64,000 bases of DNA from Nitzschia sp. pyKryTriq1. Lineage: Eukaryota; Bacillariophyta; Bacillariophyceae; Bacillariales; Bacillariaceae. This document shows, piece after piece, positions 1 through 64,000 of the stretch (within the stretch, counting starts at the first letter, position 1; each line of letters begins with the position of its first letter). The stretch is from the NCBI GenBank assembly GCA_956465555.1, contig OY101117.1:1798001-1862000 (forward strand), read 5' to 3'. Both the position numbers and the translations under genes were made by a program. The notes beneath the pieces were generated by a model that did no database searches, was not told where the DNA came from, and saw only the letters and a program-made list of their open reading frames with translations.

Positions 1-2863
1 CAAGGTCTATGCCTTACGGTATCGTGATGACGACTCCAGACCTACAGATACGCGAATTTGAATCAATTTCGCTTTGTAATTGAATCAATGTCACGTTGTC
101 AGCACGCATTAAAGCCACTGACGAAAAGCAAAATTGCCTTCGTTCTTCAGGTAGAGGAAATTTTTCTGATGAAAAACACTCGAAGGATAGATCGCGATTG
201 CGCAGTTCCACGAGTTCTATTGTTCCTTTTTTCTCGTCGATACTTTAAAACCCTTGTCAGATGCTCTAATTAACTTCAATCATGTCGTGCCTAGGCTTTG
301 AACTCAAATTCAGACCGGTCTCGTTTACGAGAATCGAGAGCTGCCACTATTTTTCTCTGCAAGCATCTTTTTCACCAAAGATTATCTCATTAATCTGAGT
401 ATAGGAATTCCCCTCTAAAAATACAATTCCATTACGAAGTTCCTACCAATTCAGCTCTATCAAATGAAAATCTCCCTCACCAAACATTTTAGTCGTAGAT
501 ATTTATGCTTTGCTGTGTTGCTTCCACAGGATAGCTTACGTGTTCGTTCTTTTTCAAGAGCAACTCACCGCATTCATCGATCGGTACCCGAGGAAGCCCG
601 AAATTTAAAAAAAAAATTTAGGTACTAAAACACATTCATGAAATTCCTTTTTCTAATGGCTCAATGGGTGATTAATCATCACTTCTTAGTGAACATTTGT
701 ATCTGTCGATGAATCCACATGTTGATGTAGATAAAACTGATAGTGTATCAATAAATGAGGGGCAATGTTGTCATTTTTGTCGTCGCCTGTTTACTAATAC
801 AAAAAACTTCATGCCCAGAGGTCGCGGTTATTCATTCAGGACTGCATGATCGAGTCTCCAGGGAACTCGGCTTCTTTTTCTTATGGTACAGAGAGCGCTA
901 CCGAAATACTTTCGATCCATCGTCCTGAGGATGCACAAGATAAAAAATACCATACTATGGGACAAGTCCGAGTTATTTAGATGATCTCCTTTGTAATATA
1001 GAAGTAAGAAAACTCGTCGAAGACCATCGAAGGGTTTGCTGTGCGCAAAACCTTTTACTTTGAATCATCTTGACAAAATTGATAACCAAGTGAATATCCA
1101 CAATTTCCTGAGCGATTGGGAACTCTGTCACATACCAATGGAGACACTAACAAGAATTCGGGCTACATTGTTTTGATAACGACAGCTCTGAGTTGCTTTT
1201 GTGGCATCGTCGAAGTCCGCTGTAAGTATGTATCATTGACGATTACAAAAAATCTGGAATCGGTGCTGTGGAAGAAAATATGCGACACTTTTCGAGTTTG
1301 TGTCCCTAATCAGACCGACAAGTGCCCGTATCAAGGGAACCTGAGACCAATCGGCCCCAGCATTATTTGAGTTGTAAGATGGTGGGCCTGTGGTGGATGG
1401 CTTGTAGAAGAAACAGGTTCGATTGATTTCTCGATAGATTTTAGGAATAGTAAATCAAGGCATTCTACATAGCGAACAGTGGAAGAATACATTCTAGACT
1501 GTTCAAGATGCTGGCCCGTGGTCAACTGCACCGGTAGTCAGGTATTGGTTGATTTCTTGAGAATGTCATGAAGCGGTTAGACGGCTGTATCTAAGAGTCG
1601 TCGTCGTCTCCTCTCACCTACCGCTTTATCAAGGCATCGCCAGGTCAGCATCAGTTGAATAGAATTTCAAGAATATGTGTGAAGTCACTGAAGGGCGTGG
1701 AGCTTTGTCCAAAATTTGGTTTCTCCTTCTGGCTTGTGGTACACTTATTTGAGTGTCATCTCGAACTTATTAGGAAACATATGGCTGCAAGGTTCGGTTT
1801 TTCCTCGTTGTTGTGATTTTAATGTTCATAGTCTCGGCGATGATGAAGATGTCGGTGTCAATTACGGGTGGTAAAAATGCGCTTGAAATCCAAGATGGAT
1901 TTATATCCAATTCTTGATAGAAGGCTCTTGAGGGGTATAAATGAGCGTGTCAGGAGAGGTTCGAATAGAGGAAAGATTGTGATAAGAAAGGGACCTTCTG
2001 CTTGGACTCATCATACCGGTAGGTAGAAGTCAAAAGACGATTGTGAAACAAGGTTGCATCCTATTTCATCCATGGAAGGTCTTGCGTGTTGAGATTTTTT
2101 TAATACTGAATTTATACATTTTTGTTGTTATACGAACAAGTAACTGCCAGCTGCGGTGATCCATTGCCGTACCATTCTGCTGCAGTACGATGATGATTCT
2201 GATTCAGGCTTAGTTGATTCGAGAATGCTTCACATCAGAAAATGATTTGAAATATCTTAGGCCGGGTGTGCAGGATGAAAAATACGAGTAAATGAATGAA
2301 TCAATCATTTGGGTGTTTACAATGAAGCCTGGGCTTGAGAGAAGGCTTCGGGCTAATCTCATTCCATTCGAGCATACGAAGAAAATCATTGTCAGAGGTC
2401 GAAGGAATTCTGAACGCTCGGGTTACCTAAAGAGAATTTGGACGGGTTGATAACCAGAATGCTTCTTCACATCAGAAAATGATTTAAAATATCTTAGGCC
2501 GTGGTGTGCAGGATGAAAAATACGAGTAAATGAATGAATCAAGCATTTGGTTATTTACGATGAAAAATTGATGAGTCAGTCGACTCAGGGCGAGGCGTCA
2601 TGTTCGTTTTTATGGACTTGAAAAGAGACGAGACTTCTGGCTAATCCATTCCAGCATACGAAGAAAATCATTGGCAGAGGTCGAAGGAATTCTGAACGCT
2701 CGGGTTACCTAAGGAGAATTTGGACTGATAACCAGAAATTATTGGAAACAATGGTTCAAACGATTGCCAAGAAAAGTCCGCGACTGCTGACTGACTGTCA
2801 GCAACAATTTATGAGTTTTCAAATCCATCTGGCTGGCCCAATCACGCAGTGATCATTTCTACC
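1..2863. other. Gene-free left end
   Basis: I see no convincing gene in this stretch. Open frames are short, lack recognisable motifs and overlap on both strands. The stretch is also nearly free of the GTAC-rich clusters that precede most genes in the window, which agrees with an absence of promoters. The only clear structure is the direct duplication at about 2222-2740, listed separately. Confidence 0.6.
2222..2742. repeat. Imperfect tandem duplication, about 240-280 bp unit
   Basis: The block starting GAATGCTTC(TTC)ACATCAGAAA occurs at about 2222 and again at about 2458. A second conserved block, beginning CATACGAAGAAAATCATTG, occurs at about 2373 and 2655. The two copies are highly similar, differing by scattered substitutions and by an insertion of roughly 45 bp in the second copy. 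No coding frame runs through the repeat. It is probably a local duplication of non-coding DNA or of an old repeat. Confidence 0.8.
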
Positions 2864-4383
2864 CTACGCAGCTATGAGCTTTCCAGCAGGATCAGGTGGT
2901 TCATATCCGAGCAGGTGCAGCAATTCCGAGTCTAGATTGTCGCGGATGAATTCTAAATCCGAGGAGAACTTGAAACTCTCGTAGCGTCGTTCCGCGCTGC
3001 CATACTTGATGATTGCATCGACAAAGCCTGTTCGCTCCTTTCCATGGGCATATTCCCCTTTCTTCGCAGAATTGACAATGTACCTGAATTTCCCATCATT
3101 TCGCATGCTCCCCCCGGCACATTCACAAACAGCCTTGACTACCTCTTCCGGGTGAAAAATCAGATCTTCAATGCGGACTATGAGCCTCGGAAAAGAAGCT
3201 TCGAGGTACTCTCGATAATAGTCGTTCCAAAGATGTAGAATTGAGTCATGCTCTCTACGAAACTCGGCATACTTTACTGTCGTTTTAAGATTCGGAAGCG
3301 AAAAGTCGGGGCATCTGTTTGGGTCGGAATGATCCCACTTTGCTGCATAATGATGGTGACACATCGAGACCAGCCAGGTCACTGAACAAAAACCAAGATT
3401 GTGGGACAATCGTATGAAAAGCATGGAAGAAATGGAAGACTGGCAAACTTACATGGATCACGAATCGTCACAGCTGGAAGTATGTTAGCAGCATCAATGA
3501 ATGTATCGTGATAGGTCTTGTGGTTCTGTCGGAAACTATCATCGCCTGGTGGTGTATGTTTTCCCCTAAGGTTTGATTGAACTGGTTGAGTGAACTATGG
3601 TGCATCCAAAAGACCAAACAGGCAACGAATTGCGTGCTACTCGTACTCACCACGGAACTTGCCAACGGATTCCTCTATTTTGGGCGCCAAATTTATCCAT
3701 CCGCGCCTGCATGTGACAGTTTGCAATGAGGAGCTCAGCCATCAGATTGGTTCCAGAGTTGAAAGTTCCTGTATGTATAGAAAATCAGTTGCGAGGAGAG
3801 CATGTTTTCAATTCGGAGAACGAAAGCGATATCTTTACGCACCTGCTGTCCCGACGAATCCTAATTTTTTGGTATCATCTTGGAAACGTTGACACTGATC
3901 CAGGCCGTGAATGATGGGTTTGGGTCCGTAAAGCTCCACGACCTCCTCCCACGAGGGCAACGCCTCCATTGTCTCTGCATCCAATTTTGATGGGTTGATT
4001 CCTCCTCGCCTGAGAAGATCCAATATGGGCCCCTCTTGGCTCGATTTGTGCAAAGGGACCTTCATCGCGATTTCGCGGGGGATAGCATCGGTGCTGGCAG
4101 CGTCGCTCTTGCTTCGGATTTCGTGTCTGTCCATAAGATAGACCATGTAAAAAACGTCCACCAATGAGAATAAAAGGCCCACCAGCAAAATGGTCCATAT
4201 AACGGAACCCCCCTTCCCCCTTTTATCATCTCCAAACTTGTCGGATCCTAGCCCGGAATTTTGCTTTTGTTGTCGTTTGTTTTTGTTTCTCGGTTTCCGT
4301 GATTTGCTCGTCTCGTTCACGGGTCCCTCGTCTCCCGTGGGACCAGGAACTTTCACAAGTATTGTTTCCCCAGATTGTGCCAT
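2864..4383 (-). CDS. Type II membrane sulfotransferase-like protein
   Basis: Four exons on the minus strand (4383-3843, 3768-3651, 3565-3453, 3381-2864) join in frame with GT-AG introns to give about 429 aa. The N-terminus is basic and cytosolic-looking (KSRKPRNKNKRQQKQ) and is followed by one membrane segment around residues 75-97 (VIWTILLVGLLFSLVDVFYM), as in Golgi type II enzymes. The exon 1/2 junction encodes GTAGGTFNSGTNLMAELL, a 5'-phosphosulfate-loop-like motif. Exon 2/3 encodes VPWGKHTPPGDD, and the exon 3/4 junction gives RDPLTWLVSMC, matching the R..P...S signature of the 3'-phosphate-binding site for PAPS. The C-terminal half keeps the LIVRIEDLIFHPEEV block usual in the fold. Family knowledge predicts sulfate transfer from PAPS to a glycan or protein in the Golgi; the acceptor is unknown. 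The start was chosen because it gives the shortest N-terminus before the basic stretch; an upstream in-frame ATG exists at 4611. Confidence 0.8.
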
Positions 4384-5200
4384 TTCGTGTTCGCTTCGTA
4401 CTGTCGTTCTTCCACTATTGGCATGGGCGATGCAGCTGGGTTTATGTGATGGATGATGAATGATGATGATGATGATGATGATTCTTCGTTCTTCGTTCTT
4501 CGTTCTTCTTCTTCTTCTTCTCAAACAATGCCTGCACGATGATGTCCACACGGTCGTTGGCAATAAATGGGCAATATTATGAAAATCGGCATAAAAAACT
4601 CTCAAGTACAATTACTTGTGCTGTAGTGTCGAATAACAGTGAACAATGACGTCTCTGAAGAGATGGGCGCTCGCTCTCCCCCCTGCGCGTCTGTTCATCC
4701 CCCAAAGTTACCCCATGTGTCTGTACGTCAGCCGATGGCTAAAGAGTGACCGTTCCAGCGAAATCAAAGAAAATGTCTGAGCTGGCGGCGTTGGCAAATC
4801 ATCCCGAAGAGCAAGCGAACCAAAACCCGCCAACAATACTTTTCTTTTACCGGTAGCAACTCACACGGTACCGTACGTACCGGTACATTTTACCAGGTAC
4901 TTTATGCAGACGACTCCTACCGGTACAGTGTCGTGGTGGAGTACCTGGTACTCGTTTGAGTAGCGATGATGACGATCCAGATTTCTGCAGCCCTCGTCGG
5001 CAGATATTTCATTCTTGGATAATTTGAGTAGAGCCAAGTAGAGTTTCTAATCCCTGGTGGGCCGCCGTAAAAATTCAACAGACGAAGCAAACTCGCCTTG
5101 CATATTCAACAAAATAATAGACGACTGTAGTATTCGAAACCACATCGTTCCACTTTTACCCATTTTCGCTTTCAGCAGCCGTCGTTCGACTCTATCTACC
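4384..5200. promoter_or_regulatory. Divergent promoter region with GTAC-rich cluster
   Basis: This is the spacer between the sulfotransferase (-) and the desaturase (+). It contains a GAT-type trinucleotide run near 4454-4483, a TTCTTCG/TTC run at 4481-4520, and a dense cluster of GTAC, GGTACC and ACCGGT palindromes at about 4852-4956. No gene was seen. Promoter function is inferred only from position. Confidence 0.45.
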
Positions 5201-6758
5201 ATGGCGCCAGATGCAGACAAGCTCAGGCAGCGCAAGGCTCAACAGGCCGATGATACTGCCAATGACAACGCCACGCAGATAAAGATCGGCGCTTTGAAAA
5301 ATTTGGCCGCAACTGAAGTTGTCATTGACGGAGGCATTTACGACATCTCTGACTTTGATCATCCCGGTGGAGAATCCATCCTCATCTTCGGAGGCAACGA
5401 TGTTTCTGTCACTTACAAGATGATCCACCCTTACCACACCGCCAAGCATTTAGAGAAGATGAAGAAAGTTGGTAAAGTCCCCGACTACCATTCTGAGTGA
5501 GTTTTCGTACGACTATTTCCATGCTGAAATTGTCCTGTTACTAATTTTGTACTTGTAATTCGTGTGAACCACGAATATGTACCGTCTTCTTTAGGTACAA
5601 ATTCGATACCCCCTTTGAGCGCGAGATCAAGGAAGAAGTCTTCAAGATTGTCCGCAGGGGGCGGGAATTCGGAACACTTGGGTGGTATTTCCGTGCAGCT
5701 TGCTACATCGCCCTTTTCTTTTACATGCAGTATGTTTGGGTGACTCATGAAACTTCGTTTGCAATGGCTATCGTCTATGGTGTGGCGCAAGCTTTTATCG
5801 GACTGAACGTGCAGCACGATGCCAACCATGGTGCTGCTTCGAGGAAGCCTTGGGTTAACGACGTTCTTGGACTCGGGGCTGATTTTATTGGCGGCAGCAA
5901 ATGGTTGTGGATGGAACAGCACTGGACAGTAAGTATCAAGATCAGTGGAAAAGTCTGAGGACGTCGTAGGAACTGATTTCTCACAGTTGTGTACCAAAGC
6001 ACCACTCCTACACCAACCACCACTCGATGGATCCTGACAGTTTTGGTGCAGAGCCAATGCTTTTGTTCAATGACTACCCACCGGGCCACCCGAAACGTAC
6101 CTTTGTCCACAAGTTTCAAGCTTTCTATTACATACTTGTCTTGGCGGGTTACTGGCTATCGTCCGTATTTAACCCAGAGATTTTGGATCTCCGTCAAAGA
6201 GGAGCGCTGGGAGTGGGAATGAAGTTGGACAGCGACTACATCGTTCGAAGCCGCAAGTACGCTGTGTTTTTGCGTCTTTTGTATATTTATACCAACATCG
6301 TCGCTCCTCTTCAGAATCAAGGATTTTCGTGGCTCGTGGTAGGGCATATTCTCGTTATGGGCGCAGCATCCAGTTTGACCCTGGCTATTCTATTCGCCCT
6401 TTCTCACAACTTCGAGAACGCAGACCGTGATCCGACTTATCAAACCCGACATGGTGGCGAGCCAGTTTGCTGGTTCAAAGCTCAGGTCGAGACCTCCTCT
6501 ACATATGGAGGTTTTGTCTCAGGGTGCTTGACTGGCGGGCTCAATCATCAGGTTGAGCATCACCTTTTCCCACGTATGAGCTCGGCGTGGTACCCTTACA
6601 TTGCTCCAACTGTTCGACGTGTCTGCGAAAAGCATGGCGTTCGTTACGCATACTACCCCTGGGTTTGGCAAAACTTGATTTCGACGGTGAAATATCTTCA
6701 TCAAGCTGGCACTGGATCCAACTGGACGAAGGGGAACCCATATTCTGGCGAGCTCTAA
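5201..6758 (+). CDS. Delta-5 fatty acid desaturase (cytochrome b5 fusion)
   Basis: Three exons (5201-5496, 5595-5928, 6000-6758) give 462 aa. The protein aligns by eye along its length with the Phaeodactylum delta-5 desaturase PTD5 (about 469 aa): both begin MAPDADKLRQR and share KMIHPYHT, NVQHDANHG and EQHWTHH. Such enzymes convert dihomo-gamma-linolenate and eicosatetraenoate to arachidonate and EPA in the ER, taking electrons through the fused cytochrome b5. Visible motifs in order are the heme-binding HPGG at about residues 54-57, the first His box QHDANHG, the second QHWTHH, hydrophobic segments, and the third box QVEHH with Gln in place of the first His, diagnostic of front-end desaturases. 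Intron 2 falls exactly inside the second His box, between T and HH. The chosen ATG has a good CC-ATGG context; a GTAC-rich cluster lies 250-350 bp upstream. Confidence 0.95.
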
Positions 6759-7068
6759 AGGGAAACGCCGGGACAGTCGGATTGCCTGTATCTGAAAGAA
6801 AACCATTCGACGTATTATATAATAATAGGATGATATATTTGTTACTTGAAGTAACTGGGAGTACCGGTAGCCGTGTTGGGTTGGTTTGGTAAATATCTTT
6901 TAAAAGGGTCGGAGTACATCAAAATGAATTAGTGCTACAACATGGTACACATACCGGATGCACTGCAAATTTTACAACGCCGCAGACTACAGTCTCTTTC
7001 GAGGCGTGATTGCAACTTATTTGCAACTACCTGGTACTCTTACGAGTATGTCTGAGTACGTCCAGAGA
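6759..7068. other. Convergent 3' intergenic spacer
   Basis: This lies between the 3' ends of the desaturase and the FMC1-like gene. It contains a few isolated TACCGGTA/GGTAC sites (near 6863, 6941 and 7028) and an AATAATAGGATGATATA stretch that could serve 3' processing. No gene was seen. Confidence 0.5.
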
Positions 7069-7413
7069 TTAGAGATCTGGGTTGAGTTTGGGAAGTTGCA
7101 ACCCAGCCCGTGCTGCAGCACGTCGGCTCAATTCCTTGGGTGAGAGCTGCTCTTCCGCACCAGTGTCCAGTTGATGCAATTTGGAACGTTCTGCAATATC
7201 GCGCCGCAAAGTGAAATATTCAAAAGCCAAAGCCTGCAGCTCTTCTGCCTTCTCCAAACCCGGTGTTGACTGCGTAACCCGATACTGTGCAACAACATAC
7301 TTTCGTGCAACAGCTGACGCACCAGGACTACCAACGGTTCCACCTCCAGTTGGTCGTAGTTGGCGTAAGAGACCTCTCAAGATATGCAGCGAAGGGGTCG
7401 ATTGCGGTTTCAT
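7069..7413 (-). CDS. FMC1: FMC1-like mitochondrial F1-ATPase assembly factor
   Basis: A single-exon ORF of 114 aa. It carries the pattern of the FMC1 family (human C7orf55, yeast Fmc1): an N-terminal ILRGLLRQLRP block, then KYVVAQYRVTQ, a helical region EELQALAFEYFTLRRDIAER, and a C-terminal RAGLQLPKL corresponding to the GLKLP of the animal proteins. Family members are short LYR-like proteins of about 100-155 aa that act with Atp12 in assembling the F1 sector of mitochondrial ATP synthase. The ORF stays open to 7554, but the upstream extension is unlike the family, so I start at the Met just before the conserved block. A GTAC-rich cluster lies at 7590-7665, upstream of the gene. The short length limits certainty. 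Confidence 0.75.
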   Translation of the reverse strand: MKPQSTPSLHILRGLLRQLRPTGGGTVGSPGASAVARKYVVAQYRVTQSTPGLEKAEELQALAFEYFTLRRDIAERSKLHQLDTGAEEQLSPKELSRRAAARAGLQLPKLNPDL

Positions 7414-7589
7414 TTCGTCCGTGGGGATCACAATTTGAATTGATGGAATTGGTTGTTGGACCGGTACAATATGAAATATGGCAAGCCTCCCCCAGAGTCC
7501 CCAGTGGCAAAGTACCAGGTACATACTGGCGTTGCGTTGATGGATGGCGAACAAAAAATTCTGGTGTTGGGCGTTGAATTATTGTATTC

Positions 7590-7665
7590 GTACACGTAGC
7601 GGTACAAGTACAGTACTTGTACCTTGTACCGGTACTTCTGTACCGTACTTGTACGGGTACATGGG
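7590..7665. repeat. GTAC/TACCGGTA-rich cluster
   Basis: Alternating GTAC, TACTTGTAC and TACCGGTAC words, nearly all self-complementary. It lies about 180-250 bp upstream of the FMC1-like start and forms no coding feature. Confidence 0.7.
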
Positions 7666-7732
7666 AGACGGGTCGAACTAATCGTCAGGAAACGACACAA
7701 GCCACTGGAAGCAAACGTGTACACTACTACTA

Positions 7733-8166
7733 GGAGACCGCGCAGATGCGCATGGAACACTTTTAGGGGTCCGAGTTTCGAGGGCGAAAACCAGAATTGT
7801 TCTTTTAGTCAAATATGTCAAACCTTTTAGTCAGATGTATCAAATCATCAAAAGACCATCGATCGATCAGGGGCCGTTCTATCGAAGCGTCGGTCCGGGC
7901 AATTTGTCGGTCGATGTCGAACACCCCACCGCGTGATTTTACTATGATTTCACTATGGGTAGCTGCCGGTAGTAGATCCACATTAACCTCAACATAAATG
8001 TCCTTTCGAGGCTTAAAACAACTCTTGTTAGTAGCTGTTCTAATGAGATAGTATTGTGAAAGGACACTTATTTTAGATTTGTGATGGCCATGGTCGGCAC
8101 CAAAGTTGGACAGTTTCTCGAAATGAAAAGTCCGAAAAGTGTTCCACGCGCATCTGCGCGGTCTCC
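7733..8166. mobile_element. 434-bp terminal-inverted-repeat element (MITE-like)
   Basis: The left end 7733-7764 and the right end 8135-8166 are 32-bp inverted repeats that differ at one position. Both outer edges are flanked by TA (7731-7732 and 8167-8168), as expected for a TA target-site duplication. The interior has no complete transposase. A minus-strand frame through the element reads coding-like (DIYVEVNVDLL, then SIERPLIDRW) but has no family I recognise. It is probably a non-autonomous DNA transposon; TA duplication suggests the Tc1/mariner-like group, but the terminal sequence GGAGACCGCGC is not diagnostic to me. Confidence 0.7.
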
Positions 8167-8999
8167 TAGAGAGATTAACCACCAAGCAAACATGAAGAGA
8201 AAACGGTAGAAGAACTGTAGGAAGAATTGATTTGAAGTCCTCCAAACTCCAGACGAGCCTTCCTTGTCCATCCCTCGGGACACCATCCGCAGTGGAGGGT
8301 GGGTGCCGCCACCCACCTTCCCATCAATGCGTTGTTCGGCTGTTGCAGTTGGTGCTCCGGAGTAGGTTGGAACGGGGCTGCTCTCCGTGTCTTGGTTCGC
8401 TCTCCGTCTGTTCGTCCTCGGTGTGGGGGAAACCCCCCCTCTTTCTCAAGTCTCGCTACTAAGATTATTTCCTCCACTACCGTAGTAACTTACGTCATGT
8501 ACGGTCTGTACGTCATATACCATCTGGACAATTGTCCAAATAACTTCTGAGATATAAAAGAAACGTCTATGGAAACAATGCAGTTCCTGTGATTCGTGAA
8601 ATCGCGGTGAATTTACTAGTAATGTGGTACTATTTTAGTTTTTATGGCTCTGTCGTAGGATTTGTACATGTGGATTCTAACAACGGATTTGGGAAATGAG
8701 AAAAGGGCCTGTACTCGTACCAGTACAGTACATACGGACTTGTACCCGGTACATTCCAACAACGCGGAGAGACACGACGAGGCGATCGACCGACGACGTG
8801 GCTCCGCCTCCTCGCTTTGGCAACATGACCCTCTCTCCATGCATGAGGGGAGAGGTCGTACGATACTGTACGTACTCGTACAGTACTGTACCGGGACCGT
8901 ACCTGGTACAGCACAGTACAGGTACCGGTACCAGGTACAGTAAAAGTACGAGTACATCCTGTAATCCTGTCCCTCTCTTCCATCAAAGTTTGATGCTGA
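8167..8999. promoter_or_regulatory. Intergenic region with very dense GTAC cluster
   Basis: No gene was seen. The part at 8709-8957 is one of the densest GTAC/GGTACC/ACCGGT clusters in the window and ends about 45 bp before the next gene's start codon. Frames through it translate into Thr/Tyr/Val/Arg-rich nonsense on both strands. The segment 8176-8480 has overlapping short open frames without recognisable motifs. Confidence 0.5.
8709..8957. repeat. GTAC cluster upstream of EEP-fold gene
   Basis: Words of the GTACTGTAC, GGTACC and ACCGGTACC type, with the last one about 45 bp before the ATG at 9000. One of the three longest clusters in the window. Confidence 0.8.
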
Positions 9000-11642
9000 A
9001 TGCTGATGCGGAGACGTCAACACCCGCCAGATCCCATGACAGTCCCTCCTGGCCCGACTACGCCCAACCGAATAGAGGCCTCTTCTACAGAAGACCAAGA
9101 AGAACGAAACCCGTTGATGAGTCCATTCAACGTTGTGTCCTCAAAAGACGACAACAAGTCCATTTCCATCCTCCCCAGAAATTTTAACAGCCGCCGTCGC
9201 TTGATGATAGCAGCATCTTCTTTTCTTTTCGCTCTCTTTCTGGTACAATTTTGGTCGCACAGTAAGTCATTCCCAGCTTTGAGAATAGATCCATCGCCAT
9301 TGCGAATTTTTTCAATCTCGTCCGTAATAAGGTTTGCTGGTTTGATGAAGGTTGTCATTTTTTCCCTTTGGGTCGTATGAGTCAATCAAGGGTCACAGTT
9401 AGTCGATAGTCAGTGTCGATGCGGACATAAGTTTTTCCCACGCAAGACCCGTGCTTCGTTCTGAATGAGACGACGGCAACTCCTCCTCTTATTGACGCTT
9501 CGAGTACTGTAGAGACAGCAAGCAAAGACACATACCGGCAGCACCCGGTCCTCCCGACCCTCGTAGACTTTGACATTTTGCTTCAACGTGTCGAGATGCG
9601 CTCTGTTCGTCGCAATTTCCAACGAATTGCAAGTCCTGTGAATCTCTTGCCAAGTACAAGAAGCCCGACATCGTATCGCAACAAAATCTTGTTGATTCTT
9701 GTCGTCACTTCGTTTTACACAGCCTTTCTGTACCAAAGGGGTTAGTCAACTTAGTTTGCTTTCGTCAATCTCAAGACGACGCTTCTCACTCACGTGTCAT
9801 GCCGATATTTTATATGCAGGGGGGGCAAGTACTTACTTGGGTGGTGTGACCCCAGATCGCTTAGTGGAAAAGTCGGCACAGACAGGACTTGCAATGATGA
9901 AAGCAGCAGGCCGCCGACTTGCCATCACAAGTTGGAACATAGCTGCGATCAATAACAATCCGTTCGAGTATTGGATCACCTATCGAGAGAATGAGGAATA
10001 CGAGAAACTCATGATCAATGTTGAAAAATTCTTGGAGGAACCAGGGGACAAGGACGTTCCCATCAACAAAGTTTTTACTGAGGAGATGTTCTCAAAACTG
10101 GATACAAGAATGACAGGTGTCGGGTGGAAGAGTGTTCGCTCATACTGGGGTAAGAATCGGTCCGGAATCGTGATTGCGGTGCTTGACACTCTACCAACAT
10201 CTCATCTCATCTGACCACTCCAAAGAATCGGATTTTGCAAATCGAAAGATTATTTCTGGATTTATGAAGGTATGGAGGTTTCTGTGATTGGTTTTGTTGC
10301 CTTATTTTTGTTGGCTCTCGAGATCTAATTTGTGATTTATCCTCATAGGACCCGTTGCTTGGCAGCAAGCGTTTGGCTTCCATGCCCGACCGAATCACAA
10401 ATACAATCAATGTTGAAGGTGGACAGGTTTTTCGCCCAACGGTTATCAACATGTATGCTGGTGACCTGTCGTCTTTGGAAAAGTGGTGGGCTGTTTGGGA
10501 GAAGTTCATGTTCGACGACACGCTTCGTATCAAAGGAAAAACTGGAGTTGAAAATAAGGTTCCGTTTCAACTGCTCCAGAAAATCAAGAAAAGTAAATAT
10601 CCCGATATTACCACCGAAGAAGAAGCTGACTCTCTTCCTTTGCAAACTATGTGTGGTGCTATTTTCGACTCGATCCTTGTTCACATGATGAACACTGTCT
10701 CGACGTCTCCCAAAGCTTGGCAGGACTTGAAGAAGACGATGGTGGAGAACCTGAATAAACAGAAAGTTCCGCACACCATGGAAATGTTGGAAACAGCTTA
10801 TGTTGATTCCGATATCATCACGCTCCAAGAGGTCTCATCTGCTTTCATCGATCAAGCCCGGTCCAGCAAACTTGGACAAAAATTCCACATAGTTGCTCCG
10901 ATGGATCTTGATTCAGTCCGCGATCAAAATTCTGTGATTGCTCTGAACAGAGACACGTTTCCTGAAGGGCCTGGAGTTGAAATCTCATCGCTGGTAGAAA
11001 AGTCTTTCCCGGAAGGCATTGACGTTCCAGTTGCCAAAGGCGACATTCTTGCCATTACTGCAAAGAGCAAGCATGGGATACCATTCGTCGTGGCTTCGTT
11101 TCATGGTGACACCAATGGACTTGCGACAAAGCCTGTGGTCTCTGCTGTTTTGAAGGCCATGGCATCCGACAGTAAACTAGCTGGCCACAGGCTGATTTTC
11201 GGTATGGATGCGAACACCTACGAGCATGCCAAACCGGGAAAGCAACAAGACGTTCTTGATTTTGGGAGACATTATGTTGCACAAGGAGTAAGTACTGAAG
11301 TCGATCAAGTGTTGTATGCACGCGTTTGTCATCACCTAACCTTTTGTTGTCCAGCTTACTTCCTGCTGGGGCGACGTTCCGGCGCCCAACAATTACACGA
11401 CGTACAATGCCCGTACCTATTTACAGCCTCAGCTGAACAAAGCCTGCAAGAGTAACGAGAAACGCTCAAAGGGAGACGTCAACCCAAAAGATTTTATTTT
11501 GTTTCCTAAGAGAGATTTCACTGTAATCCAAACTTGGAAAGACAATACAGGGAAAAAGCAATACGTAGAGGACATGGCTTTCCCGACATTGGAGTTTCCA
11601 AGTGATCATGGAATCTTGCATACGGTCATCGAACCCAAATAA
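9000..11642 (+). CDS. Membrane-anchored endonuclease/exonuclease/phosphatase-fold protein
   Basis: Five exons (9000-9261, 9820-10149, 10226-10269, 10349-11287, 11355-11642) join in phase to give 620 aa. A single hydrophobic segment near residues 67-86 (RRRLMIAASSFLFALFLVQF) anchors the N-terminus. The rest resembles the EEP (Mg-dependent nuclease/phosphatase) fold: ITSWNIAAINNNPFEYW near the start, the acidic residue in DIITLQEV, the FGMDANTY block (D-x-N) and a C-terminal SDHGIL, where the D-H pair is catalytic in the family. A charged insertion of about 200 aa separates the first and second motifs. Substrate is unknown; the fold covers DNA repair nucleases, deadenylases and inositol phosphatases. 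Intron 1 (558 bp) is much longer than the others, so an extra exon there cannot be excluded. No close named relative comes to mind. Confidence 0.75.
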
Positions 11643-12040
11643 ACCCCCTGAGAAGAAGTCACGACGTGTTTTCTGTACTTGGTATGGTGCTCCTCCCAGT
11701 AGTGCCTTGCAGCATTTGTATTTCGTGTGTCTGTAGAAACGCGAAAAGTAGACGAAGTATGCTACTGGTACAGAAAACTATACGAGCTATATTTTGTGCT
11801 CTACCACTAGAGAGTGGGAATTCGAGCCTCCTGGCGGGTGGAGTAATTTCCATTTTTTAGAAGGCGAATCTTGCAAGCAGTGGCAAAACTTGGACCAACC
11901 TGCGTCTACAGCGAATAGAAGACTACCCTTTCTAGAAGGCGAATCTTGCGAGCAGTGGCAAAACTTGGACCAACCTGCGTCTACACAGAAGACTACCCAC
12001 AACCACACATTTGAAAATAGGATTCGGCGCGTATCATGAA
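11643..12040. other. Convergent spacer with 75-bp tandem duplication
   Basis: This lies between two convergent genes. A block starting TAGAAGGCGAATCTTGC occurs at 11858 and again at 11933 (75-bp offset) with only a few differences. No coding potential was seen. Confidence 0.6.
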
Positions 12041-13219
12041 TCATTCATGCCGTCGGTTCCGCTTGGTTGGAGACTCTAGCTTCTCTTCCTCGTTCTCGGC
12101 TGGTGGAGACGAACGCTTCTGGGGGCTCTCCACGGCCATTGTTTCACTTTTAATTTGTAGCCCAGATTGAGCATGAACGGTCTCGTCCATGGTGCTTGCC
12201 TTGTCTTCGTGTTCCCCTGCTGCTTTCTCTTCAACCTCTATTTTCGGCGAAGATTCTCGATCAGGTGTAGTAACCGGAACTGTTTCGCATTCTTGGCGTT
12301 CCTCATGCTTTGAAGGGTTTTGCGGCGTGCGTGGGCTTTTGCCACGCGCTGTCAACGTAGCGCAGTGTCGACTCGCAACCTCATCTTCCTCCATGAATCG
12401 ACGACGATCCGCTTCTTCTTTGACCATGAACGCGTCCCGTTCGTCATTCGTCAAGTGTTCCCAGGCTGTTTTCAATCTGGTGTTCAGATTGGAATTTACC
12501 AGGAGTGGGTCAAGTTGCTCGTCCGCCTTGAGCGACTTGCGAACTTCTTCCTCCACAATCGCTCTAAATTGAGCGACATTCTCCTTGACAAAGAAATGAA
12601 AATCCGATTGGATCGGTTCCACCTCTTCGTGTGTGAGTTCTGCGGCCGCCGCAGCTCGAAGACGCTCTGCTTCGATGTGATCGGTCGATTTTGGGGCACT
12701 CGACGAGCCATTGGCATCGCGAGGCGATCGACTTGGACTGGATTTGGGACTTGGTGAGCCCCCGACTTTCTGAGGCGATGATGTCTCTTGTGATGGTGGG
12801 ATCGGCTGAGAAGGGGGGCCTTGTCGGGGTGGGCCAACAGATCGATAAGGGACAGCTTGACGACCTGGTGGAACAGCGTAGGCCCCATCATATCCACCAG
12901 CGTAGTGATAGGGTGAGCCGCGTGGGCCAGGTGGGTAACCATAGCCAAAGGGAGGAGAATGATGTGGAGGAGGACCAGGATAGCCAGGCGGGGGACCTCG
13001 AGAAGTATAGCCATTAGGAGGTGGGGGGCCGTATGGGCTCTGTGGTGGACCGCCATAGGGAGGATAATGTGGGTAACCGGGTGGTGCGGAATAACTAGGC
13101 GGCGGTGCAGGTCGATAACGATCCCCCATACCCCGATGCCGGTGATCAGGCGGCGGAGAATGGGGACTGTGGCTATCTTGAGGCGGTGCCCCTCTCATGG
13201 GAGAAGTGGGGTGTTCCAT
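12041..13219 (-). CDS. Proline-rich protein with HMG-box-like domain
   Basis: A single-exon ORF of 392 aa. Residues 1-150 are a low-complexity Pro/Gly/Tyr/Ser region (PPYGGPPQSPYGPPPPNGY type), followed by a Ser-rich linker. Residues about 202-282 resemble an HMG box: SDFHFFVKENVAQFRAIVEE, then LKTAWEHLTNDERDAF and a basic/acidic helix EEADRRRFMEED, matching the family's F-x-x-F/Y...W-x-x-L...F-x-x-x-A spacing, with an unusually long loop between helices 1 and 2. The tail is charged and ends in a basic cluster, KRNRRHE. HMG-box proteins bind and bend DNA in the nucleus; a chromatin role is inferred. The disordered N-terminus resembles that of RNA-binding or condensate-forming proteins. The call is moderate because the box is divergent. 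Confidence 0.6.
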   Translation of the reverse strand: MEHPTSPMRGAPPQDSHSPHSPPPDHRHRGMGDRYRPAPPPSYSAPPGYPHYPPYGGPPQSPYGPPPPNGYTSRGPPPGYPGPPPHHSPPFGYGYPPGPRGSPYHYAGGYDGAYAVPPGRQAVPYRSVGPPRQGPPSQPIPPSQETSSPQKVGGSPSPKSSPSRSPRDANGSSSAPKSTDHIEAERLRAAAAAELTHEEVEPIQSDFHFFVKENVAQFRAIVEEEVRKSLKADEQLDPLLVNSNLNTRLKTAWEHLTNDERDAFMVKEEADRRRFMEEDEVASRHCATLTARGKSPRTPQNPSKHEERQECETVPVTTPDRESSPKIEVEEKAAGEHEDKASTMDETVHAQSGLQIKSETMAVESPQKRSSPPAENEEEKLESPTKRNRRHE

Positions 13220-13759
13220 GGTTTGTCGGCTGCGCGATTTCCGAAAGAAATAAATTCGATTCGGAGTTTGTGTCCGATAATTGCAGCCAAAAGTGTGAGC
13301 GTTGTTTTAGCAATCTTGGCGAAGCAAACATCTCGATCTGAGAGACAAAACAAAAAGGCGTGGCGGTTCAAGCGTGGAGTAGCGTCAAAAATGCACCCCA
13401 CCATCAGGTCTTACCTCGTCAATTTAAAAATTGAACTTGATGAGAATGAAATGAACAGTTTCACGTTTCAGTTGTGGGGTCAGTTGTGGATGCCAACGAT
13501 GACCTCTCTCCTCTGAACCTTGTCTGAACAGACTCTCGGCAGGTCACAGAAAGCTCCGGTTGGATCATGTGCTTCCGTTGAATTCATTGATTTGATATAC
13601 GACAATGTATAATAATATTTTCTATACATACCGGTACCAGCTACGGTCGATCATTACCGGACGGATTGGCAGGTGGTCAAATACTACAAGTAAAAGTACA
13701 AGTACTGTGGGCTTAGACACATCATACTGTGGGAAATACAGATAATTCGTTAAATACGA

Positions 13760-13801
13760 TTCCTATATGTGTGATATTAATTTAATATCACACATAGGGA
13801 A
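13760..13801. repeat. AT-rich inverted repeat (potential hairpin)
   Basis: Arms of about 19 nt (TATGTGTGATATTA and its complement at the core) flank a very short loop of the AATTT type, with one or two mismatches at the outer end. It lies in the non-coding region upstream of the HMG-like gene. It could form a cruciform or be the centre of a decayed inverted-repeat element. Confidence 0.7.
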
Positions 13802-14049
13802 TTTGGTGTCACTATGACACATTACATAGGATGACATTGACAAGTAATATGATGCTCTACTCGTATGTTGTGCTGTGTGATAGAAATTAACAATTTCCAG
13901 CAGTAATTGCAATTGCAGGGAGAAAAGCAGCAACGCTGCTCGCCAACGAATGTCTAAAACAAAGCTTCCAGCAGTAATTGCAATTGCATTTCCAGTAGTA
14001 AATCCACAGGATTCTACTACTGTGTTTCACCTTGCCACATCCTGCGACT

Positions 14050-14215
14050 ATCGGCGGACCGCCAGCAGCCAAATTGGATGAGGACGAAATTGTCGATCTC
14101 ATGGAATTCGGAATTCCTCGCTCGTGGCAGCGAAAGATGATCGAACACGACTTCGACTCGGTCGACGCAACCGTCACCGCCGAAGTGCCCGAAACCGGAA
14201 TTGTGCCTGAAACCG
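14050..14215 (+). mobile_element. Fossil copia-like (Ty1/copia) gag fragment
   Basis: A short frame encodes DEDEIVDLMEFGIPRSWQ followed by a Phe-Asp-Ser-Val block, which resembles the gag region of diatom copia-type elements. Only this small part is recognisable; no terminal repeats, protease, integrase or reverse transcriptase lie next to it. It is a broken, probably old fragment. Confidence 0.55.
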
Positions 14216-14818
14216 GTTATTTGGTTGTGCTCTACGGTACATACCAGTACTGGTACCGCCCCGGTACAGTACCGGTAAGGTTCCACATTACTCGCGCGCG
14301 AGACATGCGATCAGGCTGTGATGAGGTTGTCAAGAAGGATTGGTATTTAGCGCTTCTTCTAACAAGACCCCTTCACCGAAATTCGAGTTATTTTGCAAAA
14401 CAACAGACTTCCCTTTTAACGTTAAACACTGAACAACGGCACAGCTGGCAGCATGAAACGTCTGTCAGGCTTGGTCAGGTTGACTATGGTTGACACTGGT
14501 TGACACCGGCCCATCCTGATCTGATGGATCGCAGATGCATCATCATCATCATACGTCCCGGTACAGGTACAGGTACTGTACCTGGTACAAGTGCTTGTAC
14601 AGTACCAGTACTTGTACGAGTACCGTACTTGTACCGTACGGTCGTTATCATCTGTGAGATGATTGATTGGTGATGGATCTTCGATGGATCTCATTTCTGA
14701 TCGGCGATCGGCGACAAGAGATTGCCTACTCGTACCATAGAGTGCCACATCGTTGCTCAAATACAAAAATTATCCGTCACTGTCAGTGCAAGGGGAAACA
14801 AGTTACCGCCCCTACAAA

Positions 14819-16762
14819 ATGATCTACCACGCTGCGCGATGCCAATGGCTTTATATCCCTGCATGGTTGTGTTTAATCCTGCTCCACCACGAGGTGCCAT
14901 GCTGTCACTCGTTTGGAAGTCCTGGAATCGGAAGTGGAAAGCTAAATATGGATGCGGGAGAAAATGGCTTCAATCCCATACTGGATGCAGGCTTTAAGAT
15001 GGAGGAAAATAAGCCGTATCGTGCGCTGGAAAAGCTTCGAGGTGGAAGCGCGGGAGCAGAGGGTTCCTCTGGTCTGCTTGCTATCCTCTCGGAATTTTGG
15101 AACTCGACGTTTCGCAGGGCGTCGTCAAGCATCAAAAAGAGTTTTTCCAGATCTGGAGACATAGAAAGTAAACTTTTGGAGCAACTCAAGACGACCCCTG
15201 TTCAAGCGGTTTCAGTGCCGAATTCCACTGTTCTACCACCAGAGGTAGTCCGTGTCGCTGTAAAACGCTCTGGGATGCTGGGTAGCCCCTTGCGTGCAGA
15301 CCGAGTTCAAGAAATCGCTAAAAGCATCAAGCGCTGGTATGTGCGAAATGGCTATGTTTTGCATAGTGTCACTGGCGCTACCTTGAAAACTGATTCTGCC
15401 ACTGCAGAGATCGAAGTTGATGAACCAGTTGTTTCAAGCCACCCGGTAGACATCACCATTTTCAAAGAAATGGTGGTTGACGAAGAGGGAAAGCTGCTGA
15501 CCTTTCGACAGTACCTCGAGGGGCAAGCTGCCAGAAATTCCTTTCGCCACGATCGTATTGAAAAGAAGGATCTAAACACAACTTTCGTTCAAACAGCAGG
15601 CAGAACAAAATCCTCAAAAGTCGCACGAGCTTTGAAGCTCCAACCGGGTTCTCCATTTCAATGGAACAATGCCCGTTGGGAGAAAATAGCAGCGAGTGGT
15701 ATTTTTTCGAAAGTGCTTCGTATTTCGCCACATCGTATGAATGATGGGACAGTTCAGCTCCAAGTGTACGCTACAGAACCGCCCCCCAGACACTTGGAAT
15801 ATGGATTAGGGAAGTCGTTATACACGGGTAGCTGGGAGGGTGAAGTTGATTTTGAACATCAGAATCTATTTGGGGGCGGCGAAATGATCGGGTTGATGGT
15901 TCGCCGCGGGACTAAAGATGTCGAACCAAGCGTGCGGGTCCGCTTCAGCGACGATCGATTCGGTCTTGAGGGGGGCTTTGACTTTGAGTTGTTCAGCGAC
16001 TTTCTTGGGGACTCTAGTAGCCCAAGTGTTGAAAGTGCTGGTGACTCTCCCAATGGTGATCTTTGTTTTCGAAAAGGAACCACTCTTCGAGTCCGCAATC
16101 CCATCAGCACCAAAGTAATCAGACATAGTGTTGCAAGTACGAGCTTGGAACGCACTTCTTCCAGGAGCGGGAAACATGAGAAAATCGGTAGTTCAACTCT
16201 TACCCTCGGTCCCGTCCGTATGTCGCTTCCTTTCGATGCGCGGTCAAGTTTTGTCACCACCATGACGGGAGGCGCACGGTTGGGTGAAGAAGGCTCTCTA
16301 CTTGAGTCAATAATGCCTTACGCTTCAGCTTCCGCAACAGCAAGACAGGTTCTGCCGCTTTCTGATCCAAACAAGAGCCGGGAAAGTGTCCCTGTATTGG
16401 CACTCCAACACACCATTGCGACCTCTTCGAAACATCTTCCACGACATGAAGCGAAAGCAATGGGGGTCTCTGCTCAAATTCGTGGTTGTGGTCCTGATGG
16501 TGGTGCAATGTCATCAGTGAAGGGCACAGCTGAATTGCGTGTTCCGATTCTCTCGCGGTGGCTTAAAAGTAGTCACGTTGTTGTGTTTGGGGACTGGTAC
16601 TGTATCCAACAGAATCTTTCCGACTCCTTCAACGGCAAATCTAGTATTGGCGTCGGCCTTCGAAAGGTAGTGCAAGGCTTGCCGTTGAAATATGACGTTT
16701 GCTACACAAGCGATGGAAAGATCAAAACCATTTTTGGTCTAGGCCCAGACTTTGATGCTTGA
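14819..16762 (+). CDS. Omp85-family outer-membrane barrel, probably plastid protein translocase
   Basis: A single-exon ORF of 647 aa. The N-terminus is a hydrophobic signal (LYIPAWLCLILL) ending CCHS-FGSPG; a signal peptide followed directly by Phe is the diatom plastid-targeting hallmark. After an acidic/Ser linker, residues about 150-310 look like POTRA repeats (KSIKRWYVRNGYVLHSVTGA is typical of a POTRA helix-strand unit). The C-terminal half is rich in alternating beta-strand patterns (LEYGLGKSLYTGSWEGEVDF, then HQNLFGGGEM), matching the Omp85/BamA/Toc75 barrel start, and ends with KTIFGLGPDFDA. Known diatom Omp85 proteins form pores for preprotein import in an outer plastid membrane. I chose the Met just before the hydrophobic stretch; the frame also opens further upstream without an ATG. 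GTAC clusters precede the gene. Confidence 0.8.
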   Translation: MIYHAARCQWLYIPAWLCLILLHHEVPCCHSFGSPGIGSGKLNMDAGENGFNPILDAGFKMEENKPYRALEKLRGGSAGAEGSSGLLAILSEFWNSTFRRASSSIKKSFSRSGDIESKLLEQLKTTPVQAVSVPNSTVLPPEVVRVAVKRSGMLGSPLRADRVQEIAKSIKRWYVRNGYVLHSVTGATLKTDSATAEIEVDEPVVSSHPVDITIFKEMVVDEEGKLLTFRQYLEGQAARNSFRHDRIEKKDLNTTFVQTAGRTKSSKVARALKLQPGSPFQWNNARWEKIAASGIFSKVLRISPHRMNDGTVQLQVYATEPPPRHLEYGLGKSLYTGSWEGEVDFEHQNLFGGGEMIGLMVRRGTKDVEPSVRVRFSDDRFGLEGGFDFELFSDFLGDSSSPSVESAGDSPNGDLCFRKGTTLRVRNPISTKVIRHSVASTSLERTSSRSGKHEKIGSSTLTLGPVRMSLPFDARSSFVTTMTGGARLGEEGSLLESIMPYASASATARQVLPLSDPNKSRESVPVLALQHTIATSSKHLPRHEAKAMGVSAQIRGCGPDGGAMSSVKGTAELRVPILSRWLKSSHVVVFGDWYCIQQNLSDSFNGKSSIGVGLRKVVQGLPLKYDVCYTSDGKIKTIFGLGPDFDA

Positions 16763-17216
16763 GCAGAAAATAAAATGAATAATGCTTGTGCGACCAGAAA
16801 GGTTCAGTCAGTAGACAAAGAAGGCTAAGTGCAGACGCTTCAAAGGGAACTTCTCAGTAGATAAGTAAAGCAATCCATCGAACTATAGATGAAACAATGA
16901 CCGACAGTAGACAGTGCGAAATGCGGTTTTTGAAGCGGGGAAATCCTACTGCTTGCGCGATCGCAAGCAGGTTTTCTTAGAATGAACCATGAGGTAGAAG
17001 TAGCGAGCAGTCTACACACCACGACTTCGTTTCAGATACCATGCTATAAGATACATTATCATTTACTTGTACAGGAGTACGGGTAACCAATTGAAACAAA
17101 CAAATTTCTGCCCCGGGAAAGAGGAATATTAGATGCTATATAGTCGGTCTGGCAGAAAAAGTTGATGACAATACTGGAAAGGGAAAGTGTGACCCTCCAA
17201 TCCAAAATGCTAGATG
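16763..17216. other. Convergent 3' spacer
   Basis: This lies between the Omp85 and methyltransferase 3' ends. No gene, repeat or clear signal was seen beyond an AAAATAAAATGAATAATG stretch just after the Omp85 stop, which may serve polyadenylation, and a TTGCGATCGCAAGC-type palindrome near 16955-16971. Confidence 0.5.
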
Positions 17217-18472
17217 CTAGATGGTCGCCCTTTTCATTACCCACATTCCCACGTGATTCGGGACGATAGTCTTGTAAGTCACCCTCGCGAATCCGTGGAA
17301 TGAGCGAAGTTGCTTGTGGATATTTTTTTGGTATTCAAGAACTTCGAGCCAGAGAAGCAAAAGTCGTGAGCGCAATGATAGACGATCTCATTCGTCCTAC
17401 TCCTAGACAATATCGACGTACCATATGGCTCACCGGCAAGCATTGACTTGGATGGCTTGTAGTCGGTACAAATATCGATGACGGCCAGGGTACCACCAGG
17501 TTGCAGTAATCTGTGAGCTTCCTTGAGTATCTTCTCGCGTCCTTGCTTTGGGGCCTCGTGAAAGGCATACATTATGGTCACTAGATCAAACGACCTGGAA
17601 GGAAGTTGAGTATTTTCAGCATTTGCTTGAGAGAAGAGGGTTGGGGTGGGGCATGCCTTGCCTCTTGCTCGATCACCCGACCGTGTAAACGATGGCCTGA
17701 CAATCGACAGATGATTGGAGAGAAAAGTAGCCATGGAAATCATTTCCGAAGACTGCAGAAAGAAGGAAAAGTCAGCAAAAATGAAGCAACTCCGGTTTAG
17801 AACGCGTGATAACATACCGTATCTATACCCACGACAGTCTCTGCCTCCGGAAATGCATCACGAAGGGCTCTTGTGGAAATCCCAACTCCGCAACAAAGAT
17901 CGACCACGCGAGCCTTGCTCGACTTGACCTTCACTGATAATTCATCTGCTACCTGAAAAGTGGGAGGACGGGATTAGTAGGAGTAGATTTATAAAGAGTC
18001 GTCATAGCGTCGCCGTCGCTCCGAGGTTTCCTCTTCGTGAGGTTGCTTACCAATCTTCGAACGTCCCTGCCTTCATAGGCCAAAATATCAATCAATTTAG
18101 TGCTTAGAGGCGCAAGCGCCGCATGCAGGGCACCCAAGAAACCTATGTTTCCGAGAGTGTGAATGGTTGGGCTGGGCAAGGATGAGAACAGCCTGACAAG
18201 ATCGAGTGATGTTAACTTCTTGAAACTTACTTGTGCCAATAATCGCATTCGTTCGTGTTGTCCATACCCCATCTCTTCCTCGCGGCAGCGTGATGTGGCT
18301 TCGGTAGAGGATCTTGCATTGTCGGTGGTTGGGGACTGGGGGTCACTTTCGCTTCCGGTTGACCTTGGATGGTCGGCAACTGTAAATCCCTGGGGAGATT
18401 ATCGGGTGCTCGAAAGGCGGTCGCCGAAGGCAGCAACACAAGAGCAAATGAAAAAAGCCTCACAAACATCAT
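17217..18472 (-). CDS. Plastid-targeted SAM-dependent methyltransferase
   Basis: Five exons on the minus strand (18472-18231, 18171-18051, 17952-17818, 17752-17422, 17341-17217) give 317 aa in consistent phase. The N-terminus MMFVRLFSFALVLLPSATAF-RAP is a textbook diatom bipartite plastid signal with cleavage before Phe (ASAFAP-type motif). Exon 2 begins NPTIHTLGNIGFLGALHAA, a block seen in a stramenopile/algal methyltransferase group. SAM-binding motif I is VVDLCCGVGISTRAL with GID at the following acidic strand; FDLVTIMYAFHEAP is motif II/III and LLQPGGTLAVIDI is post-motif III, all as in Rossmann-fold class I methyltransferases. The likely substrate is a small molecule such as a quinone or pigment precursor, but this is inference. 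Splice sites were chosen by phase; the long fourth exon contains a less conserved stretch. Confidence 0.82.
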
Positions 18473-20364
18473 GTCTACGAAGAATCGAGCGAACCTGAAA
18501 TCAGCGAGTACTGCAGATGATGGGTGTTTAGAACTAAAAACTAAAAAATGACAGGGCGATCATCAAGCTAATTTTGCATTCTGAGCACCACTCAACCGAT
18601 CGAATCCTCATCACCGAGTTTCCTGCCGTACTGCGTACCAGTACTCGTCACCATTGTCGTACCTGAAAGAATCAACCTCAATGAACCTTAGAAAATGGTA
18701 ATATTGATAGCAATGATGAATCATCAAGTTATGCTGGAAAGCGAAGTCCGCTGTTTGGAAACAGAACAAATATCGACTCCAATGCGCCGTGTCAGGCAGG
18801 CCATCAAGACCGATGACTCATTCTGGGGCGGGCGCGCCATCATACTGTAGCAATGCTGGACTTCGGCGAAAATTCTGTTCGACAGATCTCTGATTGATGT
18901 AATCTCTCCCCCGCCGCACCTGGAGGATAGAGGATGGTGATGCTGACCAACGATTGGTTCGTGCAGATTGTCGACGTATCAGGGGCAGATTATTGCCTCG
19001 GGAAGAACATTCGATCCGGTTCTTGCTGCTGTCAGAGAGTTGCCAAGTTCTGCGAATTCTGGTGCCAAAGGAGCACAGCTGCCAATATTTGATCGAGAAG
19101 TTCGACTGATACGAGCAAACTAAGTTGAAGATATCTCGGCTGGGGCCAAACTGTGGATACCGGTATGCAATGATGCCGCGCATTCTTCCCGAGTAAATAA
19201 GTGTGATGATGAATGATGATGATGATTCTTCTCGTAATCAACACCAACACCCAACGCTCCGGTCCAACGAAGGGAGAATGCTGTGTTCCTTTTGAGAGGA
19301 ACTGAATCGGCAGCAGCTGCTGTCGTACTCCGAGTGCCAGGTACAAGTACGATTATAGCCACCAGCAACTCTTGGCCTCAGAGGCATGCAAGGATGGTCA
19401 CGGTGTAAACGGCGACAGGTAGAGTACGAGTACTCGAATTCCCGACAAGAAAATCCATCTTGAATTCCGCTTCAATCATGAGATTGCAACCTCTCAGAAA
19501 TTTGCATTTCGTCAAAGATGTGGTCGGTGCACCCCGCCGGGAAATCGCTGTGCGCTGATGAATGATCATCGTCGTGTACCAGGTACCGCTACCAGTTACT
19601 GGTAGTCTACTGTACGAGTGAGTGTATCGTATGTTGTGTTTTCGACAACGAAAATTTATGGGGACACCCTCGGTCCGCTGTGTGGGCGTTTTGGGCCGAG
19701 CCGTGAAATAATGGAAAAGAACAGATGATTGAGAAACTTATGCGCTGGCGCGCAAGATGGTCTGTCCGTTTTCCTGTGAGATGAACGAGAGGGCGCGGCG
19801 GGGGGGGGAGGGGCCCGAGGGCGGTGTGTGCCAGGTCTACCCGGTACTACCGGTACGTACGGTACAAGTACCAGGTCTCTACACGGTTCGGTACTGTACA
19901 TACCTGTACGTGGTACTACTGACCGCACACAGTACAGTACCCTCGTACACCGCAACACACAACGCGAGGGGAGCGTACTGGTACAGTAGTAACAGTACTA
20001 CTGTACCAGTACGGCTGTACCAGTACGGCTGTACCGGTACGGTTCGAGTAAATGAATACCCGAGACTACTACTCCTACACCCAGGTCTCTCTACTACCTG
20101 TTCTACAAGTAGTACCGGTAGTACTGGTACTGTACTGTAGAGAGAGCAGACTGCGGACACACCTGGTACAGGTACCTGGTACCGGTATCATTCGTCATCA
20201 TCATTCACCGTCATCAATCAATCCCAATCATCATCAACCAACAATATCTTGAAGGGCTTCTGTGCATCTATACGAGTACCGGTAACAGCGAGCAGTGTGT
20301 CCGCACTACTGGCAAATACCGCCATAACATCAGCTGGCGCCGTATTTAGACTGCGAATCTCAGA
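18473..20364. promoter_or_regulatory. Divergent intergenic region with large GTAC cluster
   Basis: No convincing gene in 1.9 kb. It separates the divergent methyltransferase and PsbP-like genes. GTAC clusters lie at about 18631-18663, 19574-19617 and, the longest in the window, 19846-20172, where almost every 10-bp word contains GTAC, GGTACC or TACTGTA. A GATGAT run occurs near 19205-19230. Short open frames here have no motifs and several translate only the repeat. Confidence 0.5.
19846..20172. repeat. Largest GTAC/GGTACC/TACCGGTA cluster
   Basis: About 330 bp dominated by the self-complementary words GTAC, GGTACC, ACCGGT, TACTGTAC and CAGTACTG. It ends about 190 bp upstream of the PsbP-like start. 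It is too irregular to be a simple satellite; it looks like a family of related decamers built on TAC/GTA steps. Confidence 0.8.
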
Positions 20365-21354
20365 ATGTCAGTCTTTTTTGTTTGTTGTGTCTTTATTTCA
20401 CTGGTTGGCTGCGCGCCTGAGACTTTGGCTTTCGGATCCCCTCGCCAATCATCAGCTGGTAGGAGCTCTCCGAGCCGATTGTTCTCGCGGAACCGCAGAG
20501 ACTGGATAATGGACATTGGAAAGATCGCGCTTCCTTCCCTGCTTTTTGTCGATTCAGCCTTTGCCGAAGACTCGCAGGCTCCGACATCAATAGAGATGAA
20601 AACGTTTGAAGATCCGCTTTTTGCGTTGTCAGTGCCAAAGAGCTTTTTCACGCTCCGTCGGACCCAAAAGGGTGACTTACCAGACGCCAAAACAGGAAAA
20701 GGGCGAAGGGGATCTAGTATATTTACTGCTGGAAATATGGCAAAAGCAGAAGTGATCGCTGTCGAGGTAAGAAACTAATGGGCGAATATTGTTACCGGAC
20801 TTGATTTGATATTTGTGTATCTTATTTGCCAATTTCACAGCGCTATCCTGTTGAGATATTACTCGCAGAAAATGGAATTGAGGCAACTGGGGACTTGACA
20901 ACTTTTCCAAGTCTTGGTGATGCCAACGCAATCGCCAATTTGATAGTTCTCAGACGAGAGAAAGAAACTCAGAACCAAGGAACGAGAAAGCTCGAATCTG
21001 TTTCTGTTTCTTCTGACGGGAAAGAATTGTATTTTCGATTGAGGACAGAAATCGACGTTCAAAAACCAGAACTACTCTTGGAGCAGTTCGGTGTGTCACA
21101 GCTGTTCCGGATCACGGTAGCCAAGGCGACGCTAAACTCTTCAGATGGCAATCTCATGGGTAAGCTGCTTGTCAGTGCAAAAGTGATCTCTCCTAGAGTA
21201 TCGCATCTAACAGCTCACTCATTCATTGTGAACCAAAGCTATTTTTGCTAGCGCTCTCGAGCAGGATTTTAACAACGGGGTTGATGGACCAGCTTTGGAA
21301 GAATCAGTCAAGAGCTTTGTTGCCGTCGACCAGTCGTCGAAGCTATCAACATAG
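20365..21354 (+). CDS. PsbP-like thylakoid lumen protein
   Basis: Three exons (20365-20766, 20841-21159, 21239-21354) give 278 aa. The targeting region is tripartite. A hydrophobic signal, MSVFFVCCVFISLVGCAPET, ends LA-FGSP (cleavage before Phe, plastid import). It is followed by a basic stretch, and then RRDWIMDIGKIALPSLLF with a C-region DSAFA-EDS, which fits a twin-arginine-type thylakoid transfer signal. The mature part (KTFEDPLFALSVPKSFFTLR, later RGSSIFTAGNM and VERYPVEILL) matches the PsbP/Mog1 fold pattern. PsbP-like proteins assist photosystem II assembly or other lumen functions; which one cannot be told here. The stop lies 58 bp before the convergent isovaleryl-CoA dehydrogenase stop. 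Confidence 0.7.
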
Positions 21355-21411
21355 AATGTCACGGCTGTGCACGCATGGAGCTTGCAAGTGTGAAGCATCC
21401 TATTGAAATGA

Positions 21412-22767
21412 TTACTCTAGGTCATGATCCATCCTTGAAAGGTCCCTTGCCATATTCTTTTCATGGGATTCGTTGGTCCCGCCACCGATCTCCAGTAATT
21501 TTGCATCACGCCACAAGCGCTCTACAGTATATTCGCCCACATAGCCATAGCCACCTAGGACCTGGATAGCACGGTCGGATACAACTTTTGCCATGTTTGC
21601 GCAGTACAGCTTTGTACCATCAGCGTCAAGGCCGTTGCCGTAAGAATTTAGATCCAGACTATTTGCGAGACCGTAGACGTATGATCGTCCAGCCATGTAC
21701 TCGGCGTAGGACTTGGAGATCAACGATTGGACTTGCCCAAAAGAAAATAGTTTTTTTCCAAAGGCAGATCGTTCGTTGGCGTATCCTTTCATTACATTGA
21801 TGGATCGTCTTGCAATTCCTAGCCCCATCGCTGCAAGGCCGAGTCTTTCGATTTCGAGATTCCGCATCATGCATAAGGTTGCCCCATTTTCTTCCCCGAC
21901 TAAATTTGACCGCGGTACGCGGACGTTGTCCAAGACAAGCTCTGACGTTGGGGATGATCGCATACCTAGCTTGTCCTTGATTTGTTGGCCCATAGAAAAT
22001 CCTGGCATGTCTTTTTCAATCAAAAAGCTAGAAATATCGGTGCGATTCTCTCCAGTCCTCGCATAGACAAGGAACAAGTCGCCGGTTGTTTGCCCGTCCA
22101 ATGTTCCATTCGTGATCCACATTTTTTGGCCACTCAATACGTAAAAGTCTCCTTCTAAGGTCGCTTTCGTTTTCATCCCTAGGACGTCGGTCCCAGCCCC
22201 CGGCTCGCTCATTCCCATGCCGCCAATTTTCATTCCACTGACACAATCAGGCAAAAACTTAGCCTTTTGTTCATGACTTCCGTTGACGTGCAGATTGTTG
22301 ACCTAAGACAGAAGAAGAAATGGTTCAGTGTTCTTGACAATGTTCAGCATGGAGTCGGTCCCAGGTGGCAAAGTGCAACTCACCAGCAAAAGTGAATGCG
22401 CCAAGTAGCTCAGGCATAGCCCTGGATCGCTATAGCTGAGTTCTTCGTGGGCTAGAACGACGGAACAAGCATCAAGACCTGAGCCACCATATTTTTCGTC
22501 GACAGTTAGTCCAAACAGCCCGAGTGAGCCACCCAATTGCCTCAACAGAGGCAGATTTAAGGTCTCTTTTCGATTGAAGGCATTGGCCTGCGGCTCTACC
22601 TCATTTCGAACAAAATCACGGAGCATCGATCGAAGCTGGCCGTGCGTTTCTGTGGGATTGAACAATGCACTCATAGAAGCGCCTGCAGATGACATGGTAC
22701 GGCTACTCGTGCCTTGTCTGTAGAAATGCCGGAGGCGGTGCTTGCCCGAGACATGGTGGAGGATCAT
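21412..22767 (-). CDS. IVD: Isovaleryl-CoA dehydrogenase-like acyl-CoA dehydrogenase
   Basis: Two exons (22767-22384, 22302-21412) with a GT-AG intron give about 424 aa, the usual length of the family. The enzyme oxidises isovaleryl-CoA to 3-methylcrotonyl-CoA in leucine breakdown, using FAD and ETF in the mitochondrial matrix. The N-terminus is basic and lacks acidic residues (HHVSGKHRLRHFYRQGTSSR), fitting a mitochondrial presequence. Motifs include EKYGGSGLDA, the substrate/FAD block MGMSEPGAGTDVLGM, WITNG and the C-terminal QVLGGYGYVGEYTVERLWRD. NLEIERLGLA places Glu at the position of the catalytic base particular to isovaleryl-CoA dehydrogenase (human E254, in LDLERLVLAGG), which favours this over short-chain relatives. 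The end, GGTNESHEKN, differs from the usual GTSEV-RR. Confidence 0.85.
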
Positions 22768-23470
22768 ATCGTGTTTTGCGGAAGTATAGGTTAAGAAATG
22801 GAGGGATAGTATACAATGCAGTACGGTACCAGGTACTCGTATGATGCAGAATGAAGACTGACGACGTCTTACAGAAAACAGATGACACTTTCGAATTCTC
22901 GCATTCTTTGCTGGGCGATCCGAGAGATTTTTTGAGATCTACGAAAAGAAGAGGAACATCATCATCATCGCGTAAAGCACGCGCGACAAACGACAACGAA
23001 CAACGAACAACGAACAACGAACAACAGCGAACAACGACGATAATCGAGAGTTAGTCGTCGCTGTACAGCAGACTCTACTGTACTTGCAGAGCACCGATAG
23101 TCTACCGCACCGCTGCGGTACTGTACTGTACCAGGTACCAGTACTCCACGTATTCACACAGTTACACCCAGGGGCTAATTACACCGAGCCACACAACGTG
23201 GCAAAGGACGGACCGAGAGGCCTTCAGAATGTCCGAGTGTGGTTTGGCGCTGGCAGCGCGAGATTGCGTAACTCATGGGAGCGCAGCACGGCGCACGCCA
23301 TAATACCCAATCAATGGTATCTCAATGGAATCTCACCATAGGAAACAGTCAATTGAAAACATGAAACATTTAAATTGTAACGCATGTCAATAAGAAATAA
23401 AAATAGATCAATTTAATATAAAATCGCCTCTATTAATGTGAGGAAATATATTATTTAACAATACTTCATG

Positions 23471-23512
23471 CACAGCTCTCACCGGAGCCTTCGGCTTCGG
23501 GTGGGAGCTGTG
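23471..23512. repeat. GC-rich hairpin in AT-rich block
   Basis: CACAGCTCTCACC pairs with GGTGGGAGCTGTG across a loop that contains a CCTTCGGCTTCGGG-type nested stem. In an AT-rich surround this stands out. It may be a terminator-like structure or the end of a mobile element. Confidence 0.7.
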
Positions 23513-23639
23513 CTCAATTCAGAATAATTAATCAGAATTCAAGTTTTATTCTCAAAACACCAACAATTGTATATAACCACGAAAACCCTGGCTGGTCGTC
23601 ACAAAAACACGGCCGCAGTCCAAACTTTATACATCATAC

Positions 23640-24272
23640 GTACAGGCATACAATAATTTTCAACCACAACCCTAAATAACAATGCAAATCAACACGCATG
23701 CCCGTCATATATAGACAATAAATGGTTGTATATACAGATTGAATACAAATAAGCAACCACGAATACGGGGCAGGCGTCTTGACAACTTTCACTTGTGGCT
23801 CGACAGGCTCATTTATGTAAGGTTCCTCAAAATTCTCCTTTATCAATATAAATTGCTTTCTATTTGATTATCAAACTTACCATATTTAATCGTTTCTGTC
23901 AAATAAAACTGCGATCGATGTAGTCCACCAATCTCATCGAATTCACAATCCAAACAAAAAGACACGTGCACCATGGCCGGCAGGATCGGACCATCATATG
24001 GAGTTTCAACCTTTCTAGATGTTTGCGTCTATAAGTCTCCATCTCCTCTTTTGTTGGTGATCGGATCTAGTACTCTGCCATAGTACGGTGTCAGCAAGAA
24101 AGGCGCTGCTGCCAGTTGTGGCTGCCCTTGTGGGTTCAACAACGGCTGGATCGCATTTATGATCTGCGCCAACTGCTGGACTGAGCATCCAACAAGTTGT
24201 TTGCTCCTCCTCTTCTCGACATTCTTCTTATCTTTCAGCCTTGTTGTAAAAGTGCAGAGGAAGCGTGTGAAT
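23640..24272 (-). pseudogene. Coding-like remnant of unknown origin
   Basis: On the minus strand, 24272-23881 reads as one frame with coding character: a basic start (LKDKKNVEKRRSKQLV), then QQLAQIINAIQPLLNPQG, FLLTPYYGRVLDP, and later VETPYDGPILPAMVHVSFCL, ending at a GTAAGT-like donor. A further frame at 23846-23640 starts GENFEEPYINEPVEPQ. The frame is interrupted, so as assembled it is not an intact gene. I recognise no family. The block is AT-rich unlike neighbouring genes and lacks an upstream GTAC cluster in the minus orientation, which suggests foreign or mobile-element origin. Confidence 0.35.
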
Positions 24273-24506
24273 ATTCAGTGCTTTTCAAGGTTGAGCTATG
24301 TAGAAATTATAAAGTAATGATACATTGTGCTTCCCGATGACTTTCTTCTCCTGAAAGTCATTCTTCAAGCGTCGTGTCAACCGTCTTGAACTGTCGCAAG
24401 TAATAATGACTTTCTTGGTTCAACTGCGCGCTTTCACGCGCGGTGTCATACAAGATTGTCGATATTCTCACACTACTGCACTACTACTGTAACTGTTTGC
24501 GACTAA

Positions 24507-24670
24507 AAGTACTTGTACCGACGATGGCGCCAGTCGCCTGGTACGTAGCAGGTACCAGGTAAGGTACCAGTAGCGCAGCACGCCAAGAAACATTTTGTTG
24601 CAAAGTACAAGTACAGGTACTGTACCTGGCAACTGGCAAAGTACCAGGTACCCGCCAATCTACTACCGTA
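24507..24670. repeat. GTAC-rich cluster upstream of TFB5
   Basis: Dense GTAC/GGTACC words (AGGTACCAGGTAAGGTACCA type). It ends only about 30 bp before the TFB5 start codon, so it probably overlaps the core promoter or 5' UTR. Confidence 0.75.
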
Positions 24671-24698
24671 CTGCCAGCTGCCAGTCCGACTTGATAGA

Positions 24699-25016
24699 AT
24701 GGGGCCGAAGAAGAAAAATTCTGCCTCCCCAGCGAAAGCATCCAGCCCAGCGATTGGCCAAGCCAAGAAGGCCAAAGACATACCACCGAGTGCAGGTTAT
24801 CTAATATCGTGTGATGTCCCGACCAAACAGTACATCCAATATTTGAACGAACTGAAGCCCGTTGATAAGAAATTCATAATTGAAGATTTGGATGCCACCC
24901 ATCTCTTGGTAAAGAAAAAGGCCCGTGACGAGATTGAACGAAAAGTGGAAGAGTGGATGGACGAAAATGTATTCTCCGCGGTGGAGAGAGTTGGCGAAAA
25001 CTTGGACGTTTCCTAG
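24699..25016 (+). CDS. TFB5: TFIIH subunit TFB5/TTDA (GTF2H5)
   Basis: A single-exon ORF of 105 aa. After a Lys/Ala/Ser-rich N-terminal extension of about 30 residues, the core matches the TTDA/Tfb5 family (about 70 aa): GYLISCDVPTKQYIQYLNE, then KKFIIEDLDATHLLV, and ending with VEEWMDENVFS (human: GVLIECDPAMKQFLLYLDE, KKFIIQDIDDTHVFV, MDQNAFS). The protein stabilises the TFIIH core through p52/Tfb2 and stimulates XPB in nucleotide-excision repair and transcription initiation. The N-terminal extension is absent from human and yeast proteins; part of it (PKKK) could serve nuclear import. Confidence 0.9.
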   Translation: MGPKKKNSASPAKASSPAIGQAKKAKDIPPSAGYLISCDVPTKQYIQYLNELKPVDKKFIIEDLDATHLLVKKKARDEIERKVEEWMDENVFSAVERVGENLDVS

Positions 25017-25320
25017 TAACTTTCACTTGAATGACAAAACTCGCACTCTTAAAAGGACGAATCTTGGCAATGTTCTCCAATCGGGATGGGTGCCTCGCCG
25101 TCGAGGGATGGATACGCATCGTTGCTGTAGACACAGCCAGCTTGCCAGCCGGGCATTCAGGATACTGTTTACTATTTTACCGACAAAATATGATGTGATG
25201 TGGGAAACCGCAGTTTTATACTGTAATAGGAGAGGGGATGCCGTACAGTCATCTCGAAGTTCATCAAAGTCGGTTTTCGGCTAACCTCTTCATCGACACA
25301 AGCTACTCGTAATACGCAAA
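25017..25320. other. Convergent spacer TFB5/Nup35
   Basis: This is 3' sequence between convergent genes. No gene or repeat was seen. Confidence 0.5.
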
Positions 25321-26257
25321 TCATTCACCGTGCAATTTACTTGTATCCCAACCAAAATACCAGTAGAATAGTTTTTCGCAAATGGACTTTGGGATTTTTC
25401 GTGCCATTGAAATTTCGCTTTCTTTATTCGCGTATCCCGCCAAGATATCGTCTTCCCCCAAGGATGATTTCTGCGGGGAAAGGGAGTTTCTCAGAAAGGG
25501 CTCCGCAGATAGGTCGAAATTTTCGGCACTTTGCTTCGAAACTAATTCCTGTAAAAGCTGCGAATTTGTTCGTGAAATCCCGCATAAAATAGAACCGACT
25601 CGCAATATCTGTCTTGCACTGGCACGGACGGCGCTGACTTCGTCTTGAAATTGCACAGCCATCCAATTCCCACTTGACTTTTTGGTCGAAAGAATGCGCC
25701 CGTAATCTTTAAGAATTGAAAAAAGTTCTTGGGATTCGCTGTCATTGGTGTAGCCGAAAGCTAAAACCCAGTGGCCCTTCCAGGTTTCCCTGTCTACAAG
25801 CTGAAGTCCTCCAACCGCTCCAACTCTAGGGGAATCATCCTCTCTGCTGCAAAAAAGGGACTGTGGAGATGAAATCCGTACTTGGACAGCGGACTTCAGA
25901 TGGGTTTCGAAAGATGATGTTTCCTATTTAAAAAATTTCAGAGGATGGTTCAAAGTGGGGGCGATCTAGTAGAGGCGGTGTGGTGCGTACCTTTGGAGGG
26001 GAGCCAAGCTTCGAATTCAGGCTCAAACTAGCTTTAGGCGGTGGTCCTGGTGTGCGAGTAGCGTCAGTCAGTTTCAGGCTTCGAGTCAAAATGGCAGGCT
26101 CGGGGCTTCTCTCGTGCTCTGGAACGAGTGATGGTGCCGTCAAGAACAGCGATGAAGAATTCAATAAAGGATTATCCAGTCCTTTGGGCGATTTGGGTGA
26201 CTTTGGTTGTTTTGTCGTTTCCATTGGTGGGGAAACAAACGGAGACGAGCTTTTCAT
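25321..26257 (-). CDS. NUP35: Nucleoporin Nup35/Nup53 (MPPN domain)
   Basis: Two exons (26257-25991, 25923-25321) give 289 aa. The N-terminus is Pro/Ser-rich and disordered (SPPMETTKQPKSPKSPKG). The centre is the Nup35-type RRM: HWVLAFGYTNDSESQELFSI, KDYGRILSTK, then SSGNWMAVQFQDEVSAVRA and a final ILRVGSILCGI strand, with the GNWM-x-V-Q-F block diagnostic of the family. The extreme C-terminus ICEKLFYWYFGW is an amphipathic helix like the membrane-binding tail of vertebrate Nup35 and yeast Nup53. The protein sits in the inner ring of the nuclear pore and touches the pore membrane. Length (human 326 aa) and domain order agree. Intron phase 0 with AAG before the donor and GAA after the acceptor keeps the frame. 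Confidence 0.85.
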
Positions 26258-27950
26258 CGGAATGAATCAGGGGACGCGGAAGATCTCCCTGCGTTGGTCA
26301 GATACTTGGAGTACAGTAGCTATTACTGTGCGGTTGAACCAGGAGGGTGTTGTGTTCTCCCAGCATGCCCCTGCTCTAGCTCTACTAGTAGAGAGGCTGC
26401 CGGTGTCGGAAGTTTTTATCCAGCTTGCTCCTCGACTACTGTAACTACAGAACAGGAACTGTGCTACTCGACTTCGGACTTCCTGTACTCGTTCAGTACG
26501 TGTAGTCTACTTGTACCGGTACGGGCGAAAGCGTCTTTTGCATATCCAATGGATAAGCGAACATTCAGGATTCTCCATATCCGAATACTTTTTATGATAT
26601 ATCCAATGGTTAGTGTCTGTCGTGTCTGCGGCGTCTGTTTGTTCTTCTCCTCCCTTTTCGTCCTTTTTCCGTCTGTCATCCCTTTCTTCGGTAAAATGTG
26701 ACCGATCCGATCACTTCTCATCCGAGCGGGGTAATGCAATAAAATGCAATCAACAAAATTCATGCCAAAACAGAAAATATTCCATCCGCTTCACAAAATC
26801 CATTGTATGTATACTCATGAAGTGCTAAAGAAAAAGTAAAGTAAAAGTAAAGTAACAACGCAGCTCTAGTAATCCTTAGTTATTTACACTTCGACCACCA
26901 ACCAGCAGTTTAGCGTCCATCTTGTCGCATCAGTCATGTTCGGCATTGACTGATGCAGACAGCGACTATCAAACACCAGTAGCGTCGAATTTGGTTGCCT
27001 TGCAAATGGCGTTGGGGATCGTATGCAATCCGGTACCAACACCATCCGATTCATTCAAAAATCCGATATCCCCAAAGGCTGCACCGCGACATATGCTCGC
27101 GTTGTCTGCATGCTCCGCCCACAAAAAGAAGAAGTTGAACGGACCCGTATCACCGTCAGTGGCAATCTCATCAATTATCCAGGTCGCACCAGCGCTCCCA
27201 CTGCTGACATCACCACGTTCAAATGTCACGTCGACGACATTCTTTCCACACCCAGTGCTCGCTGTGTCATGTGGGACCTTGAAAACTTTTACTTGGAAAC
27301 CCCCCATTAGCAGTTTGTAACTTGTTGTAAAACTAGTTTAGTTTGAGATTGTACTAAGCTTTCTAAAAGTGAAGGTTTTGAGGTTTTGATTTCGGGTCCA
27401 TGAGGAGTACGGTGCACGTCTGGAGAATGTTCTTTCTCTTCGACGATCGCAGAGTTTCTCCGAATGCGCGCGATGTCCTACGAACCTGAACGAAACCCAT
27501 CGAAGGCGAATTCGAATATTCTTCGAAGGGGACTCAATCGAGTTATTCGAACAGGTATGGACCTATGATACATACAGTAGTACTCTAGAGAGGAGGAGTC
27601 CGAGTCTCGTCGACTCAAAGGACTTGAAAAAAAAACAGCACTAATTGCTTTTTATTAAAAAACATTGACCATCATGCCCTTCTCTACTCTAGTAATAGTC
27701 TACCAGTACTCTCTAGCTACTCTAGAGAGTCGAAGGGGATAACAAGTATGATACCTTCGTTGGTTGGTTGCTATCTGAGCTTGTCGTCGGGTATGTATTC
27801 TCACACTAGTCACACGCCCCTGTGTGTCTACTACCACAGGAAAGAAAAAGCAATGCTTATACGTACTCTCACACTCCTACCGGTATCGTACTCTTTGAAC
27901 TGGAGAGGCTGCAAGTCAACAAACAGAGAAGATCTTCCCTTGGTCTTCTA
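26258..27950. other. Intergenic region between Nup35 and BRCA2 genes
   Basis: No intact host gene. A GTAC cluster at about 26491-26526 lies 5' of Nup35. A reverse-transcriptase-like fossil occupies about 26947-27307. CTCTAGAGAG and ACTCTAG words recur at 27580-27730. The rest is unremarkable. Confidence 0.5.
26947..27307 (+). mobile_element. Fossil copia-like reverse transcriptase fragment
   Basis: The frame encodes LANGVGDRMQSGTNTIRFI, KSDIPKGCTATYARVVC and LRPQKEEVERTRITVSG, followed by VMWDLENFYLETP. This is the N-terminal part of a Ty1/copia-type reverse transcriptase as found in diatom CoDi elements. Flanking pol domains and terminal repeats are not seen nearby, so this is a broken, partial copy. 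Confidence 0.8.
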
Positions 27951-30900
27951 TTACTCCGCACACGATGCAGTGTATCTTACCGCGTGTAGAAGAGCCAGAC
28001 TCCTCGGATCTGCTTTGGAGATATTCTGCACAACGAATGAGCACCCAACGTCAGTCCAATTCGACGAAGGTGCACTTACGTGGAATCGCCATGCAACACT
28101 TCGCGCTCGGAATAAAAAATCAATTGTTTGTATTTCGTTCAAGTGAGATTCGTGTGACTCTAGGAAAGCTGTCGGGAGAGAATCATCGAGGCCCTCGCGG
28201 ATAGCTTGTAGCATACCGGTTGGTAGAGTCCATTCCTCTACAGACGTACCACAATCGACTTCCACCATCAGAGCTGTACCTCCTGTCGTTCTAGCTCCAA
28301 CAATGTACCCAACCGCCGAAAAAGAGAGAGCAGAATGCGAACGTGGCAACAGTGCTTTCACATGGCCAGAGACTCTGAGCAGGCTGTTTTTCGTCTCTGT
28401 TTCTTGTATCCATTCCTGTAGTGTAGCTTGGTGTAGAGAGTCTTTGGATACGGTGGATAGAGGAGTATATTTGGCGACTGCGCAGTTCATAATCGCATCA
28501 AATGGAAGCATTTGTAGATCTTTAAATGCAATCACTCTGGCTGTTCGTTCGAAAGAATCTATCGACCAGCCTCTCTCACAGGATGACCTTTTGAGCTCCG
28601 TTGGGGGGTTATCAAAATGCACCCTCAAGCACAGATTGCTTTCATCCGTCAAATATGTTTCAAACCCTGGAACTTCACCTTTCGAGACCGTCAAATCACA
28701 TACCAATATGCCCGCCGCGTCGAAAGTTGACGCACATTTCTGATTTTTGCATTCTGTAACCTGGTATCGAAGCGTGTGAGAAAGAGCGTGAACTTGCAAC
28801 ATATTGAAGGTGCGTCGAGCTTGATAAAATTTGCTTCGAAGTGTCTCGGTGTAACGTGACTCTGCTCCTCGTAACGCAGTCCGACCATTTATCGTGAGCT
28901 GTAGGAGCCCGTCGAAAAGGGCAGACCTCACTGCTATGTCCTGGACTTCTATAGTGGAACCTTCCTTCAGCAAGTTAAGCTGCTCCTCGGAAGGGTCCCA
29001 AACCGTCAACATCGCAGTCTCGGAAAGTGTGTCCACTGCCTTGGTAGCAGCCAAACTGTGCACCTTTACTCGAATAAAAGGTGTGCTTTGCCGAAGAAGC
29101 GACCCATCCATTTCTAGCTCAGCCTCGATTTCTTCTTGCACTCTCCGCTGCAGAAGAAAACGGCGCTTCTCTGTCCAAGACCTTAATGCTTCTTTATCTT
29201 CGTCGCTGATGCAATCATTTTCTAGCTCCTCCTTTGCCATGTGTTCCTTCCAAATGGAAGGAGCGTTTTCGTCGATCCCCTGGAAATCGAGCGTTAGAAC
29301 AAATTGCAACAGTCTTATTTATGAGGCAAACGTACACTCACCTTTTCAACATCTTTCCGCACGCGTTCTGATACTTTTTCAATCGCCTGTAGTCTTCGTC
29401 TTTCAAAGTCGGTACGTCGTTTATCTTCTTCGGCTTCACTCAAAGGAACGTTCCCAGCATTTGGCCCCTTCTCGAGATACAGTAATGGGTAGCGTCGCAC
29501 TATCAGAAGCTTCATCGCAGGGATATCACCACCACCTGCAAGTATATCAGATATTCTCTTTACAACAGAAAATCTCTCGCCCGAACTATTGTTCCGCTTT
29601 AGAAATCCCAGCTTGGAGTTCCATCTTGCCAATCGAGTAGAATTCGCTTTTAGAAGTAGGAAAGGCCTTGTTGAGTTGTCGGGAGCATCGAAATATCCAG
29701 AATCGAGGGGATCGATTCCTTGGTCAGCTCCTCTGAGCTCAGCGTTCGAAACAAGTAATTTGGTCCCCACACGGACGATGCCTTCCTTGACAAACTTGGA
29801 CAAAAGGGGATCAAGCTCAGCATCGATGTGATACCAACCATCTGTTACTTGTAATTTCGTTCCAACTGGACCCTGGATATTGGCCTCTTTCTCATCGGCT
29901 ACTACTTGACTGACGCACAGGATCATTGGCAAAGACGCTGCAGCGTCTCGGTTCAAGACCATTCTCGTTGCGGCCCGATGTCCTGTGGTAATTTCTTTGT
30001 GATATCGTTCTTGAAGTTTCTGTATTAACCTTTGATATGTGAGGTAGCGCCCTCCCAGCAGTGAAGAGAAGCTACGCTCGTATGATGCTAGGGTCCAAAC
30101 GACCCAACGCTTGTGATTCAGAAGCCAGGAGTCGCTGATTTTCCGGATATCGCAGCCTCGACACACTAGATTATGCTTGAGGTCATCGACAGTACCGAGG
30201 TGCTTGGTCGGGCCGGACATTTCTGAGGAGATGCTTTTGAAACCAACTGGTAAGCCGGTACTCATGTCAAACTGGACGTTGACCGAGTTCAGGCTATTTA
30301 TCTGCGATGTGACTTCTTGGATTTCTTTTCGGGGATACTCTTCTAGATCCACAGGAACTCCTTTGTCTATAGCGTCGGGCGACAATTGGGATTGATTACC
30401 TTCCAAAAGACATTTTTCCGCGTTCTCTTCACGTTCCGCTTGAGTAGAAGGGAGGTTCAAACGGATTGGAGTCATTTTGTTTCCAGGATCAGCCGAAGAA
30501 CCACTTGTGGTGAGGGCTCTGGTTCTTTGCGATATGGTACTGGCTTCGTTGTCTTTGGGAGTGATGCCCTCATTTGATGAAGCCTGTAAAACTGAAAGGC
30601 ATCCCACTGTTCTCAAATCGTCATCAGGTTCTACGGGACGCAATGGTGTAACGGCCGGGACGCCATTGGATGAGTCGTCACCCTGTGTAGAAGCTCCAAT
30701 TGGGCAGTAGGGGGTTCGTTTCGTTTCGGCGAAAGGTGTTTTCTCTGTGGCGGAAATAGCATTTCTATTCTGGTGGTGGCGCTGTTTATCAAGAATTGTT
30801 CCGCGTCCATAAAGGCGGCCCATTGGGGTAGTTAGCTCATCGCAATTCTTTCGCAGGATCGAGCGAGGAGTTACGATGGACATCATCGAGAGATCATCGA

Positions 30901-33900
30901 AAGAATAATTGCGCGCATGCGCCGTTCTGCTGCCCATTTTGACATCGAGCCAAGTTCCAGAAGACGACTCGTGCGGATCAATCGCATTGGCAGAACATGA
31001 CCCTACGCCATTGATGGAAGAACCACTCGCTTCGTAAGCGTTGCCATTCAAAAGTCTCGGAGGTCCTTCGTTTTCCTCTGCCGTCTTGACAACCACGATA
31101 GTCGAGCCGCAGTCCGGCTGAGAAAGTGGTTTGGTATTCGTTCGCGTAATACGCTGTTGGGTTCCCACATATCGTCCTCTACCCAACCTGGCTTCGTACT
31201 GGTACTGGTACCCTTTCATCTGGAACTCTGGGCGTGCTTTCTGGAAACACCCCTCTTGAAAAGAAGCAGTGGTCTTCTCCTCACCTCTTGCAGGCAGTCT
31301 GTTGTCTTCGTCTGATAAAATCGGAGAGAAGTATCCAGCTGGTGAAGAGGTGGCCACCTGCGAAGAAAAGTGGAGAATATCGCCCTTTTCCGATGGAAAA
31401 ACGTTCCCTTCTTCGAAGTAGTTTGAATTTTTCACGTTGGGGGATGCACTGGCTCTTGGGAGTTTTGTAAGTAAATGGTGTACTCTGCGAAGGCTTGCCT
31501 TGTCAACCTTGATCTGGGACCGGGATCCGGCCGTTTGAAAAGTGGCCACCTGACGAGATACAGCAATGCTCGTATCCACGACCGTCGACACCACCTCTTT
31601 CCCCTCATGGGCATTCAAAGTCTCGCCACTCTGTAGCTGCGTCGCGTCAGTATTGCCCCTGTCACACTCCTCTAGCAGATGGCGGGCTCTCCGCAAGCTA
31701 GGTTCCTCCACTCGGATCTGCGATCCTGATCCGGCGGTCTGAAACGAGGCCCTAGGGAAGGGAAGTGTAGTCCTGCCTGTGCCCGTTTCTTCAGTCGAGC
31801 TCACCGAGACACTGTTCTCGCGTCTTACAGCGCCGATTCTTTCCCGTTGCTGAAAGATATCCTCTGCTCTACGAAGGCTCGCCTTGTCAACCTTGATCTG
31901 GGACCGGGATCCGGCCGTTTGAAAAGTGGCCACCTGACGAGATACAGCAATGCTCGTATCCACGACCGTCGACACCACCTCTTTCCCCTCGTGGGCATTC
32001 AAAGTCTCGCCACTCTGTCGCTGCGTCGCGTCAGTATTGCCCCTGTCACACTCCTCTAGCAGATGGCGGGCTCTCCGCAAGCTAGGTTCCTCCACTCGGA
32101 TCTGCGATCCTGATCCGGCGGTCTGAAACGAGGCCCTAGGGAAGGGAAGTGTAGTCCTGCCTGTGCCCGTTTCTTCAGTCGAGCTCACCGAGACACTGTT
32201 CTCGCGTCTTACAGCGTCGATTCTTTCCCGTTGCTGAAAGATATCCTCTGCTCTACGAAGGCTCGCCTTGTCAACCTTGATCTGAGACCGGGATCCGGCC
32301 GTTTGAAAAGTGGCCACCTGACGAGATACAGCAATGCTCGTATCCACGACCGTCGACACCACCTCTTTCCCCTCGTGGGCATTCAAAGTCTCGTCACTCT
32401 GTAGCTGGTCGATGCTGTGCATGCTAGCTTCGTATCCCTCAATAGGCGGGCTGGACTTGATGCCTACAAAAGAAACTCGCCGTTTGTTGAGTGTTCTAGA
32501 TACATCTTCTCCATCTGTCGCATCGGAGAATTCGAAAGGAAGAATGCAATCACTTTCAACACTTTTAGCCGACTTTGTTGTCCTCCCCACTATGTTCGTA
32601 TTGTTGCTGCGTTGCGGTGCAGTGACACATCCGAAAGGCTTCGGGCTTACTTCGACGTAGACATTGCCACCTTGACGAAGAAGGTGCCGTGGTCGATTAA
32701 TAGGAATTTCCTCGATTTCCATGCTAGATCCAGCGGTTCCAGATATGGGCATCGGTTTGTTGTTTTGCGTTGGTTTTCCGGCATCCTTCGTCGACTCCTT
32801 TACGAGACCAGTTACAGCGATATTGTTAACATTGCTCCAGTGAGGTCGTTCTTTAGCTTTAAGCAAACAAGCGTCCCCAAATTCACTTTGCGATTTACAT
32901 CCATCACTTTTGAATGCGACTGTTGCAATTGAAAGATGATTCAGCACCCCTCGAGATTCAAGGTTCTCCTCTCGCCCCTCGTTGCATCCTTGCCCAACCG
33001 TTTTCGCGGTGCCCCCAACCAAGGACGGGGCTTCAACAAATGCTCTGGCGGCGGATTGTTGGAGAAGCCGAGCCGGACTTTGCATGCGGTCTTCCTCTAC
33101 CTGAATTTTTGGGTTGGATCCTGCGGTCTGAAATGCGACTTGAGGGAGCAAGTGCTCGTCACCTATATTACCACAGTTGGTGACAGTCATACCTTGCATT
33201 TGCCCTCCTTCTGAAATGTCGTGGTCGGTCTCTTCGCTTTCGGATTGCTTCAAAACGCTAGTAGCCGTGACAAGCAATGCTGCGTCGCTAACTTGTAGTG
33301 GGCTTGTCCCTACAGATTGAAAGAATGCCGATGCCATATTTTCACTTGGACTCCCTTTCGGGCTTTCCACTTCAGTGCTTGCGTGTGAGGTGTTTTCTTG
33401 AGGCGTTTGTAAGCGTGGACGGGGAGACGAGTGTACTTTGTGAAATACTGAGCCAGGCATTTTGTTTGGAGGAGCCTCGGTGTTGGTAGCAGCAGCAGCA
33501 ACCGTCATTTTGCCCGGAATGCCAGGTTCCTCTTGGCTAGGAGGAGTATAGCGAAACGATAAGGATTCCTGAGACGGCGGCGAGAGATCATGGCTGACAC
33601 CGAAAAAAGCTGGCGATGATTTGGATGGGACAGAAAGTCCTTGTGGTGTGCATGAGCCTTGCTCTTCCGTTTCTGCATGTTCGAGACTGAGCAGCTGAGG
33701 CGACTCCTCGGGATTTGGAACTCTGTCGACCGAGCTTGGCGTCATCACCTTTGCTCCTAGTGGAGAAGACTCCTTACGGAGGATCTCTAGCAAGGGGGGC
33801 GCCTCGTCTAGTGACGAATTTTGAGAAGTTTCAATCGTCTGCATCGAGCCTCGATCTGGATCGATGAGCGCCACCAGGCCCTTGGGCTGTTTTCTACTAC

Positions 33901-34108
33901 CCAAGCGCAGCCATACGTGAACGTGCCGTGCGTTGTTTTCGAGGGCGTTTCCCCCTGGTCGTGGGCGTTTCCTGCCGGAGCGATTCTCGTTTGACTGGGG
34001 GCGGCCTTCCTCCAAATCCCGCCGCATGCCGCATGCGTCGCATCGCCGTTTCCTTTTCGTATTTTCAAGAGTGCAATGGCTGCACTTCCACACACAAGAT
34101 TCGTTCAT
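27951..34108 (-). CDS. BRCA2: BRCA2-like homologous recombination mediator
   Basis: Two exons (34108-29342, 29279-27951) joined through a 62-bp GT-AG intron give 2,031 aa. Residues about 7-30 form a RanBP2-type zinc finger (W-x-C-x2-C...N...C-x2-C), which is not part of animal BRCA2. Seven clear BRC repeats follow (FQTAGSxSQIxVxxxSLRRA type): two divergent, then five near-identical in a tandem array, plus one or two degenerate ones. BRC repeats bind RAD51. The C-terminal part holds the BRCA2 helical domain (SDSWLLNHKRWVVWTLASYE), OB1 (PMILCVSQVV, then LQVTDGWYHIDAELD) and further OB-fold sequence in exon 2, which bind ssDNA and DSS1. The protein loads RAD51 on RPA-coated DNA in the nucleus. 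The BRC array contains a 384-bp repeat described separately. Confidence 0.93.
31501..32400 (-). repeat. 384-bp (128-aa) in-frame tandem repeat within BRCA2
   Basis: The word TGTCAACCTTGATCTG recurs at 31501, 31885 and 32269, exactly 384 bp apart, with almost no differences between copies. Each unit encodes two BRC motifs (FQTAGSRSQIKVDKASLRRA and FQTAGSGSQIRVEEPSLRRA) with linkers. Near identity at synonymous sites indicates recent expansion or ongoing homogenisation. Confidence 0.9.
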
Positions 34109-36036
34109 CCCTTTGAAGAACTACGGATAGTACCTTCCTTTATGTCTGGCTCGTACAATGTGTTGACGCCCAGTATCGTACAAGGAGGGTCACTCCCTAC
34201 CGGTACAATGCATTTTGAATTTTGAAGCGTCATTGTTCATTTTTTTTTAAAACTTTTTTACGTTCGTACTTTCGCACCCCCAACGAAAGACGGACAGACC
34301 AGAAGTCGACCAGAGCGCGCCTAGAATTGGAAATTACCCAAACGACCGAGAGACGACCGATGATCACACAACTGATTGTTGAAACAACAGTGAAAAGCCA
34401 GACTATTGTATCAGTAAGATAACAAAGTCAGTCTAAGCTAAACACACAGTGTAACAATAAATTTCGTAATGTTAGATTCGCAAACAACAAAGAGATCATC
34501 ATCATGCAGATGATGTTCATGGTTGTTTCCTTTATTCTACCACTGTGGCTGCGTCATCGGATATGACGTGGAAACCACTACATCTCCACCAACGCGCTTG
34601 ACTGCCAAAATCAAGATATACTGCAATTGGTGCACTTCAACTCCTCTCATGCTCAGCTGTGCTTTGGTCATTGGGTCTGAATAAACCGAATTGATTACGC
34701 TGCAAAGAGGTTGATACGGCGGATAACAACAAAAACTCCTATAACACTATCTCCAGCGGTGGGAACTCATTCTATCGCTGATTTGGGAACTCATAGAGTG
34801 TTCGCACTCGCCAATGAGTTCTCCCCCCTTTTCCTGTGGCACGTGGAATGCTGCTGCGCGTTCGCCCAATTCTGCAATGTTTACATAAACAACTTTTAAC
34901 AATCATTCAAAAACTTACAATTGATTTCAAGCTTTCCAATCATGCCTCGGTCGATGATGATGACAATGATGATGATGTCACTGTCTGAGATGACTCTGGA
35001 CACGAACGAAACTGCTGAGATGACTCACGACAAGAACAAAGGTGGTTCTGCTCTAGCCATCGTCAAGAGCGTTGCTGCCCGAAGCCTCAGGTTCGATAGC
35101 CCTTCGTCGGTGGCAGCGGCAGTCGTCGAGGAGGATGATGATGACATTGTTGACGGAGAAAGTGTCTAGAGGAGTAACGAGAGCCTCCATGACCGCCATC
35201 ACGCAATCACAAGTGGTCGAAAATTCCATGTTTTGGAGGTGTTTGGGTGGGGGGAAAGCCTCCAAAAGATGCCCAAAACGAGCCCAAAAGGCGGCGTTTT
35301 TTTAATTATGGTTGTGACGTAGTGTGACGTAGGTCGTTAAGTAGTAGTTAAAAGTTGCGCAAGAGAAAACTAAAAGTTGCGCACGTGTGCGGTGCCCCAA
35401 TTCTACCGGTAGTAGGACGTACGTCGCAACAGTAGAAGTCATTCGGGATATGCGCCCTACTACCACCTATTATACAGTAAAGGCTTTCACACGAATGGGA
35501 GAGTACATTGTAACGCACCCAACTTCGTTCTAGTGTAGTATCAATAGCACTTCAACGATGCACACTGCTTTGAGAACGAATGGCATTATTTTTTGTGCGT
35601 ACACGTAGTCTATCCAGGCCGAATCGCTGTCGATTCATTTAGAGCTCATCAAAGATCTTGTCGGCTGTTGTGCCAATATTTTTCAGTACTGCGAATATGT
35701 TACAACCAATGTACCGAGCTATCCTTGTGGCCAATCGGTTTTGTTATGGCTCGCAAAGGATCGTCAAGAAGTTGCAGACATCCGGTCAGAATACCATCAT
35801 TTCACAAGGATATGAAATTTTATTCCACGCAGATGCATCGGGGAGCATTATTGCTTCCCTACTATGTCGAAGAGGAGTTGCGAGCATTGAATCAGCAAAA
35901 TCAAAGCTACCACCGGGATGACTTGTTTGATGGTGAAAGGTCCGATGAGAGATGTCTCTTTGACGGGTGTCAAATACAGTGATGTCCTCGACGACGTGGA
36001 CTGGCTGGAGATAAAATAGATCAACATTCATTCTGA
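34109..36036. other. Intergenic region upstream of BRCA2
   Basis: No convincing gene. Weak GTAC words lie at 34150-34205 near the BRCA2 start. A small plus-strand frame at 34942-35169 (MPRSMMMTMMMM... ending EEDDDDIVDGESV) has biased composition and is only a weak candidate. About 34673-34701 shares a stretch of roughly 26 bp with the end of the 251-bp repeat at 48.7 kb, see findings. An open plus-strand frame at 35593-35982 has no motif I recognise. Confidence 0.45.
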
Positions 36037-37952
36037 CTAGAATTGCCATTTCGCATTTTGCGCTTTCACCCGCTTGTTAGCATTCTGTTCTCGCTCGGGA
36101 TGAGCGAAGAAACAATCGCTTCGATTGCAATCGACGCCAAACTTGCAGGCCCTTCTCTTCATTTGACGACCGTTTTTTTTCTTAGAGGCGTGCCCTCCGC
36201 CCCATTTCAGGACTGACTCAGCCGCCTTCTTCTGGCCATCTATCGACTCACCAGCGCCTTTCTCAGCAAAGAATGGGTTCTTTCCTTTGATTCCGTTTGC
36301 AGTAAACTCCACTTCGCTCGCAGGAACCGTCACATTTTCCGTCACACACAAGGGGCATCGCACCGAAAGCCTCGTCTTTGGATCTTTGTCCGGTTTCTTG
36401 GACAGGCATCTGTCGCACATCAATACTGGAACACCACACGTCCAGCATTTTTTCTTGCCAATGTATCGATCCCATGGACAGGCGCAGACACAGCACTTTG
36501 AGGTTGATTTCTCTCTGTCGGCAGCTTTGACCACAACACCACCATCGCCATTCGGGTTGCTCGCACTAACAGATTCGCGCTTGTCAAACACAAAGTTCTT
36601 GCCTTGGAAAAAGCCTCCCCCACCGGGATATGCCTGAAGATATCGTTCGATGCCACCGGCCAGCTATGCACCGAAATACAGAAGAGAAAATCAAGCGTTA
36701 GGAGTGATGCATAAACTCCTTTCCCCTGGGCAGCTTGAAGAGAATTCAAAGAAAGCAGATACTGATCGAGCCTTACCTGATAGACTTCTTCCACTTCGTT
36801 GCCGAGTTTGTTCTTTAAATAAGCACTTGCGCGCTCACAGCGAATGCCTCCAGTGCAAAACATTAGGACTGTTTTGTTTTTAAGTTTCTCCTTGGTCTCG
36901 TCTTTTGCCAGCCAGCCCTTGAAATCGGTGCTTTTTCGCATCTTTGGATCGATGTACCTTGCTCCCCCGACTGATTCCTGACCATCAAATCGCCCAATGA
37001 TAGTTTCATAGTGATTCCGTACATCAATTACAACGGCGTTCTCTTTCTTCAACATTTCGTGGTACTCCTTTGCCTCCAAATGGATTCCACCACTCGAGCC
37101 ACTGGCGTTTTGATTGTCGGGCTGAAGTGGCGCGTCGCTCTCCCTGATGTCATAAAATACTAACTCTTGAACTGGAATGATCCTTAACTCTTTGAAGTGA
37201 CGATCTGCCGGGAGATCGTCGATATACTTGAAATCTACCGAGTCAAATACCGCAGGGTCAAAGCGTTTGAGGTCCTGCGCAAAGTGGCGGAGGGCCTCGC
37301 GTGCGGATAAGTCTGGCATGTCCACCGCAGATATTGTCGCATTCACTCCTTCTGTCGCAACCCGTATACGTCCGCCAAGATTGCGGCGCCGAGCAACTGT
37401 ACTCAGATACGTCATCAGCAATTTGACCTGGGTTGGGGTCCATTGCTTTCCAGCTGCAGCAGAGGAGTACTGGTAGAAAAGCACCAACGAAGCCAGGGGA
37501 CTTTCCATCCGTACGTCTTCTTTACTGAGATGGGAAGAATTCAGCAGTAGCTGACCTGTGTTTGTGTAGTTCACTGGGCATTTGATTAAGAGGGCGTGCG
37601 GGAACCACTTTCCCAGCGTTGCACTACAATTTCCTTCCCCTCCTTCATCGTCGTAGTCAATTTTCCTGTTGCCTTTGCCCTTAGACGATTGCTTCTGGCT
37701 GTTGCTGGCTTCCGATACCTCTTCGGAAGGCTGAGTTGGAATATTAACTGGTTCATAAGAGGCAAGATAGTTTTCATCAGGGGTCGAAACTAGAAATGGG
37801 AGATCGGCAGAATCTTTCTTCTTCAGTCGTTTGGCCTCTTTTCGATCCTTTCTGCTCATTCGTTTCTTTCCGATTGCTTCTCTTCCCTCGCGATCGGTAC
37901 TGGTAGTTGAAGTTGCAACGGCATCATCGTCCGCCGACATCTTTGTCTTCAT
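36037..37952 (-). CDS. TrhO/rhodanese-domain protein with Cys-rich and CCCH zinc-finger tail
   Basis: Two exons (37952-36777, 36663-36037) give 600 aa. The N-terminus is basic (RMSRKDRKEAKRLKKK), a likely nuclear/nucleolar signal. Residues about 155-280 resemble the N-terminal acylphosphatase-like domain of TrhO/YceA (GGRIRVATEGVNATISA). Residues about 300-390 are a rhodanese domain with VLMFCTGGIRCERAS; Cys366 is the expected catalytic residue. Exon 2 adds a Cys-rich segment (CCVCACPWDR...CWTCG...MCDRC...CPLC) and a C-terminal CKFGVDCNRSDCFFAH finger of the C-x5-C-x4-C-x3-H (Nab2/ZC3H14) type. Bacterial TrhO hydroxylates tRNA U34; the eukaryotic relative TSTD2 is uncharacterised. The RNA-binding-type finger fits a tRNA or RNA substrate, but activity is inference. 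Confidence 0.85.
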
Positions 37953-37981
37953 TTTGAATGTGGGAAGGAGTTGCTATTCAG

Positions 37982-38018
<37 letters not shown>

Positions 38019-38315
38019 TTCACTAGGTTATAAATTATTTATATAGGAGTTTGGAGAAATAGGTGGTCGCCAATTTGGGACGCGCTGGCGCGTGCTGCTT
38101 CTCTCTTTTTGGCAACGGAACTTGGCAACCAAGCTTCCCTTACCTGGCATCCCGTTGGCATCAAGCCACAAACCATCCTCCTCACAACCACCAACCATTT
38201 TTTTATATTTTTTTTAACACCAGATACCGACCATACAGGTACTTGTGCTGCGCTCGTACGGTGTACCAGTTGCTACTGTACGAACGCTACCACATCGTAC
38301 TGTAAGTCAGTTCAG

Positions 38316-38423
38316 ATGGGAAGACGACTCACACGAACCAAAGCTCGAACGTGCATGACCAACGAGTTCGGGATTGACGACATGACTCGGGCCCAAGCAG
38401 CTATCTATATCCAGAACTGCTAA
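38316..38423 (+). CDS. Small ORF, 35 aa, unknown
   Basis: An ATG frame beginning MGRRLTRTKARTCM and ending AQAAIYIQNC. It directly follows a GTAC-rich cluster and a TTCAG acceptor-like site. Composition is plausible for protein but the length is too short to judge. It could be a small protein, a terminal exon, or a fragment of a decayed repeat. Confidence 0.2.
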   Translation: MGRRLTRTKARTCMTNEFGIDDMTRAQAAIYIQNC

Positions 38424-38555
38424 GCCCAATAGTAGTCATTCCACTAGAGTTACACTGAAGAGAAATGGGACCATCCTGCTATCATTACATGACAACAGCA
38501 AGCTGGACTATTGACGATGATCTCATAAAATCATTTGACAAAGCTCTACAAAGGT

Positions 38556-38795
38556 TCAGTTCTTAAGGCATTCGATCGAGCCTTTCGTCAACTGGCATCT
38601 AAGTTTTTCTTTATCTCCATGATGCAGTCTCATTCCGATATTACCTCTATGCTCAAAGTAACCCCCGGCTTTGTCTCCGGACCCTTCCTTCTTCGAGGTC
38701 CGACCTTCTTCGTCGTCTGCTGGTATTTCTTCTGTTTCTACAGGGGGGTTGTCGCGTTTGCGTTTGTTTCGCACTGATTCGTCAGGTTCAAAGGA
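38556..38795 (-). pseudogene. Coding-like remnant, charged protein tail
   Basis: A minus-strand frame of about 79 aa without an ATG at its upstream end. It reads SFEPDESVRNKRKRDNPP, then VETEEIPADDEEGR and a basic tail. Charged, low-complexity sequence of this kind occurs in protein termini and in retroelement polyproteins. I cannot assign it, and no neighbouring exon was found. Confidence 0.2.
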
Positions 38796-39590
38796 CAAGT
38801 GTTGTCACCGGATCGGGGTATCCGCTGACAAGGTCTGCTTCGCACTTCGCAGACAAGAAGGAAGATGCTGAAACTTGTGGCAAGCGCCATCAAGGGGACA
38901 AGGTTGCGTTGGAACCGTCATCTCTCTTTTAGTCTCGCCTTTTCTTCCACAATTCTAGTAAGCTGATGGTATGGTATATTCTCCCTGGCAGAGCATAGTG
39001 CTGGCCCGCCTATTAATCGACTGACGTTACGAATCATCTAAATATGTTTTAGGTGGAGTGTGCCTTTTCTGTCAACGCTGCTAACTACCATGGCCATTCT
39101 CTGGTAGAGGAGAATCAGATTACCACCAAATTGCTCACAACTATACAGTTAATTTTTTCTAACAGAGTGGTAGAAGGTGGTTTATTGTTGAATTCATTTT
39201 GTGATTTGATTTGGAATAATATGGTGTTGTCATTATTGTTGTCGTTGATTTGATTTTTTTGAGAAAGCGCATGATCCGAAAGCGCACGATCAGAATGGAA
39301 AATCCATTCTGATGGTTTTTTTCTGATCATGCACTATTAGTATGGACTTGGAATTGGCCGCGCATACTCATCTGACTTGAATATTTCGCACGTTCGCCTT
39401 CCTCTAGAAATCCAGCTAGGTTTGAAATAGTAACGCCTGACCGTGCCTTTGTCCGAGGGCCAGCGACCGATGAATTTGACCAACCTAATGGTGGTCTTTG
39501 CATTGAATAGGAGGACGGTGGACCGGTACCAACTGGCTGTTGGAAAATTAACATCCAAGCTGTGTCGTTTTTTTACCTCTCAAAAGGCTC

Positions 39591-40580
39591 TCAATCCCAT
39601 TTTGCCACGTATGACAAGTCGAGCATCATCCATCCAACACCAATCCAGCAGATCAATATGGTTATCCACATTACCATGTCATAGTCCTCATCCCGCCCTG
39701 CTGCTACCAGTATGCGCGTTGGAGGTCCTCTTTCTTCCAGTCCTTGGAATAGCAAGGAACCATCTTTTTTCCTGCAAAGCAGCTGAGGTTCCGGAAGAAT
39801 TACATATTGCTGATAGCTACGAGAAGGATATGGGTATCGCAAATGCAGCTTACTCGAAATCTCAATATTAGAGCTGCCGTCGACCAACACCTCCAAGACA
39901 ATAATATGCTGTCCACTACTAAAAGCAGGCTGCTCAATGTCGCAAACGCTTGCAGCGTGGACGCGTACGAATACATCAACAGGTCCTTGAAACGCATCGT
40001 CAAGGTCAACAAACATGGAGTTCGGGATCGTCAAAAAGACGAAGCTGCCCTGGACATCGGCTGGTGTATGCAACTGGTGGTATAAGAGACGGTGCATGCC
40101 GCCGGAAACAGATAGATCCGAATCGATGGAAACATAATCCGATGGTTCCGACGCTTGCAGGAGGAAGGGGGATGAAGTCGTCTCGAGCTGTTGGAGGACT
40201 GTATACTCAAGACTGGCATCCCATAGAAATTGGCCGACTTGCAGCACGCTGCTGTTGGTTGGCTCTGTGGGGAGCGTCAGGGAATACACCGCAACGTTCC
40301 GTCTTTCCAATTTCAAAGCGTCCAAAAGTGAGCCTGGCACAGCTGCTAGCTGTGAATTACACTGTCCAACTTCAGGTGACAGAATAGCGAGTTCCTGGCT
40401 TGCGCTGATAATATGGTGACAACAGTTCTCCGAGGTCTCCACTTCAAAGCAAGCCCACTGCACGTCAAAAGTTGTCCTCGTCACAAGTACCTTTTGGGCT
40501 CGAGACACCAAGAGGGACAGACTGAAAACAGTCACGAGCAGTCGCCACTGGGTGAGCTCCATCTGGCACAGGATCTTCAT
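39591..40580 (-). CDS. PIGX: PIG-X/PBN1 subunit of GPI mannosyltransferase I
   Basis: A single-exon ORF of 329 aa starting at the first ATG (MKILCQMELTQW). A signal peptide (LLVTVFSLSLLVSRAQ) and a C-terminal membrane helix (MVMWITILICWIGVGWMML) make it a type I ER protein. The lumenal part carries the PIG-X pattern: HRLLYHQL, later CDIEQPAF, then LHLRYPYPSRSYQQYVIL with PEPQLLC, matching the LRY-x-x-P...Y...L-P-x-P block of PIG-X/Pbn1. The subunit stabilises the catalytic PIG-M in adding the first mannose to GPI-anchor precursors on the lumenal ER face. PIG-M is not in this window. A GTAC cluster lies about 185-385 bp upstream of the start. Confidence 0.82.
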   Translation of the reverse strand: MKILCQMELTQWRLLVTVFSLSLLVSRAQKVLVTRTTFDVQWACFEVETSENCCHHIISASQELAILSPEVGQCNSQLAAVPGSLLDALKLERRNVAVYSLTLPTEPTNSSVLQVGQFLWDASLEYTVLQQLETTSSPFLLQASEPSDYVSIDSDLSVSGGMHRLLYHQLHTPADVQGSFVFLTIPNSMFVDLDDAFQGPVDVFVRVHAASVCDIEQPAFSSGQHIIVLEVLVDGSSNIEISSKLHLRYPYPSRSYQQYVILPEPQLLCRKKDGSLLFQGLEERGPPTRILVAAGRDEDYDMVMWITILICWIGVGWMMLDLSYVAKWD

Positions 40581-40764
40581 GCTTCGAATCTTGTTTTGTC
40601 CTTGCAAGTATGATACTATTGATGGAGCCGCAGTGGTCTTGCACGCGGAGGCAGTATCCCAAATAAGACCCGTACTTCGTATGTCTCTACTCTAGAGTAA
40701 TAGTCGCTGTAAGGGGGAAACAGGCCATTACAGCGCCCGAAATCCGAAATGCTTTCGTCAGACT

Positions 40765-40966
40765 TGTCACTTGTACAGTACCGTATGATATGTACGGTAG
40801 GATGTACCGGTAAGAAGATCTTGCTATCTCTCGGTACCGGTGCGAGTAGACTAGAGCTTGGCTTTTGAGCGCAGTACACGCACTGGCACAGTACCAGTAC
40901 TGTACCGTGAACCAGTACCTGGTACAGGTATGTACACAGTACTGTACCGGTACCGTACGGACAGGG
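40765..40966. repeat. GTAC cluster between PIG-X and the tandem element
   Basis: Dense GGTACC/GTAC/CAGTACTG words. The left unit of the tandem element begins within 20 bp of the end of this cluster, so the element lies inside or beside a GTAC-rich promoter region. Confidence 0.75.
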
Positions 40967-41109
40967 ATTTCATCGTCTGGGCGGTTGACATGCAATGCTG
41001 CTGGTACGCAGACGAGAAATTTAGATAGAGTATTTTACGCAGACGACTTTATTGGACATACAATTAATCAGACTCGTTGCGCAGACGAGATTTTTAGCTG
41101 CCTGCCTTG

Positions 41110-42129
41110 ATGCTTCCTATAGTGCCAAAGTGGTTAGCGAATATCAATGGCGAGAACATGTTTTCGGCACTGATTACCGCGATAAACGAGTACGGCGAAT
41201 CCTTGGCATCGTATTTGGTGCGGGCTGGACCCATGTACTCCTGCGCGGTTCTAAGGAATCACCACCACCGGAAGAGCTGGCGCGCTTCGGTGGCCAATCG
41301 GCCAGGATTCCCGCAAAATATAAACCACTATGACTGTCTGTTGGTGGATTCCGTCAATTGCCTCCACGAAGAAGTCTTCCGGCGTCCCAAGTACAACGGA
41401 TGGCCGGACTACAACGAGGCGGTAGCCGTGAAGCGGTCCCCATTCGGGATCATCCCGTTGATTGAGGACTGCGGTAGACAAAGAGCAAAAGCGTGTGAGT
41501 TTCTGCCACCTCAATTACGATTTCTGGCAACATGCATGGCGTCGGACATACCATACACTCCCGTTGCAACAAAGGAGGAACGGGGCCTTTTCAAAAAGAT
41601 GCTACTACAGGAAACAATCGGAAGCGGACACCCAGTAAACCGAGATACATTTCACAATCTTACTATGGAATGGAACCTACAGCATGTTGAGCTGCCCAAT
41701 TCGAAGCAGGAAAAGGTGAGAATCTTTCCAAAATATACATTACACATGCTAAACCACTATAAAAAGTGGCGACTTACTAATAAGACAATGTCGGCCATCA
41801 CCGAGGCCAACGAGAGCCCGGTCGTAAGGGCTTTGAAACACAACAAGGGAATCCGGGTCGCACAAGGAACCTACACCTTGCACGGATTGGGCACCACCAC
41901 CGCCCACAAGCCAGCAGACCCACCGCTATCTCCAGTAATGATGCCGACACCTCCACCCCCACCAGTAATGATGCCTCCGCCTCCGCCCCCCCCGCCGCCT
42001 CCTCTTCTGCCTCCACCAGTAATGATGATGCGGATGATGCCACCTCCCAAACGACGGAAAATGGTTTGCCAGAAATGTTTGAATGGGGCCTGCAAGCGGC
42101 CATTCAACAAATCTGGTAAGTGCGTGTGA
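41110..42129 (+). CDS. Unknown protein of tandem element, copy 1
   Basis: A 339-aa ORF from the first ATG (MLPIVPKWLANINGENMFSA). I do not recognise the family. The N-terminal two thirds look globular, with GFPQNINHYDCLLVDSVN, a basic/aromatic stretch, WNLQHVELPNSKQEKVRIFP and TLHMLNHYKKWRLTN. The C-terminal third has MMPPPPPP-type proline runs alternating with PVMM, then KRRKMVCQKCLNGACKRPF with a C-x2-C-x4-C-x9-C arrangement that could bind zinc and nucleic acid. No DDE/D, tyrosine-recombinase RHR-Y or HUH motif is obvious. It is the only long ORF in the unit, so it is the best candidate for the mobility protein. An overlapping frame at 41052-41333 is shorter and less protein-like. Upstream exons within the left end cannot be excluded. 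Confidence 0.6.
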   Translation: MLPIVPKWLANINGENMFSALITAINEYGESLASYLVRAGPMYSCAVLRNHHHRKSWRASVANRPGFPQNINHYDCLLVDSVNCLHEEVFRRPKYNGWPDYNEAVAVKRSPFGIIPLIEDCGRQRAKACEFLPPQLRFLATCMASDIPYTPVATKEERGLFKKMLLQETIGSGHPVNRDTFHNLTMEWNLQHVELPNSKQEKVRIFPKYTLHMLNHYKKWRLTNKTMSAITEANESPVVRALKHNKGIRVAQGTYTLHGLGTTTAHKPADPPLSPVMMPTPPPPPVMMPPPPPPPPPPLLPPPVMMMRMMPPPKRRKMVCQKCLNGACKRPFNKSGKCV

Positions 42130-42540
42130 TATTGTAAGAAATAATGTCTATTACTAGCGCTATGGCGTGATATTGTATGAAACAAATGTCTATTACTAGC
42201 GCTATCGCGTGATATTGTATGAAATAATGTCCATTACTAGCGCTATCGTGTGATATTGTATGAAATAATGTCTATTACTAGCGCTATCGCGTGATATTGT
42301 ATGAAATAATGTCTATTACTAGCGCTATCGCGTGATATTGTATGAAATAATGTCCATTACTAGCGCTATCGCGTGATATTGTATGAAATAATGTCTATTA
42401 CTAGCGCTATCGCGTGATATTGTATGAAATAATGTCTATTACTAGCGCTATCGCGTGATATTGTATGAAATAATGTCTATTACTAGCGCTATCGCGTGAT
42501 ATTGTATGAAATAATGTCTATTACTAGCGCTATCGCGTGA
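42126..42540. repeat. 41-bp tandem repeat array, copy 1
   Basis: Ten head-to-tail copies of a 41-bp unit containing GTGATATTGTATGAAATAAT and CTATTACTAGCGCTATCGC start at 42126, 42167, 42209, 42250 and so on. The third start is shifted by one base through a one-base insertion. The array begins at the ORF stop codon. There are no unique spacers, so this is not a CRISPR. Confidence 0.92.
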
Positions 42541-42855
42541 AATAATGGCAAAAAATAAATTTCCGCGCGTGCTATCGCGTGAAAGATTTCATTTTCGAGT
42601 GGTGCTATCGCGAAAAATGGGCGTCGCCGGCAAGAATTTCAATAGGTTATGAGCCTACATATTTTTTTTCCGCGCTCACGCGCGGAAATCAAGTTGCCGT
42701 CCAGCAGCACGGAATTTTCGCCCTGGGCGGTTGACATGCAATGCTGCTGGTACGCAGACGAGAAATTTAGATAGAGTATTTTACGCAGACGACTTTATTG
42801 GACATACAATTAATCAGACTCGTTGCGCAGACGAGATTTTTAGCTGCCTGCCTTG

Positions 42856-43875
42856 ATGCTTCCTATAGTGCCAAAGTGGTTAGCGAATATCAATGGCGAG
42901 AACATGTTTTCGGCACTGATTACCGCGATAAACGAGTACGGCGAATCCTTGGCATCGTATTTGGTGCGGGCTGGACCCATGTACTCCTGCGCGGTTCTAA
43001 GGAATCACCACCACCGGAAGAGCTGGCGCGCTTCGGTGGCCAATCGGCCAGGATTCCCGCAAAATATAAACCACTATGACTGTCTGTTGGTGGATTCCGT
43101 CAATTGCCTCCACGAAGAAGTCTTCCGGCGTCCCAAGTACAACGGATGGCCGGACTACAACGAGGCGGTAGCCGTGAAGCGGTCCCCATTCGGGATCATC
43201 CCGTTGATTGAGGACTGCGGTAGACAAAGAGCAAAAGCGTGTGAGTTTCTGCCACCTCAATTACGATTTCTGGCAACATGCATGGCGTCGGACATACCAT
43301 ACACTCCCGTTGCAACAAAGGAGGAACGGGGCCTTTTCAAAAAGATGCTACTACAGGAAACAATCGGAAGCGGACACCCAGTAAACCGAGATACATTTCA
43401 CAATCTTACTATGGAATGGAACCTACAGCATGTTGAGCTGCCCAATTCGAAGCAGGAAAAGGTGAGAATCTTTCCAAAATATACATTACACATGCTAAAC
43501 CACTATAAAAAGTGGCGACTTACTAATAAGACAATGTCGGCCATCACCGAGGCCAACGAGAGCCCGGTCGTAAGGGCTTTGAAACACAACAAGGGAATCC
43601 GGGTCGCACAAGGAACCTACACCTTGCACGGATTGGGCACCACCACCGCCCACAAGCCAGCAGACCCACCGCTATCTCCAGTAATGATGCCGACACCTCC
43701 ACCCCCACCAGTAATGATGCCTCCGCCTCCGCCCCCCCCGCCGCCTCCTCTTCTGCCTCCACCAGTAATGATGATGCGGATGATGCCACCTCCCAAACGA
43801 CGGAAAATGGTTTGCCAGAAATGTTTGAATGGGGCCTGCAAGCGGCCATTCAACAAATCTGGTAAGTGCGTGTGA
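42856..43875 (+). CDS. Unknown protein of tandem element, copy 2
   Basis: A 339-aa ORF identical to the one 1,746 bp upstream (first ATG 42856; C-terminal Pro-rich linker and C-x2-C-x4-C-x9-C tail). The open frame is preserved in both copies, but because the copies are identical this shows recency rather than selection. All comments on the first copy apply. Only reads spanning both units can show whether both copies exist in the genome. Confidence 0.55.
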   Translation: MLPIVPKWLANINGENMFSALITAINEYGESLASYLVRAGPMYSCAVLRNHHHRKSWRASVANRPGFPQNINHYDCLLVDSVNCLHEEVFRRPKYNGWPDYNEAVAVKRSPFGIIPLIEDCGRQRAKACEFLPPQLRFLATCMASDIPYTPVATKEERGLFKKMLLQETIGSGHPVNRDTFHNLTMEWNLQHVELPNSKQEKVRIFPKYTLHMLNHYKKWRLTNKTMSAITEANESPVVRALKHNKGIRVAQGTYTLHGLGTTTAHKPADPPLSPVMMPTPPPPPVMMPPPPPPPPPPLLPPPVMMMRMMPPPKRRKMVCQKCLNGACKRPFNKSGKCV

Positions 43876-44286
43876 TATTGTAAGAAATAATGTCTATTAC
43901 TAGCGCTATGGCGTGATATTGTATGAAACAAATGTCTATTACTAGCGCTATCGCGTGATATTGTATGAAATAATGTCCATTACTAGCGCTATCGTGTGAT
44001 ATTGTATGAAATAATGTCTATTACTAGCGCTATCGCGTGATATTGTATGAAATAATGTCTATTACTAGCGCTATCGCGTGATATTGTATGAAATAATGTC
44101 CATTACTAGCGCTATCGCGTGATATTGTATGAAATAATGTCTATTACTAGCGCTATCGCGTGATATTGTATGAAATAATGTCTATTACTAGCGCTATCGC
44201 GTGATATTGTATGAAATAATGTCTATTACTAGCGCTATCGCGTGATATTGTATGAAATAATGTCTATTACTAGCGCTATCGCGTGA
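43872..44286. repeat. 41-bp tandem repeat array, copy 2
   Basis: It has the same number and order of 41-bp units, including the same variant units (ATGAAACAAATG and TGTCCATT), as the array 1,746 bp upstream. Satellites normally change copy number quickly, so identity here points to a very recent duplication or to an assembly duplicate. Confidence 0.92.
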
Positions 44287-44476
44287 AATAATGGCAAAAA
44301 ATAAATTTCCGCGCGTGCTATCGCGTGAAAGATTTCATTTTCGAGTGGTGCTATCGCGAAAAATGGGCGTCGCCGGCAAGAATTTCAATAGGTTATGAGC
44401 CTACATATTTTTTTTCCGCGCTCACGCGCGGAAATCAAGTTGCCGTCCAGCAGCACGGAATTTTCGCCGTCTGGGC

Positions 44477-44736
44477 ATCGTTCGAGATTTATTTAGTCGT
44501 GGTAGTCCAGTACCGCACACAAACAAAAAATTCCCGCCACCCATTTCAATTTTGCTCTCACTGTAACTGGTACAGTACCAGTAGAAGTACCTGTACGGTA
44601 CTACCGGTAATAGTCTACTGGTATTACCGGCAGAGCAGAGACTCAGCGACAGAAGACAACACTGCCTTCACTCCCAATACCTCCCTGAAGGGTAAAAGTA
44701 TTATTGTTGAAAGAAGAAGACTCGAGGTTCACTACG
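44477..44736. promoter_or_regulatory. DDX10 promoter region with GTAC cluster
   Basis: The short spacer between the tandem element and DDX10. GTAC words lie at about 44568-44630, ending about 105 bp before the start codon. Promoter role is inferred from position only. Confidence 0.45.
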
Positions 44737-46968
44737 ATGCCGAAGCCATCTCAGAAGATTTCTCGCGGAATGTCTGTCCAGGAAGAAATCGCTGCGTTGA
44801 AAGCTCGTATCGACACCGAAAGCCCCGCACAGGGCACCATTCCTCACGGCAAGAATTCCGTTGTGGCATTCGGATCGCTCCCACTCTCGCAATCTACGCT
44901 ACGGGGGCTAGAATCAAATGCGTACACTTCAATGACTTCAATCCAGTCAGGGAGCATTCCTCATGCTTTGGCGGGTAGAGATATTCTCGCGGCGGCAAAG
45001 ACTGGCAGCGGCAAAACATTGAGCTTCTTGGTTCCAGTTTTGGAGTCTTTGTTTCGACAGGGATGGTCGATGCACGACGGGGTTGGGGCTATTGTATTGT
45101 CGCCGACCAGAGAATTGGCTGGACAAATATTTGCAGTACTAAAGAAGATCGGCTGCTCCCACAATTTTTCTGCCGGCTTGCTAATTGGTGGCCGCAACAA
45201 AAATCGAAGAGCAGAACAGAACAATGACTTCCAACGAGAACAGCAATCCATTGCAACGACCAACATTTTGGTGTGTACACCTGGTCGTCTTTTGCAACAC
45301 TTGGAACAGACCCCTTATTTCAATGTCGATTCTTTGCAAATCCTCGTGTTGGACGAAGCTGACCGTATCCTGGATATGGGGTTTCGAGATCAGTTGGTGC
45401 GAATCCTTGATTATCTTCCGACTCAAAGACAGACACTTTTGTTCTCGGCAACGCAAACAAAGGATGTGAAACACTTGGCCACGTTGAGTATCAATCGCAA
45501 AACGGTCGAATATGTGGGGGTTCACGATCAGGACGAGGTAGCCACACCAGACCAGCTGAAGCAGAGTTACGTGGTTGTACCCGTCGAGCACAAACTTAAT
45601 TGCGTATATTCATTTCTCAAAACTCATCTGAAATGCAAAACCATTGTGTTTATGGCCAGCTGCTCCCAAGTGCGCCATGCATGGGACCTTTTTTGTCGAT
45701 TGCGACCTGGCCTAAGCGTCTTGGCCATGCACGGAAAGCTGTCACAAACAAAACGGATGCAAGTATACGACAAATTTTCCAACACGCCTCACTCTGTGAT
45801 GTTTTCGACTGATGTTGCAAGTCGGGGGCTTGATTTTCCTGACGTTGATTGGGTCCTTCAAGTAGATGCCCCCGAGGATCCTGATGGATATATCCATAGG
45901 GTGGGAAGAACCGCCCGGTTTAGAAAACAGGGACAGGCCCTCATGTTGCTGGATCCTGCAGAAGAAGTTTGTGTCAAAAGCTGGGAAACCAAAACTCCGA
46001 TTCAAAAGAAGAGTATCAATCCAACAAAAACTGTACTGGTAACTCAGCGAGCTGCTTCTTTGGTGGTAGAACACAGTTCGCTCCACAAGTTGGCAAAGAA
46101 AGCATTTGTCAGCTACACCCGTTCTCTGGCCTTACTACCAAGACAACCATGGGGTAAACTAAATTTTCGGGAGATGAATCTAGAAGGCTACGCTATTAGT
46201 TTGGGCTTGTCGAGCATGCCCCCGCTCGACTTCTTGGACAAGGTGACCAATCGAGAAGATAAACGTGAAACGAAGAATGTAAATCGCAAACTGCAAAAGC
46301 TCAAAGAACAGATCCGACTTGAAAAAGAAAAGAAGCGAAATAAGCGTTTGCTGCAGGACACAGTAACAGAGGAGAACTGTGATTCAGAAGACGACGACTT
46401 GCTAGTCGTCAAGGCGCGACATGAATATGAACTGTCAGATGATGTCATAGATGGGAATGGGTTTGCAGAAGAGACTGTTCGACACCCCAAGAAAATTCGC
46501 GTTGAAAGCCGTAAATCTATCAAGTTTGGTGATGATGGAATGAAGGAAGCTAAGTTACTATCTTCAAAGATGAACAAGGAAAGCGGTGACCAAGACGACG
46601 AAGCGGTTGACACCGAAGGAATTGTGAACGCAAGCAACGTTTACATGGAGAAAGTGCGCCAGAGACTTGAGCAAACGAAACAATTGGACAAGGAGGAAGA
46701 AAGAGAACGTATTCGCGCTAAGCATAAGCAGAGGCGCTTGAAAGAAAAGGCAGAAAGGGGGGAGGAGCAAGCTCGAGCAGAGCCCAAAGCCGTTTTGCAA
46801 TCTGCACAACACTCAGACGATGAGGAAGAATCATCAAGTTCGCCTGAAGATGATTCCTCAGCGGGATCATCGTCGTCCGAATCTATTTTTGAAGGCAACA
46901 GTGGAAAATTGGACTTAACTGCTCGGGAAGATATTGCTTTGGCGTTGATCCGGGGTCGGTCTATGTAG
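44737..46968 (+). CDS. DDX10: DEAD-box RNA helicase DDX10/Dbp4
   Basis: A single-exon ORF of 743 aa. The conserved core shows the Q-motif region (FGSLPLSQSTLRGLESNAYT), motif I AKTGSGKT at residues 87-94, PTRELAGQ, TPGRLLQH, the DEAD box LDEADRILDMGF, SAT in LLFSATQ, and motifs V/VI STDVASRGLDFP and HRVGRTAR. The DDX10/Dbp4 assignment rests on the LPLS..T..GL entry, the HGKLSQTKRM block and the long charged C-terminal extension. Dbp4 acts in the nucleolus, releasing U14 snoRNA during early 18S rRNA processing. The C-terminal 250 residues are Lys/Glu-rich with coiled-coil character and a Ser/Asp/Glu-rich patch (SDDEEESSSSPEDDSSAGSS), typical of nucleolar proteins. Start: first ATG after the 5' GTAC cluster. 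Confidence 0.92.
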   Translation: MPKPSQKISRGMSVQEEIAALKARIDTESPAQGTIPHGKNSVVAFGSLPLSQSTLRGLESNAYTSMTSIQSGSIPHALAGRDILAAAKTGSGKTLSFLVPVLESLFRQGWSMHDGVGAIVLSPTRELAGQIFAVLKKIGCSHNFSAGLLIGGRNKNRRAEQNNDFQREQQSIATTNILVCTPGRLLQHLEQTPYFNVDSLQILVLDEADRILDMGFRDQLVRILDYLPTQRQTLLFSATQTKDVKHLATLSINRKTVEYVGVHDQDEVATPDQLKQSYVVVPVEHKLNCVYSFLKTHLKCKTIVFMASCSQVRHAWDLFCRLRPGLSVLAMHGKLSQTKRMQVYDKFSNTPHSVMFSTDVASRGLDFPDVDWVLQVDAPEDPDGYIHRVGRTARFRKQGQALMLLDPAEEVCVKSWETKTPIQKKSINPTKTVLVTQRAASLVVEHSSLHKLAKKAFVSYTRSLALLPRQPWGKLNFREMNLEGYAISLGLSSMPPLDFLDKVTNREDKRETKNVNRKLQKLKEQIRLEKEKKRNKRLLQDTVTEENCDSEDDDLLVVKARHEYELSDDVIDGNGFAEETVRHPKKIRVESRKSIKFGDDGMKEAKLLSSKMNKESGDQDDEAVDTEGIVNASNVYMEKVRQRLEQTKQLDKEEERERIRAKHKQRRLKEKAERGEEQARAEPKAVLQSAQHSDDEEESSSSPEDDSSAGSSSSESIFEGNSGKLDLTAREDIALALIRGRSM

Positions 46969-47045
46969 ATTAACATTGCACTAGCTAGGACGGTAAAATA
47001 ATATCTAACTCCTACATAGGACTGGCTGGTTGTTGCAAGAAAATT

Positions 47046-48047
47046 TCACATGTGTTGGTCTAATGAAGGCCTCTCGCACCTGGCTGTCTGAATTTTGTCG
47101 GCGATGGTAGGCAACTCGATGGTCTTGCCATCATCACGTAAACAATCCTTGGTAGACTTTTCGTCCTGCGGTGGTGATGCTGGGTAGTACCATTCCAATG
47201 TCTGGTAGATCCATCCCGCCGTATTCGCGACTAATCCTGTATTATGTTCCCACTTCGATAAAAGGGATCCAGTCCGTCTCGACACAGCGCGAGTGGAGAA
47301 AGCCAGTGCATTGCTAGTTGCTTTCGCTAAAACACGACTTCGTTGCATGACTAGCTCTAGAACGACCCCTGGCAAGCTCGATGTTGTAAAAGAAGGGTAG
47401 GTGGCTCTTTCCTGACCAGATGACTGGCATGCGAGCAAATCGTGTGCCGATACCATAATAGTTGAAGAAGAAGACATTTCCGGGCCCAAGTCAGGATGAT
47501 CATCCAACGAAATAAGCTGACCTGGAAGAATGAGTCTTCCACCCTGGATGTTTGTATCCGACACCCAATCGTAGCAAACATGAATCGAAGAGCGTCTGGG
47601 ATGGAAATTGGTCAAGGTAGGAGGCATTTTCGCAAGAAGTGCAATAGACCATTCGCTGCCCTTTCGAGCTGCGAGGAAGGCACACTTCCGAAGTGACTGC
47701 CACCAAGATGATGCATGGTATATATCTTTGTCCGAAACCAGAACGAAGCTTTCTTCTTCCTCTTTCCCCCTGATGGATGGCTGAAGAAACTGCCAGGAAT
47801 TGTCCTGAGGAGTATCAGGAGCTACTAATATAAAGTCCATGGACGAGTCTTCCATCACTGTCACCATGGCAGACAATGATTCTTCTTCACCCAGGGAATA
47901 CGAGTACGAATATCCTGCAGTCTGGGCATGTTTCGAGTCGTGCTTGTTTTCGATGCTTGTGTCGACATCGATTGTACGAGTACTTGTACTGGTACTCGTA
48001 CCGGTAGGGAGTTCGTTCACAGAGTATAGAACTTCTGGGGTGGTCAT
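47046..48047 (-). CDS. Hypothetical protein, unknown
   Basis: A single-exon ORF of 333 aa with no family I recognise. The N-terminal 60 residues are low complexity (GTSTSTSTRTIDVDTS and SYSYSLGEEES). After a Met-rich stretch (MVTVMEDSSMDFILVAPD) the protein looks more globular, with SFVLVSDKDIYHASSWWQSL, FHPRRSSIHVCYDWVSD and a helical C-terminal third (LPGVVLELVMQRSRVLAKAT, WIYQTLEWYYPASPPQ). There is no clear signal peptide or membrane helix. The Thr/Ser run is encoded by a GTAC-rich cluster of the kind otherwise found upstream of genes, so translation may really start at the internal Met near 47870. The 3' end is about 80 bp from the convergent DDX10 stop. Confidence 0.6.
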   Translation of the reverse strand: MTTPEVLYSVNELPTGTSTSTSTRTIDVDTSIENKHDSKHAQTAGYSYSYSLGEEESLSAMVTVMEDSSMDFILVAPDTPQDNSWQFLQPSIRGKEEEESFVLVSDKDIYHASSWWQSLRKCAFLAARKGSEWSIALLAKMPPTLTNFHPRRSSIHVCYDWVSDTNIQGGRLILPGQLISLDDHPDLGPEMSSSSTIMVSAHDLLACQSSGQERATYPSFTTSSLPGVVLELVMQRSRVLAKATSNALAFSTRAVSRRTGSLLSKWEHNTGLVANTAGWIYQTLEWYYPASPPQDEKSTKDCLRDDGKTIELPTIADKIQTARCERPSLDQHM

Positions 48048-50000
48048 TTTTGAAAAGGGTGAACTGAAACTATGTAGATCAGATGAAATTATGGGGATGA
48101 TTGGAGCGGGAGCGACGATGCATGATACTGTTCTCGTACCGGTACCCGGTACCGTAGCAGAAGATTCAAGATGGTGTTGCTTTTGTGGGTTTCGTTGCGT
48201 ACCAGGTATGTATTATTTTTTGATGATGTGGGTTCGGGCCGGCCGGGGCGGGGCGGGCCGGGGTCGGTCCGGGGTCCGGGGTATTACCGGTACATAAACA
48301 ACTTGGGATGTGTCACGCCTCGCTCGTGGCGCGCCCGCGACGATCATCGCGTGCCGGTAGCGTGGTCCAGGAGCAAGGCGGCCGCGCGATACGAACGACG
48401 ACTCCTATAAAAAAAGCACGAGAAACCTCGCAAACCGCAAAAACGAACACGCCCCACACGAATGAATAATGACATTGGACTAGTCCAAGTAGTCGGATTG
48501 TTATGACGTTTTGTCTGACGTTATTCAGATGACATCGGTAACACCGGCCCGCACAATGATGAGTATCCTGCTAGCTATATACCAGTATAGCTGGCTGGCT
48601 CGACTAGCGAGCCTCAGATCACTGCATCAGCGATGGTTGGGCACAAGGCTCAACCATCATCTAAAGCCATAGTTTTGTATTGTTATCCTTCAACAGTATA
48701 ATCAATTCGGTTTATTCAGACCCAAGTCTAACCAGTTGAACTACTACAGTGCACTAGTTACAAATATCACCAGTTTGACGCTTGTGAGTGCTAGTGGAGC
48801 CGTTTTGCGTTGCGAAGGGCTGAAGATAGACTTTGGCTTGGTGGGACCTACTGCATTGCCGTCTCACGGGGACCGAATGAATAATGACATTGGACTAGTC
48901 CAAGTAGTCGGATTATTATGACGTTTTGTCTGACGTTATTCAGATGACATCGGTAACACCGGCCCGCACAATGATGAGTATCCTGCTAGCTATACTCTAG
49001 TATAGCTGGCTGGCTCGACTAGCGAGCCTCAGATCACTGCATCAGTGGTGGTTGGGCACAAGGCTCAACCATCATCTAAAGCCATAGTTTTGTATTGTTA
49101 TCCTTCAACAGTATAATCAATTCGCACATGATCGTGCCCAGGGGCGATAGCATGTGTTGTAGTAACGACCTGTCTGGCAATGCTTCACTATCACCAAATT
49201 AATCGACTGATGTGTCGAATCGTCTTGACTCTTTAGCTCTACTGATTCATTCGGTACAGTAAAAGTACCCGGGACAGTACCAGGTACCAGTTCTTTGACA
49301 ATTTTATGCGTTTGAAGTTTGAATCCCGTGGGAACGCTAACGTCTGTCCGTCGTATACATTGGCCGGATGGCTCTCTATGTGTGTCTGTCCGAAGAAGAT
49401 GATTCTTCCCTATCAACCTACTTGTGACTCCTGCAGGCTCGGGAATCATTCTATCGATACTTATACTTAATACTTGTACATCCATGATGTATCTCACCAG
49501 ACCAGCAAGCTAGCAAGGTGTGATCCACCAATTCTCCATCATACGGGTACAGCACTGGTACTGGTTTGAAAGATGATTCATGAAAGGAATTATGCAAAAG
49601 CGGATGGGAGAGAGGAGGAGGTCCGCTCAGATTATGCTCTGTCGGTGCACGTCTTTTGCACAACGAGATCATCACATATATTGAGCTTGACCACTGCAAT
49701 GGCAGAATCTGCAGCAATAGTATTCTCTGTACCTTTCAAATTACTCTCGGTAGTAGTCAAATCTACTAATTCGGATTTTGACAGGTATGTCTTAGTCACC
49801 AACTCATGCCGGAGTATTTTTTGAAAAGGGCACCACCTCAGAGGTCCAGCCAAGGATGGACCCTTAATGTGCATTCCAAACAGGCTACTAGAATGCAACA
49901 GCGCCAGGTCCGAAGTGGAGCCAGGCGGTAACCAGCCGTCCGACGACCTGCCATTTTTCGACGCAGATTAAGGGTAACTTTGCACTACGTTCCCCCGGAA
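48048..50000. other. Intergenic region with miniature-LTR-like repeats and GTAC clusters
   Basis: No intact gene. GTAC words lie at 48137-48157 and 49255-49291. A GC-rich GGCCGGGGCGGGGC tract lies at 48237-48284. The paired 251-bp repeats at 48459-49124 are listed separately. The stretch 49140-50000 shows only short frames without motifs. Confidence 0.5.
48459..49124. mobile_element. Pair of 251-bp direct repeats, TRIM-like LTR fossil
   Basis: The repeats 48459-48709 and 48874-49124 are about 98% identical and flank 164 bp of other sequence. Size and arrangement resemble a terminal-repeat retrotransposon in miniature. The repeats start CGAATGAATAATGAC and end ATAATCAATTCG, so TG...CA ends can be placed just inside the edges. 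No gag or pol is present, so it is non-autonomous. High similarity suggests a fairly young insertion. A simple tandem duplication is the alternative. Confidence 0.5.
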
Positions 50001-53000
50001 TCAATCTTCCACGTTTGCCAACTCCGATTCCACACCACCGTCTTCCGAATCACCGGCTCTTCCTTCGTGGCCTTCCTCGTCAACTTCAGAGTCTGCGCCT
50101 TCGGATGCCTGGTCGTCTATCTGGGATTCTTCTACGTGGACTTGACCAGAATCTTCAGCGCTTGCCTCCTCCGACTCGACACCACTGTCTTCCGACTCAA
50201 CGACTGATCCTTCGTGGCCTTCCTCGTTAACTAGGGCGTCTTCTTTTGCAGATTCTTGATCATCTGTTTTGGATTCTGCTGCGTCGACTTCGTCGGGATC
50301 CTCCACGCTTGCTTCCTCCGATTCCACACCACTCTCTTTCGCCTCCGTGGCTTCAGACTCTTCTCTTGCGCTTTCGGATTCCTGGTCGTGTATTTGGGAT
50401 TCTTCTGCGTCCTCTTCGTCGGAGCCGTCCACGCTTGCTTCCGCCGGTTCCACAACACTGCCTTCTGACTCAACGACTGATCCATCGTGAACCTCTTCGT
50501 CAACTTCAGACTCTTCTTTTGCGGTTTCGGATTCCTGGTCGTGTATTTGGGATTCTTCTGCGTCCTCTTCGTCGGGATCCTCCGCGCTTGCTTCCACCGA
50601 TTCCACAACACTGCATTCTGACTCAACGACTGATCCATCGTGAACCTCCTCGTCAACTTCAGACTCTTCTCTTGCGCTTTCGGATTCCTGGTCGTGTATT
50701 TGGGATTCTTCTGCGTCCTCTTCGTCGGGATCCTCCGCGCTTGCTTCCGCCGATTCCACAACACTGCCTTCTGACTCAACGACTGATCCATCGTGAACCT
50801 CCTCGTCAACTGGGGTGTCTTCTTTTGCGCTTTCGGATTCCTGGTCGTCTATTTGGAATTCTTCTGCGTCCACTTCGTCGGAACCCTCCGCGCTTGCTTC
50901 CGCCGGTTCCACACCACTCTCTTTCGCCTCCATGGCTACCCCGTCGTGGCCTTCCTCGTCAACTTCAGACTCTTCTTTTGCGGGTTCGGATTCCTGGTCG
51001 TCTATTTGGGATTCTTCTGCGTCCACTTCGTCGGAACCCTCCGCGCTTGCTTCCGCCGGTTCCACACCACTCTCTTTCGCCTCCATGGCTACCCCGTCGT
51101 GGCCTTCCTCGTCAACTTCAGACTCTTCTTTTGCGGGTTCGGATTCCTGGTCGTCTATTTGGGATTCTTCTGCGTCCACTTCGTCGGAACCCTCCGCGCT
51201 TGCTTCCGCCGGTTCCACACCACTCTCTTTCGCCTCCATGGCTACCCCGTCGTGGCCTTCCTCGTCAACTTCAGACTCTTCTTTTGCGGGTTCGGATTCC
51301 TGGTCGTCTATTTGGGATTCTTCTGCGTCCACTTCGTCGGAACCCTCCGCGCTTGCTTCCGCCGGTTCCACACCACTCTCTTTCGCCTCCATGGCTACCC
51401 CGTCGTGGCCTTCCTCGTCAACTTCAGACTCTTCTTTTGCGGGTTCGGATTCCTGGTCGTCTATTTGGGATTCTTCTGCGTCCACTTCGTCGGAACCCTC
51501 CGCGCTTGCTTCCGCCGGTTCCACACCACTCTCTTTCGCCTCCATGGCTACCCCGTCGTGGCCTTCCTCGTCAACTTCAGACTCTTCTTTTGCGGGTTCG
51601 GATTCCTCGTCGTCTATTTGGGATTCTTCTGCGTCCTCTTCGTCGGGATCCTCCGCGCTTGCTTCCGCCGATTCCACAACACTGCCTTCTGACTCAACGA
51701 CTGATCCATCGTGAACCTCCTCGTCAACTTCAGACTCTTCTCTTGCGCTTTCGGATTCCTGGTCGTCTATTTGGGATTCTTCTGCGTCCACTTCGTCGGA
51801 ACCCTCCGCGCTTGCTTCCGCCGGTTCCACACCACTCTCTTTCGCCTCCATGGCTACCCCGTCGTGGCCTTCCTCGTCAACTTCAGACTCTTCTTTTGCG
51901 GGTTCGGATTCCTGGTCGTCTATTTGGGATTCTTCTGCGTCCACTTCGTCGGAACCCTCCGCGCTTGCTTCCGCCGGTTCCACACCACTCTCTTTCGCCT
52001 CCATGGCTACCCCGTCGTGGCCTTCCTCGTCAACTTCAGACTCTTCTTTTGCGGGTTCGGATTCCTCGTCGTCTATTTGGGATTCTTCTGCGTCCTCTTC
52101 GTCGGGATCCTCCGCGCTTGCTTCCGCCGATTCCACAACACTGCCTTCTGACTCAACGACTGATCCATCGTGAACCTCCTCGTCAACTTCAGACTCTTCT
52201 CTTGCGCTTTCGGGTTCCTGGTCGTGTATTTGGGATTCTTCTGCGTCCTCTTCGTCGGAATCCTCCGCGCTTGCTTCCGCCCATTCCACACCTCTGTCTT
52301 CGGACTCAACGACTGATCCTTTGTGGCCTTCCCCGTCCGACTCAACGACTGATCCTTCGTGGCCTTCCTCGTGAACTGAAGCGTCCTCTTTTGCGACTTT
52401 AGATTCCTGGACATCTATTTTGGATTCTTTTGCGTCCTCTAGGTCAGGATCTTCGGCGCCTGGTCCCTCTGAATCCACACCTCTGTCCTCCGACTCACCG
52501 ACTGATCCATCGTGAACCTCCTCGTCAACTTCAGACTCGTCTTCTTCGCTTTCGGATTCTTGGTCATCGTTTCCGGATACTTCTGCGTTCGCGCCGACCG
52601 AAGCATCCCCGCTTGCCACTTCCGATTCCGCGCCATCATCCTCTGGCTCAGTAGTTGCTCCGGCGTGGCCATCATCCTCAGCTGCCCCTTCTTCATCCTT
52701 GTCGCTTTTAGATTCATGGTCATCTATTTTGGATACTTCTGCGTCCTTTTCGACTGAATCATCTACCTCTGCGAACTCCGGTTCCACACCACCGGTTGCT
52801 CCGTCGTGGCCTTCCTCGTCGCCTGGGGCGTCTCCTTTTGCGCCTTCAGATTCTGGCTCGTCGTTTTTGGATGTTTTTGCATCCGCACCAACCGAATTTC
52901 CCACGCTTGCCACTTCCAATTTGGCACTGGCGATCCCATTGTTTGCAACCTGACCATGTTCGGCATTTTCATTCAAACGACCCGTGGAGAAATCATAACC

Positions 53001-54551
53001 AGTCAAGTTGTACTCGACAACAGGAGGTTGTCCTTCTCCGTCGGAGACATCACCCTCCTTAGCGGCAGAAGAATCGTCGTCTGACATTCGAGCAATGACG
53101 GCATATTCCGAATTGTTACGAGGTGGTCTCGATTTAGATGTACGAGTACAGTCGCTTGCTTTGGTTTTACCTTTAGTCGTGACGTGTTTTGACAGTTCTT
53201 CGATAATGGAATTTTTCTGGTAAAGCTGTTCTTTTAGGATTGCAATTTCATCGTCCTTTTGTTTCAGAGCAAGCACAAGCTCATCAATTCTCATGCGGGA
53301 TCGGTCCCCGTCAGTGATGCCTTGATCATCAAGTTCTTGTATCGACTCCTTCGGCTGAGTTTCCTCGGCGATTCGTTTTTCGTTGTTCGACCCCTTGGAC
53401 TTTTTCACCTTCCGGTCACCACTTGGACGCTTTTTCTTCTTCTTTTTCTGGCCATCACCATCGCCATCGCCATCGCTGTCTGCCTTTGCCTTTTTCTTCT
53501 TTGGTTTCTTCTTTGATTCGCTCTTTTCTTTTTTCTTCTTCGACTTCTCTTCTAGGACGTCCAACTTGTGCACCGCGTCCAACATCTCTCGAGACTTATA
53601 AGCGTTGAAGGAAGTTCGTACCCGGCTCACCATCTCTGGTACTTCTAGTTCCACTTCACTGCTTTCGTCTGGTGAAGAGATGACAAATTCTTGTAGTTCC
53701 TCTCTTGTGGACTCGTCAAAATTCCCAAGTTGAGCTTTTAGCGACTTGGCTGGATCCAAGTCTAAAACGAAAGGATTTATGCCATCCGTTTCGCATGCAC
53801 TCTTTGCCGCCTCTACAGGAACACCCATAGCAATCATCTTGAAGTATCGAGCGAAAACTGGATGCGACTGTAGTTGATTTTCGTCTCGCCATGCAGCAAC
53901 TTGAGTTACTCTCGCCGTCACCAGTGCCTCCCATTCTTCTTCGGAGATAGCAAGCTCTGCTACAAGTGCTTCGTCGTCCGACGAAATATTATCAAACTCG
54001 AGAGCTTGTTTGCTCGACCCAAACATAATCTTAGTCCTCTTTCTCCAATCTGCACGGTTCGCTTGCAATTGTTTGACTTGCCCAATCACACCTGCCATAC
54101 TCTTGCGTTGCCTCGGCGCTTCGCCAACCACCTGTGATTCAGAATCACATATTCGACAGAGATGGACCTCCTCAAAAGTCTGAGCAAGAGTCGTAACTCG
54201 TTGATTCGGATGGCGCAAACACATACCATCTCCGTCCATTCCAAGGGCCTTGCACATGAACAAATCTTCTCGTGAGAGTTTCTTCCTTTCATCCCTCTCT
54301 TTCCGCAGTGCTTCTGCTCTCGCAATCCGCTCGGCCTTCGTTTCTGCTAGTCCACCAGCGCTTTTCTTTGAAGTTTTCTTCTTCTTCTTCTTCTGACTCG
54401 CTTTCTTCTCTTCTTCGAATTTTGGTTCTTCTTGCCCGTCGCCAACAGCTTTATCGCGTTGATGATCATCGCTGCCAGGCTTCGGTCTTGCTACCCTCGC
54501 AATTCCAAGTGTATTAAAAGTTTTCTTGACGAAAGACCATTTCCCCGACAT
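50001..54551 (-). CDS. Large acidic repeat protein with CCDC53-like motif
   Basis: A single-exon ORF of 1,516 aa. The N-terminal 330 residues are more globular: a basic Lys-rich start, a C-x2-H-P...C-x2-C cluster at about 112-134 (MCLRHPNQ, LCRICDSE), and at about 230-270 PVFARYFKMIAMGVPVEAA followed by DGINPFVLDLDP, which matches the short motif seen in the WASH-complex subunit CCDC53/WASHC3 and repeated in many diatom proteins. A Lys-rich segment (about 350-400) and a coiled coil (ALKQKDDEIAILKEQLYQ) follow. From about residue 560 to the end the protein is Glu/Asp/Ser repeats built on a 51-aa unit. The function may be cytoskeletal or scaffold, inferred only from the motif. The 3' two thirds are homogenised tandem repeats. 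Confidence 0.7.
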   Translation of the reverse strand: MSGKWSFVKKTFNTLGIARVARPKPGSDDHQRDKAVGDGQEEPKFEEEKKASQKKKKKKTSKKSAGGLAETKAERIARAEALRKERDERKKLSREDLFMCKALGMDGDGMCLRHPNQRVTTLAQTFEEVHLCRICDSESQVVGEAPRQRKSMAGVIGQVKQLQANRADWRKRTKIMFGSSKQALEFDNISSDDEALVAELAISEEEWEALVTARVTQVAAWRDENQLQSHPVFARYFKMIAMGVPVEAAKSACETDGINPFVLDLDPAKSLKAQLGNFDESTREELQEFVISSPDESSEVELEVPEMVSRVRTSFNAYKSREMLDAVHKLDVLEEKSKKKKEKSESKKKPKKKKAKADSDGDGDGDGQKKKKKKRPSGDRKVKKSKGSNNEKRIAEETQPKESIQELDDQGITDGDRSRMRIDELVLALKQKDDEIAILKEQLYQKNSIIEELSKHVTTKGKTKASDCTRTSKSRPPRNNSEYAVIARMSDDDSSAAKEGDVSDGEGQPPVVEYNLTGYDFSTGRLNENAEHGQVANNGIASAKLEVASVGNSVGADAKTSKNDEPESEGAKGDAPGDEEGHDGATGGVEPEFAEVDDSVEKDAEVSKIDDHESKSDKDEEGAAEDDGHAGATTEPEDDGAESEVASGDASVGANAEVSGNDDQESESEEDESEVDEEVHDGSVGESEDRGVDSEGPGAEDPDLEDAKESKIDVQESKVAKEDASVHEEGHEGSVVESDGEGHKGSVVESEDRGVEWAEASAEDSDEEDAEESQIHDQEPESAREESEVDEEVHDGSVVESEGSVVESAEASAEDPDEEDAEESQIDDEESEPAKEESEVDEEGHDGVAMEAKESGVEPAEASAEGSDEVDAEESQIDDQESEPAKEESEVDEEGHDGVAMEAKESGVEPAEASAEGSDEVDAEESQIDDQESESAREESEVDEEVHDGSVVESEGSVVESAEASAEDPDEEDAEESQIDDEESEPAKEESEVDEEGHDGVAMEAKESGVEPAEASAEGSDEVDAEESQIDDQESEPAKEESEVDEEGHDGVAMEAKESGVEPAEASAEGSDEVDAEESQIDDQESEPAKEESEVDEEGHDGVAMEAKESGVEPAEASAEGSDEVDAEESQIDDQESEPAKEESEVDEEGHDGVAMEAKESGVEPAEASAEGSDEVDAEESQIDDQESEPAKEESEVDEEGHDGVAMEAKESGVEPAEASAEGSDEVDAEEFQIDDQESESAKEDTPVDEEVHDGSVVESEGSVVESAEASAEDPDEEDAEESQIHDQESESAREESEVDEEVHDGSVVESECSVVESVEASAEDPDEEDAEESQIHDQESETAKEESEVDEEVHDGSVVESEGSVVEPAEASVDGSDEEDAEESQIHDQESESAREESEATEAKESGVESEEASVEDPDEVDAAESKTDDQESAKEDALVNEEGHEGSVVESEDSGVESEEASAEDSGQVHVEESQIDDQASEGADSEVDEEGHEGRAGDSEDGGVESELANVED
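50840..52260 (-). repeat. 153-bp (51-aa) in-frame tandem repeats
   Basis: The word CATGGCTACC recurs at 50931, 51084, 51237, 51390 and 51543 at exact 153-bp steps, and again near 51849 and 52002. Units are close to identical. Because the unit length is divisible by 3 and the code is GA-rich, frames on the complementary strand also stay open for up to about 2.1 kb. These antisense frames are by-products. Confidence 0.93.
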
Positions 54552-55237
54552 TTTGAGGATAGCGAGCCTTGCTTCCTTGCAGCTATCTTTTGTTATCCAC
54601 GGTGTATCCCAATTTAGTTAGAACAAACGCAAAGTAAACGGGCTTTTCAAGCGAGTCTAGAGGTGACAATGGGAACGCACAACACGCTGACAACCACTTC
54701 ACAACAACTGAAAAGAATATAAATACTGTAGAAGTAGACTAGACTACAAATAAACAACACATCCCTGGCCGCGCGGTCATCCGATCCAGGTCATCGCACG
54801 ATGCAAGTAGTCTGGCCGCAGTTAGGCGGGGTAAATAAGACTCTGGCCGCACAGTTGCGCACAGTCACAGATCACTCAGTCGGAGCAGTCGAAGATTCCA
54901 TGATCCGTCCGTCCGCCATCCTATCTATCTTTTCGATTTTTGGAGCGCTCCCCGCGAATTCGCTTCCCCCCTTTCATTCGGTCGCCGAATTCATCTCTCA
55001 TCTCGCCCCCTCATATTTCGCCAAAAGGTCATCTTTCATCATGCATCGCATCAACAACGCACAACATTTTCGAAGTACGAAGTACCATACATACTTTATT
55101 ACCGGTTACCGGTATGTACAGTACCGGTACGTATTATTGTTCAAGATACGAGAACAAGATTCAATGTACTCGTAGTTGATGCGTATTGCGGCCTTATTGT
55201 TTTAGTAGAGCGCAACTCGTGTTTCGCAGCTACAATA
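54552..55237. promoter_or_regulatory. Divergent spacer
   Basis: This lies between the acidic repeat protein (-) and the J-domain gene (+). A GTAC cluster at about 55075-55132 lies 105-165 bp upstream of the J-domain start. The side next to the acidic protein gene has no comparable cluster. No gene was seen. Confidence 0.45.
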
Positions 55238-56893
55238 ATGTGGTCATTATCTCCACCTCATCTCGCTGCAGTGGGAAGAAATACTGTATGGGGAAATGGT
55301 CAGCTACATTTCCGGAAAATTTCCAGACCTTTGCCCACCATACAGAACATGCCCTGGATCGATACTCATCGTAACTACCGAATTACAAATACTCAGTCCA
55401 GACAACGGAATGGAGTCATAAATCAGCCTCGTACTACTGGTACGGTCTGTCGATTCTCGTCGTCGACGAAAGGAGGAGGCTTTCAGCTGCACGCCCTGCC
55501 ATTTTCGGTCGCCCCAGAAGATGCACTAGACAAATTCCGAGGGTGGGCCGAGGCGGATCAAGGGTTGAAATATCTCATGAACTACGATTCTGTTAGGATT
55601 GGTGCCGCCTACGTCCCCGTTTTTTCATTTGACTTGAACGTACGCTTCGGTAACAATTGGAAGCCTCCCATGTTTTCTGTCTACCGCGGGAATACTATAC
55701 ACATTCCCGGATTATCTGCTTACGCAGGCTACTCGTACAGGAGAAGTCTCATCAATCCAGTGCACAGCACGAGTCTGGTCTTTTTGGGAGATGAGACGCA
55801 ACCTTTTGGTGGATGGATGCTGAAGGATATGGTATTGAAAGAGACCGGAGCCAGCATCAGTGTAATTCCTGATGCTTGGAATGCCACCCAGGCAAGGGCT
55901 TATCATGTTGTTCTAGAGGAGCTGCAAAGTATCAGCTATGGCTCGTGGCCACAGGATGGGCAAGCACCCAAGGTCCAGGCTGAAATCGTGAACGCACGGC
56001 GAGTCTTCATGCCAACATTTGTTATCGAATACAGCATCTTAGGACTACAATACCGAGCTTTTGTGAGCGGTTGTGATAAAGCAGCACCTGTCGCTGGAAA
56101 CAACCATCGAATTCTTGGAGAACACAACATGTTTGAATCACCAGAATTTCATCAACAGTCTCGCAACTTCTTGACATGGTCTGCTGGTATGCTACGGATT
56201 CAAAATCTGCCATTTATTCTTAGGGTTTTCCGACCAGCTCTGACTTTGATGTGGTTTGGTCTGATGCGGATTTGGGCTACAATCCCGCTTATCGGAGCGG
56301 CCACTGGAGTTATCGCTGGCTACCGCAAAATCGTGCAACCTTGGATGGACGCCAGGTCCGCTTCGGCAGAGTGGGAACGCCAGCGCGAAAACGAAGCTCG
56401 TATGGAAGACGAGGACGTCAGATCTCGAAACGATTTCACCGACACGGGCGCCGCTCGCCAATTCTTCTACCAAAACAAAAAAACCATCTTGGACCATCTT
56501 GGGGGATCCTATGAGCACAAAGAAGGGGATTTCGATTGGTATAAACAATGGGAAGAATGGGCAAACCAGCAATGGAGGCAACAGGAACAAGCACAGCAGC
56601 AATCTACTTACCACAGGCGACAAACTAGTGGACACCAGGGCTATAAGGAACAGACTTCGCGACAAAAAACACAGGAATTTCGGTGGGACTTTGACGAGAA
56701 CGATCCTTACTCAGTTCTTGATATCAGACGAGGGGTAACCAAGCAAGAAGTCTCTGCCGCTTTCCGCAAACAGATGCTAAAGTATCACCCAGATACCCAG
56801 CCAAATGCCTCCGAAGCACAGAAAATTCGGCTCGTGGAACGTTCGAAAATCATCACCGAAGCATATCGAAGAATAAAAAAGGAAATGCAATAG
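55238..56893 (+). CDS. J-domain (DnaJ-like) protein, possibly mitochondrial
   Basis: A single-exon ORF of 551 aa. The C-terminal 70 residues form a J domain (DPYSVLDIRRGVTKQEVSAA, then FRKQMLKYHPDTQPNASEA) with the HPD tripeptide that activates Hsp70. The N-terminus is basic and hydroxylated without acidic residues for the first 40 residues, compatible with a mitochondrial presequence. The middle holds beta-rich sequence (YVPVFSFDLNVRFGNNWKPP, RVFMPTFVIEYSILGLQYRA) resembling a domain of unknown function. A hydrophobic stretch of about 45 residues (LTLMWFGLMRIWATIPLIGA) is followed by a Gln-rich linker. A membrane-tethered co-chaperone is plausible. Another Met (MPWIDTHRNY) could be the start. 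Confidence 0.8.
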   Translation: MWSLSPPHLAAVGRNTVWGNGQLHFRKISRPLPTIQNMPWIDTHRNYRITNTQSRQRNGVINQPRTTGTVCRFSSSTKGGGFQLHALPFSVAPEDALDKFRGWAEADQGLKYLMNYDSVRIGAAYVPVFSFDLNVRFGNNWKPPMFSVYRGNTIHIPGLSAYAGYSYRRSLINPVHSTSLVFLGDETQPFGGWMLKDMVLKETGASISVIPDAWNATQARAYHVVLEELQSISYGSWPQDGQAPKVQAEIVNARRVFMPTFVIEYSILGLQYRAFVSGCDKAAPVAGNNHRILGEHNMFESPEFHQQSRNFLTWSAGMLRIQNLPFILRVFRPALTLMWFGLMRIWATIPLIGAATGVIAGYRKIVQPWMDARSASAEWERQRENEARMEDEDVRSRNDFTDTGAARQFFYQNKKTILDHLGGSYEHKEGDFDWYKQWEEWANQQWRQQEQAQQQSTYHRRQTSGHQGYKEQTSRQKTQEFRWDFDENDPYSVLDIRRGVTKQEVSAAFRKQMLKYHPDTQPNASEAQKIRLVERSKIITEAYRRIKKEMQ

Positions 56894-57025
56894 ATCGTTG
56901 TCAAAAGAAATGTATTTTTAGCTCTCTTGACAGGATACCAGCTTTCGTAGTATACTCGTATGATCTCAAAAGTGACTTCTACAATGCTTACTGCCCCCAA
57001 TTGCACTAGTTCAAGAATTAACACC

Positions 57026-57841
57026 TCAGAGTCCTCCAGAAACTCGCAACTTAGTCCCACTGCAATACGAGCTTTCATCAGATAGAAGAAAGGACACCGC
57101 TTTTGCTACTTCCTCTGGAAGCCCAGGCCTTCGTAGGGGGATTACTCCTGACATGCGTTCCATGATCTCCTTGGACGCCAAGCCAGTGTCAATCAAGCCG
57201 GGTTGAATAGTGTTAATCCTGATTCCCTCCAGTGGTAGATTTTTGCTCAAACCAATGACCATTGCTTCGAGTGCGGCCTTGCTCATACCATACGCTAGGA
57301 TTTGCGCACTTTCTGCCGAAATCGATGAAATACAGACAATGGAGCCTCCGTTTCCACCATTTTCAGTGGACGCTCGCTTGACAAATTCCTGAGTACAATA
57401 GAATGGACCACATGTATTGACTTTGAGATCCCGCATGAGCGTCTCGTGTTGGATGGCCTTGATATCTTTCTCCATCATTTCCATGACTGCTGCGTTGTTC
57501 ACGAGACCAGTTGGATTCGACTTGAAGGTCTGGAATATTTCGTCGAAAAGACTTGCAACCTGTTCCGGTTCACTGATATCCGCCTGAAATGCCACGATAT
57601 TACCGTTTCCCCGCTCCACTACGCTTTTCGCTGCCTCTTCATCTTGAGCGTAATTCAGCGCGACCTTCCAACCGCGTTCGGCCAGCAACAAGCAGGTAGC
57701 TCGACCGATGCCGCGGCTCCCACCTGTGACGAGGACCAGTTGGGGTTGGACCAACTTCGAGCTACTCGTAGGACTGCTGAGTGCTTCGGAGAGCCGCACT
57801 GCGAGAAACAACAGAACATAAAGACGCGAAATTTGATTCAT
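57026..57841 (-). CDS. Short-chain dehydrogenase/reductase (FabG-like)
   Basis: A single-exon ORF of 271 aa from the first ATG (MNQISRLYVLLFLAVRLSEA). The leader is hydrophobic and could be an ER or plastid-type signal, though no Phe follows the predicted cleavage site. The classical SDR signature is complete: TGGSRGIG for NAD(P) at residues 39-46, LVNNAAV, the catalytic Ser in SIVCISSISAES, Y-x3-K in AYGMSKAALEAM, and NTIQPGLIDT. The basic residue in GGSR after the second Gly suggests NADPH. Closest by pattern to 3-oxoacyl-ACP reductase and related SDRs; substrate unknown. The end FLLSDESSYCSGTKLRVSGG is the usual tetramer-forming tail. The ORF has a non-ATG extension upstream. Confidence 0.88.
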   Translation of the reverse strand: MNQISRLYVLLFLAVRLSEALSSPTSSSKLVQPQLVLVTGGSRGIGRATCLLLAERGWKVALNYAQDEEAAKSVVERGNGNIVAFQADISEPEQVASLFDEIFQTFKSNPTGLVNNAAVMEMMEKDIKAIQHETLMRDLKVNTCGPFYCTQEFVKRASTENGGNGGSIVCISSISAESAQILAYGMSKAALEAMVIGLSKNLPLEGIRINTIQPGLIDTGLASKEIMERMSGVIPLRRPGLPEEVAKAVSFLLSDESSYCSGTKLRVSGGL

Positions 57842-58190
57842 CTCTTGCAAATCGAAATTTTAAAATAATGCTGGGGTTATGCCAATTGCGACCAAGTTTT
57901 GTCCCAGGCATCGACAAAAGGTATAAATGCAGTAAATGGGTATTGTGCTGCTGCCTGCTTCTGCTCCTCGTGCACTGCGCGCACACACAATAACTACGCG
58001 GAAACCGCAATACCTGGTGGCCTCTACAACGCCTAAAGGCATGATATTCTTCTATCAAAACTTCTCTATAACACTTTAAAAAAGGAAGTATAAGTGCTGA
58101 ATCTATGCTCTGTTTTCCTTCACGCGTTCTTATGATATCACCCAAGCTGGGCCAGGCTTGGCGCCCAGGTATGAGTACTAACTCTGTCTA
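57842..58190. other. Spacer between SDR and DUF6824 genes
   Basis: This is the SDR 5' side and the DUF6824 gene 3' side. No GTAC cluster was seen, in contrast to most other 5' regions. A GCCAGGC/CTGGGCC-type inverted repeat occurs around 58145-58165. Confidence 0.5.
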
Positions 58191-60197
58191 CTAGCTTTGC
58201 TCGGGATGATCTTCCCAGTCCATATCTCCGCTGCCAGAGCTCCTTAGATGTGGTGCAGCAGACCTGAAAAGTTTCATCTCGCGGACTCGGATCAAAGAAA
58301 TATCCGAATCTTCCACTGACGCCATCGAGAGAGGTGATTTACTACGCATGGATCGTTCCCAACTCGGGACTTCACGCAGAGCCCGTTGGAGACTGTCATC
58401 CTGTTCAAAGAGATGGCAAAGCGAACCGCCTCCAACGCTAACATTGTTTGTGCTTCCATCCAGATCGAGTGAGTTGACAGGTGAAATACCAACCCCAACA
58501 TTCCCGATGCTTCCGGCAAAAGAGTGATCTCTAGTGGGTGCAGATGCCCACGTTGTATTAAAGCTTTCTGGTATCCACGAGTTAGAGGAGTTATTGTTGT
58601 ATTGGTTTCCCGCTCTGGCCTGCCAGTCAATTTGAATGCGTGGCGAAGGAGGAGGCATAGACGTTTCGTCATGAGGATCCCGCAGTTGGACCTCCAGACC
58701 TTCTGTTTCCATGATGTCATGTGGATCTTGCATATGCTGTAAGCTTCCACCATGTGACGGCTTTGGAGCATTAGTGTTCTCCCAGGAGCCCATGATGTGA
58801 CTGGCAACCTGCGAGAGTAAGGACGTATTTTGCTGGGCCTGTGGTAGGAGGGGTCTATCTGCAGAAGCCGCGGACGATTGCCGCTGCAAACTGCCTCCAC
58901 CGTGAGAGAGATGAGATAGACTAAGGTCGTCATCCTTGAATTGAACCGACCGCCGCCGCTGTGTGGATGCTTTCGGTTTGGTGCTGCCATCGCTGGTCAT
59001 CCAAGCTACGAAGGAAGAAGGGTCCAAAGCCCCGAAGGAGTGGCTGTTGTCAGACGACATCTGGGCATCTCTGTTGACTCTTGAGGCCTGGGAGAATGCA
59101 TTTGATCTTGAGGTTTTTCGTGCGCTATCACCAGTTGCCTCGAGATGGTGCCGCAAGACTTTGTCCTCTTGGTCTTGAAGGGAAACCGCGAGACGGTGAT
59201 CTTGTTGTTCTTGGGTCATATCCGTCGTTTCCATCAATTCGAACGACGGAGGTGGCGCTTGTCTTCGTACGTGCGACACCCTGGGTCTTTCCACAGGTGA
59301 TCGAGGGTTCGAACCAAAACTGAGGCACGCATTGGAGCGTCGAGCTAACGAGTCCTTGTACCTGGCTTTCCGAGCCTCGTACAGAGCCGCCTTTTCTTCA
59401 TGCTGAAGTTCCATTGCGAGTCGGTGATCTTCCTCTTCCTGCGATATCATATCCGCCATGCCGTCCTCTTTGAACTCCTCTCCGGTTTTCTCGAGTCCAG
59501 TAGTAGGCACGACTGCTTGTCCCCAGTAGCCGGGCGGTGGATGTGGATGGGCGCCTGGCATCGCAGCTGGCGGAGGAGGATAATGGGGCGACATCTGAGC
59601 TGGTGGTGGATATCCATAATATTGGTGGTACCAGTCCCAGTAGGATTGTTGAGATTGGTGGTGCGGAGCAGGCGGGTGCGGATAGTAAGGATGAGGCGGA
59701 ACCGCCGCGTAGCCGGGTTGCGGCTTGGACCCGTGAGGCACGGTATCTTTCCTCTTCAGCTCAGCGCGTTGCTCATTTATCTCTGTTTCGATTTCAGCGC
59801 GGATGGAAGGGGCGTTCTCTCGCAGCGCTTGAGACGTCTTGTCACGAGCCTTTTCATCGCCAATATCGTACCAGTGTCCGCTGTCCTTGTTCCCCTGGCG
59901 AGCAAGGAAGCGTCCTGTAGGATTCATGCCCCGGATCTCGGAAACAATACTGGAGGCAATTAGACGCTTCTCACGTTTGAAACGAGCTGTCAAGTAAACT
60001 CGCTTTCGCTTCTCAACGAGTTCCCGGAACTGCTCGTTGCCCTGGTGCGAATTGATACTCCCACCGCGCCCGCAGAGGACGTCGTTCGGTCCAGGGACCT
60101 CAATGCGCCCTCCTTCCATGTCCCCCGGTGTTACCATCGCTGAATGGTTGCTTTCCTCGGTGGATAGAGGACTGCTCGGGAAAGGATCAGTGTCCAT
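58191..60197 (-). CDS. DUF6824-domain protein (diatom-type putative regulator)
   Basis: A single-exon ORF of 668 aa. Residues about 33-120 carry the stramenopile domain now called DUF6824: PNDVLCGRGGSINSHQGNEQ, then FRELVEKRKRVYLTARFKRE and GRFLARQ followed by WYDIGDEKARDKTSQALREN. The domain is greatly expanded in diatoms and is presumed regulatory; its biochemical role is not known to me. The rest is disordered: a Pro/Tyr/His-rich region (about 175-240), two short helical repeats (EEEDHRLAMELQHEEKA and EQQDHRLAVSLQDQEDK) that look like a duplicated ubiquitin-interacting-motif-type sequence, and a Ser/Asn-rich C-terminus. The pair of D-H-R-L-A-x-x-L-Q helices is notable. Confidence 0.8.
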   Translation of the reverse strand: MDTDPFPSSPLSTEESNHSAMVTPGDMEGGRIEVPGPNDVLCGRGGSINSHQGNEQFRELVEKRKRVYLTARFKREKRLIASSIVSEIRGMNPTGRFLARQGNKDSGHWYDIGDEKARDKTSQALRENAPSIRAEIETEINEQRAELKRKDTVPHGSKPQPGYAAVPPHPYYPHPPAPHHQSQQSYWDWYHQYYGYPPPAQMSPHYPPPPAAMPGAHPHPPPGYWGQAVVPTTGLEKTGEEFKEDGMADMISQEEEDHRLAMELQHEEKAALYEARKARYKDSLARRSNACLSFGSNPRSPVERPRVSHVRRQAPPPSFELMETTDMTQEQQDHRLAVSLQDQEDKVLRHHLEATGDSARKTSRSNAFSQASRVNRDAQMSSDNSHSFGALDPSSFVAWMTSDGSTKPKASTQRRRSVQFKDDDLSLSHLSHGGGSLQRQSSAASADRPLLPQAQQNTSLLSQVASHIMGSWENTNAPKPSHGGSLQHMQDPHDIMETEGLEVQLRDPHDETSMPPPSPRIQIDWQARAGNQYNNNSSNSWIPESFNTTWASAPTRDHSFAGSIGNVGVGISPVNSLDLDGSTNNVSVGGGSLCHLFEQDDSLQRALREVPSWERSMRSKSPLSMASVEDSDISLIRVREMKLFRSAAPHLRSSGSGDMDWEDHPEQS

Positions 60198-61719
60198 GGT
60201 CGACGGAGTTGTTGTTTACAACCGGAAATGGATCCACTGTGTGACAATGCGCGGTGACAGTGATACGGACTAGTAGACAAAAGATGTTCTTCAATGCAGT
60301 TCTACCGCGCCCTTTGCTGGCGATAGTTATCGATCGTGCCCGAATCAGATCTGCAACCGACAGCTTCGGGTGCCTCTTGCTTCCTTCCGGGACCTTGAGA
60401 CAGGTCGTAATGGACTTGTTGTTTCTTGCTACAAAGAGGGCCACTTGAAATGGAGAATGGAGCTTTGATCTGAACGAAGAAACACACATCACCATGGTTC
60501 CACTTTGTTCCACCAATTCCTGTCTACCGCACTGGCGTGGGCGCGGTCGGCGATGGCTCTCGCTTGAAGCCGACGGTGTGACACTCGTCTCTCCGTTGAG
60601 CCTAAGTAGATGTCGAGTCGGCGAGTATTCATCATATTCGTACTTGAATACCTTATTCAAAATGAAATTTTGGTGGCAACTTCGCTTTCCTCTTTTCTGA
60701 CCCACGCACGCACGTACCGGTAGCACAGACAGTCCGAGTACCAGTACCGATACATAGTACAGGTACGAGTTCTGTACCAGTACCAGTTATACGGTATACT
60801 TGTTGAAGTTCTGATACCTCTCGTGACTCGTCACGTGTCTCAACTTGATATCTCCGCTCAGATATACTTTCTCTTGTTACTACTACTGTGTGATCAAGTA
60901 CAGTAGGCACAATCCAGAATACGCTCGTCAGTATATCCCTTTTCGAATTGTGAGCTAAAATAAAGATTATACTATTCATCTTCTCGTCATTCATCTTCAC
61001 TTCACGAATAGATCAAGATCATCCAAGACTAACTTGTCATCGATCTTCTTTTCACTTTACCTTGCTGTTGGAATTCTTATCTGATGGTTGTTGTATCCGC
61101 CCGGGGTGTGGCAAGAGTACATGAAAGGCCAAACATACATTATTTTTTAGTACCAGCCCTGATCGCCATTGCTGTGTTCCTTATACTACAGAGTACTCTA
61201 GTATGCAAAGAATGTTTTTTAGCTGCTTTCTTCATAGACTCATAGTTATTAGTACTATAGTATTGAAGATTATATTGTAAAGTGCAATGTCTAACTTAGA
61301 CTAGTTACTACCTTGACGGTCGAGAGCAATGATTCATCATCTCTCTTGCGCCAGCCCACCGATTGACTCAGTGGACTCTTTTCAACCATACACGATCGAG
61401 GGGTAAATAACGATCATCAGCGCTAGCTATTTGTCTGCACATCTACAGAGAGACGATGGAACCAAGAGAGCCCTGTGCTTGCATCCTTCGTCTACTAGTA
61501 GCTCACGTGCGCGATTCAACAAAAGATTGGGCTGCTGCCAGGAAGCACGTAGAATAGCATAAAGGTTTATTAATTCAATGGACTTGCAGAGGCACGCAAC
61601 AACACCCTTTACAAACCATGATAGTCAATACACCTGCACATTACCGGAGATGAGCAGTGTCCAGTGCTTGCTCCAATGTAAGGGACTGTACAGTATGTTG
61701 CAGTGAGGAATCAATTGCC
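60198..61719. other. Intergenic region between DUF6824 and HSF genes
   Basis: No gene was recognised. A GTAC cluster at about 60713-60790 lies 500 bp 5' of the DUF6824 gene. The rest is mixed sequence with short CTAGTA-type words and no long frames. Confidence 0.5.
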
Positions 61720-63111
61720 TCATCCCAAATGGCATCGCGATGCTTTAGTGGTGAAGGATTTCATCGACCTACTCGTAGCTTCATCTAGGTTCTCTCCTAT
61801 CCTTTTCAGCGGATCAACCTGCGCTATCCAGCAGGGAAAAGGACAGGAGATAGGCCTCACTTACTTACAGCTTCTTTTGCTCCTCCCTCTTCTTTCCCTT
61901 TTCGAGTGATGCGTTTACACAGCGATCGGTTCCCCTTCATGAAACAAGGGTGAGATATGTATCCCTTGTTTGCCCCCCGAGTAACACGCGTGAATCCATA
62001 AAGGTTCAATTGTCTGCGGAAGCTCTCATCTGCAGCATAACATACAACAGCCAAGGATGTGAGAGAGGCAACAACTCAGCATGATGCTTGCGACTCACTC
62101 GTAGCAGGATGCGTACTTACATTTGCTTTGGTCGAAAAAGTTCGGCATGATTATATTGACGAATGAATCGCTATCATGTACCTTGAAAGCTGACCCATCC
62201 TGTACCCACGATACGATATTGTGGAAGCCCTCGCGTCCCGCTTCTTCGAGTAGAGTGTGGAGTTTCCAGGGAAAGCTATGCTCCGGTTCTTTTGATGAAT
62301 GAAACGCGGAACCATTCAAAATGTCGTAGCTGCTGTGATCATCGTTCGGATTGGCCGTGCCGCTGCTGCTGTCGCTGTTTGTCACTTTGCTAGTTGCACT
62401 GATCGATCGAGTCGAGGCACCCAAAGAAAAGAGGAGCCTAACAGGGTCAAGGACAGATTCATCGAGTTTATTCTTGTACCTTGCTCGAACTTCTTTTTCA
62501 AAAAGGCTCTCATCGGATTCCAAACTTCGTTTCAATCCCTAAAATCCATACAAACAAGCAGATAGAAGTTAGACAACGAGTCGTCCGTGGGTACTTGTCC
62601 GAAAGAAGTAACACAGTCTAGAAATGCTCACTTTTGCCTCTTTGGGACTTTCTCCGCTCGTAGCCCCAGAAGTAGAAGCCCGCTGTGACTCTCCTTGACG
62701 ACAGATGAGCTTGCACATGTCAGGCTGGGTTCTCTTGAAAAGAGGGTGACAATAACCTCCCTTGTTAGGACCATGATGAATTCTCTGAAACCTGAAGATT
62801 GAAACCAAGCAAGATCGAGACATTCGTTAGCGGTGGCAGAGTCGAGAGGAAGTGAAAAACGATAACATCACCTACCCATATATGTTCAGCTGCCGAAGGA
62901 ACGATTTGTACTTTCTGAGGGCAAAAAAATCGCTAGCGATTTCCGCAGCAAATCGCTCTGGCTTGAAGACACGAAACGATTCCCCTCCAGGTTGCCATGC
63001 TATCACATCGTCGAACCCCCGTTTTTGGCTCTCCTCAAGCATAGCAAAGAGTCTCGTCGGAAACGCCTGGGAGCTTGGAAGCTCCTTTTCTTTTCGCTTC
63101 GCCTGTTCCAT
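61720..63111 (-). CDS. HSF-family protein with two HSF-type DNA-binding domains
   Basis: Five exons on the minus strand (63111-62876, 62791-62632, 62538-62121, 62029-61869, 61818-61720) keep phase throughout and give 357 aa. The first HSF domain spans exons 1-2: SQAFPTRLFAMLEESQKRGF, then YKSFLRQLNIYG and FQRIHHGPNKGGYCHPLF. The second spans exons 3-4: HSFPWKLHTLLEEAGREGF, then ESFRRQLNLYGFTRVTRGAN and KGYISHPCF. In both domains an intron interrupts the sequence at or near the recognition helix, in different positions. HSF proteins bind nGAAn repeats as trimers through a heptad-repeat coiled coil; none is obvious here. Diatoms have many single-domain HSFs; two domains in one chain is unusual. 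The small last exon was added because the frame and splice sites fit; the gene could instead stop at 61857. Confidence 0.8.
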
Positions 63112-64000
63112 TGTTTGGGCTGAAAATTGATAAACCAAAACCTAATGTGGAACAAGTACTGTAGTAATAGTAGAGATGGTACTGTAGATCTCCGTAATCC
63201 TGTCACACCAAGCAAGAGAGCCCTTGTCGCTGTGAGAGGAATCCAGAGAAGAAGGTTCACCTCTTCTTTGCAAAATATGAGTAGTGGTAGCACTACTTCT
63301 ACCGCCGGTACGAACAAAGAGAAGAGGAAACCGGCGCATGCGACACGGTAAATTGAAATATCGTGGTACTTGTACCGTACTGTAATGATCGCAGTAGAAA
63401 CCCAAACATGTGATGTGCCGATGTTGTGCCTGTTTCACGGGGGCTATAGCGTTACATTAAAAAATATTACTTACTGTGCAGTATGTACTGTACAAGTCCA
63501 CTGGTACCGTACTCGTACCGGTATGTACCACCGGTATGAGGTACAGCGTACGAGTACCACAGGTACTGTACTGTACTGTACTTGTGGACATCCCACGCAG
63601 AAGAAGCGTTCGCCGTGTTCCGCTTTCTTCCATCATATTCGGGGGATATTTAGGGGATTATTCTTTCCCCGACTTGAACAACCCTCGATACCCGTACAGT
63701 ACCGGTACACCGGTACAAGTACAGTAGACGCTGTCTATCTGGCTTTTAGACAGGGGTCCAAGGCTTACGGAACAGGTACTGGTCAGGATTGGGGGGGGTA
63801 TGCGCCTTGCGTGGACGGCTCTCGAGACTTAACGAAGTCTCTTTCCGGACAAACCAAAAGAATGCGAAATCCGTGGTAAAGCATTACTCTTATATAGCTT
63901 CGAAGGGGAAAATTATGCCTTCGTTTGGACTGCACTTCCGACAACAGATGTTGAAAGAAGACACGAGACAAACATTAGCGCACGTTGGAAAATGAGCTTC
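63112..64000. promoter_or_regulatory. Right end of window, GTAC cluster upstream of HSF gene
   Basis: Dense GTAC/TACCGGTA clusters lie at 63364-63600 and 63688-63723, about 250-600 bp 5' of the HSF gene. A TTTCAG acceptor-like site just before the HSF ATG leaves room for a 5' UTR intron. No further gene was recognised up to the window end. Confidence 0.45.
63364..63600. repeat. GTAC cluster upstream of HSF gene
   Basis: Repeated GTACTGTAC, GGTACCGTACTCGTACC and TACCGGTATG words. It lies about 250 bp 5' of the HSF start codon, in a region with no coding frame. Confidence 0.8.

Follow-up and report, generated by a model that had tools for sequence, protein, structure and literature searches.

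Tandem dimers of the bacterial insertion sequence IS256 have reportedly been observed, and it appears still to be a question whether eukaryotic DNA transposons make use of a copy-out route such as that of the bacterial IS256 and IS3 elements. In the excerpted account of ISCth4, a member of the IS256 family, all five sequenced insertions carried 8 bp duplications, end-to-end junctions contained spacers of 6–8 bp derived from the flank, in five of the eight junctions recovered the right end had been linked to sequence flanking the left end, and mimics of these junctions integrated best when the spacer was 6 bp long (PMC7780238). IS30 also forms tandem dimers with joined ends, the spacing being 2 bp (PMC9333248). 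Among eukaryotic elements, the Dada superfamily has a member in Ectocarpus, and for Dada-U1 a true duplication of 6 bp is proposed by its authors, in the text excerpted, from the 6 bp that separate tandem copies (PMC3706591). Excerpts on the Mutator superfamily report circular forms of Mutator-like elements and contain the authors' suggestion of a copy-out route (PMC3942029), and the excision footprints of KolobokP are compared by their authors to IS3/IS256 copy-out (PMC9587614, likewise in excerpt). On the strength of these circles and footprints, a copy-out route in eukaryotes would thus not lack precedent.

The window, by which we mean the whole stretch of 64,000 nucleotides that was analysed, contains two 1,740 bp units arranged head to tail on the plus strand, copy 1 at 40983–42722 and copy 2 at 42729–44468, which are identical base for base, as a preliminary description of this DNA had claimed. 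The maximal exact repeat is slightly longer, with 40977–42722 matching 42723–44468 at an offset of 1,746 bp (1,746 bp, no mismatches), and there are no N bases in the window. Each unit includes a 41 bp minisatellite of 10.1 copies (42126–42540 in copy 1 and 43872–44286 in copy 2, plus strand), and the earlier statement that the identity extends to the number and variants of this satellite is correct; the accompanying view that the amplification is very recent is also sustained, because not one difference separates the two 1,746 bp stretches, even in the minisatellite. Identity as perfect as this would be seen if the duplication were false, the real locus having one unit, or else three or more, and misjoined reads having supplied the second copy. 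We consider such an assembly artefact unlikely, since a simple error of overlap ought to abut the two units directly or to leave the full 8 bp flank between them, rather than to give the clean 6 bp joint, exactly at the end of the unit, that is described below.

Domain matching of the window ORFs identifies a PIG-X gene on the minus strand at 39591–40580 (Pfam PF08320, E-value 8.7e-11) and a DEAD-box helicase gene on the plus strand at 44737–46968, so that the pair sits in the spacer of two diverging host genes, where the preliminary description had placed it. Domain matches of further window ORFs include BRCA2, rhodanese, DnaJ, CCDC53 and DUF6824, and this gene content identifies the host as a eukaryote. 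A search of the whole window against Rfam gave no matches at gathering scores.

The outer flanks of the pair are matching octamers, as had been pointed out previously: exact sequence comparison places GTCTGGGC at 40975–40982 and again at 44469–44476, and these are presumed to be the left and right copies of an 8 bp target-site duplication. A point absent from the earlier account is that the joint between the two copies, as defined by the exact repeat (42723–42728), is not the full octamer but CTGGGC alone, the octamer's last six bases. The right end of copy 1 is therefore attached to copy 2 by way of the 6 bp that precede the latter's left end; the two sides of the joint share no bases, and its right-hand breakpoint coincides with the final base of the unit when the unit is delimited by the outer octamer. 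Of all the features of the locus it is this short joint that says most about the origin of the tandem. The ninth flank base also agrees (C at 40974 and 44468); a 9 bp duplication, CGTCTGGGC, was considered and rejected, as it suits the outer flanks but would make the joint CCTGGGC, with which that 9-mer does not end. GTCTGGGC is found twice more in the window, at 16743 (minus strand) and 47920 (plus strand), which by our own estimate is close to the chance expectation, and its evidential weight thus derives from its exact place at both ends of the pair and not from rarity.

Each unit, taken as bounded at 40983 and 42722, starts with GG and finishes with CC, and its 22-base ends form imperfect terminal inverted repeats that match at 15 of 22 positions, a number never attained when the two ends were shuffled 20,000 times. 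Nine of the 15 matching positions constitute the run TGCTGCTGG, which in copy 1 lies 13 bp inside the left end (40996–41004, plus strand), its inverted partner being at the same distance from the right end (42701–42709, minus strand); these sites and their second-copy positions are the only occurrences in the window, and they correspond to the inverted sequence previously described near both ends. Inside the left end are three subterminal repeats of CGCAGACGA (41007–41088, plus strand, starting at 41007, 41038 and 41080), which a sequence search finds nowhere else in the window other than at the positions displaced by 1,746. Toward the right end GCTATCGCG is present ten times per unit, carried by most units of the minisatellite, and again at no other site in the window; the three repeats at the left and the others at the right that had been reported are therefore both real. 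We take the subterminal repeats and the 41 bp array to be putative protein-binding sites. A GC-rich hairpin with a 9 bp stem is also located near the right end (42667–42688, plus strand), with a folding z-score of −2.97 relative to shuffled sequences, two of 200 shuffles folding equally well.

Inverted-matching ends, subterminal repeats, outer 8 bp direct repeats and an intergenic location together bear out the transposon plan that had been suggested, and we put the probability that the unit is a small DNA (terminal-inverted-repeat) transposon at about 0.8. With regard to the features by which such elements are recognized, inverted-repeat ends are present in imperfect form (15/22), and a target-site duplication is seen at both outer edges of what is a single site. 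The unit fits a transposon that generates 8 bp target-site duplications; it is probably non-autonomous, and we infer that it is mobile.

One 339 amino acid ORF is present per unit in the ORF list, in agreement with the earlier description, at 41110–42129 in copy 1 and in identical form at 42856–43875 in copy 2, both on the plus strand. In the predicted protein a proline-rich stretch precedes a KRRK patch and four cysteines (a C-x2-C-x4-C-x9-C tail). In 1,000 dinucleotide shuffles of the initial 1,147 bp of a unit, no ORF of at least 339 codons was obtained (the maximum was 240), and the reading frame has therefore probably been conserved open. The same maintained frame would be expected of an ordinary duplicated host gene that is not mobile, and dispersed copies were not seen within the window. 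We nevertheless regard a host gene as very unlikely, given that the octamers and inverted-matching ends coincide with the exact edges of the unit, that the ORF belongs to no Pfam family, and that its codon usage differs from that of the long window ORFs. Using a score trained on the eight window ORFs of at least 1,200 bases (including the helicase), the 339 amino acid ORF scores −0.068 in frame, with −0.217 and −0.027 for the other forward frames and −0.168, −0.131 and −0.155 for the reverse frames; the PIG-X gene, which was not in the training set, scores −0.003 in frame. Codon usage thus displays no preference for the ORF frame, which argues against a typical host gene and lends no support to translation.

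The ORF had previously been described as not recognized as a member of any family, and database comparisons give no credible match in Pfam, PDB, NCBIfam, PHROGs or the phage, plasmid, viral and prokaryotic sets. Pfam returns no families at E-values up to 10, and hence no recognized transposase, and there are no matches in PHROGs, phage records or plasmid records. The sole NCBIfam match, which is under the cut-off, is to BimA (E-value 0.46, residues 250–313), and the four PDB matches are weak (E-values 3.2 to 9.4) and all fall inside residues 270–318; both sets are chance-level. The BimA match lies mostly over the proline-rich stretch. Pattern matches numbered 17 in viral contigs and, with residues 1–265 as the query, 28 in prokaryotic genome contigs, with no relatives in either set. 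The libraries besides Pfam and PDB are poor in eukaryotes, so that the searches could have overlooked a family already described from algae. An AlphaFold prediction for residues 1–265, made with no alignment, is unusable (mean pLDDT 36.3, pTM 0.22).

Relatives of the unit and its ORF were sought in collections of viral contigs, prokaryotic genomes, phages and plasmids. In the window itself, with the pair masked, the unit finds only weak short matches (best blastn E-value 0.32, best tblastx E-value 0.11), and a 21-base core of the satellite has no occurrence in viral contigs. The left-end pattern TGCTGCTGGNNCGCAGACGA occurs at four loci in prokaryotic MAGs and in one viral contig, at which no alignment to the unit exceeds 26 bases and the ORF has no tblastn match (E-values up to 1). 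These five loci were dropped as relatives because, by our own estimate, chance should produce several occurrences of an 18-base pattern in 257 billion bases. Feature searches of the open-licence literature brought up no description that we recognized as this element in the excerpts returned, and those of PMC9674265, which concern tandem insertions, contain nothing bearing on the pair.

The repeat unit inclusive of the joint is 1,746 bp long, runs head to tail and has a hairpin near one end, all of which could be accommodated by a 1,746 bp circle that inserted as a dimer (a Crypton-like recombinase element or a circular virus) or by a Helitron. Either origin seems extremely improbable. Site-specific integration of a circle at CTGGGC predicts CTGGGC on the right side, yet GTCTGGGC is found there, and neither Rep nor recombinase nor helicase families match the ORF in Pfam, PHROGs or NCBIfam. 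Helitrons carry a CTRR right end and make no target duplication, whereas the unit ends in ...TTTTCGCC and is flanked by 8 bp repeats.

Turning to the manner in which one unit became two, we consider it probable that the pair was produced by a transposase, whichever route was followed. The specific route that we tentatively put forward, from a single locus, is a joining of an end to a flank. A single insertion of the transposon into the spacer between the PIG-X and DEAD-box helicase genes would have duplicated the 8 bp GTCTGGGC, and the dimer would then have formed at the same site by the action of a transposase: cleavage precisely at the terminal base of one copy's right end (that of a copy on one sister chromatid, say, or on a circle) would be followed by joining of that end to a position 6 bp beyond another copy's left end, to leave right end, 6 bp spacer and left end within the outer 8 bp duplication. 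Joining of an end to a flank would be of the 'copy-out' type, as carried out by IS256-family elements. The exact repeat, the ends, the flanks and the joint are observed; the enzyme involved and the order of events are inferred. Consistent with end-to-flank joining, the outer GTCTGGGC and the joint CTGGGC lie exactly at the ends of the unit, the subterminal repeats are restricted to the units within the window, and the ends are abutted with a short spacer from one flank, CTGGGC being the six bases with which the left flank terminates. The route requires neither a lost base nor an altered stagger, unlike the others considered here. Against it are the single locus, an ORF that has no Pfam transposase and a codon usage that does not favour its frame, the short and imperfect terminal repeats, and the fact that re-insertion with a 6 bp stagger yields the identical string, with Dada tandems also being 6 bp apart.

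This re-insertion is a close rival, which we regard as possible but somewhat doubtful. A second cut-and-paste copy would have inserted, with a stagger of 6 bp, into the first copy's left flank, giving GT-CTGGGC-U-CTGGGC-U-GTCTGGGC (where U is the unit); the element would prefer the target, and its own duplication would keep that target adjacent. The observed string is reproduced base for base, and the excerpted description of Dada-U1 in zebrafish has apparent 8 bp flanks with tandem copies 6 bp apart (PMC3706591). The cost is that two insertions with unlike staggers, of 8 and 6 bp, are required at one site; on the alternative view that the duplication is really 6 bp and GT forms the end of the unit, copy 1 must have lost its GT.

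The joint can also be written as the octamer minus two bases at its edge, as would result if host repair or replication had duplicated the unit in tandem, for example by pairing of the 8 bp repeats after a break, and the 8 bp joint had then lost GT. Tandem duplications are common. This origin is nonetheless unlikely here: the homology flanking a single unit is just 8–9 bp, a direct joint has zero shared bases, and only coincidence would place the joint at the unit's exact right end and no more than 6 bp from its left end.

A dimer with an 8 bp outer duplication and a 6 bp joint derived from the flank is a trace of the kind that a eukaryotic copy-out route would leave in DNA. A bolder reading, which we think improbable, is that the unit represents a eukaryotic family of an unrecognized enzyme class that moves by copy-out/paste-in, with its own 339 amino acid protein joining end to flank; dimers with a 6 bp joint would then be chromosomal intermediates, and the protein would be unrelated to known transposases.

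Comparison with the eukaryotic superfamilies reveals likenesses to several of them. In the excerpted description of Dada (PMC3706591), as in the unit, subterminal inverted repeats of 7–9 bp stand in place of good terminal repeats, apparent 8 bp flanks accompany tandem copies 6 bp apart, and the protein has zinc-finger-like cysteines at its C-terminus, as does the product of the 339 amino acid ORF; unlike the unit, Dada elements target small-RNA genes, and complete ones are 4,666–10,979 bp long with a DDE transposase. When the flanks are joined with one octamer so as to restore the empty site, they contain no tRNA, and the flanks match only miRNA models, with scores far under the gathering values. 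Membership of Dada was therefore rejected for want of a small-RNA gene at the site. Dada duplications are 6–7 bp, compared with 8 bp outside and 6 bp at the joint here, and no Pfam family in the ORF represents the Dada DDE transposase with its DxxH motif.

Mutator-like elements generate 8–11 bp duplications (PMC6446971, in excerpt), a range that includes the 8 bp of the unit, and many have short subterminal tandem repeats, as the unit does (PMC5225508, in excerpt). The diatom MULE group is described in the former source as having terminal repeats of 123–124 bp and a SWIM zinc finger, in contrast to the ends of about 22 bp seen here. No MULE transposase domain is found in the ORF by Pfam, and a non-autonomous member would be without one. 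The excerpted account of Merlin gives terminal GG and duplications of 8–9 bp, resembling the GG...CC ends and 8 bp of the unit, but also terminal repeats of 24–462 bp and a DDE_Tnp_IS1595 transposase (PMC8101967), the latter being absent from the ORF in the Pfam search. Since no MULE or Merlin transposase is recognized, the terminal repeats are short and there is no Dada target, we file the unit as a DNA transposon of unassigned superfamily.

KolobokP resembles the unit in being a eukaryotic DNA transposon with tandem multimers, but according to the excerpts it differs in having long terminal direct repeats common to adjoining copies and duplications of 3–5 bp (PMC9587614). The IS256 family is bacterial and has a recognizable RNase H-like transposase, whereas no transposase is recognized in this unit and its ends are only imperfectly repeated; what the unit has in common with ISCth4 and IS256, as far as the excerpted text describes them, is the 8 bp duplication together with a junction composed of right end, a flank-derived spacer of 6–8 bp, and left end (PMC7780238).

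The 339-aa ORF carried by each of the two identical 1,740-bp units, which lie head to tail as copies of a candidate DNA transposon, ends in copy 1 within the sequence GGTAAGTGCGTGTGA (42110-42129). This sequence, bordering the 41-bp minisatellite array, looks like a splice donor; the protein product could continue beyond an intron, although the unit offers little further coding space for such an extension. At the 6 bp joint between the two copies, the 9-base motifs that lie inverted near the unit ends are brought to within ~33 bp of each other (42690-42760), and this region as a single strand is predicted to form a hairpin of −15.5 kcal/mol (z-score −2.05).

Short repeats rich in GTACC/GGTAC are found on either flank of the pair and elsewhere in the window, at 8871-8942, 14585-14639 and 19989-20042. 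Two longer repeats lie within minus-strand ORFs. A 384-bp tandem repeat (31483-32411; 2.4 copies, 98% matches), with 128 codons per unit, is located in a 1,597-aa ORF that matches BRCA2 domains, and a 153-bp, 51-codon repeat (~12.7 copies, 50351-52300) lies in a 1,516-aa ORF (50001-54551) with a match to the WASH-complex subunit CCDC53.
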